Below are positions 1 through 64,000 of a DNA stretch of 64,000 nt, piece after piece. The stretch spans positions 186,001 through 250,000 of the forward strand of contig NZ_MNBW01000001.1 of the NCBI RefSeq assembly GCF_001879715.1, given 5' to 3'. Each line of letters opens with the position of its first letter. The stretch's first letter is position 1. The stretch comes from Nioella nitratireducens (GTDB taxonomy: Bacteria > Pseudomonadota > Alphaproteobacteria > Rhodobacterales > Rhodobacteraceae). Made by a program: the position numbers and the translations under genes. The notes beneath the pieces are model-generated. The model had not been told where the DNA came from, ran no database searches, and worked only from the letters and a program-made list of their open reading frames with translations.

Positions 1-471
1 CAGCCAAATCTGGACAACCCGAGAGAGGGGCATCTCTATTTCGATCCGGGTGACGGTCGGCTGATCACCGTTTTCACCAACGAAGATCGCAGCCCCGACC
101 CGCGCCGCACCCCGACCGAGCCGGGCTGCGTGCATCACCTCGCCTTCAATGTCAGCAAGGCCACTTTTTCACAGGCAGTCAAACGGCTGGACGCGCGCGG
201 GATCCCGCATTCCGGCCCCAAGGACCGGGGGTTCATGGACTCGATCTATTTCAAAGACCCCATGGGGCTGCTCATCGAACTGGCCTCCTACAGGTTCGAA
301 CCGCCGGTGGGCTGCACCCATGCCGACGTGATGATCGAGGCGCACCGCCTGCGCGTCGCGCGCGGCGACTACAACATCGCCGAAGAGCATCTGGCCGACG
401 CGATCGAGATGCTGGTGGAGCGCCGCCAGCAAAGCCTCTCGGACGACCGCACCCCGAAACACCCCTACTGA
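1..471 (+). CDS. VOC (glyoxalase/dioxygenase fold) family protein, 5' end missing
   Basis: The reading frame is open from the first base of the window, so the gene starts upstream; about 156 C-terminal residues are visible. The segments reading HLYFDPGDG and HHLAFNV, then KDPMGLLIELAS, are the pattern of the vicinal oxygen chelate fold: beta-alpha-beta-beta-beta modules in which a His and a Glu (the E of LIELAS) bind a divalent metal. Family members include ring-cleaving dioxygenases and glyoxalases, and the long spacing suggests a two-module extradiol-dioxygenase-like protein. The substrate cannot be told from this part. The C-terminal helix (HLADAIEMLVERR) is a family-specific extension. 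Terminates at TGA just before a 149-bp gap that precedes the convergent msrA. Confidence 0.75.
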   Translation, partial: QPNLDNPREGHLYFDPGDGRLITVFTNEDRSPDPRRTPTEPGCVHHLAFNVSKATFSQAVKRLDARGIPHSGPKDRGFMDSIYFKDPMGLLIELASYRFEPPVGCTHADVMIEAHRLRVARGDYNIAEEHLADAIEMLVERRQQSLSDDRTPKHPY

Positions 472-620
472 CCTTTTGCCTGGTTCAAATCCTCACGCGA
501 CCAGGCAACCGGACCCGCACGCGCGCATGGGCACCGCCTGTCGCCCGGGTCCGCCGGCAGCCGCGGCCCGGCGATGGCCCCCGCAAGGGACGTGAACGGG
601 CCGCCCCCCGGATCGGTGCC

Positions 621-1271
621 TCAGGCGCCGACGCCGATCGGACAGGTCACGCCGGTGCCGCCAATGCCGCAATAGCCCGAGGGGTTCTTGGCCAGATACT
701 GCTGGTGGTAATCTTCCGCGAAATAGAACGCGGGCGCGGGCAGGATCTCGGTCGTGATCGCGCCGAACCCGGCCTTTTTCAACCGCGTCTGCATCTCCGG
801 CAGCGAGTCGAGCGCCGCCTGCCGCTGTGCGTCGGAAAAGCTGTAGATACCCGAGCGATACTGGGTGCCCGCGTCATTGCCCTGCCGCATCCCTTGCGTC
901 GGGTCGTGGTTTTCCCAGAAAACCTTGAGCAGCGCCGCATAGGAGATGACCTTGGGGTCATGAACCACACGCACCACCTCGTTGTGGCCGGTGCGCCCGG
1001 TGCAGACCTCTTCGTAAGTCGGGTTCGGCGTGTGGCCGCCAGCATAGCCCACCATGGTCAACCAGACGCCGTCCAGGCCCCAGAACATCCGTTCCACGCC
1101 CCAGAAACAGCCCATGCCGAACATCGCGGCCTCCATGCCCTCGGGCACCTCAGCCGTCAGAGGACGACCGGTCACGAAATGGGTCTCGGCGGTCGGGATC
1201 GGCGTCTCCCGCCCGGGCAGGGCCTCGTCTTTCGACACCATCTCAGTCTTCTTGCGGGCAAAACCGAACAT
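621..1271 (-). CDS. msrA: Peptide-methionine (S)-S-oxide reductase MsrA
   Basis: Repairs oxidised proteins by reducing the S-epimer of methionine sulfoxide, with thioredoxin as the usual electron donor; cytoplasmic. The 216-residue product carries the MsrA signature GCFWG at about residues 53-57, where the Cys is the catalytic nucleophile. The C-terminal GYCGIGGTG and the following TCP supply candidate resolving cysteines, as in E. coli-like MsrA. Length fits the family. It is transcribed away from the window start and lies 128 bp downstream of the DUF1232 gene on the same strand, so it may have its own promoter. The N-terminal 30 residues before the core ([17 protein letters not shown]) are a short extension common in alphaproteobacterial copies. 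Confidence 0.95.
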
Positions 1272-1399
1272 CGCACGTCTCCTTTTCCTGATGGCACATC
1301 ATGCCTTGAGGCAGAGATGGGGCGCAAGCCACCCCCCGACCAGTGCCGTGCCTGCCCACCCGCGTTCACCTTCCCGCGAAAGAGGGCGGGGCAAGCGGG

Positions 1400-1771
1400 T
1401 CATCCGCGCGCCAGGATCATGCCAGCGGCGAGTGCAGCCAACAGACCCCAAATCACGATGATGGCCACTGCTCCGGCCAAGCTGGCCGGTGGCCATTTCC
1501 ATTCGCAGCTGCGCTGCCGAAACTCGGCCATCAGGGCCGGCGGGATCAACCGAATGGCGACCAGGATACCGAGCGGCAAGAGCAGAAGATCATCGACATA
1601 GCCCAAAATCGGGATGAAATCGGGGATCAGGTCAATCGGGCTGAGCGCATAGGCCGCGACCGCTGTGGCAACCATCCTTGCGCTGAGCGGCGTGCGCGGA
1701 TCTCGGGCCGCGATCCACAACGCCAGCAGGTCCCGTTTCAGCCTGCGCGCCCAGTGTTTCAGCCTCTTCAC
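1400..1771 (-). CDS. DUF1232 (YkvA-type) small membrane protein
   Basis: A 123-residue protein with the DUF1232 signature: the stretch AYALSPIDLIPDFIPILG followed by GYVDDLLLLPLG at about residues 40-70, which is the characteristic SPIDLIPD...DD pattern of YkvA-type proteins. A hydrophobic C-terminal segment (SLAGAVAIIVIWGLLAALAAG) predicts a membrane helix, and the N-terminus is rich in Arg/Lys. No biochemical role is established for this family. The gene is divergent from the MFS permease gene, whose start is about 150 bp away, and lies upstream of msrA on the same strand. Confidence 0.85.
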   Translation of the reverse strand: MKRLKHWARRLKRDLLALWIAARDPRTPLSARMVATAVAAYALSPIDLIPDFIPILGYVDDLLLLPLGILVAIRLIPPALMAEFRQRSCEWKWPPASLAGAVAIIVIWGLLAALAAGMILARG

Positions 1772-1918
1772 GAGGAAGCCTCCCGTCCGAGTCCCGCAGC
1801 GGTGCCAGACGTGACCCTGACATCCCGGCGTTCACCATCCCCGATTCCCGGCCAGTTCACAACGGGCCCGCGATCTCGCCTCTTCCCTTCCCGCCGGACG
1901 CCCCCTAACGTCGCCACC

Positions 1919-3139
1919 ATGACGCCTCCTTCCGCCCTCGACTCGCGCGCCTCGTGGCTGCGCCTTGCCATGTCCCTCACCATCGGGCTGGTGGGCAATG
2001 TCGGCATGTGGGCGATCATCGTGATCCTGCCCGCGATCGAGGCCGAGTTTCACCTCGACCGGGCCGATGCCTCGCTGGCCTATACCATGACCATGGTGGG
2101 CTTTGCGCTTGGCAACTATTTCATTGGCCGCGCGGTGGACCGTTGGGGCATCACCGCCGCCATGGTGGGCGCAGCGCTGCTGATCGCCTCGGGCTTTACC
2201 GCCGCTGCGATGGCACCGAATTTCGTGACGCTGGCAGGGGCGCAACTGGCCATCGGCTTCGGCACGGCCACCAGCTTTGGCCCCCTCATCGCCGATGTGT
2301 CGCACTGGTTTCTCAAGCGCCGGGGTATCGCGGTCGCCGTGGTGGCCTCGTCCAATTACCTGTCCGGCGCGATCTGGCCGATGATCCTGTCGGGCATCCT
2401 CGCCGGGCAAGGCTGGCGCGCGGCCTACGCGGTCATCGCGCTGACCACGATCGTGGTGATGATCCCGCTGGCCTTCCTGCTGCGCGCCAAGGTGCCCGAG
2501 GCCGCCCGGATGGAGGCCGAGACCTCGGCTGCCCTGCGCGCCCGCACCGCCAGTTTTTCACCGCGCACGCTGACCATCCTGCTGGGACTGGCGGGCGTCG
2601 GCTGCTGCGTGGCCATGTCGATGCCGCAGGTCCATATCGTCGCCTATTGCACCGACCTTGGGTTCGGCCCTGCCATCGGCGCCGAGATGCTGTCGCTGAT
2701 GCTGCTTGGCGGGGTCGCCTCGCGCCTCGTCTCGGGGGCGTTGGCCGATTGGCTGGGGGGCGTGACGACGCTGCTGATCGGCTCGTCGCTGCAATGCCTC
2801 GCGCTGTTTCTCTACTTGCCCACCTCGGGTCTGACCCCGCTTTATATCGTCAGCCTCGTGTTCGGCCTCAGCCAGGGCGGGATCGTGCCAAGCTATGCGA
2901 TCATCGTCCGCGAATACCTGCCCGCGCGCGAAGCGGGCAGCCGTGTCGGCTTCGTGATGATGGCCACCATCGGCGGCATGGCCCTTGGCGGCTGGATGTC
3001 GGGCTGGATCTTCGACCTGACCGGCAGCTACCAGATGGCCTTCCTCAACGGCATCGCCTTCAACCTGCTGAACATGGCAATCATCGGCACGATCCTGTTG
3101 CGCTCACGCCCCCGGCGCGGCCCCGCGCTGGCGGTCTGA
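1919..3139 (+). CDS. Major facilitator superfamily permease
   Basis: A 406-residue integral membrane protein with about 12 hydrophobic segments and the loop GRAVDRWG between helices 2 and 3, which matches the MFS motif A region. The frame is open for nearly 600 bp upstream, but the ATG at 1919 gives the usual MFS N-terminus (short cytoplasmic tail, then LRLAMSLTIGLVGNVGMW). The upstream stretch is antisense to the DUF1232 gene and is unlikely to be translated. Within MFS it looks most like the oxalate:formate/monocarboxylate-type or CynX-like transporters, but the substrate cannot be assigned. It stands alone: the next plus-strand gene follows after 152 bp. Confidence 0.85.
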   Translation: MTPPSALDSRASWLRLAMSLTIGLVGNVGMWAIIVILPAIEAEFHLDRADASLAYTMTMVGFALGNYFIGRAVDRWGITAAMVGAALLIASGFTAAAMAPNFVTLAGAQLAIGFGTATSFGPLIADVSHWFLKRRGIAVAVVASSNYLSGAIWPMILSGILAGQGWRAAYAVIALTTIVVMIPLAFLLRAKVPEAARMEAETSAALRARTASFSPRTLTILLGLAGVGCCVAMSMPQVHIVAYCTDLGFGPAIGAEMLSLMLLGGVASRLVSGALADWLGGVTTLLIGSSLQCLALFLYLPTSGLTPLYIVSLVFGLSQGGIVPSYAIIVREYLPAREAGSRVGFVMMATIGGMALGGWMSGWIFDLTGSYQMAFLNGIAFNLLNMAIIGTILLRSRPRRGPALAV

Positions 3140-3291
3140 CGCCGGTTTTTTCGGCAAGAGTCGACCGACGTCGCGGCAGGCGCTAAAATATTGTCACATA
3201 AAATTGAAATGGCCTTTGGATGGACACATCTCTGACCAAGCAGGGCGATCGAGCCTAGCCCCGCAGGGTCGCAAAGCGAGAGACAGAGTCG

Positions 3292-4281
3292 ATGACAATA
3301 AGAGACGTCACCCGCGCCTATTGCCACCGCAGCGACAGGCTGGCCGCGACCAGCTATTTCGGCACCTTCGCGGTTTATTTCCTGACCCTCTACCTCGCCG
3401 TCTATTTCTATGACGCGTGGTATCTGGTTGCCCCGCTGATCGTGATCAACGCACTGGCGGGTGTCCGGCTTTACGTTCTGGAACATGATTGCGGGCACAA
3501 TTCGCTGTTCACCAAGCGCTGGATGAACGATTGGGCAGGCTACGGCCTGTCCACCTTTACCCTCACGCCGTACCGGGCGATGCAGAACAACCACAACCAA
3601 CACCACAAGTTCCTCGGCGACCTGGAAGAGCGGCGCTCGGGCGAGATTCACACCATGACCCTGCGCGAGTGGGAAGCCGCCGGGCCGCTGCACCGCTTCG
3701 GCTACCGGCTGTACCGCAACCCGTTCTTCCTGATCCCGGTGGGCGGTATCTTCGTCTACGCCCTGCGCTATCGCTGGCCCAAGAACACGATGAAGATCGG
3801 CCCGGCCGGGGTGCTGGCCCATAACCTGTTGCTGGCGGCGTGGATCGCGCTGCTTTACTGGCTGGGGGGCGTGCCCGCGATGGTCGTCTATGGCGCAACC
3901 GTTTTCGTGGCCGCCTGCGCGGGGGTGTTCCTTGTCTACCTGCAACACAATTTCGAAGACACCTACTGGGACCGCCGCCCCGATCTGCGCCACGACCTGG
4001 CGGCGCTTCAGGGCTCGTCGGCGCTGGACCTTGGCTGGTGGTTCGACCTGGCGACCGGCAACATCGCCTATCACGACATCCACCATTTCAACGCCAACAT
4101 CCCCAGCTACCGCCTGCGAAAATGCCACCGGGCGATCCGCGACGAGTTCAACCTGCCGACGATCAACTGGCCCGAGGCGATCCGCAGTTTCACCCTGAAG
4201 CTATGGGACGAGGATCAGGAACGGCTGGTGCCCTTCCCGCGCCACCACACCCGGTTCGGGGCCGGGAAGGCCGCCGCGTGA
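3292..4281 (+). CDS. Membrane fatty acid desaturase family protein
   Basis: A 329-residue diiron membrane enzyme. The three histidine boxes that bind the two irons are visible: HDCGH at about residue 65, HNQHH at about 101, and HDIHH near 263, spaced as in acyl-lipid desaturases and related hydroxylases. Hydrophobic segments flank the boxes and anchor the enzyme in the inner membrane with the His boxes on the cytoplasmic side. The first two boxes are followed by NSLF and KFLGDLE, as in omega-type acyl desaturases; the exact double-bond position or an alternative hydroxylase role cannot be decided from sequence. The ATG at 3292 follows a purine-rich stretch (GAGAGACAGAG). The preceding 152 bp are AT-richer than the genes and probably hold the promoter. 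Confidence 0.88.
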   Translation: MTIRDVTRAYCHRSDRLAATSYFGTFAVYFLTLYLAVYFYDAWYLVAPLIVINALAGVRLYVLEHDCGHNSLFTKRWMNDWAGYGLSTFTLTPYRAMQNNHNQHHKFLGDLEERRSGEIHTMTLREWEAAGPLHRFGYRLYRNPFFLIPVGGIFVYALRYRWPKNTMKIGPAGVLAHNLLLAAWIALLYWLGGVPAMVVYGATVFVAACAGVFLVYLQHNFEDTYWDRRPDLRHDLAALQGSSALDLGWWFDLATGNIAYHDIHHFNANIPSYRLRKCHRAIRDEFNLPTINWPEAIRSFTLKLWDEDQERLVPFPRHHTRFGAGKAAA

Positions 4282-4332
4282 CCGTGGCGTGTCGCCGCCT
4301 GACGGCGGCGATCCGCGGGCGGCTCGGCTCAC

Positions 4333-4411
4333 CCCCCGCCAAGGCGGGGGCATCGCCGATCCGCTTGGGGCCAGCCCCAAACCCCGGAGTATTTTTACAA
4401 AGAAGAAGGAA
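4333..4411. repeat. Hairpin plus GAGTATTTTTA module, copy 1 (possible terminator)
   Basis: Between the convergent desaturase and slyX genes lie two perfect hairpins: CCCCCGCC/GGCGGGGG with a 2-nt loop (4333-4350) and TTGGGGC/GCCCCAA (4365-4380). They are followed by GAGTATTTTTAC (4387-4398) and AAGAAGAAGGA. The same C/G hairpin, GAGTATTTTTA and AAGAAGAAGGA order recurs at 26676-26740, so this is a dispersed module. On the plus strand the U-rich tract after the hairpins suits transcription termination downstream of the desaturase gene. Confidence 0.6.
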
Positions 4412-4417
4412 GAGCCG

Positions 4418-4621
4418 TTACCAGTGCGGCGGTTTCTGGTCGGCCAGCGGGACCGTGCCGCCAATGTCGAGTTCACGCTCCGCCTCGCGTTGCAGCAGCA
4501 TTTCAACCCGGCGGGTGAGCCGGGCGATCTCGGCGTCCTGCCGGGCGATCACGTCGGACAACTCCTCGACCTGACGAGTCAGGTGGGCCAGTGTTTCCTG
4601 AATCTGGGTAACGTCGCTCAT
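4418..4621 (-). CDS. slyX: SlyX family protein
   Basis: A 67-residue, highly charged protein predicted to be almost entirely coiled coil (heptads around LAHLTRQVEELSDVIARQ), ending in the family hallmark proline-rich tail with PPHW as the last four residues. This length and tail are typical of SlyX. The cellular role of SlyX is unknown even in E. coli, where the gene lies next to slyD. Here it is a single gene divergent from hisS with 106 bp between the starts and convergent to the desaturase gene. Confidence 0.88.
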   Translation of the reverse strand: MSDVTQIQETLAHLTRQVEELSDVIARQDAEIARLTRRVEMLLQREAERELDIGGTVPLADQKPPHW

Positions 4622-4727
4622 ATGCCTCTCCTACAGGGTTTCCCGCCGAAAGCCACCCCGCCGCCTTGCCCCCAAGCGCCCCCTAGGCTAGACGCCACGC
4701 GGAACCCGATCGCAAGGGACGACAGCG

Positions 4728-6206
4728 ATGGCCAAGCAAAAGAAACAGCCCCGCCCCAAGGCAGAGACGCCCAAGGGCTTTCGTGACTATTTCGGCGCGG
4801 AAGTGACCGACCGCAAGGCGATGCTCGACACCATCGCCGAGGTCTATCACCGCTATGGCTTCGATCCGCTGGAAAGCTCGGCCGTCGAAACCGTGGAGGC
4901 GCTTGGCAAGTTCCTGCCCGACGTGGACAGGCCCAATGCGGGCGTCTTCGCGTGGCAGGAAGAAGACGACGGCAAATGGCTGGCGCTGCGCTATGACATG
5001 ACCGCGCCGCTGGCCCGCGTCGCCGCGCAATTTCGCAACGACCTGCCCGCGCCCTACCGCCGCTTCACCATGGGGCCGGTCTGGCGCAACGAAAAGCCGG
5101 GGCCGGGGCGGTTCCGCCAGTTCTACCAATGCGACGCGGACACCGTCGGCGCGCCCTCTGTCGCCGCCGACGCCGAGATCTGCGCGATGCTGGCCGACAC
5201 GCTGGAAGCCGTGGGAATCCCGCGCGGCGATTACATCGTGCGGGTGAATAACCGCAAGGTGTTGACGGGCGTTCTGGAAACCATGGGCGTGGGGGACGAT
5301 GAAGACACTCGCAACGCCGTCCTGCGCACCATCGACAAGTTCGACAAGGTCGGCGAAGCGGGCGTGCGCGAGCTGCTCGGCAAGGGACGCCTCGATGCCT
5401 CGGGGGCCTATATCGACGGCGTCGGCCTGACCGATGAGCAGGCAGAACCGGTGATCGCTTTCCTAACCTCCAAGGGCACGGATGCAGAGCACACGCTGGC
5501 CAACCTGCGCGCGGCCATCGCCACCTCCTCGACCGGCGAGCAAGGCGTCGAGGAACTCGAAACCATCGCTTCCCTTCTCGACGCGCAGGGTTACGGCCCC
5601 GACCGCATCGTCATCGACCCGTCCGTCGTGCGTGGCCTCGGCTATTACACCGGCCCGGTCTACGAGGCGGAGCTGACCTTCGAGGTGCTCGACGACAAGG
5701 GCCGCCCGCGCCAGTTCGGCAGCGTGGCGGGCGGCGGGCGGTATGACGATCTGGTCAAGCGCTTCACCGGGCAGGCCGTGCCCGCAACCGGGGTTTCCAT
5801 CGGGGTGGACCGGCTGTTGGCCGCCTTGCGTGCCAAGGGGCGCATCGGCGGCGGCGCGCAAGGCCCGGTGGTGGTGACCGTGATGGACCGCGACCGCATG
5901 GTGGACTACCAGCGCATGGCGACCGAGTTGCGGCAGGCAGGCATCCGGGCCGAAGTCTATCTGGGCAACCCGAAGAATTTCGGCAACCAACTGAAATATG
6001 CGGACAAGCGCGAAAGCCCGGTGGCCGTTATCCAAGGCAGCGACGAGGCCGCGCGGGGCGTTGTGCAGATCAAGGACTTGGTTCTTGGTGCGCAGATCGC
6101 CGAAGAGGCCAGCCTTGAAGAGTGGAAATCCCAGCCCGCGCAACGCGAAGTTCCCGTCAAGGATCTTGTGAAAGAAGTGCGCGCCATTCTGGACCGGGGC
6201 AAATGA
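4728..6206 (+). CDS. hisS: Histidyl-tRNA synthetase
   Basis: Class II aminoacyl-tRNA synthetase that charges tRNA-His. The 492-residue protein has the class II core: motif 1 in the N-terminal 50 residues, motif 2 at about 115-140 ([18 protein letters not shown], then FRQFYQ), the HisRS-specific block GLGYYTG near 305, GGRYDDLV near 345, and motif 3 [15 protein letters not shown]. The C-terminal anticodon-binding domain follows (VVVTVMDRD onward). Motif 2 differs from the canonical RxERPQ by having Gly-Pro-Gly after the Lys-Pro, as in a divergent set of alphaproteobacterial HisRS. The stop overlaps the hisZ start by 4 bp, so hisS, hisZ and hisG are a single translationally coupled operon. Confidence 0.96.
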
Positions 6207-7309
6207 CCGACAAGATCACCGTCCGGGCCGAGGCCGAGCGCCTGTTCGCCTTTTTCAAGGCCGCGGGCGCGATGCCCGTCGATGCCGACCTGTTGCAACC
6301 CGCCGATACGCTGCTGGACCTTTACGGCGAAGATATCCGCGCGCGCGCCTACGTCACCCAAGACCCTGACCGGGGCGAGATGATGTTGCGCCCCGACTTC
6401 ACCGTGCCCGTTGTGCAGACCCATATGGAACATGGCGGTGAGCCTGCGCGCTACACCTATCTGGGCGAGGTCTTCCGCAAACAGCAAGCCGGGTCGCGCC
6501 GCGCCACCGAATATCTGCAAGTGGGTTACGAGGTCTTTGACCGGGCAGATCCCGAGCGCGCCGATGCCGAGGTATTCTCGCTGTTCAACGAGGCGCTATC
6601 GCCCCTTGGGCTGCGGCCCGCGACCGGCGATATCGGCATCCTCAAGGCCGCCGTCGAAACCCTTGAAACCACCGAACGGCGCAAGAACGCCCTGATGCGC
6701 CATATTTGGCGCCCGCGCCGGTTCCGCACCCTGCTCGACCGGTTCACGGGCCGGGTCGAGATGGACCCCTCGCGCAAGCTCTTGCTGGAAAAAGTGGCGA
6801 AAGAAGGGGCCGAAAAGCTGATCATGGCCGCTGGACCCGAAATCGGCCTGCGCAGCCGCGCCGACGTGCTGGCCCGGATCGAAGCGCTTCAGGCCGAAGC
6901 CGCCGTGCCGCCGATCAGCAGTAACCAGGCGCAGGTGCTCGACGAAATCCTGTCCATCCGCGAGACGCTGCCAAACGCCCACCAGCATCTGCGCGACATC
7001 ACCGTGGACCTGCCGGGCCTTGGCCCCTCGGTCGAACGCATGGCGCGGCGGATGGCGGCGCTACAGGATGCCGGGGTCGAGGTCAGCGAATTGCCGTTCG
7101 AGGCCAGCTATGGCCGCACCACGATGGAATATTACGACGGCTTCGTGTTCGGCTTCCTCGCCGAGGCCAGGCCCGACCTGCCCCCCGTCGCCACCGGTGG
7201 CCGTTACGACGCGCTGACCCGCGTTCTGGGGCGCGGGCAGGAAATTCCCGCTGTGGGGGGCGTGGTGCGCCCCGAACTGGTGCAGCAATTGCGGGAGGGT
7301 CTGGCATGA
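6203..7309 (+). CDS. hisZ: ATP phosphoribosyltransferase regulatory subunit HisZ
   Basis: A 368-residue HisRS paralogue that lacks the anticodon-binding domain and serves as the regulatory subunit of the short-form HisG; together they catalyse the first step of histidine synthesis and bind the feedback inhibitor histidine. Class II-like blocks remain ([37 protein letters not shown]). The frame is open upstream, but the ATG at 6203 overlaps the hisS stop (ATGA), which gives the natural N-terminus [14 protein letters not shown]. It overlaps hisG by 4 bp at its end. The direct hisS-hisZ-hisG order fits the origin of HisZ from a HisRS. Confidence 0.93.
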
Positions 7310-7995
7310 CGACACTCAAGCTTGGCGTGCCCTCCAAGGGCCGGCTGATGGACAAGACCTTCGACTGGTTCGCGGACAGAGGGGTCGAAATGCGCCGCAG
7401 CGGATCGGACCGGGAATATTCCGCCCATGTCGATGGCGCGGACGTGGACCTGGTGCTGCTCTCCGCCGGGGAAATCCCGCGTGAATTGCAGGCGGGCCGC
7501 ATCGACCTTGGCGTCACGGGCAGCGACCTTGTCCGCGAACGCATCCCCGCGTGGCAGGACGTGGTCAAGGAACTGCACCCGATGGGCTTCGGTTTTGCAG
7601 ATCTCATCATCGCCGTGCCCGCATTCTGGATCGACGTGAACAGCATCGACGATCTCGACGCCGCCGCCGCCGATTTCCGCCGCCGCCACGGCCACCGCCT
7701 GCGCATCGCCACCAAGTATCACCGGCTGGTGCGGGAATTCCTGCGTGAAGCCGGGGTGGCCGACTATCAGCTGGTCGACAGCCAGGGCGCGACCGAGGGC
7801 ACCGTCAAGAACCTGACCGCCGAGGCCATCGCCGACATCACCTCGACCGGTGAAACCCTGCGCGCCAATCACCTGACGATCCTGCAAGGCGGGTTGATCC
7901 ACCGCAGCCAGGCCGTGCTGTTCAAGTCGCGCATGGCCGAATGGTCGCCACAAAAACGCGCCACGCTCCAAGAACTTCTGGACAAGCTGTCCTGA
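7306..7995 (+). CDS. hisG: ATP phosphoribosyltransferase catalytic subunit (short form)
   Basis: Condenses ATP and PRPP in the first committed step of histidine biosynthesis. At 229 residues it is the short HisG(S) form without the C-terminal regulatory domain, consistent with its dependence on the adjacent HisZ. It starts with LKLGVPSKGRL, the conserved N-terminal strand and substrate loop; the PRPP/phosphate loop is in DSQGATEGTVKNL (about residues 160-172), a recognisable variant of the E/D-GTxxT region. ATGA overlap with hisZ. No hairpin with a T-run is obvious after the stop; the next 165 bp run to the convergent DUF1489 gene. Confidence 0.94.
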   Translation: MTTLKLGVPSKGRLMDKTFDWFADRGVEMRRSGSDREYSAHVDGADVDLVLLSAGEIPRELQAGRIDLGVTGSDLVRERIPAWQDVVKELHPMGFGFADLIIAVPAFWIDVNSIDDLDAAAADFRRRHGHRLRIATKYHRLVREFLREAGVADYQLVDSQGATEGTVKNLTAEAIADITSTGETLRANHLTILQGGLIHRSQAVLFKSRMAEWSPQKRATLQELLDKLS

Positions 7996-8124
7996 GAAAG
8001 GTCGCGCAACAGCGGAAACCGGTTCTTCGCGCCCGCGATATACGACATGCGACACCATCAGGCCACATCGGGTCGCGGGATCGCGTTTGACCGGCTCGCG
8101 CTTTTGCCCGACGCGATGCGGCGA

Positions 8125-8160
8125 TTTTTCCGACACACTTGTCGGATATCTTCCGGCCGG
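8125..8160. repeat. TTTTCCGACA hairpin motif, copy 1
   Basis: A short stem-loop, TCCGACA/TGTCGGA with loop CACT (8129-8146), preceded by a T-run and followed by TATCTTCCGGCCGG. A similar element with the same T-run, the same TTTTCCGACA start and the same order of features lies at 30024-30070. Here it sits between the convergent hisG and DUF1489 genes, where it could act as a weak terminator for the minus-strand gene or be a small dispersed repeat. Confidence 0.5.
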
Positions 8161-8595
8161 TCATAACACCCCAAGCTCGGCCAGCGCCGCTTGCAGATCG
8201 GCGGGCAGCGGCTCTTCGCTCGCCCGTGTGCCTGACAGGTCACGCGGCGCATCCTCGGGCTTGAGGTAGCGCCAGCCCTGAAACGGGCGTTTCGGCGTCG
8301 CCTCGACGCGCACCACCTCGGGGTTCAGCACGATCGCGCAGCGCCGCACACCGTCCTCGCCCATCACCTCGTCCAGCCGCAGCACCCGCTGCCGCGCCTG
8401 GATGAACCCCTTGATCACCCAATAGATCGACCCGCCGTCCAGTACCTCGGCCTCGCGCTTGGGCCACATCCGCGTGACATGGCGCGGCAGGCCATCGCCC
8501 CATCGCTGGCCGGACATCGCCTGCCAATCGGTAAGGTCATCGACCGACTCGGTGCCGACGCTCAGCTTGATGAGATGCGTGAATTTCGCCGTCAT
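8161..8595 (-). CDS. DUF1489 family protein
   Basis: A 144-residue protein recognised as DUF1489 from its full-length pattern: the start LIKLSVGTESVDDL, a middle RMWPKREAEVLDGGSIYWVI, and RPFQGWRYLKPEDAPRDL near the C-terminus. This family is confined mostly to alphaproteobacteria and has no assigned function; it is predicted cytoplasmic. The start is 21 bp downstream of the aldehyde dehydrogenase stop on the same strand, so it may be the last gene of the deoC-ALDH transcript. Confidence 0.85.
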   Translation of the reverse strand: MTAKFTHLIKLSVGTESVDDLTDWQAMSGQRWGDGLPRHVTRMWPKREAEVLDGGSIYWVIKGFIQARQRVLRLDEVMGEDGVRRCAIVLNPEVVRVEATPKRPFQGWRYLKPEDAPRDLSGTRASEEPLPADLQAALAELGVL

Positions 8596-8616
8596 GATCG
8601 CCTGTTCACCCTGCCC

Positions 8617-10977
8617 CTATTCGCCGTAGGGCACCCAGATCGTCTTGACCTCGGTCGCCGCCCGCAGGAAGGCCCGGCCTTCGCCACCCGCGCCGGTCCA
8701 GTCCGGGTTGCGCCCGTTATTGACCCATGTGCGTTTCAGCGTTCCGGCACTGCCTGCCTCGATCGTGGCAGATAGATCGGCGGACGAGAAACTCCAGACA
8801 GCGTCCACATCCATATGCGTGGCCAGCGGTTTCGCCAGGTCGCCATGATTGCCGGTCAAGATGTTCACCACGCCCCCCGGCACGTCCGAGGTGTCGAGCA
8901 CTTGGTAAAGGTCCGTCGCGCTCAGCGGCGCGCTTTCCCCGGCGATCAGGATCACCCGGTTGCCCATCGCCATCGCGGGCGCCAGCAGCGATACGGGACC
9001 AAGCAAAGGCGCCTCTTCCGGGCAGAACGCCCCGATCACGCCCACAGGCTGGTTCATGGCCAAGGCCACGCCCCGGATCGGCACCGATTTCACCGCCCCG
9101 TCGAACTTGTCCGCCCAGGCCGCGTAGGAAAAAAGCCGCGACAGCGCGACCTCGACCTCTTCCTTGGCCGAAGCCGCGGAGCGACCGGTTTGCTCGCGGA
9201 TGCGGTCGGCAAATTCGCCACCCCGCGCCGACAGGTTTTCAGCAAGGAAATACAGGATTTGCGACCGCAGATGCCCGGTGGTTTTTCCCCACCCGGCCGC
9301 CTTCTGCGCCGCCTCCACTGCATTGCGAATATCCTTGCGGTTGCCGAACCCGACATGGCCAAGCCGCTTGCCACGGGCCCCGTGCACGGGCCGGGAATAG
9401 CCCCCATCGGGACGCGCCTGCTTGCCGCCGATATAGAGCTTGGCGGTGCGGTCGATGCCCTCGAAATCCGTCTCGCCCGCGTCATGGACCTTGGCGGGCT
9501 TCACCGGTTTTCCCGCGTTCGACGGCTTGAGATAGGCCAACAGCCCCTCCCACCCGCCTTCGCGTCCGAACCCGCTTTCGCGCACCCCGCCAAAACCCGC
9601 CGCCGCGTCGAACAGGTTTGTGGCGTTGACCCAGACAACCCCCGCCGCCAGCTTGGGCGCCACGTCGAGCGCAAGATTCACGTTTTCGCTCCACAGCGTC
9701 GCGGCAAGGCCGTAGCGCGTGTTGTTGGCCAGTTGCACCGCCTCGTCCGGGGTGCGGAACGTGGTGGACACCAGCACCGGGCCAAAGATTTCCTCCTGCA
9801 TCAGCCGATCCGACGGGGCCAGCCCGGTGATCAGCGTCGGTGGATAGAAACAGCCCGCGTCCGGCAGGTCGATCGGCGCGCGATAGGTCTCGCCATCGGT
9901 ATTGCCATCAACAAGCGCAGCGATTCGCGCGTGCTGCACCGGGTCCACGACCGCGCCGATGTCGATGCATTTATCCAACGGGTTGCCCGCGCGTAGATTG
10001 CCCATGCGCGCCTTCAGCCGCGCGTGGAAATCCTCGGCAATGCCTTCCTGCACCAAAAGGCGGCTTCCGGCGCAACAGACCTGCCCGGCATTGAACCAGA
10101 TCGCATCGACCAGCCCTTCAATGGCGCTGTCGATATCGGCGTCGTCAAAGACGATGTAAGGCGATTTGCCGCCCAGCTCCAACGTCAGCGCCTTGCCGCT
10201 GCCCGCCGTAGCCGCGCGGATTTTCCGCCCCACCTCGGTCGATCCGGTAAACGCCACCTTGGCAATACCGGGATGCTCCACCAATGCCGCCCCTGTCGCG
10301 CCGTCGCCGGTGACGATGTTGACCACCCCCTTGGGCAACCCCGCCTCGCGGCAGATATCGGCGAAGAGCAGCGCGGTGAGCGAGGTGTATTCGGCAGGCT
10401 TCAGCACCACGGTGTTGCCCGCCGCCAGCGCGGGCGCGATCTTCCACGCCAGCATCAAGAGCGGGAAGTTCCACGGTACCACCTGCCCGCAGACGCCTAG
10501 CGGCACATGCCCCGGCAATTCACTGTCGCGCAGTTGCGCCAGCCCGGCGTGATAATAGAAATGCCGCTGCGCCAGCGGAATATCTATGTCGCGCGCCTCG
10601 CGGATCGGCTTGCCGTTATCCAGCGTTTCCAGCACCGCGAACAGGCGGCTGTGTTTCTGCAACAGCCGCGCCAGCGCATAGAGATGCCGGGCGCGTTGAT
10701 GGCCCGACAGCTTCGACCAGCGCGGAAATGCCTTTGCGGCGGCGTCCACGGCGGCATCCACATCGGCTTGCGACCCTTGGCTGACCTGCGCCAGTTCCTC
10801 GCCCGTGGCCGGGTTTCGCGTGGCAAAGGTCTCGCCGGCATCGGCAAAGGCACCGCCTATGAACGGCCCGAACCGGGCGTCATGGCGCGCGATCCACGCC
10901 CGCGCCTCGGAGGCATCCTCCAGCGCGGGGCCATATTCCATGGTTTCGAAGATCTCGGGGATGGTCATGGTCTGCAA
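8617..10977 (-). CDS. ALDH16-type aldehyde dehydrogenase (two-module)
   Basis: A 786-residue NAD(P)-dependent aldehyde dehydrogenase with two ALDH-like modules. The first (about residues 40-500) is complete: PWNFPLLML at 169-177, the nucleotide-binding GSTEVG near 245, the general base Glu267 in ELGGKSP, and the nucleophile Cys301 in the GQVCCAGSR context. The second (about 525-786) repeats the N-terminal ALDH fold, including VGVIGAFCPEEAPLL in the place of the PWNFP loop, but has no catalytic Cys or Glu block. This architecture is that of the ALDH16 family. The stop of deoC is 7 bp upstream, so the two are co-transcribed; oxidation of the acetaldehyde made by DeoC is a natural role, but the substrate is inferred. 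Confidence 0.88.
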   Translation of the reverse strand: MQTMTIPEIFETMEYGPALEDASEARAWIARHDARFGPFIGGAFADAGETFATRNPATGEELAQVSQGSQADVDAAVDAAAKAFPRWSKLSGHQRARHLYALARLLQKHSRLFAVLETLDNGKPIREARDIDIPLAQRHFYYHAGLAQLRDSELPGHVPLGVCGQVVPWNFPLLMLAWKIAPALAAGNTVVLKPAEYTSLTALLFADICREAGLPKGVVNIVTGDGATGAALVEHPGIAKVAFTGSTEVGRKIRAATAGSGKALTLELGGKSPYIVFDDADIDSAIEGLVDAIWFNAGQVCCAGSRLLVQEGIAEDFHARLKARMGNLRAGNPLDKCIDIGAVVDPVQHARIAALVDGNTDGETYRAPIDLPDAGCFYPPTLITGLAPSDRLMQEEIFGPVLVSTTFRTPDEAVQLANNTRYGLAATLWSENVNLALDVAPKLAAGVVWVNATNLFDAAAGFGGVRESGFGREGGWEGLLAYLKPSNAGKPVKPAKVHDAGETDFEGIDRTAKLYIGGKQARPDGGYSRPVHGARGKRLGHVGFGNRKDIRNAVEAAQKAAGWGKTTGHLRSQILYFLAENLSARGGEFADRIREQTGRSAASAKEEVEVALSRLFSYAAWADKFDGAVKSVPIRGVALAMNQPVGVIGAFCPEEAPLLGPVSLLAPAMAMGNRVILIAGESAPLSATDLYQVLDTSDVPGGVVNILTGNHGDLAKPLATHMDVDAVWSFSSADLSATIEAGSAGTLKRTWVNNGRNPDWTGAGGEGRAFLRAATEVKTIWVPYGE

Positions 10978-10984
10978 ACTCCGT

Positions 10985-11992
10985 TCACGCCATCGCGTGC
11001 CGCCAACCGGCGGAATAGGCCCCGGTCACGTGGTGCTCCAACTGCCGCTCGATATCGCCAAGCAGCGACGACGCCCCGAAGCGGAACAGGTCGGGGCGCA
11101 ACCACCTGTCGCCCAGTTCCTCTTTCATCAGCGACAGGTATACCAACGCGTCCTTGGCCTTGGAAATGCCGCCCGCGGGCTTGTAACCGATGCGAACGCC
11201 CGTTGCCTGATAATAGGCCCGGATCGCCCGGATCATCACCAGCGACACTGGCAGCGTGGCATTGACGCTTTCCTTGCCAGTCGAGGTTTTGATGAAATCC
11301 GCCCCCGCCATCATGCAGATCAGCGACGCCCGCGCCACGTTGCGCAGCGTCCCCAACTCGCCCGTCGCCAGGATCGCCTTCACATGCGCATCCCCGCAGG
11401 CTGCGCGAAACTCTCGCATCTCGTCATACAGCGCCTGCCAATTTCCAGTCAGCACATGGCGGCGCGAAATCACGATGTCGATCTCATCGGCGCCCGCCTT
11501 GACGCTTTCCTCGATCTCTTGCAACCGGCACGGATAAGGCGACAGCCCCGCTGGAAAGCCCGTCGACACCGCCGCCACCGGAATGCCCGACCCCGCCAGC
11601 GCCGCGACCGCCGTGGGCACCATCTCGTGATAGACACAGACCGCGCCGGTGGTCAGGTCGGGCAAGCCGATCGCCTCCAGCAGATCGGCCCGCGCCGGTT
11701 GCATCGCCTTGGCGCAAAGCCGTTTCACCCGGCCCGGCGTGTCGTCGCCCGCCAGCGTGGTCAGGTCGATGCAGGAAATCGCCCGCGCCAGCCACGCCGC
11801 CTGAAACTCTTTCTTGACGGATCTCCGCCCCGGCAGGCTCGCGGCCCGGCGTTCAATGGCCGATGTATTGGCCTGCGCCGAGGCCACCCAATCGAGGTCC
11901 AGCGCCATGCCGGGATTGCGCGGGGCGCTGACTTGCGGCAGGTGCGCGGCGGTGGCCGTGTCCGGCGCGGTCTGAACGGGAATCTTGGTCAT
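10985..11992 (-). CDS. deoC: Deoxyribose-phosphate aldolase
   Basis: Cleaves 2-deoxyribose-5-phosphate to glyceraldehyde-3-phosphate and acetaldehyde in deoxynucleoside catabolism. The TIM-barrel class I aldolase is shown by the Schiff-base block ADFIKTSTGK and the second lysine in GYKPAGGI; the N-terminal barrel strand reads CIDLTTLAGDDTPGRVKRLC. At 335 residues it is the long type with an extra N-terminal ~60 residues. The frame is open 63 bp further upstream, but MTKIPVQTA at 11992 is the better start. It lies 72 bp downstream of the capA-like gene and 7 bp upstream of the aldehyde dehydrogenase on the same strand. Confidence 0.93.
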   Translation of the reverse strand: MTKIPVQTAPDTATAAHLPQVSAPRNPGMALDLDWVASAQANTSAIERRAASLPGRRSVKKEFQAAWLARAISCIDLTTLAGDDTPGRVKRLCAKAMQPARADLLEAIGLPDLTTGAVCVYHEMVPTAVAALAGSGIPVAAVSTGFPAGLSPYPCRLQEIEESVKAGADEIDIVISRRHVLTGNWQALYDEMREFRAACGDAHVKAILATGELGTLRNVARASLICMMAGADFIKTSTGKESVNATLPVSLVMIRAIRAYYQATGVRIGYKPAGGISKAKDALVYLSLMKEELGDRWLRPDLFRFGASSLLGDIERQLEHHVTGAYSAGWRHAMA

Positions 11993-12064
11993 GGTTCGGG
12001 TCTTTGGTTGCCAGAGGGGCCAGCGTGACACGGGGGGCACCCCCGCGCAAGGCACCCCGTCGCG

Positions 12065-13261
12065 TCAGCCCCCGCGCGGGCAGGCCGCACGTCCCTGCAA
12101 CCGGGCCATGTCCGCCAGACTCAGCAGCCCCTCGCGCCCCAGAACCTGCGCCGCATGGGCCACGCTCTGTTCGCCATCCACGGCCTGTTCCGCAGGCTGC
12201 ACGATGATGCCCGAGACATAGCGCGTCACCCGCGTCGGCAAATAGGCCGGCATCCGTGCTTCCAACCCCTGCGGGCCGGGGACCAGATCGAACAGCAGCA
12301 GGGCCGATGTGCGCTGCGGCAGCTCCCATTGCGAGGCGATGAAATTGCCAAGCGAATAGGCGATGAACGCGTCCCGACCATCCGCCGTGCGATAGGGCTC
12401 GATCGGTTGCAGCACATGGGGATGCGTGCCGATAACCGCCGCCGCCCCGGCCTCCAGCGCCGCCCGCGCCAGCCGCCGCTGGTTGGCGTTGGGCGTGGCC
12501 ACATATTCCGTGCCCCAATGCGGCAGGAAGATCACCGCGCCAACCTGCGGATCGGCGGCCAGCGCCCGGATATCAGCCAGCACCTCGGCCTCGTCGTCAT
12601 AGCATAGCAGGATCTGCCCCGCCGGGTCGGGGTGCCCGTTGGTCGAATAGGAACAGGCGAGAAAGGCAATTCGCTGCCCGCCCGCCTCAACAACCGTATG
12701 CCATGGCCCCGCCGCGCCGCGCGTCCGGCTGCCGGTATGGGCCAGCCCCGCCGCGTCGATGGCCGCCAGGGTCCGGTCCACCCCCAACGGCCCCCGGTCC
12801 ATCGCGTGATTGTTCGCGGTTTGCAGCACGTCCACCCCCGCCCCCCGCAACGCCGGGATCAGCGACGGGTGATAGTTGAAGGTCGGGTAGCCGGAATAGA
12901 TCTGACCGTCATAGATTACACCCGGCGCGACATCGCCCTCGCGCCCGCCGGGCAGCACGTTGCGGGCCGCAGGCCCTTCCAGATTGGCCACGGTCACATC
13001 CGCCATTTGCAGATAGGGCGCCATATGAACGACTTGCGCGGCATAGCCGCTTGGCTGCGCGGCGGCATCTTCTTGCAGAAGAATATGCATCAGCACATCG
13101 CCCACGGCGGCCACCGTCACCGCACCGGGGCGAAAGACCTCGCGGCCTGCAATGGCGGCCCCATCTGCCGAACCGCAGGAAAATTCCACCCCGCCTGCGG
13201 TCGGCACACAGCCCGACACCAGCAGGGCAATCAACAGCAACGGGCGGCGCAACATGGGCAT
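12065..13261 (-). CDS. CapA-family metallophosphatase-like lipoprotein
   Basis: A 398-residue protein of the CapA/PgsA group (calcineurin-like fold; in Bacillus the homologue takes part in poly-gamma-glutamate capsule synthesis or anchoring). The N-terminus is a lipoprotein signal with lipobox LVSGC at about residues 14-18, so the protein is expected to be membrane-anchored and to face the periplasm. Core blocks include AVGDVLMH (metal-binding Asp), TVANLEGP, TANNHAMDRG (the NH pair) and FLPHWGTEY and GTHPHVLQPIE. No pgsB or pgsC neighbour is present, so capsule synthesis is not supported; the function here is unknown. Divergent from soeA. Confidence 0.85.
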   Translation of the reverse strand: MPMLRRPLLLIALLVSGCVPTAGGVEFSCGSADGAAIAGREVFRPGAVTVAAVGDVLMHILLQEDAAAQPSGYAAQVVHMAPYLQMADVTVANLEGPAARNVLPGGREGDVAPGVIYDGQIYSGYPTFNYHPSLIPALRGAGVDVLQTANNHAMDRGPLGVDRTLAAIDAAGLAHTGSRTRGAAGPWHTVVEAGGQRIAFLACSYSTNGHPDPAGQILLCYDDEAEVLADIRALAADPQVGAVIFLPHWGTEYVATPNANQRRLARAALEAGAAAVIGTHPHVLQPIEPYRTADGRDAFIAYSLGNFIASQWELPQRTSALLLFDLVPGPQGLEARMPAYLPTRVTRYVSGIIVQPAEQAVDGEQSVAHAAQVLGREGLLSLADMARLQGRAACPRGG

Positions 13262-13438
13262 CGACGGGCCTCTGACATGGGAACTGGCATGGGCCCTTGC
13301 AGCAAATTGGCCTTAGGCCGACAGGTCAAGCAATGTTACGCCTTTCCCCCAAGATAGGCGCGGAATGGTCATTGCATTGTCCGGTAGACCTTGCAAATCT
13401 CCGCCCGGACACAAGAAAAACGCCAACAGGGGGGCCGC

Positions 13439-16264
13439 ATGGCCTATTCGCAACCGGCGGTCGAGCTTTCGCCGAAAGTCTCGGACGAGATTCGCAAGAC
13501 CACTTGCTACATGTGCGCCTGCCGTTGCGGCATCGACGTCCATATGAAGGACGGCAAGGTTGCGTATATCGAGGGCAACCGCGACCACCCCGTGAACAAG
13601 GGCGTGCTTTGCGCCAAGGGCAGCGCGGGCATCATGCAGGTCAACGCGCCCTCGCGGCTCAAGAAACCGCTTCTCAGGACCGGCCCGCGCGGCTCGGGCG
13701 AGTTCCGCGAAATCAGCTGGGACGAGGCCTATTCCACCGCCGTCGGCTGGCTGAACGAGCTGCACGAAACCGCCCCGCACAAGCTCGCCTTCTTCACCGG
13801 CCGCGACCAGTCGCAAAGCTTCACCAGCTTCTGGGCGCAGAATTTCGGCACCCCCAACTATGCCGCGCATGGTGGCTTCTGTTCCGTCAACATGGCCGCC
13901 GCAGGCATCTACACCATGGGCGGCGCCTTCTGGGAATTTGGCCAGCCAGACTGGGATCGGTCCAAGCTGCTGATGATCTTCGGCGTGGCCGAGGATCACG
14001 ACTCCAACCCCATCAAGATGGGGATCGGCAAGATGAAGGCGCGCGGTGCCAAGATCATCGGCGTCAACCCGATCCGCTCGGGCTACAACGCGGTGGCCGA
14101 TGAATGGGTCGGCATCACGCCGGGCACCGACGGGCTTTTCATCCTGTCGCTGGTCCATTGCCTGCTCAAGGCGGGCAAGATCGACCTGTCCTACCTCACC
14201 CGGTTCACCAACGCGCCGGTGCTGGTGAACGGCGATCCGCATTCGCCCGAACACGGGCTGCTGCTGCGCGATGCAGACGGCAAGATGCTGGTGCTCGACC
14301 GCCGCACCGGCAAACCCGCTGCCTTCGACGCCCCCGGCGTTCAGCCCGATCTGGCCGGCACATGGCGCAAGGCGGGCATCACGCACCGCCCCTCGTTCCA
14401 ACTGCTGGCCGAGCGCTACATGTCCGACGACTACGCGCCCGAAGCGGTGGCCGAGACCTGCGGCCTGACCGCCGAGCGCATCCGCCACATCGCGGCGGAA
14501 CTGGCCCGCGTCGCGTTCGAGGAAGAGATCGAAATCGACCAGCCCTGGACCGATTTCCGCGGTGTAAAACACGACAAGATGATCGGCCGCCCGGTCAGCT
14601 TCCACGCCATGCGGGGCATCTCCGCCCATTCCAACGGTTTCCAGACCTGCCGCGCGCTGCATGTGCTGCAAATCCTTCTGGGCAGCGTCGAGGTGCCCGG
14701 CGGCTTCCGCTTCAAACCGCCCTACCCCAAACCGATCGAGGCGCACCCAACGCCGCACGGCCACGACCGCCCTGGTCGCCCGCTCGACGGCCCGCATCTG
14801 GGCTTTCCGCGCGGCCCCGAAGACCTGCTGATCGACGAAAACGGCATCCCCGACCGCATCGACAAGGCCTTCACATGGGAAAACCCGCTCAGCGCCCATG
14901 GCCTGATGCACATGGTGATTTCCAACGCCCACGCGGGCGACCCCTATCCGATCGACACGCTGTTCATGTACATGGCGAACATGTCGTGGAACTCGTCGAT
15001 GAACACCCGCGGCGTGATCAAGATGTTGACCGACCGGCACGAGGACGGGCGCTACGTCATCCCGCGCATCATCTATTCCGACGCCTACAGCTCGGAAATG
15101 GTGGCCTATGCCGACCTGATCCTGCCCGACACCACCTATCTGGAACGCCACGATTGCATCAGCCTGCTCGATCGCCCCATCTGCGAGGCAGACGCCGCCG
15201 CCGACGCCATCCGTTGGCCGGTGGTGGAACCCGACCGCGACGTAAAGGGCTTTCAGTCGGTGCTGATCGAACTGGCCAACCGCATGTCCCTGCCCGGCTT
15301 CGTGCACGAGGACGGCACACCGAAATGGACAGACTACGCAGACTACATCACCAGCCACGAACGCCGCCCGGGCATCGGCCCGCTGATGGGCTTTCGCGGC
15401 GAGGACGGCGACCAGACCGGGCGCGGGGCACCCAACCCGGACCAACTCGACCGCTATATCGAGAACGGCGGCTTCGCGGTGGAGCATATCCCCGACGAGG
15501 CGCTCTATTACAAACCGTGGAACAGCGCCTATCAGGACTGGGCCGTATCGCTCGGCCTCTTCGACACGCCGCAGCCCTTCCTCTTCAGCCTTTACGTGGA
15601 ACCGATGCGCCGCTTTCAACTGGCGGCAGAGGGCCACGGCGACCGTCAGCCGCCCGAGCATCTGCGCGAACGCATCAAGACCGTGATGGACCCGCTGCCA
15701 ATCTGGTATCCCCCCTTTGAAGACGGCCATATCGACCCGGTGGAATACCCGATCCACGCGCTCACGCAACGCCCGATGGCGATGTATCACAGCTGGGGCA
15801 CCCAGAATGCGTGGCTGCGGCAATTGCATGGCCACAACCCGCTCTACCTGCCCACCAGGCTCTGGCAGCAGCACGGCTTTGCCGAGGGCGATTGGGCCAG
15901 GGTCAGCTCCGCCCATGGCGCGATCACCGTGCCCGTGGCGCATATGGCCGCGCTGAACGAGAACACCGTCTGGACATGGAACGCCATCGGCAAGCGCAAG
16001 GGCGCGTGGGCGCTGTCGGACGATGCGCCCGAGGCAACCAAGGGTTTCCTGCTCAATCATCTTATACATGAACTTCTGCCACCCAAGGGCGACGGTCTGC
16101 GGTGGGCCAATTCCGACCCCATCACCGGTCAGGCCGCCTGGTTCGACCTGCGCGTGAAGATCGAGAAAGTCCCCGCCCCGGATGAGTCGCAGCCGGTCTT
16201 CCCGCCGATCAAGTCGCCGGTGGGCCGTGGCCCGAAAGACCTCGCATGGAAGGTGGGGAAATGA
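13439..16264 (+). CDS. soeA: Molybdopterin oxidoreductase catalytic subunit, SoeA-type (predicted sulfite dehydrogenase)
   Basis: A 941-residue bis-MGD molybdoenzyme of the DMSO reductase superfamily. The N-terminal [4Fe-4S] motif is visible as C-x2-C-x3-C (CYMCACRC at about residues 23-30) followed by VLCAKG. There is no twin-arginine signal, so the subunit stays in the cytoplasm, as for the SoeABC sulfite dehydrogenase and unlike DMSO or thiosulfate reductases. SoeABC oxidises sulfite to sulfate and passes electrons to quinone through SoeB and the membrane subunit SoeC; both are encoded downstream. The ATG at 13439 follows a strong AGGGGGG site. The stop overlaps the hydrolase start (ATGA). 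Sulfite as substrate is inferred from subunit set and topology; another inward-facing CISM enzyme remains possible. Confidence 0.82.
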   Translation: MAYSQPAVELSPKVSDEIRKTTCYMCACRCGIDVHMKDGKVAYIEGNRDHPVNKGVLCAKGSAGIMQVNAPSRLKKPLLRTGPRGSGEFREISWDEAYSTAVGWLNELHETAPHKLAFFTGRDQSQSFTSFWAQNFGTPNYAAHGGFCSVNMAAAGIYTMGGAFWEFGQPDWDRSKLLMIFGVAEDHDSNPIKMGIGKMKARGAKIIGVNPIRSGYNAVADEWVGITPGTDGLFILSLVHCLLKAGKIDLSYLTRFTNAPVLVNGDPHSPEHGLLLRDADGKMLVLDRRTGKPAAFDAPGVQPDLAGTWRKAGITHRPSFQLLAERYMSDDYAPEAVAETCGLTAERIRHIAAELARVAFEEEIEIDQPWTDFRGVKHDKMIGRPVSFHAMRGISAHSNGFQTCRALHVLQILLGSVEVPGGFRFKPPYPKPIEAHPTPHGHDRPGRPLDGPHLGFPRGPEDLLIDENGIPDRIDKAFTWENPLSAHGLMHMVISNAHAGDPYPIDTLFMYMANMSWNSSMNTRGVIKMLTDRHEDGRYVIPRIIYSDAYSSEMVAYADLILPDTTYLERHDCISLLDRPICEADAAADAIRWPVVEPDRDVKGFQSVLIELANRMSLPGFVHEDGTPKWTDYADYITSHERRPGIGPLMGFRGEDGDQTGRGAPNPDQLDRYIENGGFAVEHIPDEALYYKPWNSAYQDWAVSLGLFDTPQPFLFSLYVEPMRRFQLAAEGHGDRQPPEHLRERIKTVMDPLPIWYPPFEDGHIDPVEYPIHALTQRPMAMYHSWGTQNAWLRQLHGHNPLYLPTRLWQQHGFAEGDWARVSSAHGAITVPVAHMAALNENTVWTWNAIGKRKGAWALSDDAPEATKGFLLNHLIHELLPPKGDGLRWANSDPITGQAAWFDLRVKIEKVPAPDESQPVFPPIKSPVGRGPKDLAWKVGK

Positions 16265-17103
16265 ACGCTGTGAACATCCCAAGCACCGACGGCACCCGCA
16301 TCGCCACCTACACGGCGGGCGACCCCGCCAACCCGGCCATCCTGCTGATCCACGGATGGGCGCAGCAATCGCTGTGCTGGGGGCAGGTGATGGACCGGCT
16401 CAAGGACCGGTTCCACCTCGTTGCAATGGACCTGCGCGGCCATGGTGCCTCTGACAAGCCGATGGACCCGGCCGCCTATACCGACACCGCGCTCTGGGGC
16501 GATGACGTTGCCGCCGTGATCGCTCGTCACCACCTGTCGAACGTCACCCTTGTCGGCTGGTCCTATGGCAGCCGGGTGATCGCCAGCTATCTCGCCACTC
16601 ATGGCGACGCTGCCCTTGCCGGGGTCGTGCTGGCGGGCGGCATCCTCGCCCTCGGCAAGGCGCGCGACGACTGGATGATGGGCGCGTCCAGCCCCGGCCT
16701 CGACCGCGACCTCTACACCTCCGACCTCAGCCGCCTGATCCCGGCCACCGCCCGTTTCGTCGATGCCTGCACCGCGCGGCCGCTCGACCGCCAGACCTAT
16801 GGCCAGTTGGTCGCCGCCAACATGCTGGCCCCGCCGCTGGTGCGCCGCGCACTCTTTGCCGCCGATTGGGACATGCGCCCGACCTACGCGGCGATGACCT
16901 GCCCCGGCCTCGTGATCCATGGCGAGGCCGACCGCGTGGTGTCCCCCGCCACTGGCGCCGCCGCCGCCAAAGCCATGCCCAAGGGACGTTTCCTGCCCTA
17001 TCCGGGCATCGGCCACGCGCCGTTTCTGGAAGACCCCGATCGTTTCGCGACCGATCTGGCCGATTTCGTCACTGCCGCCGTCCATAAGGAGGAACTGACA
17101 TGA
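16261..17103 (+). CDS. Alpha/beta hydrolase embedded in the molybdoenzyme operon
   Basis: A 280-residue single-domain alpha/beta hydrolase. The oxyanion region LLIHGWAQQSLCW, the strand-loop MDLRGHGASDKP, the nucleophile elbow GWSYGS (G-x-S-x-G, about residues 98-103), a C-terminal acid in HGEADRVV and the catalytic His in GIGHAPFLEDP are all present, so an active esterase, dehalogenase or lactonase-like enzyme is likely. There is no signal peptide. It is inserted between the soeA and soeB genes, with ATGA overlaps on both sides (to soeA upstream and to the mini-ORF downstream), so its expression is tied to the molybdoenzyme. How hydrolysis relates to sulfite oxidation is unknown; release of a sulfonate/sulfite-bearing substrate or cofactor maturation are guesses. 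Confidence 0.85.
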   Translation: MNAVNIPSTDGTRIATYTAGDPANPAILLIHGWAQQSLCWGQVMDRLKDRFHLVAMDLRGHGASDKPMDPAAYTDTALWGDDVAAVIARHHLSNVTLVGWSYGSRVIASYLATHGDAALAGVVLAGGILALGKARDDWMMGASSPGLDRDLYTSDLSRLIPATARFVDACTARPLDRQTYGQLVAANMLAPPLVRRALFAADWDMRPTYAAMTCPGLVIHGEADRVVSPATGAAAAKAMPKGRFLPYPGIGHAPFLEDPDRFATDLADFVTAAVHKEELT

Positions 17104-17168
17104 CGTATGTACGGGGGGTGCACAGGGGGTGTACGGGGGGTGCACGCATGACAACGGGGCAAAAATGA
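17100..17168 (+). CDS. 22-codon mini-ORF bridging hydrolase and soeB genes
   Basis: The ATG at 17100 overlaps the hydrolase stop (ATGA) and is preceded by AAGGAGG at the ideal distance (17086-17092). The frame runs through the GGGGGTGYAC repeat and ends at a TGA (17166-17168) that overlaps the soeB start at 17165 (again ATGA). The predicted peptide begins MTYVRGVHRGCTGG. It is not recognised as a protein family and may function only by carrying ribosomes from the strong site to the soeB start, which has just a weak GGGGC in front of it. Whether the peptide itself is stable or useful cannot be judged. Confidence 0.5.
   Translation: MTYVRGVHRGCTGGARMTTGQK
17108..17147 (+). repeat. GGGGGTGYAC 11-bp-period repeat element, copy 1
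   Basis: A 40-bp tract built from about three 11-bp units of the form GGGGGTGYACR. A second copy at 47174-47213 matches at 38 of 40 positions. The unit length is close to one helical turn. Here the element separates a strong ribosome binding site from the soeB coding region. Confidence 0.8.
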
Positions 17169-17944
17169 CCGATCTTCCCGCATCCACGGACCGCAAACTC
17201 GGGCTGGTGATCGACCTCGACACCTGCGTCGGCTGCCACGCCTGCGTGATCTCGTGCAAGGGCTGGAACACCGAGAATTACGGCGCGCCGCTCTCTGACG
17301 CCGACGCCTATGGCGGCGACCCGTCGGGCACGTTCCTGAACCGGGTCCACAGCTACGAGATCACCCCCGAAGAGGGCCCCGCACAACTGGTCCATTTCCC
17401 CAAATCCTGCCTGCATTGCGAAGACGCGCCCTGCGTCACCGTCTGCCCCACCGGGGCCAGCTACAAACGCTCCGAGGACGGCATCGTTCTGGTCAACGAA
17501 GATGCCTGTATCGGCTGCGGCCTTTGCGCCTGGGCCTGCCCCTACGGGGCGCGCGAACTCGACGCGCTGGAAGGCGTGATGAAGAAATGCACCCTCTGCG
17601 TAGATCGCATATATAACAACACCTTACCCGAAATTGACCGGGTGCCCTCCTGCGTGCGGACCTGTCCCGCCGGGGCCCGTCATTTCGGCGATCTGGGCGA
17701 TCCTGACAGCGACGTGTCGCAGCTTGTGGCCGCACGCGGCGGGATGGATCTGATGCCCGAACAAGGCACCAAGCCGGTCAACAAATACCTGCCCCCGCGC
17801 CCCAAGCAGGACCGTGCCGAAGACCTCGACAGTCTCGCCCCCTATCTGGCCCCGGTGGCCGAGGATCAGTCCGGCTTTCTCGGCTGGCTCGACAAGGCGC
17901 TGGACCGCCTGCCCGGTGCCCGCTCTGACGAGGAGATGTCCTGA
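17165..17944 (+). CDS. soeB: Iron-sulfur electron-transfer subunit, SoeB-type
   Basis: A 259-residue ferredoxin-like subunit with four [4Fe-4S] cluster motifs: CVGCHACVISC, CLHCEDAPCVTVC, CIGCGLCAWAC and CTLC...CVRTC. This is the DmsB/NrfC/PhsB pattern, which wires the molybdenum subunit to the quinone-reactive membrane subunit. There is no Tat or Sec signal, consistent with a cytoplasmic complex. An earlier in-frame start exists at 17129 inside the repeat, but MTDLPASTDRKLG at 17165 is the natural N-terminus. The C-terminal 60 residues (after ARGGMDLMPEQ) form a linker that probably contacts SoeC. The stop and the soeC start overlap by one base. Confidence 0.87.
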   Translation: MTDLPASTDRKLGLVIDLDTCVGCHACVISCKGWNTENYGAPLSDADAYGGDPSGTFLNRVHSYEITPEEGPAQLVHFPKSCLHCEDAPCVTVCPTGASYKRSEDGIVLVNEDACIGCGLCAWACPYGARELDALEGVMKKCTLCVDRIYNNTLPEIDRVPSCVRTCPAGARHFGDLGDPDSDVSQLVAARGGMDLMPEQGTKPVNKYLPPRPKQDRAEDLDSLAPYLAPVAEDQSGFLGWLDKALDRLPGARSDEEMS

Positions 17945-18825
17945 TGCATCCCGCTCCTTCCGTCATCATCTTCACCACCTTTTCCGGCCTCGGCTTCGGC
18001 CTGCTGCTGTTCCTTGGACTTGGCCTGCCGCCCGTCACCGGCTGGGTGGCGTTTTTCCTCTATGCCATCGCCTATGCCTGCGCCGTCGGCGGCCTGCTCG
18101 CCTCCACCTTCCACCTCGGTCACCCCGAGCGCGCGCTCAAGGCTTTCACCCAATGGCGCACAAGCTGGCTCAGCCGCGAGGCGTGGCTTTCGGTTGCGGC
18201 CCTGCTGGTGATGGGGATCTACGCCTTTGCCGCTGTTTTCCTCGATACGCGCCTGACCCCGGTCGGCATTCTCGGCGCGGCCCTGTCCCTCGCCACCGTG
18301 TCCAGCACCTCGATGATCTACGCCCAGCTCAAGACCGTGCCGCGCTGGCATCACTGGCTGACGCCGGCGCATATGCTTGGCCTGTCCCTCGCGGGCGGCG
18401 CGCTGCTGGCAGGTCAGATGACCGTCGCGGCTGCCCTGCTCGCCGTGGCGGCCGCCGTGCAGGTGGCCCATTGGCAGGTGGGCGACAGCGCGCTTGCCCG
18501 CTCGGGCACCAACCTTGCATCCGCCACCGGCCTCGGCGCGCCCGGCCGCGTCCGCGCGTTCGAGCCCCCCCATACCGGCACCAACTACCTGCTTCGGGAA
18601 TTTGTCCATGTCGTGGGCCGCAGGCATTCCCGCAAGCTGCGCCTGATCGCGCTGACCTTCGGCTACGGCCTGCCGGTGGTCCTGCTGGTGATCCCCGCCG
18701 CGCCGCATCTCTTGGGCGCGCTCGCCATCCTCAGCCATCTGGCCGGCATTCTCGCCTCGCGCTGGCTGTTCTTCGCAGAGGCGGAACATGTGGTCGGGCT
18801 CTACTACGGCAAACGCGCCGCCTGA
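17944..18825 (+). CDS. soeC: Membrane anchor subunit, DmsC/SoeC-type
   Basis: A 293-residue integral membrane protein with about eight hydrophobic helices and no large soluble domain, of the DmsC family of quinol/quinone-reactive anchors. It starts with PSVIIFTTFSGLGFGLL, and the block LASTFHLGHPERA is typical for DmsC. It attaches SoeAB to the cytoplasmic face of the inner membrane and exchanges electrons with the quinone pool. TGATG overlap with soeB. The operon probably ends here; the convergent regulator gene stops 49 bp downstream. Confidence 0.88.
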   Translation: MHPAPSVIIFTTFSGLGFGLLLFLGLGLPPVTGWVAFFLYAIAYACAVGGLLASTFHLGHPERALKAFTQWRTSWLSREAWLSVAALLVMGIYAFAAVFLDTRLTPVGILGAALSLATVSSTSMIYAQLKTVPRWHHWLTPAHMLGLSLAGGALLAGQMTVAAALLAVAAAVQVAHWQVGDSALARSGTNLASATGLGAPGRVRAFEPPHTGTNYLLREFVHVVGRRHSRKLRLIALTFGYGLPVVLLVIPAAPHLLGALAILSHLAGILASRWLFFAEAEHVVGLYYGKRAA

Positions 18826-18874
18826 TCCGTCTTTCTGGCCCGGACAGTTCAGGCGGGCGCGGGTGGAAGCCCCC

Positions 18875-19348
18875 TCAGAAAGCCTGATCCTTGACCGCCT
18901 CCATCGACACATGGGTCGAGGTATGCCCGACATGCGGAAAGGCCGAGATCACCTCGCCCAACACCCGCCGATAGTCCCGAATATCCCGCGTGCGCACCTT
19001 CAACAGGTAATCGAACGCCCCGGCGATCATGTGCGCCTGCTCGATCTCGGGCACCCCCAAGGTCGCGGCGTTGAACGCCTTGAGCGCCGCCTCGGTCGTG
19101 TCCGTCAGCCGCACCTCGACAAAGGCGACGTGGTTACGCCCCAGCTTGGCCGGGTCAACCGCGGCCCGAAAGCCGCGAATGACCCCCTCTTTGCGCAGAC
19201 GATTGACCCGCATCTGGCACGGCGTCTTGGACAGCCCGATCCGCGAGGCGATCTCGGTGACCGGCATCCGCCCATCGGCGAGCAGCAAATCGACGATCTT
19301 CCTGTCAAACTGGTCCAGTTGGCTTTCCTTGCTCACAATTTCACCCAT
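18875..19348 (-). CDS. putR: Lrp/AsnC-family regulator, PutR-like
   Basis: A 157-residue Lrp/AsnC regulator: an N-terminal helix-turn-helix (LDQFDRKIVDLLLADGRMPVTEIA, then GLSKTPCQMRVNRLRKEGVI) and a C-terminal RAM ligand-binding domain (HVAFVEVRL...AFDYLLKVRTRDI). The open frame runs on into the putA coding region, but MGEIVSKESQ at 19348 is the proper start. It is divergent from putA with 117 bp between starts. In alphaproteobacteria such as Agrobacterium and Rhodobacter the corresponding gene, putR, activates putA in response to proline. The same role is inferred here from position; binding was not tested. Confidence 0.88.
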   Translation of the reverse strand: MGEIVSKESQLDQFDRKIVDLLLADGRMPVTEIASRIGLSKTPCQMRVNRLRKEGVIRGFRAAVDPAKLGRNHVAFVEVRLTDTTEAALKAFNAATLGVPEIEQAHMIAGAFDYLLKVRTRDIRDYRRVLGEVISAFPHVGHTSTHVSMEAVKDQAF

Positions 19349-19389
19349 GTTACCTTTTTCACGGAAAAATTTAGGTCTGTTCGCCCGAA

Positions 19390-19403
19390 TTCGCAATAAC
19401 GAA
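19390..19403. promoter_or_regulatory. Palindromic site in the putR-putA intergenic region
   Basis: TTCG-N6-CGAA lies about midway between the divergent starts, next to AT-rich runs (TTTTTCACGGAAAAATTT). Lrp-type regulators bind degenerate palindromes of this size in AT-rich DNA, so it is a candidate PutR site. Evidence is positional only. Confidence 0.3.
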
Positions 19404-19465
19404 AGGCAACCTGCCTGTTGATTGCGTGATACCTTCAGGACATCTCCTGCTTTTCGAGGTTTGAC

Positions 19466-22400
19466 ATGCCGACCCTTGCCAACCTGCGCGCCACGATCCG
19501 CGCCGATCATCTCGCCGACGAGGCCGCCCTGCTCTCTCGCCTGACCGCCGCGCTTGCCCCCGACGAGGCCGCCCGCGCCCGCATGGCCGACTCCGCCGCC
19601 GGGCTGGTCAACGCCATCCGCCATGACAGCCGCCCCGGTTTGATGGAGGTCTTCCTCGCCGAATACGGCCTCTCGACCGAAGAGGGCGTTGCCCTGATGT
19701 GTCTGGCCGAGGCCCTGTTGCGGGTGCCCGACGCCGAGACCATGGACGCGCTGATCGAAGACAAGATCGCGCCATCGGAATGGGGCAAGCATCTTGGCCA
19801 CTCCACCTCGTCGCTGGTAAACGCCTCGACATGGGGCCTGATGCTGACTGGCAAGGTGCTCAAGGACAACGCCGAGCCGGGCCTGACCGCGACCCTGCGC
19901 AGCGCCGTGCGCCGCCTTGGCGAACCGGTCATTCGCCGCGCCGTGCAGCGCGCGATGAAAGAAATGGGTCAGCAATTCGTGCTCGGCGAAACCATTGCCG
20001 AGGCCGTCAAGCGCGGGCGCCCCAAGACCGCGCAGGGGTTTACCTATTCCTATGACATGCTGGGCGAGGCGGCGATGACCGCCGACGATGCCCAGGCCTT
20101 TTTCGACGCCTACAAGGATTCGATCGACAGACTTGCCGCCGAGGCCAGGTCAGACGACATCCGCAACAACCCCGGCATCTCGATAAAGCTGTCGGCGCTG
20201 CATCCGCGCTACGAGGAAACCAAGACCGCCCGCGTGATGGAAGAACTCGTCCCCCGCGTGCTGGACTTGGCCCGCGACGCCAAAGCCGCTGGCATGGGTC
20301 TCAACATCGACGCGGAAGAGGCCGACCGCCTCGACCTGTCGCTCGACATCATCGAAGCCGTTTTGCGCGACGACAGCCTTGCCGGGTGGGACGGGTTCGG
20401 CGTCGTGGTGCAGGCCTATGGCAAGCGCGCGCCCGCCGTCATCGACTGGCTCTATACGCTGGCCAGCGAGCTCGACCGCAAGCTGATGGTCCGGCTGGTG
20501 AAAGGCGCCTATTGGGACACCGAGATCAAGCGCGCACAGGTCGAGGGGCTGCCGGGCTTCCCGGTCTACACGCGCAAACCTGCGACCGACGTGGCCTATT
20601 TGTGCTGTGCCCGCAAGATGCTGCGCTATTGCGACCGCATCTATGGCCAGTTCGCCACCCACAACGCCCATTCCGCGGCGGCAATCCTTGAAATGGCCGA
20701 GGATTTCGACAGTTTCGAATTCCAGCGCCTGCATGGCATGGGCGAGGCGCTGCACGACATCCTGCACAAGCGCAACGATACCCGCTGTCGGATCTACGCC
20801 CCCGTTGGCGCCCATCGTGACTTGCTGGCCTATCTCGTGCGCCGCCTGCTGGAAAACGGCGCCAACAGCAGCTTCGTGAACCAGATCGTCGATGAAAACG
20901 TGCCCGCCACCGTGGTCGGGGCCGACCCCTTTGTGCAACTCGAAGAGGCCGCGAAACACCCCGCCCCCGGCGTCATCGACCCGCCGGACCTCTACGGCAA
21001 CCGCCGCAATTCCAAGGGCTTCGACCAGCACAACCGCGACGACCTCGACGCCATCGAGGCCGCCCGCACCCCCTTTGCCACCCATGTCTGGGACGCGGCC
21101 CCCGTGTTGGCCGGCCCTGTGCAGGGCGAGACCGCCCAAGAAGTGCGCAACCCCGCCCGCCCCGACGATCTGGTCGGCCACGTCAGCGAATCGACCGAGG
21201 CCGACGTGGAAACCGCCCTCAGCTCGGCCCGCATCTGGGACGCCCCCGCCGCCGACCGGCGCGCGGCGCTGCTCAAGGCCGCTGATCTCTACGAGGACCA
21301 CTTCGGCGAAATCTTCGCCGTGCTGTCGCGCGAGGCGGGCAAATCGCTGCTCGATGCCATCGCCGAACTGCGCGAAGCGGTGGATTTCCTGCGCTACTAC
21401 GCCGATCAGGCGACAGATGATGCGCCGCGCGGCATCTTCACCTGCATCTCGCCGTGGAACTTTCCCCTCGCCATTTTCACTGGGCAGATTTCGGCGGCGC
21501 TGGCCGCCGGAAACGCGGTGTTGGCGAAACCGGCGGAAACCACCACGCTCATGGCCTCCATCGGGGTGCGCCTGATGCACGAGGCGGGGGTGCCCCGCCA
21601 CGCGCTGCAATTGCTGCCCGGTCGCGGCAGCCGCATCGGCGGGCTCTTGACCGGCGACGCGCGGGTCGCGGGCGTGTGCTTCACCGGCTCCACCGCCACG
21701 GCACAGCGCATCAACCGCACCATGGCCGACAGCATCGCCCCGCACGCGCCACTTATCGCGGAAACCGGTGGTCTCAACGCCATGATCGTCGACTCTACCG
21801 CGCTGCCCGAACAGGCGGTGCGCGATATCGTGGCCTCAAGCTTCCAGTCGGCCGGCCAACGCTGCTCGGCCCTGCGCTGCCTCTACGTGCAAGAGGATAT
21901 AGCCCCGAGCTTCCTCAAGATGCTGACCGGCGCGATGGATGAACTCAGGGTTGCCGACCCATGGGCGATCGACACCGATATCGGCCCGATCATCTCGGTC
22001 CCCGCCCGCGACGACATCGCCGCCTATGTCGAGGCCGCCCGCGCCGAAGGCCGCCTGCTGCACGAAATCACCGCCCCCGCCGATGGCGCCTTCCTCGCCC
22101 CCGTGGCGATCAAGGTGAACGGTATCGAGGATCTGGAGAAAGAGGTCTTCGGCCCGGTCCTGCATGTCGCCACCTTCAAGGCCGAGGCCATCGACAAGGT
22201 GATTGCATCGGTCAACGGCAAGGGCTTCGGCCTGACCTTCGGCCTGCACACCCGTATCGACGACCGCGTGCAGCATGTGACCGAGCGGCTCAAGGTCGGC
22301 AATATCTACGTCAACCGCAACCAGATCGGCGCCATCGTGGGCAGCCAGCCCTTCGGTGGCGAGGGGCTGTCAGGCACTGGCCCCAAGGCGGGTGGCCCGG

Positions 22401-22930
22401 CCTATGTGGCCCGCTTCCGGGCCCAAAGCCACGCCACCCTGCCCCTGCCTGCCGCCACCCCCGCCGATCCTGCCGAGGTGCAACATGCGCTCGACGCCGC
22501 CCCCACCGACACGCTGGTGCGACGCTCCACCACCAGCCTGCCGGGCCCCACGGGCGAGTCGAACCGCCTGTCGATCTTCCCGCGGGGCACGGTCTTGTGC
22601 CTCGGCCCCACTGCCGACGCCGCGGCCGAGCAGGTCAGGCTGGCCGAATGGGCCGGGTGTCAGGCCGTGGCCGTCGCGCCGGGGGCCGCCATCGACGGGC
22701 GGCTCTCGCCGACGGCGCTGGCCGATCTGCAGGGTCTCGCCGTGGTCGCCTTTGACGGGCCAGAGGCCGAGGCGCGCGCGATCCGTCAGACGCTGGCGGC
22801 CCGCGACGGGCGACTCATCCCGATGGCATCGCGCACCGATCTGGCCGCGCTCTGCCGGTTGGAACGCCACATCTGCATCGACACCACGGCGGCAGGTGGA
22901 AACGCCTCGCTGCTGGCGGCGGCAAGCTGA
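19466..22930 (+). CDS. putA: Bifunctional proline dehydrogenase / P5C dehydrogenase
   Basis: Oxidises proline to glutamate in two steps on one 1154-residue polypeptide. The N-terminal half is the FAD-dependent proline dehydrogenase barrel (SIKLSALHPRYEE near residue 240, GVVVQAYGKRA near 315, RLVKGAYWDTEIKRAQ near 345). The second half is an NAD-dependent glutamate-semialdehyde dehydrogenase with SPWNFPLAIFTGQ, ETGGLN and the catalytic Cys in SAGQRCSALR. A C-terminal segment of about 110 residues follows the catalytic modules. No ribbon-helix-helix DNA-binding domain is present at the N-terminus, so unlike E. coli PutA it cannot repress its own gene, which fits control by the divergent PutR-like protein. 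Confidence 0.96.
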   Translation: MPTLANLRATIRADHLADEAALLSRLTAALAPDEAARARMADSAAGLVNAIRHDSRPGLMEVFLAEYGLSTEEGVALMCLAEALLRVPDAETMDALIEDKIAPSEWGKHLGHSTSSLVNASTWGLMLTGKVLKDNAEPGLTATLRSAVRRLGEPVIRRAVQRAMKEMGQQFVLGETIAEAVKRGRPKTAQGFTYSYDMLGEAAMTADDAQAFFDAYKDSIDRLAAEARSDDIRNNPGISIKLSALHPRYEETKTARVMEELVPRVLDLARDAKAAGMGLNIDAEEADRLDLSLDIIEAVLRDDSLAGWDGFGVVVQAYGKRAPAVIDWLYTLASELDRKLMVRLVKGAYWDTEIKRAQVEGLPGFPVYTRKPATDVAYLCCARKMLRYCDRIYGQFATHNAHSAAAILEMAEDFDSFEFQRLHGMGEALHDILHKRNDTRCRIYAPVGAHRDLLAYLVRRLLENGANSSFVNQIVDENVPATVVGADPFVQLEEAAKHPAPGVIDPPDLYGNRRNSKGFDQHNRDDLDAIEAARTPFATHVWDAAPVLAGPVQGETAQEVRNPARPDDLVGHVSESTEADVETALSSARIWDAPAADRRAALLKAADLYEDHFGEIFAVLSREAGKSLLDAIAELREAVDFLRYYADQATDDAPRGIFTCISPWNFPLAIFTGQISAALAAGNAVLAKPAETTTLMASIGVRLMHEAGVPRHALQLLPGRGSRIGGLLTGDARVAGVCFTGSTATAQRINRTMADSIAPHAPLIAETGGLNAMIVDSTALPEQAVRDIVASSFQSAGQRCSALRCLYVQEDIAPSFLKMLTGAMDELRVADPWAIDTDIGPIISVPARDDIAAYVEAARAEGRLLHEITAPADGAFLAPVAIKVNGIEDLEKEVFGPVLHVATFKAEAIDKVIASVNGKGFGLTFGLHTRIDDRVQHVTERLKVGNIYVNRNQIGAIVGSQPFGGEGLSGTGPKAGGPAYVARFRAQSHATLPLPAATPADPAEVQHALDAAPTDTLVRRSTTSLPGPTGESNRLSIFPRGTVLCLGPTADAAAEQVRLAEWAGCQAVAVAPGAAIDGRLSPTALADLQGLAVVAFDGPEAEARAIRQTLAARDGRLIPMASRTDLAALCRLERHICIDTTAAGGNASLLAAAS

Positions 22931-23005
22931 CAGAGGCGGCGCCGCTTCCCCCCTCTGCCAGGCGGTCATCCCCGATGCCCTCCTGCCAGAGGCGAAGTGG
23001 CGCCC

Positions 23006-25573
23006 CTACCGCCGCCGCAGCGTCTTCACCGCTTCCGGAACCGCGATCAGCGGCAGCGCCAGCAGGCCGATCAACTGCCAATGGTTCCCCCCAAGCGGCA
23101 CGGTGCGCAACAACACCTGCAAGGGCGGCCAATAGACCGCCGCCACCTGCGCCCCCAGCATGGCGAACAGCGCCAGCAAGAGCATCGGGTTGGACAGCAG
23201 CCCGATGCGCCAGCACGGCTTGCGGAACGACCGGAAGGCGAACACGCTCGCCTTCTCGAACACCACGATCGCCGTGAAGGCCGCTGTCCGGGCCAGCGCC
23301 TCGCCCTGCGGCAGCAACGTGTAGAACAGCCACAGCGCCGCCGCGCCGGAATAGGCCCCGAAGGCAAGGATCGTCAGGAACCCGGCCCGCCCCAGAATGC
23401 CCTGCGCCAGCGGCCTCGGCGGGCGCTCCATCTGGTCACGCGTCGCCTTTTCCAGCCCAAGAGCCACCGCCGTCACGCCATCGGTGATCAGGTTCATCCA
23501 CAGGATCTGGGTCGCCAGCAGGATCAGCGGCCCCCCGATCAACAGGTTGGCCAGGATCGCCACCACCTCGCCCGCGTTCGACGACAGCAGGTAGCGCACG
23601 AACCGTTGCACGTTCTCGAACTGCCGCCGCCCTTCCTTCACCACCCGCACGATGGTGGCGAAATTGTCGTCCAGCAGCACCAGATCGGCGGCATCCTTGG
23701 CCACGTCCGTACCACGAATACCCATGGCCACGCCGATATCGGCCCGCTTCAGCGCCGGCGCGTCGTTCACCCCGTCGCCGGTCATTGCCACGATCTGCCC
23801 CTCGGCCTGCAACGCCTCGACCAGCCGCATCTTATGGGCGGGCGCGGTGCGGGCAAAGATCACGTCCTGCCGCAGCAGCGCGCGCAGGCTCGGGTCGTCG
23901 GCCCGGTCCACATCGCGCCCGGTCGCCACCGTGGCGACCGGCAGACCGATGGCCTTGGCGATAGCCTGTGCGGTCACCGGGCTGTCGCCAGTGATCAGGA
24001 TCACCCGGATACCCGCCGCCCGACAGGCCGCCACCGCGCCACGCACCTCGGGCCGGGGCGGGTCGATCATGCCCACAAGCCCAAGGAAGGTCAGCTCCGC
24101 CTCGGGCGCATCGGCGGTGGCGGCGGGGCCGACGGCCAGCGCCATCACCCGCAGCCCCTCTGCCGCCATCCCGCCATAGGCCGCCTCGACCCGGTCGCGC
24201 ATCGCGGCGTCCAGATCCTGCGCCCCGTCAGGCGCGGCCACGCGGTCGCAAATGTCGAGGATCGCCTCCGGGGCCCCCTTCGAGAACATGCGCATCCCGT
24301 CCTTGCCCGCAACAACGACGCTCATCCGCTTGCGCTCGCTGGTAAACGGCACCTCGTGCAGGGGCGGGGCATCCTCGGGCAGCGGCGTCCAGCCCTTGTA
24401 GGCCAGCACCATCAGCGCGCCCTCGGTGGGGTCGCCCACCATCTGCCATGCGTCCCCCTCGCGCAGCAACTCGGTATGGGTGCAGGTGATCGCGCACTCA
24501 AGCAGGTCCGACAGGGTCGGGTCATCGCCATGACGCAATGGCCCCTCTGGCCCCTCGATCCGCCCCGCCGGGTCATAGCCGGTCCCGCTGACCGTCAGCA
24601 CCCGTCCATCGGCCCGCCAGATCTGCGCTGCCGTCATCTTGTTCTCGGTCAGCGTGCCGGTCTTGTCCGTGCAGATCACCGAGGCCGCGCCAAGCGTCTC
24701 CACCGCCTGCAAACGCCGCGCCAACGCGTTGTGTCGCACCATTGCCGCGGCGCCAAGCGCCAACGTGATCGTGACCACGGCGGGCAGGCCCTCGGGCACG
24801 ATGGCCACCGCCAGCGACAGCCCCGTCATCACCATGTCGATCGGGTCTTGCCCCACCACCGTCCCGGCCAGCACCACCAGCGCCCCCAGCCCCAGCGAGG
24901 CAATGCCCATCTGCCGGGCCAGCCGCGCCAATTGCCGTGACAGATGCGTGGTCTTTTCACCGACCGATCCCGTCAGTTCGGCGATCTGGCCAAATTCGGT
25001 CGCGCTGCCGGTGGCCGTCACCACGCCCTCGGCGCGGCCATGCACCACCGAGGTGCCCATGAAAAGCCGCCCGTTGCCGTCCCCGTCCCCATCTTTGTCC
25101 ACCGGGGCCGATTCCCCGGTCAGCACGCTTTCATCAACGCGCAGCTGCAACCCGGTCTGCACCGCGATGTCGGCGGGCACCCGGTCGCCCGCTTCCAGCA
25201 CCACCAGATCGCCGGGCACGATCTGCGCCGCATCCAGCATCCTCTGGCGCCCGTCCCGCACCACCCGCGCCTTGACATCCAGCATCTTGCGCAACGCAGC
25301 AAGCGCCGTCTCGGCCCGCCATTCCTGTACGAAGCCAAGCACGCCATTGAGCAGCACAACCAGCCCGATGGCCAGCACATCGACATATTCCCCTAGAAAG
25401 GCCGCAATCGCCATCGCCGCGATCAGGACCAGCACAAGCACGCCGGTGAATTGCCGCAGCAGGATGCGCAGGGGCGAAATCGGTGTCGCTTCGATCAGGC
25501 TGTTCGGTCCGTATTTTTCCAGCCGGAGGGCCGCCTCGCGGCTGCTGAGACCTTGCGACGTCGGGATGCTCAT
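23006..25573 (-). CDS. P-type cation-transporting ATPase (P2A, Ca2+-type)
   Basis: An 855-residue ion pump. The actuator TGES, the phosphorylation site [12 protein letters not shown], and the hinge [12 protein letters not shown] are intact. Helix M4 carries [10 protein letters not shown] and M6 carries [13 protein letters not shown], the ion-binding pattern of P2A Ca2+-ATPases (PacL/SERCA-like). About ten transmembrane segments are visible, and the N-terminus ([18 protein letters not shown]) is the typical cation-ATPase N-domain. The open frame extends further upstream, but the ATG at 25573 has AGGAG in front and leads directly into the conserved domain. Ca2+ export is the likely role; Mn2+ or Na+ cannot be excluded. 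Single gene, divergent from the next dehydrogenase. Confidence 0.9.
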
Positions 25574-25740
25574 CTGAAACGCTCCTGGGGCGGGGTGCCC
25601 GATCCTTGCCAGCAGAGCCTGCCCACCACCTTGACCGATATCAACGTGACGCGCCGTCATGGGGTTGCCCAGCGCCGCATATCCCGCGATGAAGGGAAAA
25701 AGGGGCCGGATGGGTGCCCCGCGACCGGAGGGATTGATCA

Positions 25741-26625
25741 ATGGCAAAAGTAGCATTTCTTGGGCTTGGCGTGATGGGCTACCCGATGGCGGGGCATCTC
25801 AGGGCCGCGGGCCATGACGTGACCGTCTACAACCGCACCGCCGCAAAAGCCGACGCATGGGTCGCGCAGCACGGCGGCGCGATGGCGGCCACCCCGCGCC
25901 AGGCGGTCGCGGGCTGCGATCTCGTGATGTGTTGCGTGGGCAACGACGATGACCTGCGCTCGGTGGTGACAGGCGACGACGGGGCGCTGGCCGGGTTGGG
26001 CACGGGCGCCATCTTCGTCGATCACACCACGGTCTCGGCCATCGTGACGCGCGAGTTGGCGGCCCTTGGCGCCCAGCAGGGCGTCGCATGGGTCGATGCG
26101 CCGGTGTCGGGCGGGCAGGCCGGGGCCGAGAACGGCCAGCTTGCCATCATGTGCGGCGGCGAGCAGGCCGCCTATGACGCCGCCGTGCCGGTGATGAACG
26201 CCTATGCCAAGGCCACGGACCGCTTCGGCGACGTCGGCGCGGGCCAGTTGACCAAGATGGTCAACCAGGTCTGCATCGCCGGGCTGGTGCAGGCGGTGTC
26301 CGAAGGGCTGTTCTTTGCCATGAAGGCCGGGCTCGACGCCAAGAAGGTGGCGGGGCTGGTATCCCAGGGCGCGGGCGGCTCGTGGCAATTGGCCAACCGG
26401 GCCGACACCATGGTGGACAACCATTTCGAGCACGGCTTCGCCGTGGACTGGATGCGCAAGGACCTGGGCATCGCGCTGGAACAAGGCAAGGAGATGGGTC
26501 TGTCGCTGCCGGTGACAGCCATTGTCGACCAGTTCTATGCCGAGGTGCAGCAATTGGGCGGCGGCCGGTGGGACACGTCGAGCCTGATCCAGCGGTTCCG
26601 CAAGATGCACGGCGAAGACATCTGA
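25741..26625 (+). CDS. 3-hydroxyisobutyrate/tartronate-semialdehyde-type dehydrogenase
   Basis: A 294-residue NAD(P)-dependent beta-hydroxyacid dehydrogenase. The N-terminus has the Rossmann motif FLGLGVMGYPMAGHL; the substrate loop reads DAPVSGGQAGAENGQL (near residue 119-134), and the catalytic Lys is in GQLTKMVNQ near residue 170. These blocks place it with MmsB, GarR and succinic-semialdehyde reductases, and the exact substrate is not decidable. There is no valine-catabolism or glycolate neighbour to guide it. The gene is followed after about 50 bp by the second copy of the hairpin/GAGTATTTTTA module. Confidence 0.87.
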   Translation: MAKVAFLGLGVMGYPMAGHLRAAGHDVTVYNRTAAKADAWVAQHGGAMAATPRQAVAGCDLVMCCVGNDDDLRSVVTGDDGALAGLGTGAIFVDHTTVSAIVTRELAALGAQQGVAWVDAPVSGGQAGAENGQLAIMCGGEQAAYDAAVPVMNAYAKATDRFGDVGAGQLTKMVNQVCIAGLVQAVSEGLFFAMKAGLDAKKVAGLVSQGAGGSWQLANRADTMVDNHFEHGFAVDWMRKDLGIALEQGKEMGLSLPVTAIVDQFYAEVQQLGGGRWDTSSLIQRFRKMHGEDI

Positions 26626-26675
26626 GGTTTCGGGCGGCCTGACGGCCACCCGACCCGCAAAGCGCCCGGTCTCAA

Positions 26676-26740
26676 CCCCCCAAGGGGGCCTCGCCCGGAC
26701 GCTGCCTGCGGCGCGAGTATTTTTACCAAGAAGAAGGAGA
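26676..26740. repeat. Hairpin plus GAGTATTTTTA module, copy 2
   Basis: Contains CCCCC-CAA-GGGGG (26676-26688), then GAGTATTTTTACC from 26715 and AAGAAGAAGGAGA ending at 26740. It shares the order and the last ~24 bp with the copy at 4333-4411. The AAGGAGA end is 7 nt upstream of the mnmH start and serves as its ribosome binding site, so the repeat both may terminate the upstream gene and supplies the translation signal of the downstream one. Confidence 0.6.
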
Positions 26741-26746
26741 ACGGAT

Positions 26747-27808
26747 TTGGCGGTGGAGCTTGGCGATCTGTGGCAGGCGGGCTGGCAGCGGTTCGATACC
26801 CTGATCGACGTGCGCGCCCCGGCGGAATTTGCCGAGGATCACGTTCCGGGGGCCGTGTCCATGCCGGTGCTGTCGGACGCGGAGCGCGCGCGCGTCGGCA
26901 CGATCTACAAGCAGGACAGTCCGTTTGCCGCGCGCAAGATCGGCGCGGCGCTGGTCGCGCGCAATGCCGCCCGCCATATCGAAAAGCGCCTGATGGCCCA
27001 TGATGGCGGCTGGCAGCCCTTGGTCTATTGCTGGCGCGGCGGGCAACGGTCCAATGCCTTCGCGACGATCCTCGAGCAGATTGGCTGGCGGGTGCAGGTC
27101 GTCGAGGGCGGCTATCGCAGCTACCGCCGCAAGGTGGTCGCGGCGTTGTACGAACAGGCCCTGCCCTTTCGGTTGATCCGGCTCGACGGCAATACCGGCA
27201 CCGCCAAGACGGCACTGTTGCCGCTCTTGGCCAAGCGGGGGGTGCAAGTCGTCGATCTTGAGGGGCTGGCGGGCCATCGCGGCTCGATCCTCGGGGCGAC
27301 GGCGGGGGGGCAGCCCGCGCAAAAGGGGTTCGAAAGCGCCCTCATCGACGCGCTGCGCCCGCTGGACCGCGACCGTCCGGTGGTGGTCGAGGCGGAATCG
27401 GCGCGCATCGGCAACCTGCGCCTGCCGCCCGCTCTGTGGAAAGCGATGATCGCCGCGCCGCGCGTGGTGGTCGAGGCCCCTTTGGCGGCCCGAGCGACCT
27501 ACCTGGCCGAGGCCTATGCCGACCTGCTGGCCGAACCCGCAGAACTGATCGAGCTGTTGGCCGGGTTGCGTGCGCTGGTGGGGGCCGAACGGGTGGCCCA
27601 TTGGCAAGACCTGACCCGCGCCGCCGCGTGGCGCGATCTGGCGGCGGAACTGGTCACGCATCACTACGACCCGGCCTATGCCCGGGCGCGCGCGCGCGAC
27701 GATGCGCCGGTGGCCGCGACGGTGACGAGCGCAGGCTTGTCCGGGGCAGACCTGCCCGATCTCGCCGACCGCCTGAGCGACGCGCTAAACGAGGTCGATG
27801 CGGGGTGA
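26747..27808 (+). CDS. mnmH: tRNA 2-selenouridine synthase
   Basis: Replaces sulfur by selenium in the wobble 2-thiouridine of tRNAs for Lys, Glu and Gln, through a geranylated intermediate, using selenophosphate. The 353-residue protein has an N-terminal rhodanese domain (LIDVRAPAEFAEDHVPGA at residues ~19-36, active Cys in YCWRGGQRSNA near 95) and a C-terminal P-loop-like domain with GNTGTAKTALL. The start is unusual: TTG at 26747 is preceded by AAGGAGA; GTG two codons on is an alternative. It is convergent with selD, and the two coding regions overlap by 24 bp on opposite strands. Confidence 0.92.
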   Translation: MAVELGDLWQAGWQRFDTLIDVRAPAEFAEDHVPGAVSMPVLSDAERARVGTIYKQDSPFAARKIGAALVARNAARHIEKRLMAHDGGWQPLVYCWRGGQRSNAFATILEQIGWRVQVVEGGYRSYRRKVVAALYEQALPFRLIRLDGNTGTAKTALLPLLAKRGVQVVDLEGLAGHRGSILGATAGGQPAQKGFESALIDALRPLDRDRPVVVEAESARIGNLRLPPALWKAMIAAPRVVVEAPLAARATYLAEAYADLLAEPAELIELLAGLRALVGAERVAHWQDLTRAAAWRDLAAELVTHHYDPAYARARARDDAPVAATVTSAGLSGADLPDLADRLSDALNEVDAG

Positions 27809-29944
27809 GCCCGCGGTGATCTCTCCGATCACCACCGCCCCCGGCACCGCCGCCAAGAGCGCCGCGACCTGATCCTCCGGCACCGCCGCCAACAGACCGC
27901 CCGAAGTCTGCGGATCAAACAGGATCGGGTCGCTTGCCCCCCCCATTCGGCCCATCACCGCCGCCGCATTCGCCCCGTGAATGGTCGAGCGGAGACCCGC
28001 CGCAAGGCAGGCCCGCGCGCCGTCGATCACCGGCAGGGCAGCCGCGTGAAGACGCGCCGCCACGCCGGACGCTTCGCAGATATTCATCAGGTGCCCGGCC
28101 AGCCCGAACCCCGTGACATCCGTCATCGCCCGCGCCACCGGCCGCAGCGCCCGCGCGGCGGCGCCAGACCCGGTGGCCATCTGCGCCCATGTCCGCGCCA
28201 CCACCGCCCCCGGCGCGCGCATCTGCATCTCGGCGGCCAGCACCACCCCGGTGCCGAGCGGTTTGGTCAGGATCAGCCTGTCGCCTGGCCGCGCGCCCGC
28301 CAGCGTGATCGCCTCGCCCTCCAGCAGGCCAGTCACGGTAAAACCGATGGTCAGCTCATCACCCATCGAACTGTGGCCGCCGACGATCTCGGCCCCCTCG
28401 GCGGCAAAAACGCTGCTCGCCTCGGCCATGATCTCCGTCAGCCAGCGGGTCTGCAATTCGGGCGACAGGCGTGGCAGGATCAGCGTCGCCAAGGCCGCTT
28501 GCGGCGTGGCCCCCATGGCCCAGCAATCGCCAAGCGCATGGACCGCCGCGATACGGGCCTGAAGGCCGGGATCGTTGCAAAACCCGCGCAGGTGATCGGT
28601 GGTCAGGATCTGGGTCGCGCCGCCAACCCGCAGCACCGCCGCATCGTCGCCGGGGGCCGACAGCACATCGGCGCGGTGGCCCGCCGGCAGCACCATCAGC
28701 GCCTCCGACAGGCTGCCCGGCCCCAGCTTGGCGCCACAGCCGCCACAAAGCGGCTTGCCCCCCAACACCGCATCCACCCCGGCGGCCCGCAGGCGCGGCA
28801 AGGGCGGCGCTGCCATCGGGTCGAGATCACGGAACTTGTCCATGAAGGCCTGGTCGATCCGATTCTTCCACCGCCACAACAGCGGTCCGTCCGCGACCAT
28901 CCCGGCCTTTTCGGCCAGCGCCTCTTTGCCGCCAAGCGAGATCAGCTTGAGGTAATCGCGTTGCGGGCGAAACCGCTTCAGATCGCCCTCGCGCCCCTCG
29001 GCCAGCGCGCGCAGGTTGGCCAGCAGCACCGGCGCCGCCCGCACGGCGAAAACCCCCGCCTTGGGGCGCGGCGAAAAGGTCAGGGCGGCGCAATCGCCCG
29101 CCGCGAAGACCTGCGGATGCCCCGCGACGCGCAGATGCGGATCGACCGGCAGGAATCCGTCGACCAAGGGCAGCCCTGTGGTGGCGAGCCAGTCATGCGG
29201 CCGCGCCCCCGCTGCCCCAAGGCTAAAGTGGCTCTCGATCCGGTCGCCAGAGGCCAGCAGCAGGTGATCCGCCGCGATCCTGGACACCTCGGAATGCTCA
29301 TACAGCACGACGCCTAACCGAGACAGCCGCGCCAGCAGCCGGGCCCGCGCCTTGGGGTGAACGGACTCCAGAACCTCGCCCCGGTCGAGCAGCGCAACCT
29401 CGGATCGGCCCGTCGCCGCCTGAAGTCGGAACGCCGCTGCCATGGCCAGTTCGACGCCCGCCACCCCACCACCGACCACCGCAACCGGGCCACCGCCCTC
29501 CGCGACGAAGCTGGCCCATCTGTCGGCGAAGACATCCAGCGGCTTGGCGGCAATGCCATGCTCGGCAAAGCCTGTGATTTCGGGCATCCGCGCATGAATG
29601 CCGATGTCGATGGACAGCAGGTCATAGCCGATCGGCGCGCGCCCCGGCACGCTGACCCGGCGCGCCAGGGGGTCGATCCCGTCCACGGCACCAATCACCA
29701 CCCGCGCGCCCGCGAACCGCGCCAGATGCACGAGGTCGATATCCAATTCGTCCCGTGCGTAATGCCCCGCCACATGGCCCGGCAGCATCCCCGAATAGGG
29801 GGCGGTCGGGCCGGGGTTGATCACGGTCAGCCGCACCCCCGGCAAGGGCCGCATTGCCCACATCCTGAGCACAAGCGCATGGGTGTGGCCACCGCCCACA
29901 AGAACGATATCGCTGACGATGGGCAAGGTGGCGTGCATGGTCAT
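27785..29944 (-). CDS. selD: Selenide, water dikinase fused to FAD/NAD(P)-dependent oxidoreductase
   Basis: Makes selenophosphate from selenide and ATP. The 719-residue protein is a fusion. Residues ~10-370 are a type II NADH dehydrogenase-like oxidoreductase with two dinucleotide sites (VLVGGGHTHALVLRMWA at 14-30 and AVVGGGVAGVELAMAA at 155-170) and the FAD-distal block VFAAGDCAAL. Residues ~396-719 are SelD, with the active-site segment LCGGCGAKLG (Cys400, Cys403, Lys406) and PGDDAAVL. The active site uses Cys, not selenocysteine. A reductase fused to SelD is a known architecture and presumably delivers reduced selenium. With mnmH beside it, tRNA selenation is the supported use; no selA or selB is in the window. 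Convergent 24-bp overlap with mnmH. Confidence 0.93.
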   Translation of the reverse strand: MTMHATLPIVSDIVLVGGGHTHALVLRMWAMRPLPGVRLTVINPGPTAPYSGMLPGHVAGHYARDELDIDLVHLARFAGARVVIGAVDGIDPLARRVSVPGRAPIGYDLLSIDIGIHARMPEITGFAEHGIAAKPLDVFADRWASFVAEGGGPVAVVGGGVAGVELAMAAAFRLQAATGRSEVALLDRGEVLESVHPKARARLLARLSRLGVVLYEHSEVSRIAADHLLLASGDRIESHFSLGAAGARPHDWLATTGLPLVDGFLPVDPHLRVAGHPQVFAAGDCAALTFSPRPKAGVFAVRAAPVLLANLRALAEGREGDLKRFRPQRDYLKLISLGGKEALAEKAGMVADGPLLWRWKNRIDQAFMDKFRDLDPMAAPPLPRLRAAGVDAVLGGKPLCGGCGAKLGPGSLSEALMVLPAGHRADVLSAPGDDAAVLRVGGATQILTTDHLRGFCNDPGLQARIAAVHALGDCWAMGATPQAALATLILPRLSPELQTRWLTEIMAEASSVFAAEGAEIVGGHSSMGDELTIGFTVTGLLEGEAITLAGARPGDRLILTKPLGTGVVLAAEMQMRAPGAVVARTWAQMATGSGAAARALRPVARAMTDVTGFGLAGHLMNICEASGVAARLHAAALPVIDGARACLAAGLRSTIHGANAAAVMGRMGGASDPILFDPQTSGGLLAAVPEDQVAALLAAVPGAVVIGEITAGSPRIDLV

Positions 29945-30023
29945 TCCTCGGCAGTGCTGCGACCAGCCTTACCCGCCCGCGCCGCGCGCGGCGAGTCCCT
30001 ACGCCGCCGCATCGTTTGTAAAG

Positions 30024-30070
30024 ATTTTCCGACAGACCTGTCAGGAATTTCCGACGCGGCCGTCGGAAAT
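30024..30070. repeat. TTTTCCGACA hairpin motif, copy 2
   Basis: Contains TTTTCCGACAGACCTGTC with an internal GACAG/CTGTC stem, then a perfect 10-bp stem ATTTCCGACG/CGTCGGAAAT with loop CGGC (30047-30070). It lies in the 134 bp between the truA stop and the selD start on the minus strand. The resemblance to the element at 8125-8160 marks it as a dispersed motif. It could terminate truA transcription or be part of the selD promoter. Confidence 0.5.
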
Positions 30071-30078
30071 CCGGGGCC

Positions 30079-30852
30079 TCACCCGTCGCCGAACGGCGGC
30101 TCGCGATAGCGCACATGGCTGAGATAGAGCCCATCGGCCGGGCAGACCGGCCCGCAGGCGGCGCGGTCTCGGGCCTCCAGCGCGGTTTTCACATCCTCGG
30201 GCGCCCACGCCCCTGCGCCGACCCGTTCCAGCGTACCGACGATCGAGCGCACCTGATTGTGCAGGAACGACCGCGCCCGCAGGAAAAAGCGGAATTCTCG
30301 GCCATGGCGGCACGCCACCTCGGTGATCGAGATCTCGTCCAGCGTCTTCACCGGGCTGGCCGCCTGACAGATCGTGGCGCGGAAAGTGGTGAAATCATGG
30401 TGTCCGATCAGATACCTGGCCCCTTCCCGCATCGCGTCAGGATCAAGTCGGTTCTTGACCTGCCACGCGAACCCCGCGTCGTGGGTCAGCGGCGCGCGGC
30501 GCGAAATCAGGCGAAAGACATATTGCCGTTCGAGGGCCGAAAACCGCGCGTGCCAGTCGTCCGCGACGCGCTTGGCCGCGAGGATTGCAACCGGCTGCGG
30601 CTTGAGATGGTAGTTCAGCGCCTCGGACAAGCGGAACGGGTTCCAGTCCCGCGCCATGTCACAATGGGCCACCTGACCGGTGGCGTGCACCCCCGCATCG
30701 GTCCGCCCCGCCGCCGCAATCGTCGGCACATCAGCTTCCAACCGCGCCAACGCGGCCTCGATCGCGCCCTGAACCGAGAGCTGATCGACCTGACGCTGCC
30801 AGCCGACAAAGGGGCGGCCATCATATTCCACAAGAAGCGCATAACGGGGCAT
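30079..30852 (-). CDS. truA: tRNA pseudouridine(38-40) synthase
   Basis: Isomerises uridines 38-40 in the anticodon arm of tRNAs. The 257-residue protein has the family blocks: [12 protein letters not shown] near the N-terminus, [17 protein letters not shown] with the catalytic Asp at about residue 52, and [19 protein letters not shown] in the C-terminal half. Start ATG at 30852 gives the normal N-terminus [12 protein letters not shown]. It is divergent from ycjX and upstream of selD on the same strand. Confidence 0.96.
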
Positions 30853-30955
30853 GGTTTTCCGCTACCGCAAAGCGCGGCGAAGGGCAATCAGCCCTGTAAA
30901 CCGCGTGGGCGAATGCCTATTCTCAAGGCTATCGGAATTGGAAAGGTGGTTTCAC

Positions 30956-32368
30956 TTGGTCATCGGTGCCCTCTCGGACACGCTCGGGCGTGGGGTGGAA
31001 AGCATGGGCTCGGCCCTGTCAGAGACCTTTTTCGAACCGGTCATCCGCCTCGGCGTGACCGGCCTGTCGCGGGCTGGCAAGACGGTTTTCATCACCTCGC
31101 TGGTGGCCAACCTGCTGGACCGGGGCCGGATGCCGGGGCTGCAAGCCGCCAGTTCCGGGCGCATTCAGGCCGCGTTCCTGCAACCGCAGCCCGACGATAC
31201 CGTGCCGCGTTTCGATTTTGAGACCCATCTTGCCGCGCTGACCGGAACGGCGCCGCATTGGCCCGACTCCACTCGCGCCGTGTCCGAACTGCGCCTGTCG
31301 CTGCGGGTCCAGCCGAAGGGGCTGTTGTCCGGCCTGTCGGGGCCCCGCACCGTGCATCTGGATATCGTGGATTATCCGGGCGAATGGCTGCTCGACCTCG
31401 CGTTGTTGGACCAAACCTATGATGAATGGAGCGCCGACACGCTGGCCCGTGCCGAGGCGCGCGCGCAGGCCAAGGCGTTCCTCGCGGACCTCGCCGCGAC
31501 CAACGGCAACGAAAAGCTGGCAGAGTCCACCGCGCAGCGGCTGGCCCACAGCTTCACAACCTATCTCAATACCGCCCGCGAAGATGGTTTTTCCGATTGC
31601 ACGCCGGGACGTTTCCTGTTGCCGGGCGAACTGGAAGGCAGCCCCGTGCTGACCTTCGCGCCCCTGCCCATGGGCGACGCCCCGCGCGGCAGCCTGCGCC
31701 GGGAAATGGCCCGCCGATACGAGGCCTACAAGGCACAGGTCGTCAAACCCTTCTTCCGCAATCATTTTGCCCGGATCGACCGGCAGGTGGTGCTGGTCGA
31801 TGCGCTCGGGGCGATCCATTCCGGGCCGCAAGCCGTCGAAGATCTTCGCCGCGCCATGGCCGGTATTCTGGGGGCGTTCCGGCCGGGGCGAAATTCATTC
31901 CTGTCGGCGATCATGGGCAGGCGGGTCGAGAAGATCCTCTTTGCCGCGACCAAGGCCGATCACCTGCACCACACACAACACCCGCGCCTGACCGCGATCA
32001 TGGAGGCGCTGCTGCGCGACGCCCGCGACCGGGCCGATTTCGCCGGGGCCACGACTCAGGCCATGGCAATCGCGGCCCTGCGCGCCACGGTCGAAGAGAC
32101 CCGGCCGCATGACGGCAAGGATCTGGATCTCGTGCGTGGCACGCTGCTGGCGACCGGCAAGCAGGCCGCCTTCCACCCCGGTGAACTGCCCGAAGACCCC
32201 GGCCACCTGCTCGCCCCTGCGCGCAAGGGGGCCGAGGCGTGGCTGGACGCGGATTACGAGGTGATGCGCTTCGCCCCGGCCCAATTGATCCTGAAACCCG
32301 GTGAAGGGCCGCCGCATATCCGGCTGGACCGCGCCGCCGAATTCCTGTTGGGGGACAAGCTGGCATGA
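30956..32368 (+). CDS. ycjX: YcjX-family P-loop protein
   Basis: A 470-residue cytoplasmic NTP-binding protein. The Walker A motif GLSRAGKTVF is at about residue 33, and the family-typical segments DIVDYPGEWLLDLALLDQTY (Walker B region) and FAATKADHLHH (N/TKAD base-recognition block) follow, suggesting a GTPase. In E. coli, ycjX and ycjF are phage-shock regulon neighbours; their biochemical role is not settled. A longer open frame begins at 30851, but TTG at 30956 with AAAGGTGG in front matches the size of family members. ATGA overlap with ycjF. Confidence 0.87.
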   Translation: MVIGALSDTLGRGVESMGSALSETFFEPVIRLGVTGLSRAGKTVFITSLVANLLDRGRMPGLQAASSGRIQAAFLQPQPDDTVPRFDFETHLAALTGTAPHWPDSTRAVSELRLSLRVQPKGLLSGLSGPRTVHLDIVDYPGEWLLDLALLDQTYDEWSADTLARAEARAQAKAFLADLAATNGNEKLAESTAQRLAHSFTTYLNTAREDGFSDCTPGRFLLPGELEGSPVLTFAPLPMGDAPRGSLRREMARRYEAYKAQVVKPFFRNHFARIDRQVVLVDALGAIHSGPQAVEDLRRAMAGILGAFRPGRNSFLSAIMGRRVEKILFAATKADHLHHTQHPRLTAIMEALLRDARDRADFAGATTQAMAIAALRATVEETRPHDGKDLDLVRGTLLATGKQAAFHPGELPEDPGHLLAPARKGAEAWLDADYEVMRFAPAQLILKPGEGPPHIRLDRAAEFLLGDKLA

Positions 32369-33372
32369 GCGAGCGCAAAGGCCCGATCCTGATCGAACTG
32401 GACGACACGCCCGTCGAAGGCCCTGCCGCCGCACCGCCGGTGCCCGACCTCGACATGCCTGCCCCCACGGGCCGTGCAATGCAGACCGTGGCGACGCTGG
32501 CCGCGCGCAAACCCTCGCGGCTGGCGCAATTCTTCTGGGCGTCGGTGACGGGGTTGATCGGCTTCACGGTGTCGCTCGCGGCGTGGAACTATGTCACCGG
32601 GCTGCTGGCCTCACATCCCGTTCTGGGATGGATCGCGACAGGTCTGATCGGGCTGGTGCTGCTGGCACTGACCCTGATCGCCCTGCGCGAAGCGGCATCC
32701 TTTTTCAGCCTCGGCAAGCTGGACCACCTGCGCCGCAAGGCCGAGGCGGCCCTTGCCACCGGCGACATGTCGGCAGCGTCGGGCGTGGTGGACGACCTGC
32801 AAACGCTCTACCGGCACCGGGCCGAGTTGCGGCTTGGGCGCGAGGAACTGGCCGCGCGGAGGGGCGACGTGTTCGACGCCGACGCCCTGCTGCATCTGGC
32901 CGAACGCACCCTGCTGACGCCGCTGGACGCCGCCGCCAAGGCCGAGGTCGAAGCCGCCGCCAGACAAGTTGCCACGGTCACCGCGCTGGTGCCGCTGGCG
33001 CTGGCCGATGTCTTCACCGCGCTGACCGCCAACCTGCGCATGATCCGCCGCATCGCGGAAATCTACGGTGGCCGCGCCGGCACCCTTGGCGCATGGCGGT
33101 TGACGCGCGCGGTCATCACCCATCTGGTCGCCACCGGCATGGTCGCTGTGGGCGATGACATGCTTGAGCCTTTCATCGGCGGCGGGCTGCTTGGCAAGCT
33201 GTCGCGGCGCTTTGGCGAGGGGCTGGTCAATGGCGCGCTCACCGCCCGCGTGGGCGTGGCCGCGATGGATGTGTGCCGTCCCATGCCGTTCCGCGAAGGC
33301 ACCCGGCCTTCGGCCTCCAGCCTCGTGCGCCGGGCGCTGTCGGGTCTCTTCGACAGGAAGACCGAGGCATGA
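32365..33372 (+). CDS. ycjF: YcjF-family (TIGR01620/DUF697) membrane protein
   Basis: A 335-residue protein with two central hydrophobic segments (FWASVTGLIGFTVSLAAW and IATGLIGLVLLALTLIAL), an amphipathic coiled region with HLRRKAEAALATGD, and a C-terminal DUF697-like part with RAVITHLVATGMVAVGDD. It is the usual partner of YcjX and is predicted to sit in the inner membrane. Start and stop overlap both neighbours by ATGA, so ycjX, ycjF and the following permease form one transcript. Confidence 0.85.
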   Translation: MSERKGPILIELDDTPVEGPAAAPPVPDLDMPAPTGRAMQTVATLAARKPSRLAQFFWASVTGLIGFTVSLAAWNYVTGLLASHPVLGWIATGLIGLVLLALTLIALREAASFFSLGKLDHLRRKAEAALATGDMSAASGVVDDLQTLYRHRAELRLGREELAARRGDVFDADALLHLAERTLLTPLDAAAKAEVEAAARQVATVTALVPLALADVFTALTANLRMIRRIAEIYGGRAGTLGAWRLTRAVITHLVATGMVAVGDDMLEPFIGGGLLGKLSRRFGEGLVNGALTARVGVAAMDVCRPMPFREGTRPSASSLVRRALSGLFDRKTEA

Positions 33373-34268
33373 CCGTCGACCGCCCCGTTCTGGGGATCTT
33401 GCTGATGCTGGGGTTCTGCTGCCTTGCGCCACTTGGAGATTCCATCGCCAAGCTGCTTGGCGGCACCATACCGTTGATCCAGCTCTTGCTGGTCCGCTTC
33501 GGGATGCAGGCGGCGCTGATCCCCTATGCCATGGCGACGGGCGTGCCGCTGCGGATGACGCCCCGCATTCTGCGCCTGACGATGATCCGAACGGTGCTGC
33601 ATGTCATCGGCATCGGGTCGATGTTCACTGCCCTCAGGTTCCTGCCGTTGGCCGATGCCATCGCCATTGCCTTCGTTATGCCCTTCATCATGCTGATCCT
33701 CGGGCGTTTCGTGCTTGACGAAGAGGTGGGGCCACGGCGTCTGGCCGCTTGCGGTGTGGGCTTCATGGGCGTGCTGATGGTGGTGCAGCCAAGCTTTGCC
33801 GAGGTCGGCTGGCCCGCCCTGTTGCCGCTGTCGGTGGCCGTGTCCTTTGCCTTTTTCATGCTGGTCACGCGGCAAGTGGCGAAAGAGACGGACCCCATCG
33901 CCCTGCAAGGGATCAGCGGCGTGCTGGCGGTGCCGATCCTTGGCCTTGCGCTGCTGGTGCCGTCGGACCTGCCCGATCTGGGACTAGTCTGGCCGCAAGT
34001 GTCCGAGGCGCTGCTGCTGCTTGCCATCGGGGTGATCGGGACCACGGCACATCTGTTGATGACGTGGTCCTTGCGCTTTGCGCCCTCGGCCACGCTGGCG
34101 CCGATGCAGTATCTGGAAATTCCGATTGCAACCCTGATCGGCTGGCTGATCTTCGGTGACCTGCCGGACGGGCTGGCCGCCATCGGCATCACGATCACAA
34201 TCCTGTCCGGGCTCTATGTCATCTGGCGCGAGCAGATGACAAGCCGGACAGCCAGACAGGCTGGCTGA
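33369..34268 (+). CDS. DMT superfamily (EamA) transporter
   Basis: A 299-residue integral membrane protein with ten hydrophobic helices in two EamA repeats. The first repeat ends near FMGVLMVVQPSF; the second near GLAAIGITITILSGLYV. The block LRFLPLADAIAIAFVMPF and APMQYLEIPIATLIGWLIFGDLP are typical of S-adenosylmethionine- or metabolite-type DMT exporters, but the substrate is unknown. The frame is open further upstream inside ycjF; the ATG at 33369 overlaps the ycjF stop and is the natural start. Confidence 0.88.
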   Translation: MTVDRPVLGILLMLGFCCLAPLGDSIAKLLGGTIPLIQLLLVRFGMQAALIPYAMATGVPLRMTPRILRLTMIRTVLHVIGIGSMFTALRFLPLADAIAIAFVMPFIMLILGRFVLDEEVGPRRLAACGVGFMGVLMVVQPSFAEVGWPALLPLSVAVSFAFFMLVTRQVAKETDPIALQGISGVLAVPILGLALLVPSDLPDLGLVWPQVSEALLLLAIGVIGTTAHLLMTWSLRFAPSATLAPMQYLEIPIATLIGWLIFGDLPDGLAAIGITITILSGLYVIWREQMTSRTARQAG

Positions 34269-34280
34269 CGACACCGGCCC

Positions 34281-34313
34281 GCGCCTTTTGGCCCAAGAAA
34301 CGAAAAGGCGCGC
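34281..34313. terminator. Inverted repeat between DMT permease and katG
   Basis: A perfect 10-bp stem CGCGCCTTTT/AAAAGGCGCG (34281-34290 and 34304-34313) with a 13-nt loop lies between the two convergent genes. The T/A tracts are inside the stem, so it could work in both directions, but there is no separate T-run after it. Confidence 0.5.
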
Positions 34314-34354
34314 CCCGGTCAGGGACGCGCCGATGTTGTCAGGCTTGGGTCAGG

Positions 34355-36714
<2,360 letters not shown>

Positions 36715-36716
<2 letters not shown>

Positions 36717-37647
36717 GAGAGACATCACCCTTCGCCAGCTTCGCTATTTCGACGCCCTGTCACGCCACGGGCATTTCGGCCGCGCGGCAGAGGCCTGCGC
36801 GATCTCTCAACCGGCGCTGTCCGTGCAGATCAAGGAACTGGAGGAATCCCTCGGCACCCCCCTGTTCGAACGCAGCGCCCGGCAGGTGCGGCTGACCGGC
36901 TTCGGCGAGGAAGTCTCGGGGCGGGTGCGGGCCATCCTTCGCTCGGTCGACGAACTGGGGGACATGGCCCGCGCGTCACAGGATCGGCTGGCAGGTCGGC
37001 TGCGCATCGGCGTGATCCCCACCATCGCCCCCTATCTGCTGCCTGCGATCATCGGGCGGCTGACCCGTGACCACGCGGGCCTCGACATCCGCGTGCGCGA
37101 GACGGTGACGCCGAAACTGATCCACGAGTTGGAGGAGGGTCGGCTGGACACCGCCATCGTGGCGCTGCCGATCTCGGAGCCAGCTTTTACCGAGGTGGCG
37201 TTGTTTTCCGAAGAGTTCGTGCTGGTGCGCCCCAAGACGGACGAGGGCAAACCGGTGCCCAACCGCGAGGCGCTGCGGGAAATGCGACTGCTTCTGCTGG
37301 AAGAAGGCCACTGTTTCCGCGATCAGGCACTGTCTTTTTGCGCCATCAATTCGACCCTGCCGCGCGAGCTGCTGGACGGCAGTTCGCTGACAACGCTGGT
37401 GCAAATGGTCAGCGCCGGGATTGGCGTGACCCTGATCCCCGAGATGGCGGTCCCGGTCGAGACCCGCTCGGCCTCGGTCGCGCTCGCCCGCTTCGACGCC
37501 CCCCGCCCCAAACGCACCATCGGCATGATCTGGCGCAAGACGACGCCGCTGGCGGGCCAGTTGGCGCATGTGGCGGACGCGGTGAAAGCAGCGGCGGGGG
37601 TTGGTGTGGGTGAACGGCGCCCCGGCGCGGAACAAGGGCGCCCGTAG
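36715..37647 (+). CDS. oxyR: Hydrogen peroxide sensor/activator OxyR
   Basis: A 310-residue LysR regulator. The winged helix is at residues 1-60 (RQLRYFDALSRHGHFGRAAE, then SQPALSVQIKELEESLG). The effector domain has the two redox cysteines Cys200 and Cys209 in EEGHCFRDQALSFC, which match the peroxide-sensing pair of E. coli OxyR (199 and 208). Peroxide would form the disulfide and turn on katG, which is divergent. There is no clear ribosome binding site upstream of the ATG: a palindrome reaches into the start codon. The last codons run into a GTAGGGTGGGCA inverted repeat, whose TAG is the stop, so the tail EQGRP may be shaped by that element. Confidence 0.94.
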
Positions 37648-37717
37648 GGTGGGCAGTTTGCCCACCTCTGAGGCAATGGGCTGGGCAGCGTGGTGGGCAA
37701 AACTGCCCACCCTACGG
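37642..37717. repeat. GTAGGGTGGGCA inverted repeat (MITE-like), overlapping the oxyR stop
   Basis: Left arm 37642-37666 begins CCGTAGGGTGGGCAG and ends TGCCCACC; the right arm 37692-37717 ends with CTGCCCACCCTACGG. The outer 15 bases are exact inverted copies. Each arm is also a hairpin on its own (GGTGGGCA/TGCCCACC). The TAG at 37645-37647 inside the left arm is the oxyR stop codon. The element lies between convergent oxyR and uvrB and could serve as a two-way terminator. The short GTAGGGTGGGCA sequence is known as a dispersed motif in many bacterial genomes. Confidence 0.8.
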
Positions 37718-37741
37718 CTTGCTTCACTATTTGAAGAAACA

Positions 37742-39919
<2,178 letters not shown>

Positions 39920-39948
39920 GTCTTGGTCCTTCGGTTGCCCCTAAGAAT

Positions 39949-39963
39949 GATCGCATTTTGTTC
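39949..39963. promoter_or_regulatory. Candidate LexA (SOS) box upstream of uvrB
   Basis: GATC-N7-GTTC reads as GAAC-N7-GATC on the uvrB strand, one base from the alphaproteobacterial SOS consensus GTTC-N7-GTTC (GAAC-N7-GAAC). It lies 30-44 bp upstream of the uvrB start, where a LexA operator would overlap the promoter. One mismatch makes this a proposal only. Confidence 0.4.
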
Positions 39964-39982
39964 CGCTGCAAGGGGGCCGCGG

Positions 39983-40014
39983 AAAAAACACGCCGCGCGG
40001 GCCAACGCGCGGCG
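39983..40014 (-). terminator. Intrinsic terminator on the minus strand
   Basis: Read on the minus strand: stem CGCCGCGCG/CGCGCGGCG (9 bp, perfect; 39991-39999 with 40006-40014, 6-nt loop), then TG and six Ts (39988-39983). It lies 64 bp upstream of uvrB, so it ends a transcript that starts to its right, not uvrB itself. Confidence 0.75.
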
Positions 40015-40095
40015 CCGGTCTAGCACATCCCTGCTGACAGGGTTTTGTCAGTAGCCTGTCAGCCATCGGCCCCGGACCCGCACCCGACCGCTCAA
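39983..40095 (-). ncRNA. Putative small RNA (or uvrB leader) upstream of uvrB
   Basis: The 436-bp stretch 39920-40355 has no convincing gene on either strand. On the minus strand it holds, in order, a TTTAAAGAT-containing AT-rich patch (around 40098-40106) that could be a -10 region, a 9-bp hairpin GCTGACAGG/CCTGTCAGC (40033-40041 with 40055-40063), and the intrinsic terminator at 39983-40014. A transcript of about 110 nt with two stable stems would result. No known RNA family (SRP RNA, RNase P, 6S, tmRNA) was recognised. The 5' end is approximate. An attenuator in the uvrB leader is the alternative. The rest of the stretch up to the NDUFS4-like gene shows nothing else clear. Confidence 0.35.
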
Positions 40096-40355
40096 TCTTT
40101 AAACGAATTTGCAAGAATTCTGCGGGAGTATTCCCTTGCTGGGTCGGGCCACCTGCCCCTAGGGTGCCCAGGCAAGCAGCAAAACGGTTGTCGGCTGGCC
40201 CCGCACCACCCACCCCACCCTCGCTCCACGGGGTCGGTCGGCAACCTGCTTTACCCGGTCTCGCGCGGATGGTGCCCAAGCGCGACCAGAATGACCGTTG
40301 CATCCCGCCCCCGCTTTCACGATAAGACACACGTAACCCCGAAGGAGTTGCCCTG

Positions 40356-40667
40356 ATGCGCGCACGAATCTATCAGCCCTCTCGCAACGCCATGCAGTCC
40401 GGCATGGGTAAGACCAAGACCTGGATTCTGGAATTTGCCCCGACCGAACGACGCGAAGTCGATCCGTTGATGGGCTGGACCGGATCGGGCGACATGTCGA
40501 GCCAGGTCAGGCTGCGGTTCGAAAGCTGCGAGGCCGCGCAGGACTACGCCCGGGAACATGGTATCGACGCGGTCGTGCTGCGCACCCACAAGCGCAAGGC
40601 CAACGTCCGCGCGCGCGGCTATGGCGAGAACTTCGCCACCGACCGCCGACAGGTCTGGACCCACTGA
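40356..40667 (+). CDS. NDUFS4-like (ETC complex I) accessory subunit
   Basis: A 103-residue protein of the ETC complex I subunit conserved region, the bacterial counterpart of the mitochondrial 18-kDa subunit NDUFS4. Visible hallmarks are the start [20 protein letters not shown], the middle [20 protein letters not shown] and the end [16 protein letters not shown]. Alphaproteobacteria carry it outside the nuo operon. It is a peripheral subunit on the cytoplasmic arm near the NADH module. The start has GAAGGAG in front. Single gene; 238 bp without a clear gene separate it from the tRNA. Confidence 0.93.
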
Positions 40668-40905
40668 AACCCGGTGCCGGGCTGGCGCGTCGCGCTGGAC
40701 GATGCCCGCGCCCGCGGCCTCAGTCTTGAAACCGGGCCGGTCGCCGACCGCGCTGCTTCCCGCGCTCCATGCCCTTCCGGATTCACGAAAACCGGCCCCT
40801 GTGGCGCCTTTGCCAACGGCCCGCACTCCACCCTCACGACCCACCCGATCTCGGCCCCGGATCACTCTTGCCTTCGGCCCGAAGCTCGCGCATCTAGGGG
40901 GCAGC

Positions 40906-40982
40906 GGTCCCGTAGCTCAACTGGATAGAGCAGCTGACTTCTAATCAGCAGGTTCGGGGTTCGAGTCCTCGCGGGATCGCCA
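40906..40982 (+). tRNA. tRNA-Arg (anticodon TCT)
   Basis: Folds as a full cloverleaf of 77 nt with encoded CCA: acceptor GGTCCCG/CGGGATC (one G-U pair), D-stem GCTC/GAGC, anticodon stem CTGA/TCAG around the loop CTTCTAA (anticodon TCT), T-stem CGGGG/CCTCG with loop TTCGAGT, discriminator G. Reads AGA (and AGG by wobble). Its 3' 41 bases are repeated exactly at 41707-41747, marking the gene as an integration target. Confidence 0.97.
40942..40982 (+). repeat. attL-like site: 3' end of tRNA-Arg
   Basis: The 41 bp from TAATCAGCAGG to the CCA end are identical to 41707-41747. The block covers the 3' side of the anticodon arm, the T-arm and the acceptor 3' strand, the common core used by tyrosine-recombinase islands, which rebuild the tRNA on insertion. 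Confidence 0.85.
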
Positions 40983-41144
40983 AAACCATCATTTAGCGGC
41001 ATTGTTGCATCGCCAAACCACTTGATCTTGCGACAAAACCGGACAAAGCTCGCTCACTATTACAGTCGAACGGCAGGCCATTTGGGGCGTGTCGGCATTT
41101 TTCGATGAGTCTTTGGACCAGCGAAATAAATCAAGGATACAGTG

Positions 41145-41549
41145 ATGAAAGCCTATTTTGCCGCACTCTGCTTGGCGGTCATGCCGACAATTGCCCTTGC
41201 CGACGAGGTCTGGAATTCCAGTCTTGGTCAGATCACCTATCTTACTGACGTCGGCTCGACCGCGGTCTTCTCGGTGGGTGTTGACTTTCAAATCTACATT
41301 GATGGGCTCGGCGGGCAGTATAGTCAGAATTCCGGGACATACAGCGGGTATTGGATTGACAGTACCAACGGCGGCGCCGGCGATTGCCCCCAGACCGTCA
41401 CCGCTCCAGACGGTTGGTCATCCCGCAACTGGGGCAATGTGCAGTTGACGTTTGACCCCGACGGATTCCATCGCAGCTACACGATGCTTTTGAACTATTG
41501 CCGCGAAACCACATGGACCAGCCAGACATACGCTCAACCGCGCTACTGA
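41145..41549 (+). CDS. Small secreted protein of unknown family (island cargo)
   Basis: A 134-residue protein. Residues 1-20 (MKAYFAALCLAVMPTIALA) form a Sec signal peptide with an ALA cleavage site, so the mature form (~114 residues, starting DEVWNSS) is periplasmic or extracellular. It is rich in Gly, Ser, Thr, Tyr and Trp and predicts as all beta. Two cysteines remain (in GDCPQ and NYCRE), enough for one disulfide. GYWIDS and WGNVQLTFDPDG look like strand motifs of a small barrel or sandwich. I do not recognise the family. ATG at 41145 has AAGGA upstream; a GTG one codon earlier is possible. It is the only gene of the mini-island. Confidence 0.75.
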   Translation: MKAYFAALCLAVMPTIALADEVWNSSLGQITYLTDVGSTAVFSVGVDFQIYIDGLGGQYSQNSGTYSGYWIDSTNGGAGDCPQTVTAPDGWSSRNWGNVQLTFDPDGFHRSYTMLLNYCRETTWTSQTYAQPRY

Positions 41550-41706
41550 TGCTCGGCGGCTATCGCACCAAGTCCGTTACATCAAGGGAAGCGGCCTGAA
41601 GCCTTGGCAATGTCCGGCTGGCCCGTCCCTGTAGGGTATCCGTCTTGATCGAGGCGTATTTGGCGTCCATTCGCGGTTTTGTACCCAGTGGCTCCGAAAA
41701 GTTATG

Positions 41707-41747
41707 TAATCAGCAGGTTCGGGGTTCGAGTCCTCGCGGGATCGCCA
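41707..41747 (+). repeat. attR-like site: duplicated tRNA-Arg 3' end
   Basis: Exact 41-bp copy of 40942-40982, starting with TAATCAGCAGG and ending with the CCA bases. The sequence before it (AAAAGTTATG) has no tRNA anticodon stem 5' half, so it is not a second tRNA gene. It ends 9 bp before the stop codon of the LysR gene. Confidence 0.85.
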
Positions 41748-41756
41748 CTTCTTCCG

Positions 41757-42647
41757 TTACAGCAACGACGGCGACCCGGTGCTTCGGTCCAGAAGATCCT
41801 GAACCAACGGGTTCGGGAAGCGGCGGCGGTGCGTGACGGCGTAAAAGGTTTCCTTGATCCTCGGATGCTCCTTGGCTTCCTTGAGCCGCCCCGACATCAG
41901 CTCGTCCTTCACGACGATGGGCGCCACAAGGGCCAAACCGATATCTTCCCGCGCCAGCAGGCGCATCATCGCCATGTCATCGACCTCGGCCGCGATTTGG
42001 GGGCTTACGGACAGGCGGCTGGCCATGGCGTCGAAGGCGGTGCGCAGGCTGTTGTCCGTCGTGGGCAGGATAAACGCCTGTTCGCGCAAAAGCGCGCGGA
42101 TCGGGCGGTCGGGGTCCAACCGTTCCGGGGTGCCGACGATGCTGACCTCCTGCTCGCCGATCTGGTGCGTTTCATAGGGGGTCAGGCTGTCGTCGGGCGG
42201 TGTCCGGTTCATCAGCACCAGATCAAGATTGAGCGTGGCCAAGCCTTCCAGCAATTCGGCGGCACTGCCCGACCGCAGGATCACCTCGACATCCGTGCGC
42301 GCAAGGATCGGTCTCAGAAACCCGATCTGGAAGTTGCGTGACAGGGTTGCCAACGCCCCCACGCGCAGGGCTTTGCGGCTTTGCACCGTGCCGGTGAGCG
42401 TCGCGACCAGTTCCTGCCCGGTCGAAAAGATCGCATCCGCATGGTCCAGCGCGATGCGCCCCGCCTCGGTCAGGTGGAGCTGCCGCCCGCGCCGTTCAAA
42501 CAGCCGATGCCCCAGACGCTCTTCCAATTGCTTGATCTGAACCGACAGGGCCGATTGCGACAGGTTCAGCCGTTGCGCCGTGCGCGTCAGGTTTCCGTCA
42601 TGCGCGACGGCCCAGAAATAGCGAAGGTGATGATAGTTCAGCGGCAT
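41757..42647 (-). CDS. LysR-family regulator, divergent from dabBA
   Basis: A 296-residue LysR protein with an N-terminal winged helix (HHLRYFWAVAHDGNLTRTAQ, then SQSALSVQIKQLEERLGHRL) and a co-inducer domain. The N-terminus MPLNYHHLRYFWAVA is NhaR-like. It is divergent from dabB with 115 AT-rich bp between starts, so it is the likely regulator of the dab genes, perhaps in answer to CO2/bicarbonate or pH/Na+. The effector is not deducible from sequence. Its stop codon lies 9 bp from the attR-like tRNA repeat; without the island the gene would end beside the tRNA. Confidence 0.9.
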   Translation of the reverse strand: MPLNYHHLRYFWAVAHDGNLTRTAQRLNLSQSALSVQIKQLEERLGHRLFERRGRQLHLTEAGRIALDHADAIFSTGQELVATLTGTVQSRKALRVGALATLSRNFQIGFLRPILARTDVEVILRSGSAAELLEGLATLNLDLVLMNRTPPDDSLTPYETHQIGEQEVSIVGTPERLDPDRPIRALLREQAFILPTTDNSLRTAFDAMASRLSVSPQIAAEVDDMAMMRLLAREDIGLALVAPIVVKDELMSGRLKEAKEHPRIKETFYAVTHRRRFPNPLVQDLLDRSTGSPSLL

Positions 42648-42762
42648 GACGTTCTAATAAATCGAACCAAAACTTAAAAACAATGAATTTTTTTGCTGCC
42701 TGCTTCTGCCTTACAGCGGGACCGCGACGGTCTTCAGTCCCGAAAACCACAGGAACCCGATC

Positions 42763-44313
42763 ATGGCCTATCTACACCTTCCGTTTCTCATCCCGCTTTT
42801 GCTGCTGCTTGCGGCACTTTTTGCCGTCCGACGGCCGGGCAAGCGCCCCGGCATCGTGCCGGGACTGGCCGAGGCAGCGGCGTTTGGCGGCCTGTTGGCG
42901 GCCGTCGCCGCAACGCTGCTGCTGACCGTCAAAGGCCCCGGAACATCCGGCATGGTCGGGCTGATCGGCATTGGCCTGTCGGTGCGGCTCGACGCGGTCA
43001 GTGCGGTGATGATGGTGCTGGTCAGCTTCATCGGCTGGGTCGTGCTGCGCTATTCCAGGACCTACATGGACGGAGAGGCCCGGCAAGGCGCCTTCACCGG
43101 CTGGATGTGCGCAACGCTGGCTGCGGTCCTGCTGCTGGTGATGTCGGGCAACCTCGTCCAGCTCTTCGTGGCCTGGACGATCACCAGCCTGTCCCTAAAC
43201 CGGCTGCTGCTGTTCTATCCCGAACGAGCCACGGCGCAACGCGCGGCCCGCAAGAAGGCGCTTGTCGCGCGGTTGAGTGAAGTCAGCCTCGCGGGCGCGG
43301 TCATCCTGCTGGCGGCGGAAACCGGCACGACCGACATCCAGACCATCCTGTCCACGGCAGGCCCCGGCTGGATGACGATGCTCGCGGCGCTGCTACTGGG
43401 GGCGGCGGCCTTGATGGCCTCGGCGCAGTTCCCGGTCCATGGCTGGCTGACCGAGGTGATGGAGGCCCCGACGCCGGTCTCTGCGCTGCTCCATGCCGGG
43501 GTCATCAATGCGGGCGGGTTTCTCTTGATCCGGTTCGCGGACGTGATGCTGCTGGCGCAGGGGGTGATGGCGTTTCTGGTCATGCTCGGCGGGTTCACCG
43601 CGCTGTTCGGGGGCTTGGTGATGCTGACCCAGCCCGCGGTCAAGACCTCGCTGGCGTGGTCGACCATCGCGCAAATGGCCTTCATGATCATGCAATGCGG
43701 TCTGGCGCTGTTCCCACTGGCCTTGCTGCATATCGTGGCCCATTCCCTGTACAAGGCGCATGCCTTCCTCAGTTCGGGCGAGGCCGTGCGCAATGTCGCC
43801 GCGATCCGCCGCCCCGGCCCGATCGCGGTGCCAAGCGCGCGCAACGTCCTGCAATCCTTCACCATCGCCATCCTGATCTATGGTCTCGTCGGCGCTGTGC
43901 TGGGGTTCGAGGACAAATCGGTGCAGGCCATCGCCCTGGGTGTGATCCTGATCTTCGGCGTCGCCTACCTGCTGGCGCAGGGCTTTGCCGACGCGGCACC
44001 GCGAATGCTGACGCAGCGCACCGTCATTTACGCCCTGCTGGCGTCGGTCAGCTATTTCGCCCTGCAACTCACGGCACAGGCCCTGACCGCCGGCAGCCTG
44101 CCCCCAACCCCAGGTCCGGGGCCGCTGGAATGGGCGCTCATCCTTCTGGCGCTTGCCAGCTTCGGCCTTGTCGCGGTTGCGCAGGCGACATTCCCCTTGT
44201 GGGCCACGCACCCGGCTTCGGCGGGTCTGCGGGTTCATCTCACCAACGGCCTCTATGCAAATGCCCTCTTCGACAAGCTGCTTGACGGCTGGTCCCAGCG
44301 GTCTGACGCCTGA
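42763..44313 (+). CDS. dabB: DabB: proton-conducting membrane subunit of the DIC-accumulating complex
   Basis: A 516-residue, NuoL/MrpA-like integral membrane protein with about 14 helices. The block QFPVHGWLTEVMEAPTPVSALLHAG (quoted in two parts: QFPVHGWLTEVMEAP and TPVSALLHAG, about residues 222-247) is the conserved ion-channel signature of the complex I antiporter-like subunits. It lacks the other nuo genes and is followed 13 bp later by dabA, the arrangement of DAB operons, where DabB lets cations in to drive DabA. The start ATG has AGGAA upstream. Function is by homology to the Halothiobacillus DAB systems. Confidence 0.9.
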   Translation: MAYLHLPFLIPLLLLLAALFAVRRPGKRPGIVPGLAEAAAFGGLLAAVAATLLLTVKGPGTSGMVGLIGIGLSVRLDAVSAVMMVLVSFIGWVVLRYSRTYMDGEARQGAFTGWMCATLAAVLLLVMSGNLVQLFVAWTITSLSLNRLLLFYPERATAQRAARKKALVARLSEVSLAGAVILLAAETGTTDIQTILSTAGPGWMTMLAALLLGAAALMASAQFPVHGWLTEVMEAPTPVSALLHAGVINAGGFLLIRFADVMLLAQGVMAFLVMLGGFTALFGGLVMLTQPAVKTSLAWSTIAQMAFMIMQCGLALFPLALLHIVAHSLYKAHAFLSSGEAVRNVAAIRRPGPIAVPSARNVLQSFTIAILIYGLVGAVLGFEDKSVQAIALGVILIFGVAYLLAQGFADAAPRMLTQRTVIYALLASVSYFALQLTAQALTAGSLPPTPGPGPLEWALILLALASFGLVAVAQATFPLWATHPASAGLRVHLTNGLYANALFDKLLDGWSQRSDA

Positions 44314-44326
44314 AAGGAACGCCCCC

Positions 44327-46735
<2,409 letters not shown>

Positions 46736-46917
46736 ATCATCAGTCGTCGGCAATCACCGCAAGGGGCGGCGTCCGCCTCTTGTTCAACACCGGATAGCGA
46801 TCCTGCCCCTTGCGCCGGGTGGCGATCCTGCCCGCCACCGTCTGCTCTGCCACCCTTGTGGCCCGCGCCCGGCGTGCTAGGTCTGATCCAAAGCCAAATC
46901 ACCACAGGAGAGCCACC

Positions 46918-47160
46918 ATGTCCGACGCCCCCGTCATCGCCCAGAAATCCCCCTTCCCGGTCGAGGTCGAGGAGGGCCGAAACTACTTCTGGTGCGCCTG
47001 TGGTCAAAGCAAGCGGCAACCATTCTGCGATGGCTCGCACAAGGACACCGCGTTCAGCCCGGTGAAATACACCGCCGAAAAAACCGGCAAGGTCTTTTTC
47101 TGCGGCTGCAAGAATACCGCCAAATCGCCGCTCTGCGACGGAACGCATTCCAAGCTCTGA
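46918..47160 (+). CDS. CDGSH-type iron-sulfur protein (two motifs)
   Basis: An 80-residue protein with two CDGSH-type [2Fe-2S] motifs: CACGQSKRQPFCDGSH (about residues 26-41) and CGCKNTAKSPLCDGTH (about 62-77), each with the three-Cys, one-His ligand set. Small tandem-motif proteins of this kind are widespread in bacteria; their electron-transfer or sensor role is not known. Start at 46918 preceded by CAGGAG. Downstream lies the second copy of the GGGGGTGYAC element. Confidence 0.92.
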   Translation: MSDAPVIAQKSPFPVEVEEGRNYFWCACGQSKRQPFCDGSHKDTAFSPVKYTAEKTGKVFFCGCKNTAKSPLCDGTHSKL

Positions 47161-47173
47161 TCGCCGTTTTGTC

Positions 47174-47213
47174 TGTATGGGGGGTGTACAGGGGGTGTAC
47201 GGGGGGTGCACGC
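47174..47213. repeat. GGGGGTGYAC 11-bp-period repeat element, copy 2
   Basis: 40 bp, 38 of 40 identical to 17108-17147. It sits between the convergent CDGSH and IMPACT-family genes, in a place without coding constraint, unlike the copy in the soe operon. Confidence 0.8.
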
Positions 47214-47224
47214 CCGGCGCCCCC

Positions 47225-47572
47225 CTATTTTTCACCCAGATAGACGCGGCAGGCCTCGGCCACGTGGCGAAAGCGGTCGCCCCCCAGATGCTTGCCGCCA
47301 TACCACCGTGTAACCACAATCAGATGCGATTGCAGGTCCGCGCCCTCCAACATCTTGAGGATGATATTGCCCGCACCGCTTTCTCCGTCGTCGGATTTGA
47401 GCGGCCCGTCAGGCAACAGAACGGCCCAACTGTTATGCGTGGCCTTCGCGTATTTTTTCTTCTTTTTCAGTGATTTGAGGAACTCGTCCACATCTTCCCG
47501 GCGACCGACAGGCCCACCCGAAACGGCATATTTCGACCCCCGGTCGCTGATCACGTTCTCAATCTGGCGCAT
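47225..47572 (-). CDS. IMPACT/YigZ-family (UPF0029) protein
   Basis: A 115-residue protein with the UPF0029 core: THNSWAVLLPDG, then KSDDGESGAGNIIL, and VVTRWYGGKHLGGDRF, the invariant TRxxGGxxLG block. It lacks the C-terminal DUF1949 domain of E. coli YigZ, so it is the short, core-only form. The family is linked to translation or amino acid starvation signalling in eukaryotes (IMPACT), but the bacterial role is unclear. Note the run SLKKKKKYAK. Confidence 0.85.
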   Translation of the reverse strand: MRQIENVISDRGSKYAVSGGPVGRREDVDEFLKSLKKKKKYAKATHNSWAVLLPDGPLKSDDGESGAGNIILKMLEGADLQSHLIVVTRWYGGKHLGGDRFRHVAEACRVYLGEK

Positions 47573-47618
47573 TCCTCATGGCTGCCACGCCACGCCAACA
47601 AGGTCCAGCCGGGAAATA

Positions 47619-47891
47619 TCAGCCCCGGAGGCGGTCAAACACACCAGCATTGACGCAATCCGCAGGCGCGGCCTCGGCCCCCGACAGATCATGCCCTTGC
47701 AACCAGCGTTCACACTCTTCCACCCAGGAACAGCCCCGGCATCGTGTCACGGTCCCGGCCCATTCCTGTTGCGATATCAGACCTTTATGCGCGGCATCGG
47801 CCAAGTCGACCCCCGCCGTTTTGGCCATGGATTGCGCCAGCCAGAAGTGGCGCACGGGGTCGCCCAAGGGGCGCAGGCAGCGGTTCGGCAT
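47619..47891 (-). CDS. DUF6455-type small cysteine protein, copy B
   Basis: A 90-residue protein, start chosen at MPNRCLRPLG (47891); an earlier in-frame start gives 111 residues but overlaps the upstream gene. The central pattern VTRCRGCSWVEECERWLQG followed by APADCVNAG parallels the neighbour encoded at 47920-48174 (LSCSNCTSPEDCAKWLGS and APAYCRNAE). It probably belongs to the DUF6455 family of Rhodobacteraceae; function unknown. The four cysteines (C-x2-C-x5-C and a distal C) could bind a metal. Confidence 0.72.
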   Translation of the reverse strand: MPNRCLRPLGDPVRHFWLAQSMAKTAGVDLADAAHKGLISQQEWAGTVTRCRGCSWVEECERWLQGHDLSGAEAAPADCVNAGVFDRLRG

Positions 47892-47919
47892 GGTCTCGGG
47901 CCTCGTTCCGCAGGGGCGT

Positions 47920-48174
47920 TCACCCCTTGCGCAGTTCCTTGAGTTTCTCGGCATTCCGGCAATAGGCGGGCGCGTCTTCGGCGCTTGCGTGGCTGCCCAG
48001 CCATTTCGCGCAATCCTCTGGCGAGGTGCAGTTAGAGCAGCTCAGCACCATGTCGTCGCGTTCCGACGGCGTCAACTCTCCACGCAACTCGGCTTCGTCC
48101 AGATCGGCCCCAAGCCGATCCGCCATCTGCCCCATGAGCTTTGCGTGATGATCGAGAACTTTCTGTCCGGGCAT
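47920..48174 (-). CDS. DUF6455-type small cysteine protein, copy A
   Basis: An 84-residue protein with C-x2-C-x6-C and a fourth Cys in the pattern SCSNCTSPEDCAKWL ... AYCRNAEKLKEL. The start at 48174 has GGAGG with 5-nt spacing; a longer form from 48231 is open but lacks such a site. Paralogous to the next gene downstream, 28 bp away on the same strand, so the two look like a tandem duplication. Cytoplasmic, no known function. Confidence 0.75.
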   Translation of the reverse strand: MPGQKVLDHHAKLMGQMADRLGADLDEAELRGELTPSERDDMVLSCSNCTSPEDCAKWLGSHASAEDAPAYCRNAEKLKELRKG

Positions 48175-48335
48175 CCGCACCTCCATCGCTGGCGACCATT
48201 CCGGGCGGAACAGCCTTGCCCCGTTACCCAAACGGAAACGGCCCGGCAGGGCCTTGACTCAGATCAAGCAGGCTTGCGGCAAATCGGATCAGGCAGGGGC
48301 TAGGCATTCCCGCGCGACAGGCTTACCCTGCTTCC

Positions 48336-48578
48336 ATGTTTACGATCGAGCACGAATTCGACGCGACCGTGGTCACGCTGGTCGACGAGGGCGACGCCCC
48401 CTTGCAAGAGGATGTGGTGATCTCGGCCTTCGAGGAATGCGTGACGCTGGAGCAGTTCGATGCGCGCGGAAACTCGGTGCAGAAAATCACCCTGTCAGAG
48501 GCGCAATTGTTGGATCTGGCCGCGGCGCTGGACCTGCCGGAAGGCGTCTACCGGCTGCATCGCCCGGATCAGGAGTAG
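48336..48578 (+). CDS. Small conserved-looking hypothetical protein
   Basis: An 80-residue acidic protein (MFTIEHEFDATVVTLVDEGD at the start) with strand-rich N-terminal half and a helical LSEAQLLDLAAALDLPEG near the end. The codon use and wobble G+C are like those of neighbouring genes, which supports coding. I do not recognise the family. It is divergent from the DUF6455 pair with 161 bp between starts and convergent to the dksA-like gene. Confidence 0.7.
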   Translation: MFTIEHEFDATVVTLVDEGDAPLQEDVVISAFEECVTLEQFDARGNSVQKITLSEAQLLDLAAALDLPEGVYRLHRPDQE

Positions 48579-48634
48579 AGCGTATCGCAAGTCAGAGGAC
48601 CGAAAGACCGGTTCCCGCTTTTGCGCGACAGGCC

Positions 48635-48982
48635 CTAAGACGCGCAGGCCACGCAACGCATGGCGCAGGGGTCAACATCCAACCGCTTGCTGCCGATGAA
48701 GTCACCGCAATCCTCGCACCAGCCGAACGCGCCCTCGTCGATCCGCGCCAAGGCCGCCGCGATTGCCGTAAGCCGCCCGTTCCGCCGGGTTTCCATCGCC
48801 GCCGCCATCGCCTGCCCCTGCAACGCATCCTGACGCGACAGACGGCCGACCGAGGTCTGGTCCAGCGTCACCGGCTTTCGCGCCTCGGCGGTATCGTCAG
48901 AGGCGGCAAGCAGGTCGGTCCGCTCCTGTTCCAGCAGCGGCCGATAGCGCGCGGCAAGCTCGGCATCGGTCGGATCTGTCAT
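48635..48982 (-). CDS. DksA/TraR-family zinc-finger protein
   Basis: A 115-residue protein. An N-terminal helical coiled region (AARYRPLLEQERTDLLAA) is followed by the C4 zinc finger: WCEDCG, then CAMRCVAC. DksA-type proteins enter the RNA polymerase secondary channel and work with ppGpp; this one is shorter than E. coli DksA (151) and lacks the DxxDxA tip, so it is one of the DksA-like paralogues. Start at 48982 has AAGGAGG 8 nt before; a longer start is open upstream. Confidence 0.85.
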   Translation of the reverse strand: MTDPTDAELAARYRPLLEQERTDLLAASDDTAEARKPVTLDQTSVGRLSRQDALQGQAMAAAMETRRNGRLTAIAAALARIDEGAFGWCEDCGDFIGSKRLDVDPCAMRCVACAS

Positions 48983-49060
48983 ATCTCGGGCCTCCTTGTT
49001 GGCTTCTGCCCGTTCCACAACACCGAAAGATCGCTGGTCGGCGGGTGATGCGGCCCCAAC

Positions 49061-49330
49061 CTATCGGACCTCGACAACCTTGTCGCGGCCCGTTGCGCCC
49101 TGCACGATTTCCAGCCGGGATTTCGGCACGCCAAGCGCCTTGGACAAGAGCTTCAGCACCGCTGCATTCGCCTTGCCGCCCTCAGGTACCGTGGTGACAT
49201 AGACCCGCAGCGGGTCGCCGTCTGCCTCGGGCGGCGTCACTGCATTGCGCGAGGCCTTGGGCGTCACGCGCAGCGCCAGCCGCGCGCCGGGCACGGCCAG
49301 ATGGCACAGGTCTGGGCTGGTCTTGGCCAT
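49061..49330 (-). CDS. DUF167 (YggU-type) protein
   Basis: An 89-residue protein with the DUF167 pattern LALRVTPKASRNAV, then LRVYVTTVPEGGKANAAVLKLLSKALG, and the C-terminal IVQGATGRDKVVEV. The family has an alpha-beta fold; function unknown. Start at 49330 has AAGGAG in front; a longer open frame upstream overlaps the divergent HDAC-family gene and was rejected. Confidence 0.87.
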   Translation of the reverse strand: MAKTSPDLCHLAVPGARLALRVTPKASRNAVTPPEADGDPLRVYVTTVPEGGKANAAVLKLLSKALGVPKSRLEIVQGATGRDKVVEVR

Positions 49331-49428
49331 GGCGGCACGCTCCTTCCCCCCCAGTCCTAACGCCTTCGTGCCCTTGCGCAAGCGTCGCGCCATTGCCACT
49401 CTGCCCGGACAAGACGGGAGGCGCAAAC

Positions 49429-50529
49429 ATGGCCACGGGATTTTTCTGGGACGAACGCTGTTTCTGGCATTCAGGCGGCAACTACGCACAGATGTTGCAT
49501 GTCGGCGGGCTGGTTCAGCCCACGGCCAGCGCGACCTTGCCGGAAAACCCCGAAACCAAGCGGCGGCTCAAGAACCTGATGGATGTGACCGGGCTGCTGG
49601 CCGCACTGGACGTGCGGTCGGCCCCGATGGTCACGGATGAAGACATGCTGCGCGTCCACCCGGAAAGCTACCTGACCCGGTTTCGGGACATGGCGGCAGC
49701 GGGCGGCGGAGAGCTGGGGTTGCGCACGCCGTTCGGCCCCGACGGCTACGACATCGCGCGGGTCTCGGCGGGGTTGGCCAAGGCGGCGCTCTTCGCTGTT
49801 CTTGAGGGTGAGATGGACAATGCCTACGCCCTGTCGCGCCCGCCGGGGCATCACTGTCTGCCGGACATGCCCAACGGCTTCTGCCTGCTGGCCAACATCC
49901 CCATCGCCATCGAGGCTGCGTTCGAATCCGGTCTGGCCGACCGGGTCGCGGTGCTGGATTGGGACGTGCATCACGGCAACGGGACAGAGGCGATCTACTA
50001 CGACCGTCAGGACGTGTTGACGATTTCCGTGCACCAAGAGCGGAACTATCCGCTCGACACCGGCGATTTCGCAGATCGCGGCTCTGGCCGGGGCAGTGGC
50101 TACAACCTCAATATCCCGCTGCCGCCCGGTGCCGGACACAAAACGTATATAGAGACCGTCGAGCGGCTGGTGATCCCGGCGCTGGCCGATTACGGGCCAG
50201 ACGTGATCATCGTGGCGTCAGGCTATGACGCGGCGGCGATGGACCCTTTGGGTCGGATGCTGGCCTCGGTCGAGACGTTCCGGGTGATGACCACCATGAT
50301 CAAGGAGGCCGCAACGCAGCTGTGCGACGGCAAACTGGTGATGGTGCATGAGGGCGGCTATTCCGAGGCCTATGTGCCGTTCTGCGGCCATGCCGTGATC
50401 GCGGAACTGGCGGGCAGCCGCATCAGCGCCCCCGATCCGCTGGCCGAGATCCTGGCACAGCGCCAGCCCTCGGAACGGTTCGACCACTATTGTTCGGTCC
50501 TGATCGCCGAGATGGAAGCAGCGCTCTGA
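49429..50529 (+). CDS. Histone-deacetylase-family amidohydrolase (class II type)
   Basis: A 366-residue zinc amidohydrolase. The charge-relay His pair in RPPGHHCLPDMP, the zinc ligands in DWDVHHGNG (Asp and His) and the later Asp of SGYDAAAMDPLG, and the active Tyr in EGGYSEAYVP are all present. Bacterial members act on acetylated polyamines, acetoin-system proteins or other acyl-amides; the DWDVHHGNGT and CLLANIPIA segments place it with class II/acetylpolyamine amidohydrolases. The substrate is not decided. The ATG has CGGGAG upstream. Confidence 0.9.
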   Translation: MATGFFWDERCFWHSGGNYAQMLHVGGLVQPTASATLPENPETKRRLKNLMDVTGLLAALDVRSAPMVTDEDMLRVHPESYLTRFRDMAAAGGGELGLRTPFGPDGYDIARVSAGLAKAALFAVLEGEMDNAYALSRPPGHHCLPDMPNGFCLLANIPIAIEAAFESGLADRVAVLDWDVHHGNGTEAIYYDRQDVLTISVHQERNYPLDTGDFADRGSGRGSGYNLNIPLPPGAGHKTYIETVERLVIPALADYGPDVIIVASGYDAAAMDPLGRMLASVETFRVMTTMIKEAATQLCDGKLVMVHEGGYSEAYVPFCGHAVIAELAGSRISAPDPLAEILAQRQPSERFDHYCSVLIAEMEAAL

Positions 50530-50695
50530 TCCGGTCGGGCGGGGTCCGTAGTAATACCTACCTGGGTGGAAACCGGTTGCTCCAAGGGGGCAGATGCGTA
50601 TTGCAAAGGGCCATCGCTGCTGCGCGGCGGGGGCGCGTTGACTCCCCCCATGACGCGCGGCACGGTGCGGCAGGGAATTTTATGGGAGTACCTCC

Positions 50696-51400
50696 ATGAA
50701 GAAAGTATATGGCTCAGCCGACGAGGCGCTCGATGGGCTGCTCTTCGACGGCATGCTCATTGCGGCGGGGGGCTTTGGCCTCTGCGGCATTCCAGAGCTG
50801 CTGATCGACGCGCTCGTGAAAGCGGGCGTCAAGGATCTGACGGTGGCCTCCAATAACGCAGGCGTTGACGGGTTCGGTCTTGGCAAGCTTCTGGATACGC
50901 GCCAGATCAAGAAGATGATGTCGTCTTACGTGGGCGAAAACGCCGAGTTCATGCGGCAATACCTGTCGGGCGAGCTTGAGCTGGAATTCAACCCGCAAGG
51001 CACGCTGGCCGAACGGATGCGCGCCGGTGGCGCTGGCATCCCCGGCTTCTACACCAAAACCGGTGTGGGCACCGTCATTGCCGAGGGCAAGGAAGTGAAA
51101 GAGTTCGACGGCGAGGACTACATCCTTGAACGCGGCATCTTCGCGGACATTTCCATCGTGAAAGCGTGGAAGGCCGACGACACCGGCAACCTCGTGTTCC
51201 GCAAGACCGCCCGCAACTTCAACCCGCCCGCGGCCATGTGCGGCAAGGTCTGCATCGCCGAGGTCGAAGAAATCGTCCCGCGCGGCAGCCTCGATCCCGA
51301 TGGGATTCACCTGCCCGGCATCTATGTGCACCGCCTGATTCAAGGCGAGCATGAGAAACGCATCGAACAGCGCACCGTGCGCAAGCGGGAGGAAGCATAA
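50696..51400 (+). CDS. scoA: 3-oxoacid CoA-transferase subunit A
   Basis: Alpha subunit of the succinyl-CoA:3-oxoacid (acetoacetate) CoA-transferase, which activates ketone bodies. At 234 residues it has the family N-terminus [20 protein letters not shown] and [16 protein letters not shown], plus [15 protein letters not shown]. The start at 50696 follows a GGGAGTACCTCC stretch, with TTGACT and other promoter-like bases in the 166-bp gap before it. TAATG overlap with the B subunit gene. Confidence 0.92.
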
Positions 51401-52026
51401 TGCCCTGGGACCGCAACCAGATGGCCGCCCGCGCGGCGGAAGAACTTGAAGACGGCATGTATGTGAACCTCGGCATCGGCATCCCGACGCTGGTGGCCAA
51501 CTACGTGGGCGACAAGGACATTACCCTGCAATCGGAAAACGGTATGCTCGGCATGGGCCCCTTCCCCTATGAGGGCGAAGAAGACCCGGACCTGATCAAC
51601 GCGGGCAAGCAGACCATCACCGAATTGCCGCGCACGTCCTTCTTCGACAGCGCCACCAGTTTTGCCATGATCCGGGGCGGCAAGATCGCCGCTGCGATCC
51701 TTGGCGCGATGGAGGTGGCCGAGAACGGCGACCTCGCCAACTGGATGATCCCCGGCAAGCTGGTCAAGGGCATGGGCGGCGCGATGGACCTTGTGGCTGG
51801 CGTTGGCCGCGTGGTGGTCGTGATGGACCACACCAACAAGCATGGCGATTCCAAGGTGCTCAAGGCCTGCACCCTGCCGCTAACCGGCAAGGGCGTGGTC
51901 AACCGCATCATCACCAATCTCGGTGTGCTCGACGTGGTCGAGGGCGGTCTTAGAATCGTGGAATGCGCCGAGGGCGTGACCGAAGATGAATTGCGCGCCG
52001 CGACCGAGGCGACAATCGTCGACTGA
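51400..52026 (+). CDS. scoB: 3-oxoacid CoA-transferase subunit B
   Basis: Beta subunit, 208 residues, which carries the catalytic Glu46 in QSENGMLG; this Glu forms the CoA thioester. The segments YVNLGIGIPTLVANYV and GGAMDLVAGVGRVVVVMDHT are typical. The pair interconverts succinyl-CoA and acetoacetyl-CoA and would link acetoacetate or polyhydroxybutyrate turnover to the TCA cycle. It overlaps scoA by one base and is followed directly by a strong intrinsic terminator. Confidence 0.93.
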   Translation: MPWDRNQMAARAAEELEDGMYVNLGIGIPTLVANYVGDKDITLQSENGMLGMGPFPYEGEEDPDLINAGKQTITELPRTSFFDSATSFAMIRGGKIAAAILGAMEVAENGDLANWMIPGKLVKGMGGAMDLVAGVGRVVVVMDHTNKHGDSKVLKACTLPLTGKGVVNRIITNLGVLDVVEGGLRIVECAEGVTEDELRAATEATIVD

Positions 52027-52051
52027 CGGCCCGGATCTATGGACAAGACAG

Positions 52052-52075
52052 CGCCGCCCTTCGGGGCGGCGTTTT
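52052..52075 (+). terminator. Intrinsic terminator of scoAB
   Basis: Stem CGCCGCCC/GGGCGGCG (52052-52059 with 52064-52071) around the stable tetraloop TTCG, followed by TTTT. It begins 26 bp after the scoB stop. Confidence 0.9.
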
Positions 52076-52662
52076 CAGTTGATCCCGTAGCGCGACTGCA
52101 AACCCGAGATGCGGCTTTCATAAGCGGCACGAATACAGGTGTGATCCGCGCGGCAGGCGTTGCGCGCGGCCAGCCAGTTGCGCTGATCCGTCGCCACGCC
52201 TGGATAGGACCGCACCTGATTGTAGAGATCGCCCATGTAACGATCCATCTGCCCAAGCTCTGGAGAGGCGCAAATCGTCTGCTCGGTGGGATTGAGCGCA
52301 CCGTCGGCACACCATGCCGGCCCCGTCGGGTGCAACGGGCCCATGGGCGCGTGCGGCTTGCCGCCCCCGGTTACAAGGCCCTGCAAGGCGGCAATGCGAC
52401 GGTCATAGGCCGCGCCAATGCAGCCCGCATTCCATCCACAGGCATTGCGCTGCGCCAACCAGCCCTGTTGTTGCGCAGGCAATCCGGGCAGGTGGCGAAC
52501 CGCGTCATAGGCCTGCACCATCTGCGCATCACGCCACCCAAGGTCGGGCGTGGCGCAGATCGTTTGCTCGGTCGGGTTGAGTGGCGCATTCGTGCACCAC
52601 GATTGGCCCCAGACCGGTGACACGACACACAGGAAGAGAACGACAAGGATAGACCTGACCAT
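52075..52662 (-). CDS. Secreted protein with two tandem LprI-like cysteine repeats
   Basis: A 195-residue protein with a Sec signal peptide (MVRSILVVLFLCVVSPVWG, cleaved before QSWC). The mature chain is two copies of a ~75-residue module at about 20-95 and 115-190: LNPTEQTICATPDLG and LNPTEQTICASPELG, then WLAQRNACG and WLAARNACR, and closing AYDRRIAALQ and AYESRISGLQ. Each copy has four cysteines, probably two disulfides. The module resembles the N-terminal domain of the LprI family of lysozyme-inhibitor-like proteins (DUF1311 type). A role against host or environmental lysozyme is a family-based guess. Lies next to a lytic transglycosylase gene. Confidence 0.82.
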   Translation of the reverse strand: MVRSILVVLFLCVVSPVWGQSWCTNAPLNPTEQTICATPDLGWRDAQMVQAYDAVRHLPGLPAQQQGWLAQRNACGWNAGCIGAAYDRRIAALQGLVTGGGKPHAPMGPLHPTGPAWCADGALNPTEQTICASPELGQMDRYMGDLYNQVRSYPGVATDQRNWLAARNACRADHTCIRAAYESRISGLQSRYGIN

Positions 52663-52729
52663 CTGGGCGGCTCCTTACAGCAGGCTGTTGTCGGCACTAT
52701 ACCGCAAAAACGCGCGGCGCAGCAGGGGT

Positions 52730-53563
52730 CTAGCCGCTGGTGGCAACCATCGTGCGGAAAACGCACCCGTCCGACACCAGTTCCGGCGGGGTCAGGCACA
52801 GCAACCGCGCCGCGCGCCAAGTGGCCAGCACCTGGGGGATATAGTCGCGCGTCTCGGGGAAGTCCGGCACGCCGCCCGCCGCCCGCACGGCCCCTTCCCC
52901 GGCATTGTAGCCCGCCAACACGAGAATCGGGTCACGGTCGAATTCCGCCATAAGCCAATCGAGGTAGGCCACCCCGCCCGCGATGTTCTGGCTGGCGTCA
53001 AGGCTGTTGGCGACACCAAACCGTTCGGCCGTTGCGGGGATCAACTGCATCAGACCTTGGGCCCCGGCCCGGCTGTGCGCCGCCGGGTCGCCGCGCGATT
53101 CGACCGCCATCACGGCAAGGGCCAGCGCGGGCGAGATCCGCGTGCCCACGGTCGCTTGCATCAACTGCGCCCCATGTTCCTCGGCCAATGCCAGCAGACC
53201 ATCGGCGCGCATCACCGGCAGGTCCGCCGCCTCTGGCGCGGTCGCCAGCAGGTCGAGCGCGGTCGAGAATCGGCCCGCCCCCGCCTCGCGCCCGGCGGGA
53301 ATCGCGGCCCAGAACCAATCCGAAGCCGTGGGAATCGGGTCGGGCGGGGTTTGCCGCACAGTGGGCATCGGCGCCTCTGGCTGGGTGTCGCCGATCTGGA
53401 CATTGATCCGCGGGCCACTCTGATCCGAGGTCCGGGCTGGCACCATGCGAAAGGTGAAATCGGGAAAGGGCGGGGGCGCACCGGCAGTGGTTTGCCCCAA
53501 GGAGGGGGCCGCCAACGCCAACACGGCGCAAAAGCTCAGGAACGTGGTTTTCACAAGGCCCAT
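52730..53563 (-). CDS. Lytic murein transglycosylase (SLT domain)
   Basis: A 277-residue protein with a signal peptide (MGLVKTTFLSFCAVLALAAP, cut near LGQ) followed by a Pro-rich linker to residue ~90 and a C-terminal SLT/lysozyme-like domain. The catalytic Glu is in MAVESRGDP, followed by AGAQGLMQLIPATAERFG, then AGVAYLDWL-like and AGYNAGEGAV: the ESRG, GLMQL and GYNAG triad of family 1 transglycosylases. It would cut peptidoglycan in the periplasm, possibly to make room for envelope machines such as the pilus encoded next. The start at 53563 was preferred to a longer frame. Confidence 0.88.
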   Translation of the reverse strand: MGLVKTTFLSFCAVLALAAPSLGQTTAGAPPPFPDFTFRMVPARTSDQSGPRINVQIGDTQPEAPMPTVRQTPPDPIPTASDWFWAAIPAGREAGAGRFSTALDLLATAPEAADLPVMRADGLLALAEEHGAQLMQATVGTRISPALALAVMAVESRGDPAAHSRAGAQGLMQLIPATAERFGVANSLDASQNIAGGVAYLDWLMAEFDRDPILVLAGYNAGEGAVRAAGGVPDFPETRDYIPQVLATWRAARLLCLTPPELVSDGCVFRTMVATSG

Positions 53564-53886
53564 CGGCTGCCCGCTGCTCGCTGTTTTCCACAGCCTGCCA
53601 GACCTGCATGCGTTAATAAATATCCCATTCTTGTGTCCACCTGGGTGCCAGACCGGGCCGGAAAATTTCAACTTACTGTTTTTGCTAATATTTCTCGGAA
53701 TCTGATTTGACCGGGATGAATAAAATTTTACTGCAAAAGACCGAAAACACGCCCCAAAGCCGCCCGAATTGACCGGCTATCTATGGCTGTCCCCGAAGCG
53801 GACAGGATCGCATCGTAAAACAAGATCCTGCGAAACGTGAGGCGGACGCAGACAAGCAACACAACTCCTATCGAGGGACAAATACC
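53564..53886. promoter_or_regulatory. 323-bp AT-rich upstream region of the flp cluster
   Basis: No gene is seen on either strand. It is the most AT-rich stretch of the last 12 kb (for example AAATTTCAACTTACTG and GAATAAAATTTTACTG) and contains the hairpin CTGTCC/GGACAG with 7-nt loop (around 53787-53805) and AGGATC/GATCCT spaced by ~14 bp. It probably holds the divergent promoters of the transglycosylase and of flp1, and possible regulator sites. No specific factor can be named. Confidence 0.45.
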
Positions 53887-54060
53887 ATGATCAAGACCTT
53901 CCTGAATTCCGAATCCGGCGCCGTCACTGTTGACTGGGTCGTTCTGACCGCCGCAATCGTTGGCCTGATGGCCGTCGTGTCCTCGGGCGTCGAGAACCTC
54001 TCGGGCGACATCCAGACCCAACTGGAAACCAACCACATCACCACCACGTTCGGCGACTGA
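53887..54060 (+). CDS. Flp-like pilin 1 (shortened transmembrane segment)
   Basis: 57 residues. It begins MIKTFLNSESG, where Gly11 is followed by AVTVDWVVLTA. That is the Flp (type IVb) pilin pattern, with cleavage expected after Gly11 and the hydrophobic helix following; here +5 is Asp, not the usual Glu, and +6 is Trp, not Tyr. Compared with flp2 it lacks four residues in the helix (GLMAVVS against GLGLAVMAVVS), a 12-bp in-frame deletion. Its sequence is otherwise almost identical to flp2, including the tail QLETNHITTTFGD. Ribosome binding site GAGGG; own terminator downstream. Confidence 0.83.
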   Translation: MIKTFLNSESGAVTVDWVVLTAAIVGLMAVVSSGVENLSGDIQTQLETNHITTTFGD

Positions 54061-54082
54061 TCGTCCAACACCCCATCGAAGA

Positions 54083-54112
54083 GGGCCGCGCCATCGGGCA
54101 GCGGCCCTTTTT
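54083..54112 (+). terminator. Intrinsic terminator after flp1
   Basis: Stem GGGCCGC/GCGGCCC (54083-54089 with 54101-54107), followed by TTTTT. Near-identical to the terminator of flp2. Confidence 0.85.
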
Positions 54113-54285
54113 CTTTGCGCGGGATTCGCAGGCCGCCGCGCACCAGCCGGTCAGGAAAAAATCACTAAAATTCCAGACAATTCCTCTGCAATGCCCAATT
54201 CCCGCCCGGATTCGAGGCGACATTCACCTCATCCCAAGGGGGCAGACACCCATAGGGCAAAGCAGACCAAACCTGGAGCAAGACA

Positions 54286-54471
54286 ATGATCAAGACCTTC
54301 CTGAATTCCGAATCCGGCGCCGTCACTGTTGACTGGGTCGTTCTGACCGCCGCAATCGTTGGCCTCGGCCTGGCCGTGATGGCCGTCGTGTCGGCTGGCG
54401 TCGAGAACCTCTCGGGCGACATCCAGACCCAACTGGAAACCAACCATATCACCACCACGTTCGGCGACTGA
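54286..54471 (+). CDS. Flp-like pilin 2
   Basis: 61 residues, the full-length twin of flp1: MIKTFLNSESG, then AVTVDWVVLTAAIVGLGLAV, the same tail, and identical except for four extra residues and one Ala/Ser exchange. It has GGAG before the ATG and its own terminator. Very similar pilin genes in tandem are usual for major pilin amplification or antigenic/recombination use, but whether both are expressed is unknown. Confidence 0.88.
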   Translation: MIKTFLNSESGAVTVDWVVLTAAIVGLGLAVMAVVSAGVENLSGDIQTQLETNHITTTFGD

Positions 54472-54499
54472 TCGCCAACCACTGGTTTTCCCAAGGAAA

Positions 54500-54529
54500 G
54501 GGCCGCGCCTTCGGGCAGCGGCCCTTTTT
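54500..54529 (+). terminator. Intrinsic terminator after flp2
   Basis: Stem GGGCCGC/GCGGCCC (54500-54506 with 54518-54524), then TTTTT. Same stem as after flp1, showing that the duplication included the terminator. Confidence 0.87.
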
Positions 54530-54692
54530 CTTGTTTCCTTTCCCTCTACGATCCCCATTCGCTGTTTCCCGATTTCCGCCACATTCTGTCCATAATTGCG
54601 CATTTCTGCCGCACTTTTGCCCCAATTCGCCGCGATCTTGCCATGGTCTGCCCGGGATGCTGCCACATCCCTAAATACCTGGAGGATCTGCA

Positions 54693-54890
54693 ATGCGTGC
54701 CTTGGCCCGTTTCAAAAGCTTTGCCCTGTCCGATTCCGGTGCTGTTACCGTCGACTGGGTTGTCCTGACCGCCGCGCTTGTCGGTCTTGGTCTTGCCGTC
54801 ACCAATACCGTGTCCTCGGGGCTGGAAAGCCTGTCGAGCGAAATCAAAGCTCAGCTGGAAACCGACATGATCTCGGACGGTTTCAACTGA
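54693..54890 (+). CDS. Flp-like pilin 3
   Basis: 65 residues with a longer basic leader (MRALARFKSFALSDSG, Gly16) and the core AVTVDWVVLTAALVGLGLAV. The tail differs (LSSEIKAQLETDMISDGFN). A GGAGG site precedes the ATG by 7 nt. It diverged earlier than flp1/flp2. It follows flp2 after 221 bp and may have its own promoter; no separate strong terminator was found behind it. Confidence 0.85.
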   Translation: MRALARFKSFALSDSGAVTVDWVVLTAALVGLGLAVTNTVSSGLESLSSEIKAQLETDMISDGFN

Positions 54891-55095
54891 TCGAAACCGA
54901 TCCCGGCGGCGGGGGCCGTCAGGATTGGAGGAAAATTTTTGGGAATTGGCGTTCCCACGACCTGCCTTTGCCTTGTTTCTGCCCTGTGCGTACGGTCCCT
55001 TGGGGGCATATCCCCCCGAGGACCGGCGACAGAATGCGCTGCTGCTCTGCATCTACCGCAGAGCCATCCAATCACAGCAGTTGCAGGAGCATACC

Positions 55096-55329
55096 ATGCC
55101 AATGAAATCCCTGACCGCCTTCGCCTTTGATGAATCCGGCGCCGTGACCGTCGACTGGGTCGTTCTGACCGCCGCATTGGTGGGCCTGGGCCTCGCCGTG
55201 ATGTCGGTCGTGTCCGGAGGGCTTGAAAACCTGTCCGGCGACATCAAGGACCAGCTCGAGGTCGACCATGTGAACGCCGGCTTTGCCTCCACGTCCACTT
55301 CGACCAGCACGACCACCACCACGGACTGA
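55096..55329 (+). CDS. Flp-like pilin 4 with Ser/Thr tail
   Basis: 77 residues. Leader MPMKSLTAFAFDESG (Gly15), then AVTVDWVVLTAALVGLGLAV, and LENLSGDIKDQLEVDHV as in flp2. It is unusual in ending with a low-complexity ASTSTSTSTTTTTD tail that the other three lack; such tails are possible O-glycosylation sites or surface-exposed spacers. An earlier in-frame start is open, but MPMKSLTAF at 55096 has AGGAG ahead. Confidence 0.85.
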   Translation: MPMKSLTAFAFDESGAVTVDWVVLTAALVGLGLAVMSVVSGGLENLSGDIKDQLEVDHVNAGFASTSTSTSTTTTTD

Positions 55330-55504
55330 ATCGCCCCCCGTCGCATGGCACTGGTGCATGGCATTGGTGCCAAGGTCGGGCGCGCCGAAGGAAGGTCGCG
55401 CCCGCACCATTCTTTCGCCCGATTTCACTGGCATTGTCACCGAGATGAACCAGCGGCCGCATCTTGCGACCGCGTCCCGAAGCAAATCAAAAAAGGGCAG
55501 TGAC

Positions 55505-56326
55505 ATGCGAATTATCTTCGGACTTGTCCTTATCATAGGGGTCGGCCTCGCAGGCTTTGCCGTGTACGTGGCCAAAGACCGCTTTACCCAATACCAGGCG
55601 GCGATCGCCTCGCAGCAGGATGCCATTGTGCCGACGACCACGGTCTACGTGGTCAATCGCCAGATGCGCTACGGCGAGCAGATTCGCCCGCAAGATGTCA
55701 GCGCCATCCGCTGGCCCGAGGGCAACGTGCCCTTCGGCGCCTTCACCAGTGAAGAAGATCTCTTCCCGCCGGATACCGACGGTCTGCGCACCGTCCTGCG
55801 TGTGATGGAACGCAATGAACCGGTGCTGGTCGCCAAGGTCACCGGACCGGGCGAAGACGCTGGCGTCGCCTCTCGTCTTGCCGATGGCATGCGGGCCCTC
55901 GCGCTGCGGGTCGACGTGGCCAGTGGCGTGTCAGGCTTTCTGCGCCCGGGCGACAGGGTCGATGTCTACTGGACGGGCAACGCCCGTGGCCAGAATGTCA
56001 CCCGCCTGATCCAGGCCTCGGTGCAGATCATCGCCATCGACCAGATCGCTGACGAAGACCGCAACAACCCGACCATCGCCCGCACCATCACGGTCGAGGC
56101 TCCGCCAGACCAGGTCGCGGCCTTGGCCCAGGCCCAGGCCACCGGCAACCTGACCCTCGCGCTTGTCGGCGTGCGCGATCAGACCCTCTCGGCCAACGTC
56201 GAAGTCGATCAGGACAGCCTGCTTGGCGTCGTCGCCGAAGCCGCCCCGCAAGGCCCCCGCATCTGCACCGTGCGCAACCGGCGCGGCGCCGAAGTGGTGG
56301 TTACACAGGTGCCATGCACCAACTGA
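55505..56326 (+). CDS. cpaB: Flp pilus assembly protein CpaB/RcpC
   Basis: A 273-residue periplasmic protein with an N-terminal membrane anchor (FGLVLIIGVGLAGFAVYVA) and a SAF domain (VYVVNRQMRYGEQIRPQDVSAIRWPEG) plus a conserved ALRVDVASGVSGFLRPGDRVDVYWTG region given in family terms as the RcpC/CpaB core. It helps the secretin assemble and is needed for Flp pilus biogenesis. The start at 55505 was chosen over a GTG/ATG 60 bp upstream because the anchor follows directly. An intrinsic terminator follows the gene. Confidence 0.93.
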   Translation: MRIIFGLVLIIGVGLAGFAVYVAKDRFTQYQAAIASQQDAIVPTTTVYVVNRQMRYGEQIRPQDVSAIRWPEGNVPFGAFTSEEDLFPPDTDGLRTVLRVMERNEPVLVAKVTGPGEDAGVASRLADGMRALALRVDVASGVSGFLRPGDRVDVYWTGNARGQNVTRLIQASVQIIAIDQIADEDRNNPTIARTITVEAPPDQVAALAQAQATGNLTLALVGVRDQTLSANVEVDQDSLLGVVAEAAPQGPRICTVRNRRGAEVVVTQVPCTN

Positions 56327-56346
56327 TCGGGATTTTCCCTGCGATT

Positions 56347-56371
56347 GGCCCCCTTCATCTAGGGGGCCTTT
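56347..56371 (+). terminator. Intrinsic terminator after cpaB
   Basis: Stem GGCCCCC/GGGGGCC (56347-56353 with 56362-56368) with an 8-nt loop, followed by TTTC. It suggests that cpaC begins a new transcription unit, or that read-through is partial. Confidence 0.7.
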
Positions 56372-56531
56372 CGTCGTTTGACCCCACCCCTGCCCCACCG
56401 TGCCCTGTTCACCACATGAACACAGGCCCCCAAGCGCCTGATTCTTGCGCCAGAAACCAATTTGGGGCATTGTGCAGGCAAAAGAGCCGCAAGAGCTCCC
56501 CAAAAATCGTGATCAGAGAGGCAGGATCACA

Positions 56532-57947
56532 ATGAGCATTTGGCGTCACCTAGGCGTAGCCCTGTTGGGCATAACGCTGGCTTTCGTGGCCGCTCCGACC
56601 GCGCGGGCGCAATCCCTTCGTGTGCTGGAGGGCAATACCTCGGCGACCCTCAGGGTGCCGATGAACCGGGCCGTCGTGGTGGAAAGCGAGGCACTCTTTG
56701 CCGAACTCTCCGTCGCCAACCCGCAGATCGCAGATATCGCGACCCTCTCGGAAAATACCATCTACGTTCTGGGCCGGGCGCCGGGGCGCACCACGATGAC
56801 GCTGCTCAGCGCCGAGGGCACGCTGATCGCCAATGTCGAGGTGCAGGTTGTTCCTGACCTCGCCGAGTTCCGCGAGCGGTTGCAGGAAATCCTGCCCAAC
56901 GAACCGGTCGAGGTGCGCAGCGCCAATGACGGGATCGTTCTGTCGGGCACCGTATCTTCTGGGCAGGTGGTGGATCGGGCGTTGGAACTGGCCGCGCGCT
57001 ACGCCCCCGGACGGGTTTCCAACATGATGATGGTCGGCGGATCGCAGCAGGTGATGCTGCGTGTCCGCTTTGCCGAGATGTCGCGCAGCGTGCGCCGGGA
57101 GCTGGGTGCCTCGCTCGGTCTCACCGGCACGGCCTTTGGTGGCGATGGCGGTGCCTTCCTCGGCACCGGTGCGTCGAACGCGTCGGGGCCTGCGACCTTC
57201 GGACTCGGCTCGACCGCCGCGACCAACATGACCGGCCGCGAAGGCGCCCTTGGCATCAGCTTCGGCAACAATAGCCTGCAACTCTCGGTTCTGCTGGAGG
57301 CGCTGGAAAGCAACGGTGTCGTCCGCACCTTGGCCGAGCCGAACCTCAGCGCCCTGTCGGGCCAGACCGCGACATTCAACGCTGGCGGAGAATTTGCCGT
57401 TCCCGTTCAAACGGATACCGGCGTGTCGGTCGAATTTCGGCCCTATGGCGTAAACCTTTCTTTTACTCCGACTGTTGTCGATGACGAAGTGATCAACCTC
57501 AACCTTTCCGCCGAGGTTTCGGCCATCGACGCGGATCTGATCAATACACAAACCGGCGTGCCGGGCCTGCGCACCCGCACCGCCTCGACAACCGTTGAAA
57601 TGCGGGACGGTGAAAGCTTTGCCATCGCAGGGCTGCTTCAGGACGATTTCCGCGATGCCATCGGCCAAGTACCGTGGCTTGGCGACATTCCCGTTCTCGG
57701 GGCGCTGTTCCGGTCCGCAAATTACCAGCGGGAGCAATCGGAACTGGTGATCATCGTCAGCGCGCATCTGGTGTCGCCCACACGGGGTGAAGCACTGGCC
57801 CTGCCGACGGACAGGATTCGCATCCCCTCCGAATCGCAGTTGTTCCTCTATGGCCAGACCGCCGGTCGGGCCCCCGCCGATGGCACCCCCGCCGGGGATG
57901 TCGCGCAGCAAGATTTCAGTGGCTCCTACGGCTACGTGATGGAGTAA
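56532..57947 (+). CDS. cpaC: Flp pilus secretin CpaC/RcpA
   Basis: A 471-residue outer-membrane secretin with a Sec signal (HLGVALLGITLAFVAAPTARAQ). The N-terminal domain (VLEGNTSATLRVPMNRAVVVE) is the BON/T2SS-like secretin-associated part of RcpA; the secretin core has LQLSVLLEALESNGVVRTLA and the block VPWLGDIPVLGALFRSANY near residue 405, typical of secretins. It forms the channel for Flp fibres. The start at 56532 replaces a longer open frame. Overlaps nothing; OmpA-like gene 4 bp downstream. Confidence 0.94.
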   Translation: MSIWRHLGVALLGITLAFVAAPTARAQSLRVLEGNTSATLRVPMNRAVVVESEALFAELSVANPQIADIATLSENTIYVLGRAPGRTTMTLLSAEGTLIANVEVQVVPDLAEFRERLQEILPNEPVEVRSANDGIVLSGTVSSGQVVDRALELAARYAPGRVSNMMMVGGSQQVMLRVRFAEMSRSVRRELGASLGLTGTAFGGDGGAFLGTGASNASGPATFGLGSTAATNMTGREGALGISFGNNSLQLSVLLEALESNGVVRTLAEPNLSALSGQTATFNAGGEFAVPVQTDTGVSVEFRPYGVNLSFTPTVVDDEVINLNLSAEVSAIDADLINTQTGVPGLRTRTASTTVEMRDGESFAIAGLLQDDFRDAIGQVPWLGDIPVLGALFRSANYQREQSELVIIVSAHLVSPTRGEALALPTDRIRIPSESQLFLYGQTAGRAPADGTPAGDVAQQDFSGSYGYVME

Positions 57948-57951
57948 GGAC

Positions 57952-58569
57952 ATGGGTTTTCGGCTGACTGCACTTCTCTTGGCAAGCGTCGCGGCCCTGT
58001 CGCTGACGGGCTGTGACCGCATCCGCAATGTCGGCGAGGCAGGCCGCTTCCTCGACGAGGGCGGTTTTGGCGACCCGACGATGAACAACGTTCTGGTGAT
58101 GACCGGCCAGCGGTCCTACGTCGAAGAGCTGTCGACGCGGTTCGCACAAGAGGTGCCCACCACCATCAATTTCGCCTTCGACTCGGCCACTCTGACGCAA
58201 GACGCGCGCGCCGTTCTGCGCCAGCAGGCCCGCTGGATCCTGCAATTCCCCGAGGTGCGGTTCAGCGTCTATGGCCACACCGACCTGGTTGGCAGCGATG
58301 CCTACAACTATAATCTTGGCCTGCGCCGCGCCCGCACGGCGGTGAATTACCTTGTCAGTCAAGGGATCGAGCGCAGCCGACTTGAGGCGCTTGTCAGCCT
58401 TGGCGAGACGCAACCGCTTGTCGCCACCCAAGACCGCGAACAGCGCAACCGCCGCACCGTAACCGAGGTCAGCGGCTTCGTTCAGAATCATCCGACCGTC
58501 CTTGACGGGCGCTATGCCGATATCGTCTATCGGGCCTATGGCGGGCCGCGCTCTTCGACCAATGGCTGA
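57952..58569 (+). CDS. OmpA-domain lipoprotein of the tad locus
   Basis: A 205-residue lipoprotein with lipobox SLTGC (about residues 17-21) and a C-terminal OmpA/peptidoglycan-binding domain (INFAFDSATLTQDARAVL, then VYGHTDLVGSDAYNYNLGLRRARTAVNYL given as the motif regions TDLVGSDAYN and RRARTAVNYL). It takes the place of RcpB/CpaD in other tad loci and would tether the secretin to peptidoglycan. Starts 4 bp after cpaC. A C-terminal tail VYRAYGGPRSSTNG is specific to this copy. Confidence 0.85.
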   Translation: MGFRLTALLLASVAALSLTGCDRIRNVGEAGRFLDEGGFGDPTMNNVLVMTGQRSYVEELSTRFAQEVPTTINFAFDSATLTQDARAVLRQQARWILQFPEVRFSVYGHTDLVGSDAYNYNLGLRRARTAVNYLVSQGIERSRLEALVSLGETQPLVATQDREQRNRRTVTEVSGFVQNHPTVLDGRYADIVYRAYGGPRSSTNG

Positions 58570-58613
58570 CCGCAGGTCGCCCCAACTTCCCACGAATACC
58601 CAATAGTTTCGGC

Positions 58614-58651
58614 TTTTTGGTCGTATTGTCGCCTAACTTGGCGACCAAAAA
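58614..58651. promoter_or_regulatory. Competing hairpins in the cpaE leader
   Basis: Outer perfect inverted repeat TTTTTGGTCG (58614-58623) and CGACCAAAAA (58642-58651). An inner stem GTCGCC (58628-58633) with GGCGAC (58640-58645) uses part of the same right arm, so the two structures exclude each other. The T and A runs are on the outside of the stem but reversed from an intrinsic terminator. It is within the 205-bp gap before cpaE, so it is an operator or RNA-switch candidate. Confidence 0.5.
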
Positions 58652-58774
58652 CGATACTGGAGACAGAGACCCGAGGCCCAGTTCGAGCGGGCGGGTGCGC
58701 TGTCTTCCGGTAGCCGCATCCTGTTGGTGCCGATCTGACAACCGACCCGGGAACAATCCGGGCGATCCGGGGTA

Positions 58775-60118
58775 ATGACGATGAGTGGAGGCCTTGCGCT
58801 GAAATCGAATCCTGCACCGATCGTGGCGTGCACCATCGCCCGCGATGTGCAGACGTTCGACCTGCTGATCGATGACATCGAGGCGGAACTGGGCGAAGCC
58901 TGGGGCGATCTGAACTTTCTCGAAGCTCAGGCCTTTCTTGCACAGCCCGAAGCGGATGACCTCGAATTCGTGGCGGTCGCGGTCGACGACGCCGACGAAC
59001 CCGATGTCGAAATGATCTGCCGAGTGATTGCCCAAGCCAAGGAAGCCGGGGTCAAGGTGATCCTTGTCGCCGAAGATGTCAGCCCGCCTATCCTGCATCG
59101 CCTGTTGACGGCCGGGGCCGACGATTTCGTGCCCTACCCCCTGCCCGACCGCGCCTTTCACAATTCGCTGGAACGTGTGCGCGGCGGCCAGACCATCGCC
59201 ACACCGGAGCAAGCCGAAGCCCCCGCCGCCGCGCCACAGGCCGAAACGCCCCCCGCGCCGGAAGCGGCGGCCCCCGACGCCCCCGCCACGCCACAGGCGC
59301 CACCGCCAGAGGTCCAGTTGCAGCCCACGACAACCACGATGGGCGACCGGGTGATCTTTGCGGTGCAAAGCATGGCCGGCGGCAGCGGCGCCACGACCTT
59401 TGCCGTCAACCTGGCCTGGGAATTGGCCAATATAGACAAGAAGGCCCCGCCATCGGTCTGCCTGATCGACCTCGGGCTGCAATTCGGATCGGCCGCGACC
59501 TATCTGGACCTGCCGCGCCGCGAGGTGGTGTTCGAAATCCTGACCGAGGCGACCACAATGGACCTGCCCGCCTTCAAGCAGGCGGTTCAGCGCTATGGGG
59601 ACAAGATGGGGGTCTTCACCGCCCCCGCCGATATCCTGCCGCTCGACATCGTGGGCCCCGACGAGATTGCCGCGCTGATCGCGCTGGCTCAGGAATGCGC
59701 CGATATCGTCGTGATCGACATGCCGTCTACCATCGTTCAATGGACCGAAACGGTGCTGAACGCGGCCGATGTCTATTTCGCGACCCTGGATCTGGACATG
59801 CGATCGGCCCAGAACACGATGCGCTTCATCAAGGCGTTGCAAGCCGAAGACCTGCCGCTCGACAAGGTGCACTACGTTCTCAACCGTGCCCCGCGCGGGC
59901 TGGATATCGGCGGCAAGGCCCGCATCAAGCGGCTTGCCGAAAGCCTTGGCATCACGATCAGCACCCACCTGCCGGACGGGGCCAAACAGGTCACGCAAGC
60001 CTGCGATCACGGCGAACCGCTGTCGGATTTCGCCCCGAAAAACCCGTTGCGCAAAGAAATCGCCAAGCAGGCCAAGGCCCTTTACGACGCCATGAAAGCC
60101 GAAGCCTCGGCAACCTGA
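58775..60118 (+). CDS. cpaE: Flp pilus localisation ATPase CpaE/TadZ
   Basis: A 447-residue protein. N-terminal receiver-like domain (about 15-130; LTAGADDFVPYPL), a Pro/Ala-rich linker (about 145-185) and a MinD/ParA-type domain. The P-loop is deviant: MAGGSGATTFAVNLAWEL lacks the usual Lys (KGG-x-GKT), as in several TadZ/CpaE proteins. It places the pilus machine at the pole. The start ATG at 58775 (or 58781) has CGGGG upstream. cpaF follows after 9 bp. Confidence 0.92.
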   Translation: MTMSGGLALKSNPAPIVACTIARDVQTFDLLIDDIEAELGEAWGDLNFLEAQAFLAQPEADDLEFVAVAVDDADEPDVEMICRVIAQAKEAGVKVILVAEDVSPPILHRLLTAGADDFVPYPLPDRAFHNSLERVRGGQTIATPEQAEAPAAAPQAETPPAPEAAAPDAPATPQAPPPEVQLQPTTTTMGDRVIFAVQSMAGGSGATTFAVNLAWELANIDKKAPPSVCLIDLGLQFGSAATYLDLPRREVVFEILTEATTMDLPAFKQAVQRYGDKMGVFTAPADILPLDIVGPDEIAALIALAQECADIVVIDMPSTIVQWTETVLNAADVYFATLDLDMRSAQNTMRFIKALQAEDLPLDKVHYVLNRAPRGLDIGGKARIKRLAESLGITISTHLPDGAKQVTQACDHGEPLSDFAPKNPLRKEIAKQAKALYDAMKAEASAT

Positions 60119-60127
60119 GGAACCGCA

Positions 60128-61594
60128 ATGTTTTCGCGCTACAAGAAACCGTCTTCCGCTCGCCCCGTGCATCCGGCCCTGACAACGGCGCCGGATCACA
60201 AGGCGCCTGCGCCCGAAGGGCCCGAGGTCCAACCCTCTGGCACTCAGACCAAGGTCGCGCGCCGTCCGAAAAAGCCCGCCCCCGTGGCAGCCGAGCCCGT
60301 GGCCGTGGACAAGGAAACCAAGCGTCGGGCGCGTCTGGACGAAATCAAGACCGAGATGCATTCGCGGCTTCTGGACAACCTCAACCTGTCGGCGCTGGAA
60401 ACCGCCAAGGAAAGCGAACTGCGCAGCGAGATCAACTCGATCGTCACCGACGAGCTGACCGAAATGGGCGTGGTCCTGAACCGCGAAGACCGCTCGACCC
60501 TGCAAACCGAACTGTTCGACGAGGTCACCGGCCTTGGCCCGCTAGAGCCGCTGCTGAAGGACGACACCGTCAACGACATCCTGATCAATGGGCCGTTCAA
60601 CGTCTTTATCGAACGGAACGGCAAGCTGGAAAAATCCGACTGCCGTTTCAAGGACGAACGCCACTTGCTGCGGATCATCGACAAGATCGTGTCGGCCGTG
60701 GGCCGCCGCGTCGATGAATCCAACCCGTACGTTGACGCCCGTCTGAAAGACGGCTCGCGGTTCAACGCGATGGTGCCGCCCGTGGGGGTCGATGGCTCCT
60801 TGGTCTCGATTCGTAAGTTCAAGAAGGACAAGCTGGGTATCGACGATCTGGTCAAGTTCGGCGCCTTCACCGAAGAAATGGCCGCCTACCTTCAGGCCGC
60901 CGTAGCCTGCCGCCTGAACGTGGTCGTCTCGGGCGGGACGGGTTCGGGCAAGACCACCACGCTTAACGCGCTCAGCTCTTTCATCGACAATTCCGAACGC
61001 ATCCTGACCATCGAGGATACGGCGGAACTGCAATTGCAGCAGGAACATGTGGGCCGGATGGAAAGCCGTCCGCCCAACGTCGAGGGCAAAGGCGCGGTGA
61101 CGCAACGCGACTGTCTGCGCAACGCCCTGCGGATGCGGCCCGACCGGATCATCGTCGGCGAAACGCGCGGCGAGGAAGTGATCGACATGTTGCAGGCCAT
61201 GAACACCGGCCACGACGGGTCGATGACCACGATCCACGCCAACAGCGCGCGCGACGGTGTCAGCCGCCTGGAAAACATGATTGCCATGGCGGGCATCGAA
61301 ATGCCGTTGAAGGCCGTGCGCAGCCAGATTGCGTCGGCCGTGAACCTGATCGTGCAGGCCAGCCGCTTGCAGGACGGCTCTCGCCGCATGGTCTCCATCA
61401 CTGAAGTGACCGGGATGGAAGGCGATGTGATCTCGATGCAAGAGATTTTCCGCTACGAGCGCCTCGGCCTGCAACCCGATGGCAAGATCATTGGCCGCTT
61501 CACCGCCTGCGGTGTCCGCTCGTACTATTCCGAGCGGTTCCGCCAGTGGGGCTATGATCTGCCAGCCTCGATTTATGAACCCGTGGGGGATTGA
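60128..61594 (+). CDS. cpaF: Flp pilus assembly ATPase CpaF/TadA
   Basis: A 488-residue secretion ATPase of the PilT/VirB11 family. The core has Walker [18 protein letters not shown] near residue 270, the Asp box IEDTAELQ, Walker [14 protein letters not shown] near 340 and the His box [13 protein letters not shown]. It powers pilin polymerisation at the inner membrane with TadB and TadC. The N-terminal 60 residues are basic and disordered. The start of tadB lies close to its stop. Confidence 0.96.
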
Positions 61595-61599
61595 CTGCC

Positions 61600-62568
61600 A
61601 TGCAACTGGGAACCGAACCGCTTATTTACATTGGCATCTTCGTCGGCGTCTTGATGCTGGTCGAGGGCGTCTATCTTGTGGCCTTCGGCAAGTCGATCAG
61701 CCTCAACAGCCGGGTCAACCGGCGGCTGGAACTGCTCAATACCGGCCTGAACCGCGAAGACGTCCTGGCCAAGCTGCGCAAGGAACTGGATCAGCACAAG
61801 GGTTCTCGCTCGATCCCGCTTTACGCGCTGATCGCCGACAAGGCGCAAAAGGCCAACATCGCCTTTTCGCCGCAACAATTGATGCTGGTCATGCTGGGTC
61901 TGGGAATCGCGGCCTTTGTCGGCCTGTCCATCGCAACCACCGCCGCCCTGCCGATCCGCATTCTGGTATCGGTTGTGATGGGCGTGGGCGCCGTGATCTT
62001 CTGGGTGAATTCCAAGGCCAAGAAGCGCATCGCGATGATCGAGGAACAATTGCCCGACGCGGTGGAACTGATGGTTCGCAGTCTGCGCGTTGGCCACCCG
62101 TTCGTGTCCGCGATCAACACCGTGGCCAAGGAAGTGGCCGACCCGCTCGGCTCGGAACTGGGCATCATCGCCGACGAGGCCGCCTATGGGCGCGACGTGT
62201 CCGAGGCGCTGCGTGCCATGGCAGAACGTCTGGACAATCAGGATTTGCGCTTCCTCGCCGTGGCCGTGGGCATCCAGCAGAAATCGGGCGGCAACCTGGC
62301 CGAAATCCTCGCTGGCCTGGCCAAGGTGATCCGCGCCCGGTTCAAACTGTTCCGCCGTGTCAAGGCGATCACCGCCGAGGCCAAATGGTCGGGAATGTTC
62401 CTGTCCTTCTTCCCGCTTCTGGCCCTGATCGCCATCAACGTGATGCAGCCCGATTACTACGACGATGTCATGCAATCGGCTGCCTTCATCCCGGCCTGTG
62501 CCGTGGTGGCCGTGATGCTGGCAGCGAACTTCTTTTTCATGCGCATGATGGTCAACATCAAGGTTTAG
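61600..62568 (+). CDS. tadB: Flp pilus inner-membrane protein TadB
   Basis: A 322-residue GspF/TadB-type integral membrane protein: an N-terminal helix (LIYIGIFVGVLMLVEGVYLV), a T2SSF domain with QLPDAVELMVRSLRVGHPF and GVAVGIQQKSGGNLAEIL given as the motif VGIQQKSGGNLAEIL, and C-terminal helices. It anchors the assembly ATPase. ATG at 61600 was chosen with GGGGG ahead; TTG at 61591, which overlaps the cpaF stop, is an alternative. TadC follows after 10 bp. Confidence 0.93.
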   Translation: MQLGTEPLIYIGIFVGVLMLVEGVYLVAFGKSISLNSRVNRRLELLNTGLNREDVLAKLRKELDQHKGSRSIPLYALIADKAQKANIAFSPQQLMLVMLGLGIAAFVGLSIATTAALPIRILVSVVMGVGAVIFWVNSKAKKRIAMIEEQLPDAVELMVRSLRVGHPFVSAINTVAKEVADPLGSELGIIADEAAYGRDVSEALRAMAERLDNQDLRFLAVAVGIQQKSGGNLAEILAGLAKVIRARFKLFRRVKAITAEAKWSGMFLSFFPLLALIAINVMQPDYYDDVMQSAAFIPACAVVAVMLAANFFFMRMMVNIKV

Positions 62569-62578
62569 GGGCAAGCGA

Positions 62579-63553
62579 ATGCTGCAACAGTTCAACGACC
62601 TCATCGTTTACTATCTGGGTCCGTTCGGGCCCTACCTCTTCGCGGGCGCACTCGGGATCATCTCGGTGCTGCTGGCGCTGCCGACGATCCTGTTTCGCAA
62701 GGCTGACCCGCTGACCAGGCTCAAGGATCAGACCCGTCGCCAGGACGGTGACAGCGATCTGCCGACGGCCCTGCGCGTCGGTGGCAAGAACGAAAAGCTC
62801 GACAAGTTCGCTCAATTCCTCGAACCGCAGGATCAGGAAGAGTTTTCCCAGATCCAGTTGACCCTGCTGCGCGCAGGGTATCGGTCGAAAGGCGCGGTTC
62901 AGACCTACCACTTCGCGCAATTCGCGCTTGGGCTGGGGCTGTTGATCCTTGGGGTGATCTACACGATCATCGCGAATGAACCGAGCACCCAGAAAAGCAT
63001 TCTGACCGTCCTGATCCCCGGCGGCCTTGGATATTACCTTCCGCGATACTGGGTTAACAAGCGCGTGCAGAAACGCGAAGAGGCGATCGTTCAGGGCTTT
63101 CCGGATTCGCTCGACCTGATGCTGGTCTGCGTCGAGGCCGGTCAATCACTGGATCAGGCGATCATCCGCGTCGCCAAGGAAATCCGTGCCTCGTTCGAGG
63201 ATCTGGCCGATGAATTCGAGATTGTCGCCTACGAGATGAAGGCCGGCAAGGACAAGGTCCGCGTGCTCAAGGATTTCGGCGAACGCTGCGGCGTGCAGGA
63301 TGTGAACAGCTTCGTGACCGTGCTGATCCAGTCGGCCACCTTCGGCACCTCGATCGCCGAGGCGCTGCGGGTCTATGCCGAAGAGATGCGCGATAAACGC
63401 GTGATGCGGGCCGAGGAAAAGGCCAACAAACTGCCCACCAAGCTGACTTTGGCAACAATGATGTTTTGTGTGCCCCCATTGTTGATTATCCTGATCGGAC
63501 CATCGGTCTACGGCATCTCGCAGACCCTCAGCAGCACGTCGGGAGGATTCTGA
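62579..63553 (+). CDS. tadC: Flp pilus inner-membrane protein TadC
   Basis: A 324-residue T2SSF-domain membrane protein that pairs with TadB. It has an N-terminal anchor (YLGPFGPYLFAGALGIISVL), a mid helix (GLGLLILGVIYTIIA), the core QGFPDSLDLMLVCVEAGQSLD and FVTVLIQSATFGTSIAEALR, and a final hydrophobic segment. ATG at 62579 is 10 bp after the tadB stop. Confidence 0.93.
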   Translation: MLQQFNDLIVYYLGPFGPYLFAGALGIISVLLALPTILFRKADPLTRLKDQTRRQDGDSDLPTALRVGGKNEKLDKFAQFLEPQDQEEFSQIQLTLLRAGYRSKGAVQTYHFAQFALGLGLLILGVIYTIIANEPSTQKSILTVLIPGGLGYYLPRYWVNKRVQKREEAIVQGFPDSLDLMLVCVEAGQSLDQAIIRVAKEIRASFEDLADEFEIVAYEMKAGKDKVRVLKDFGERCGVQDVNSFVTVLIQSATFGTSIAEALRVYAEEMRDKRVMRAEEKANKLPTKLTLATMMFCVPPLLIILIGPSVYGISQTLSSTSGGF

Positions 63554-63558
63554 CCGGA

Positions 63559-64000
63559 ATGAAGTGGGGCAACCTTGGTCTGACGATCCTGATGCTTGGC
63601 AGTCTGGCCGCGTGTGGCACCCCCGCGCGGCTTGATCCGTTGAACGAGGGCGTCGCCCCACCCGAAGACATCACCGTCCTGCGTGACGGCGTCGATCCGA
63701 TGATCGTCGGCCACCGGTTGATGGAATCCGGCGAATACGAACTGGCCCTGCGCGCCTATCTTCGCGCGGCGGGCGAACAGGGCATGAACGCCGAAACCCT
63801 GTCGTCCCTCGGATCGGTCAACCTGCGGCTCGGGCGGCTGGGTCAGGCCGAAGACCTTCTGCGGCAAGCGACCGACGCCGACCCGGAATTCGTGCCAGCG
63901 TGGAACAACCTCGGCGTCGTGCTGATGGAGCAGGGCCAATACGGTGAAGCACGGCAGGTTTTCCGGCAGGCCTATGCGCTCGATAGTGGCGAAAGCGACT
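63559..64000 (+). CDS. tadD: TadD-like TPR lipoprotein, 3' end missing
   Basis: The first 147 codons are in the window. The start MKWGNLGLTILMLGSLAACG is a lipoprotein signal with lipobox SLAAC (Cys19). Tetratricopeptide repeats follow, for example SGEYELALRAYLRAAGEQG and PAWNNLGVVLMEQGQYGEAR. TadD-type lipoproteins help secretin assembly in the outer membrane. The gene starts 5 bp after tadC and runs beyond the window. The frame is open to the last base. Confidence 0.9.
   Translation, partial: MKWGNLGLTILMLGSLAACGTPARLDPLNEGVAPPEDITVLRDGVDPMIVGHRLMESGEYELALRAYLRAAGEQGMNAETLSSLGSVNLRLGRLGQAEDLLRQATDADPEFVPAWNNLGVVLMEQGQYGEARQVFRQAYALDSGESD

What the first reader, a model, noticed from the sequence alone, without database searches (positions are those of the whole stretch)
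40942..41747. 765-bp integrase-less mini-island in tRNA-Arg(TCT)
The 41 bases at the 3' end of the tRNA are repeated exactly at 41707-41747, 765 bp downstream. The second copy lacks the 5' half of the anticodon stem, so it is an attachment-site scar and not a second tRNA gene. Between the two is one gene, for a secreted protein, and no recombinase. This small size is rare for a tRNA-targeted island: it may be a decayed island or a satellite moved in trans by a recombinase elsewhere.
Basis: partly seen in the sequence, partly recalled or inferred. Interest (0 to 1): 0.75.

Follow-up and report, generated by a model that had tools for sequence, protein, structure and literature searches.

The report
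Stump of a decayed tRNA-gene island
A 724-bp stretch beside an arginine tRNA gene is most likely the worn-down remnant of a larger mobile element that once inserted itself there, keeping one small secreted-protein gene but having lost the machinery and most of the DNA signals needed to move; it is ordinary in kind, though unusually short.

Summary
The last 41 bases of tRNA-Arg(TCT) recur exactly 765 bp downstream, with one gene and no recombinase between the copies. All five congeneric genomes held have one copy only. In 395 genomes of the family, 13 other species carry a second copy of the same core. Nine of these pairs lie on one contig, 7.6-39 kb apart, so the site is a real integration hotspot. 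In 10 of the 13 a tyrosine-integrase gene lies beside the distal copy, and paired arm-type repeats are clear in most.

The 765-bp version looks like a stump, not a satellite. Its distal core lacks the four bases CTTC that all 13 comparators keep. It has no repeated arm sites. Its right end carries about 50 bp of an IS110-family insertion sequence, starting where similarity to an uninterrupted relative stops. The likeliest history: an island integrated, an IS110 element inserted, and a deletion removed the integrase side and part of the core. The remaining gene encodes a small secreted protein under purifying selection (dN/dS about 0.3), function unknown. It resembles a CIME (cis-mobilizable element), but damaged. 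The 'satellite moved in trans' reading is not supported, though not excluded.

The parts
40906..40982 (+). tRNA-Arg(TCT), intact; integration target
   Evidence: ARAGORN, Rfam RF00005 64.8 bits
40942..40982 (+). proximal copy of the 41-bp core (restored 3' half of the tRNA)
   Evidence: exact repeat
40983..41013 (.). left-end segment not shared with any comparator; only ATCATTTA matches the left end of the G003 sequence at the same offset (weak)
41014..41636 (+). cargo block, 82% identical to an uninterrupted locus in a Rhodobacteraceae MAG (JAFMHK010000024.1), not beside any tRNA in the stretch held
41145..41549 (+). gene for a 134-aa secreted protein, no Pfam/NCBIfam/PADLOC family; relatives in about 6% of family genomes; dN/dS 0.29 against its nearest relative
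41635..41681 (-). relic of the 3' end of an IS110-family transposase gene and the adjacent IS terminus; start approximate to 2 bp
   Evidence: 86% over 50 bp to G370:C5 beside an intact IS110 transposase, plus similar hits in other genera
41682..41706 (.). 25 bp of unknown origin between the IS relic and the distal core; the proposed deletion joint lies in or at the edge of this stretch
41707..41747 (+). distal copy of the core (displaced tRNA 3' fragment), lacking the CTTC that 13 of 13 comparators keep
41757..42647 (-). flank: LysR-type regulator, then dabB/dabA-like genes; not adjacent to this tRNA in relatives

Best explanation
A tyrosine-integrase island of ordinary size integrated into tRNA-Arg(TCT), restoring the tRNA and displacing its old 3' part. 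It carried, or later received, the secreted-protein block. An IS110-family element then inserted to the right of that block. One or more deletions removed most of the IS, the integrase gene with its arm sites, and the first bases of the distal core. What is left is an immobile, CIME-like stump of 724 bp with one gene still under selection. Shown: the repeat, the hotspot, the missing integrase, arm sites and CTTC, and the IS110 end at the breakpoint. Inferred: the order of events, the original size and the loss of mobility.
For: Same core used by 13 other sampled species; 9 pairs on one contig, 7.6-39 kb apart; two more pairs at 7.9 and 11.3 kb in a second sample. Integrase beside the distal copy in 10 of 13, truncated in one; two tested carry Pfam integrase and arm-binding domains. 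Paired arm repeats evident in most comparators, none in the window. Distal core lacks CTTC, kept by 13 of 13. IS110 terminus begins where similarity to the uninterrupted relative ends. Congeners single-copy. GC anomaly.
Against: No same-species strain without the insert was available, so integration is inferred from anatomy. The insert's ends do not match any of the 13 comparators, only a weak 8-bp match to G003, so the parent island is not identified. Three comparators also lack clear arm repeats in the simple test used (G418, G205, G265), so their absence is not decisive. The IS relic is only about 50 bp. A block could have been swapped in by homologous recombination after the scar formed.
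Confidence: 0.75

Rival explanations
1. A minimal non-autonomous satellite: a one-gene cassette flanked by att cores, excised and integrated in trans by an integrase encoded elsewhere.
For: Two att-like cores are present; the cargo gene is intact and under purifying selection; related integrases exist in the host.
Against: No arm-type repeats; distal core truncated in the anticodon loop; no other pair under 7 kb in the two samples; the best host match to the island integrases sits by a different tRNA 3' fragment; the cargo's nearest relative is not at a tRNA in the stretch held; the right end is an IS relic, not an element terminus.
Confidence: 0.08
2. The scar belongs to a larger composite: the LysR-dab block beyond 41757 came in as a tandem island at the same site, and 41707-41747 is an internal junction.
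For: The LysR-dab block is not next to this tRNA in relatives; tandem accretion at scars is known (PMC5704250).
Against: No third copy of the core within 3 mismatches in the whole assembly and none in the window for the 24-mer; GC of the block is normal.
Confidence: 0.12
3. No site-specific integration: the 3' half of the tRNA was duplicated or imported by homologous or illegitimate recombination together with neighbouring DNA.
For: The distal core is at least 4 bp shorter than all the comparators'; the ends match no known island.
Against: The 3' boundary is exactly the tRNA end (CCA), as in the comparators to within 0-4 bases; the tRNA is a hotspot for integrase-bearing islands; low GC marks foreign DNA.
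Confidence: 0.05

Closest known systems
tRNA-targeted genomic islands with anticodon-loop crossover (Islander class; PMC4383910)
   Same: Intact tRNA plus displaced 3' fragment in the right order and orientation; repeat begins in the anticodon loop.
   Different: No integrase and 0.77 kb; Islander rejects candidates without an integrase or shorter than 2 kb.
CIME, cis-mobilizable element (PMC5704250)
   Same: A decayed integrative element with flanking att sites but no integration or transfer genes.
   Different: The distal site is truncated and arm sites are missing, so site-specific mobility is doubtful; the parent element is not identified.
tRNA gene fragments left by mobile elements (PMC9897764)
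   Same: A partial tRNA copy produced by integration.
   Different: Here the remnant still holds one intact gene and an IS relic.
IS110-family insertion sequences (NF033542)
   Same: About 47 bp at 41635-41681 match the 3' end of the transposase gene and the terminus.
   Different: The rest of the element is gone; it is a relic inside the stump.

Membership tests
tRNA-targeted integrative island | intact tRNA and displaced 3' fragment in direct orientation | tested here: met
tRNA-targeted integrative island | integrase gene within the island | tested here: not met
   only one credible ORF, no recombinase
tRNA-targeted integrative island | same tRNA used by full elements in relatives | tested here: met
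tRNA-targeted integrative island | empty site in close relatives | tested here: inconclusive
   5 of 5 congeners single-copy, but their downstream neighbours differ from LysR
CIME | integration and transfer genes lost | tested here: met
   none present in the insert
CIME | both att sites retained | tested here: not met
   distal core lacks CTTC and no arm repeats found; 41 bp of core remains
CIME | derived from an identified parent element | tested here: not met
   ends match none of 13 comparators, only a weak 8-bp match to G003
satellite mobilised in trans | excision or transfer by a helper integrase | not testable with these tools
   needs reads or an experiment
satellite mobilised in trans | recurrence of similar-size elements at the site | tested here: not met
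   no other pair under 7 kb
IS110 family (relic) | DEDD transposase with shared terminus | tested here: met
   the matching element in G370 carries an IS110 transposase; the window holds its 3' end only

The most novel reading that the evidence does not exclude
A minimal one-gene satellite of about 765 bp that is still moved in trans at tRNA-Arg(TCT), needing only a core site.
Probability: 0.06. Interest if true: 0.6.

Novelty: new member of a known kind. Interest (0 to 1): 0.22.

Why it matters
Integrase-less stumps shorter than 2 kb are filtered out by the published island finder (PMC4383910), so they are under-counted. This one gives a readable record of how an island decays: IS insertion, loss of the integrase side, damage to the distal core, one gene kept. 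It also documents tRNA-Arg(TCT) as a recurrent integration hotspot in the family. If it were mobile it would be a remarkably small satellite, but the evidence points the other way.

Tried and rejected
Left end as an IS terminus (GGCATTGTTGCA resembled one from memory): no related copies in own genome or family. A 19-bp match to a distant gene in the host: probably chance. Shared 9-mers between window ends and island ends: judged no more than chance. Cargo in plasmids or phages: no DNA match, only weak protein relatives in cyanobacterial plasmids; none in viral contigs. PDB sequence search: nothing meaningful. Structure prediction with two sequences: mean pLDDT 43.5, unusable, so no fold search was run. 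Host as source of the IS110 end: only a 34% distant transposase.

Full report
Observation. The 41-bp repeat is real, exact and not chance. Only the first copy is a tRNA gene; the second lacks the 5' half. Between them lie 724 bp with one credible gene and no recombinase. GC is 54.3% against 65.1% for the window, the lowest of the 724-bp stretches sampled. The contig is 306 kb and the place is not near its end, and the repeat is short, so misassembly is unlikely.

Is the site a hotspot? A pattern for the core was run over 395 genomes of the family: 146 have a match, and 14 including the window's genome have two. In nine of the other 13 both copies are on one contig, 7.6 to 39 kb apart; in four they are on different contigs. 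A second sample (332 genomes of the order, overlapping the first) added pairs at 7.9 and 11.3 kb. In the 13 comparators the proximal copy is a whole tRNA and, except in G318, where it is a near-complete tRNA, the distal copy is a 3' fragment. An integrase gene lies close to the distal copy in ten, including one in two pieces (G177); in G269 only about 49 residues of its start match; in G418 and G205 none was found there by tblastn with five island integrases. Two of the integrases carry Phage_integrase, arm-binding and SAM-like domains. So this tRNA is a repeated target of tyrosine integrases.

Congeners. All five other genomes of the genus have a single copy. Their downstream neighbours differ: G001 and G004 share one arrangement, G002 and G005 each have another, and G003 carries AT-rich DNA to the contig end that may be another island.

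Stump or satellite? Three features argue for a stump. First, the exact repeat of each comparator extends at least four bases 5' of TAATC (CTTC, in the anticodon loop), in 13 of 13; in the window it extends none. Second, most comparators show paired direct repeats about 120-160 bp inside the distal copy, usually echoed some 45-75 bp inside the tRNA copy, as expected of integrase arm sites; the window's insert has none, although G418, G205 and G265 also show none by this simple test. Third, the stretch 41632-41681 matches the end of IS110-family elements in several genera, best at 86% over 50 bp in G370, where an intact transposase follows. The cargo block 41014-41636 is 82% identical to a locus in a Rhodobacteraceae MAG that continues uninterrupted. 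Similarity to that locus stops within about two bases of where the IS110 terminus starts, as if an IS had inserted there and then been mostly deleted.

Cargo. The protein has 134 residues with a Sec-type signal peptide by inspection and two cysteines, Cys81 and Cys119, that are conserved in the relatives. It has relatives in 24 of 395 family genomes, including a second, 37% identical one in the same genome, and weak ones in cyanobacterial plasmids. No family model matches; the best PHROGs hit is not significant. Against its nearest relative dN/dS is 0.29 (bootstrap 0.16-0.58), and coding identity is higher than in the flanks (88.5% against 72-75%). It is therefore probably functional; its role is unknown. 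A small beta-rich secreted or periplasmic protein is a guess from a low-confidence model.

Helper. The host has ten integrase-family matches. The one most like the island integrases (32-34% to those of G380 and G192) lies beside a different tRNA 3' fragment, ending GGTGCGCCA. No third copy of the tRNA-Arg(TCT) core exists in the assembly within 3 mismatches. Nothing positive points to mobilisation in trans.

Comparison with the literature. Islander defines islands by tRNA plus displaced fragment but rejects candidates without an integrase or under 2 kb (PMC4383910). Decayed elements that keep attL and attR are called CIMEs (PMC5704250). tRNA fragments left by integration are widespread (PMC9897764). 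The finding is thus a very small, damaged example of a known kind, with an IS110 scar as a clue to how it decayed.

Limits. One genome per species was available; divergent or shorter fragments would be missed by the pattern; the crossover point is inferred from comparators; the order of events is inferred.

Noticed in passing
L092 (G318:C1:222448): The distal copy of this island is a near-complete second tRNA-Arg(TCT), with an 80-bp exact repeat, not a 3' fragment; the element seems to carry a whole tRNA.
   Followed up: no
L094 (G269:C10:155204-162825): A 7.6-kb island at the same tRNA with only about 49 residues of integrase left and a large adenine-methyltransferase-like gene: a second case of integrase loss at this site.
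   Followed up: partly
window 47162-47231: A GC-rich stretch (TGTATGGGGGGTGTACAGGGGGTGTACGGGGGG) with many 84-98% matches across this genome and its congeners: a dispersed intergenic repeat.
   Followed up: no
L111 (G000:C8): A host integrase of the same broad family sits beside a 3' fragment of another tRNA (ending TTCGAATCCTATCGGGTGCGCCA), suggesting a separate integrated element near the contig end.
   Followed up: partly
L090 (G380), L093 (G192), L094 (G269): Islands at this tRNA in different genera carry similar-looking unnamed genes: one of about 270-280 aa next to the integrase side (no Pfam match for the two tested) and one of about 400-500 aa: a possible undescribed element family.
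   Followed up: partly
window 41757-46735: LysR, NDH-subunit-like and DUF2309-like genes (possible DAB inorganic-carbon system, named from memory) abut the scar but lie elsewhere in relatives.
   Followed up: partly
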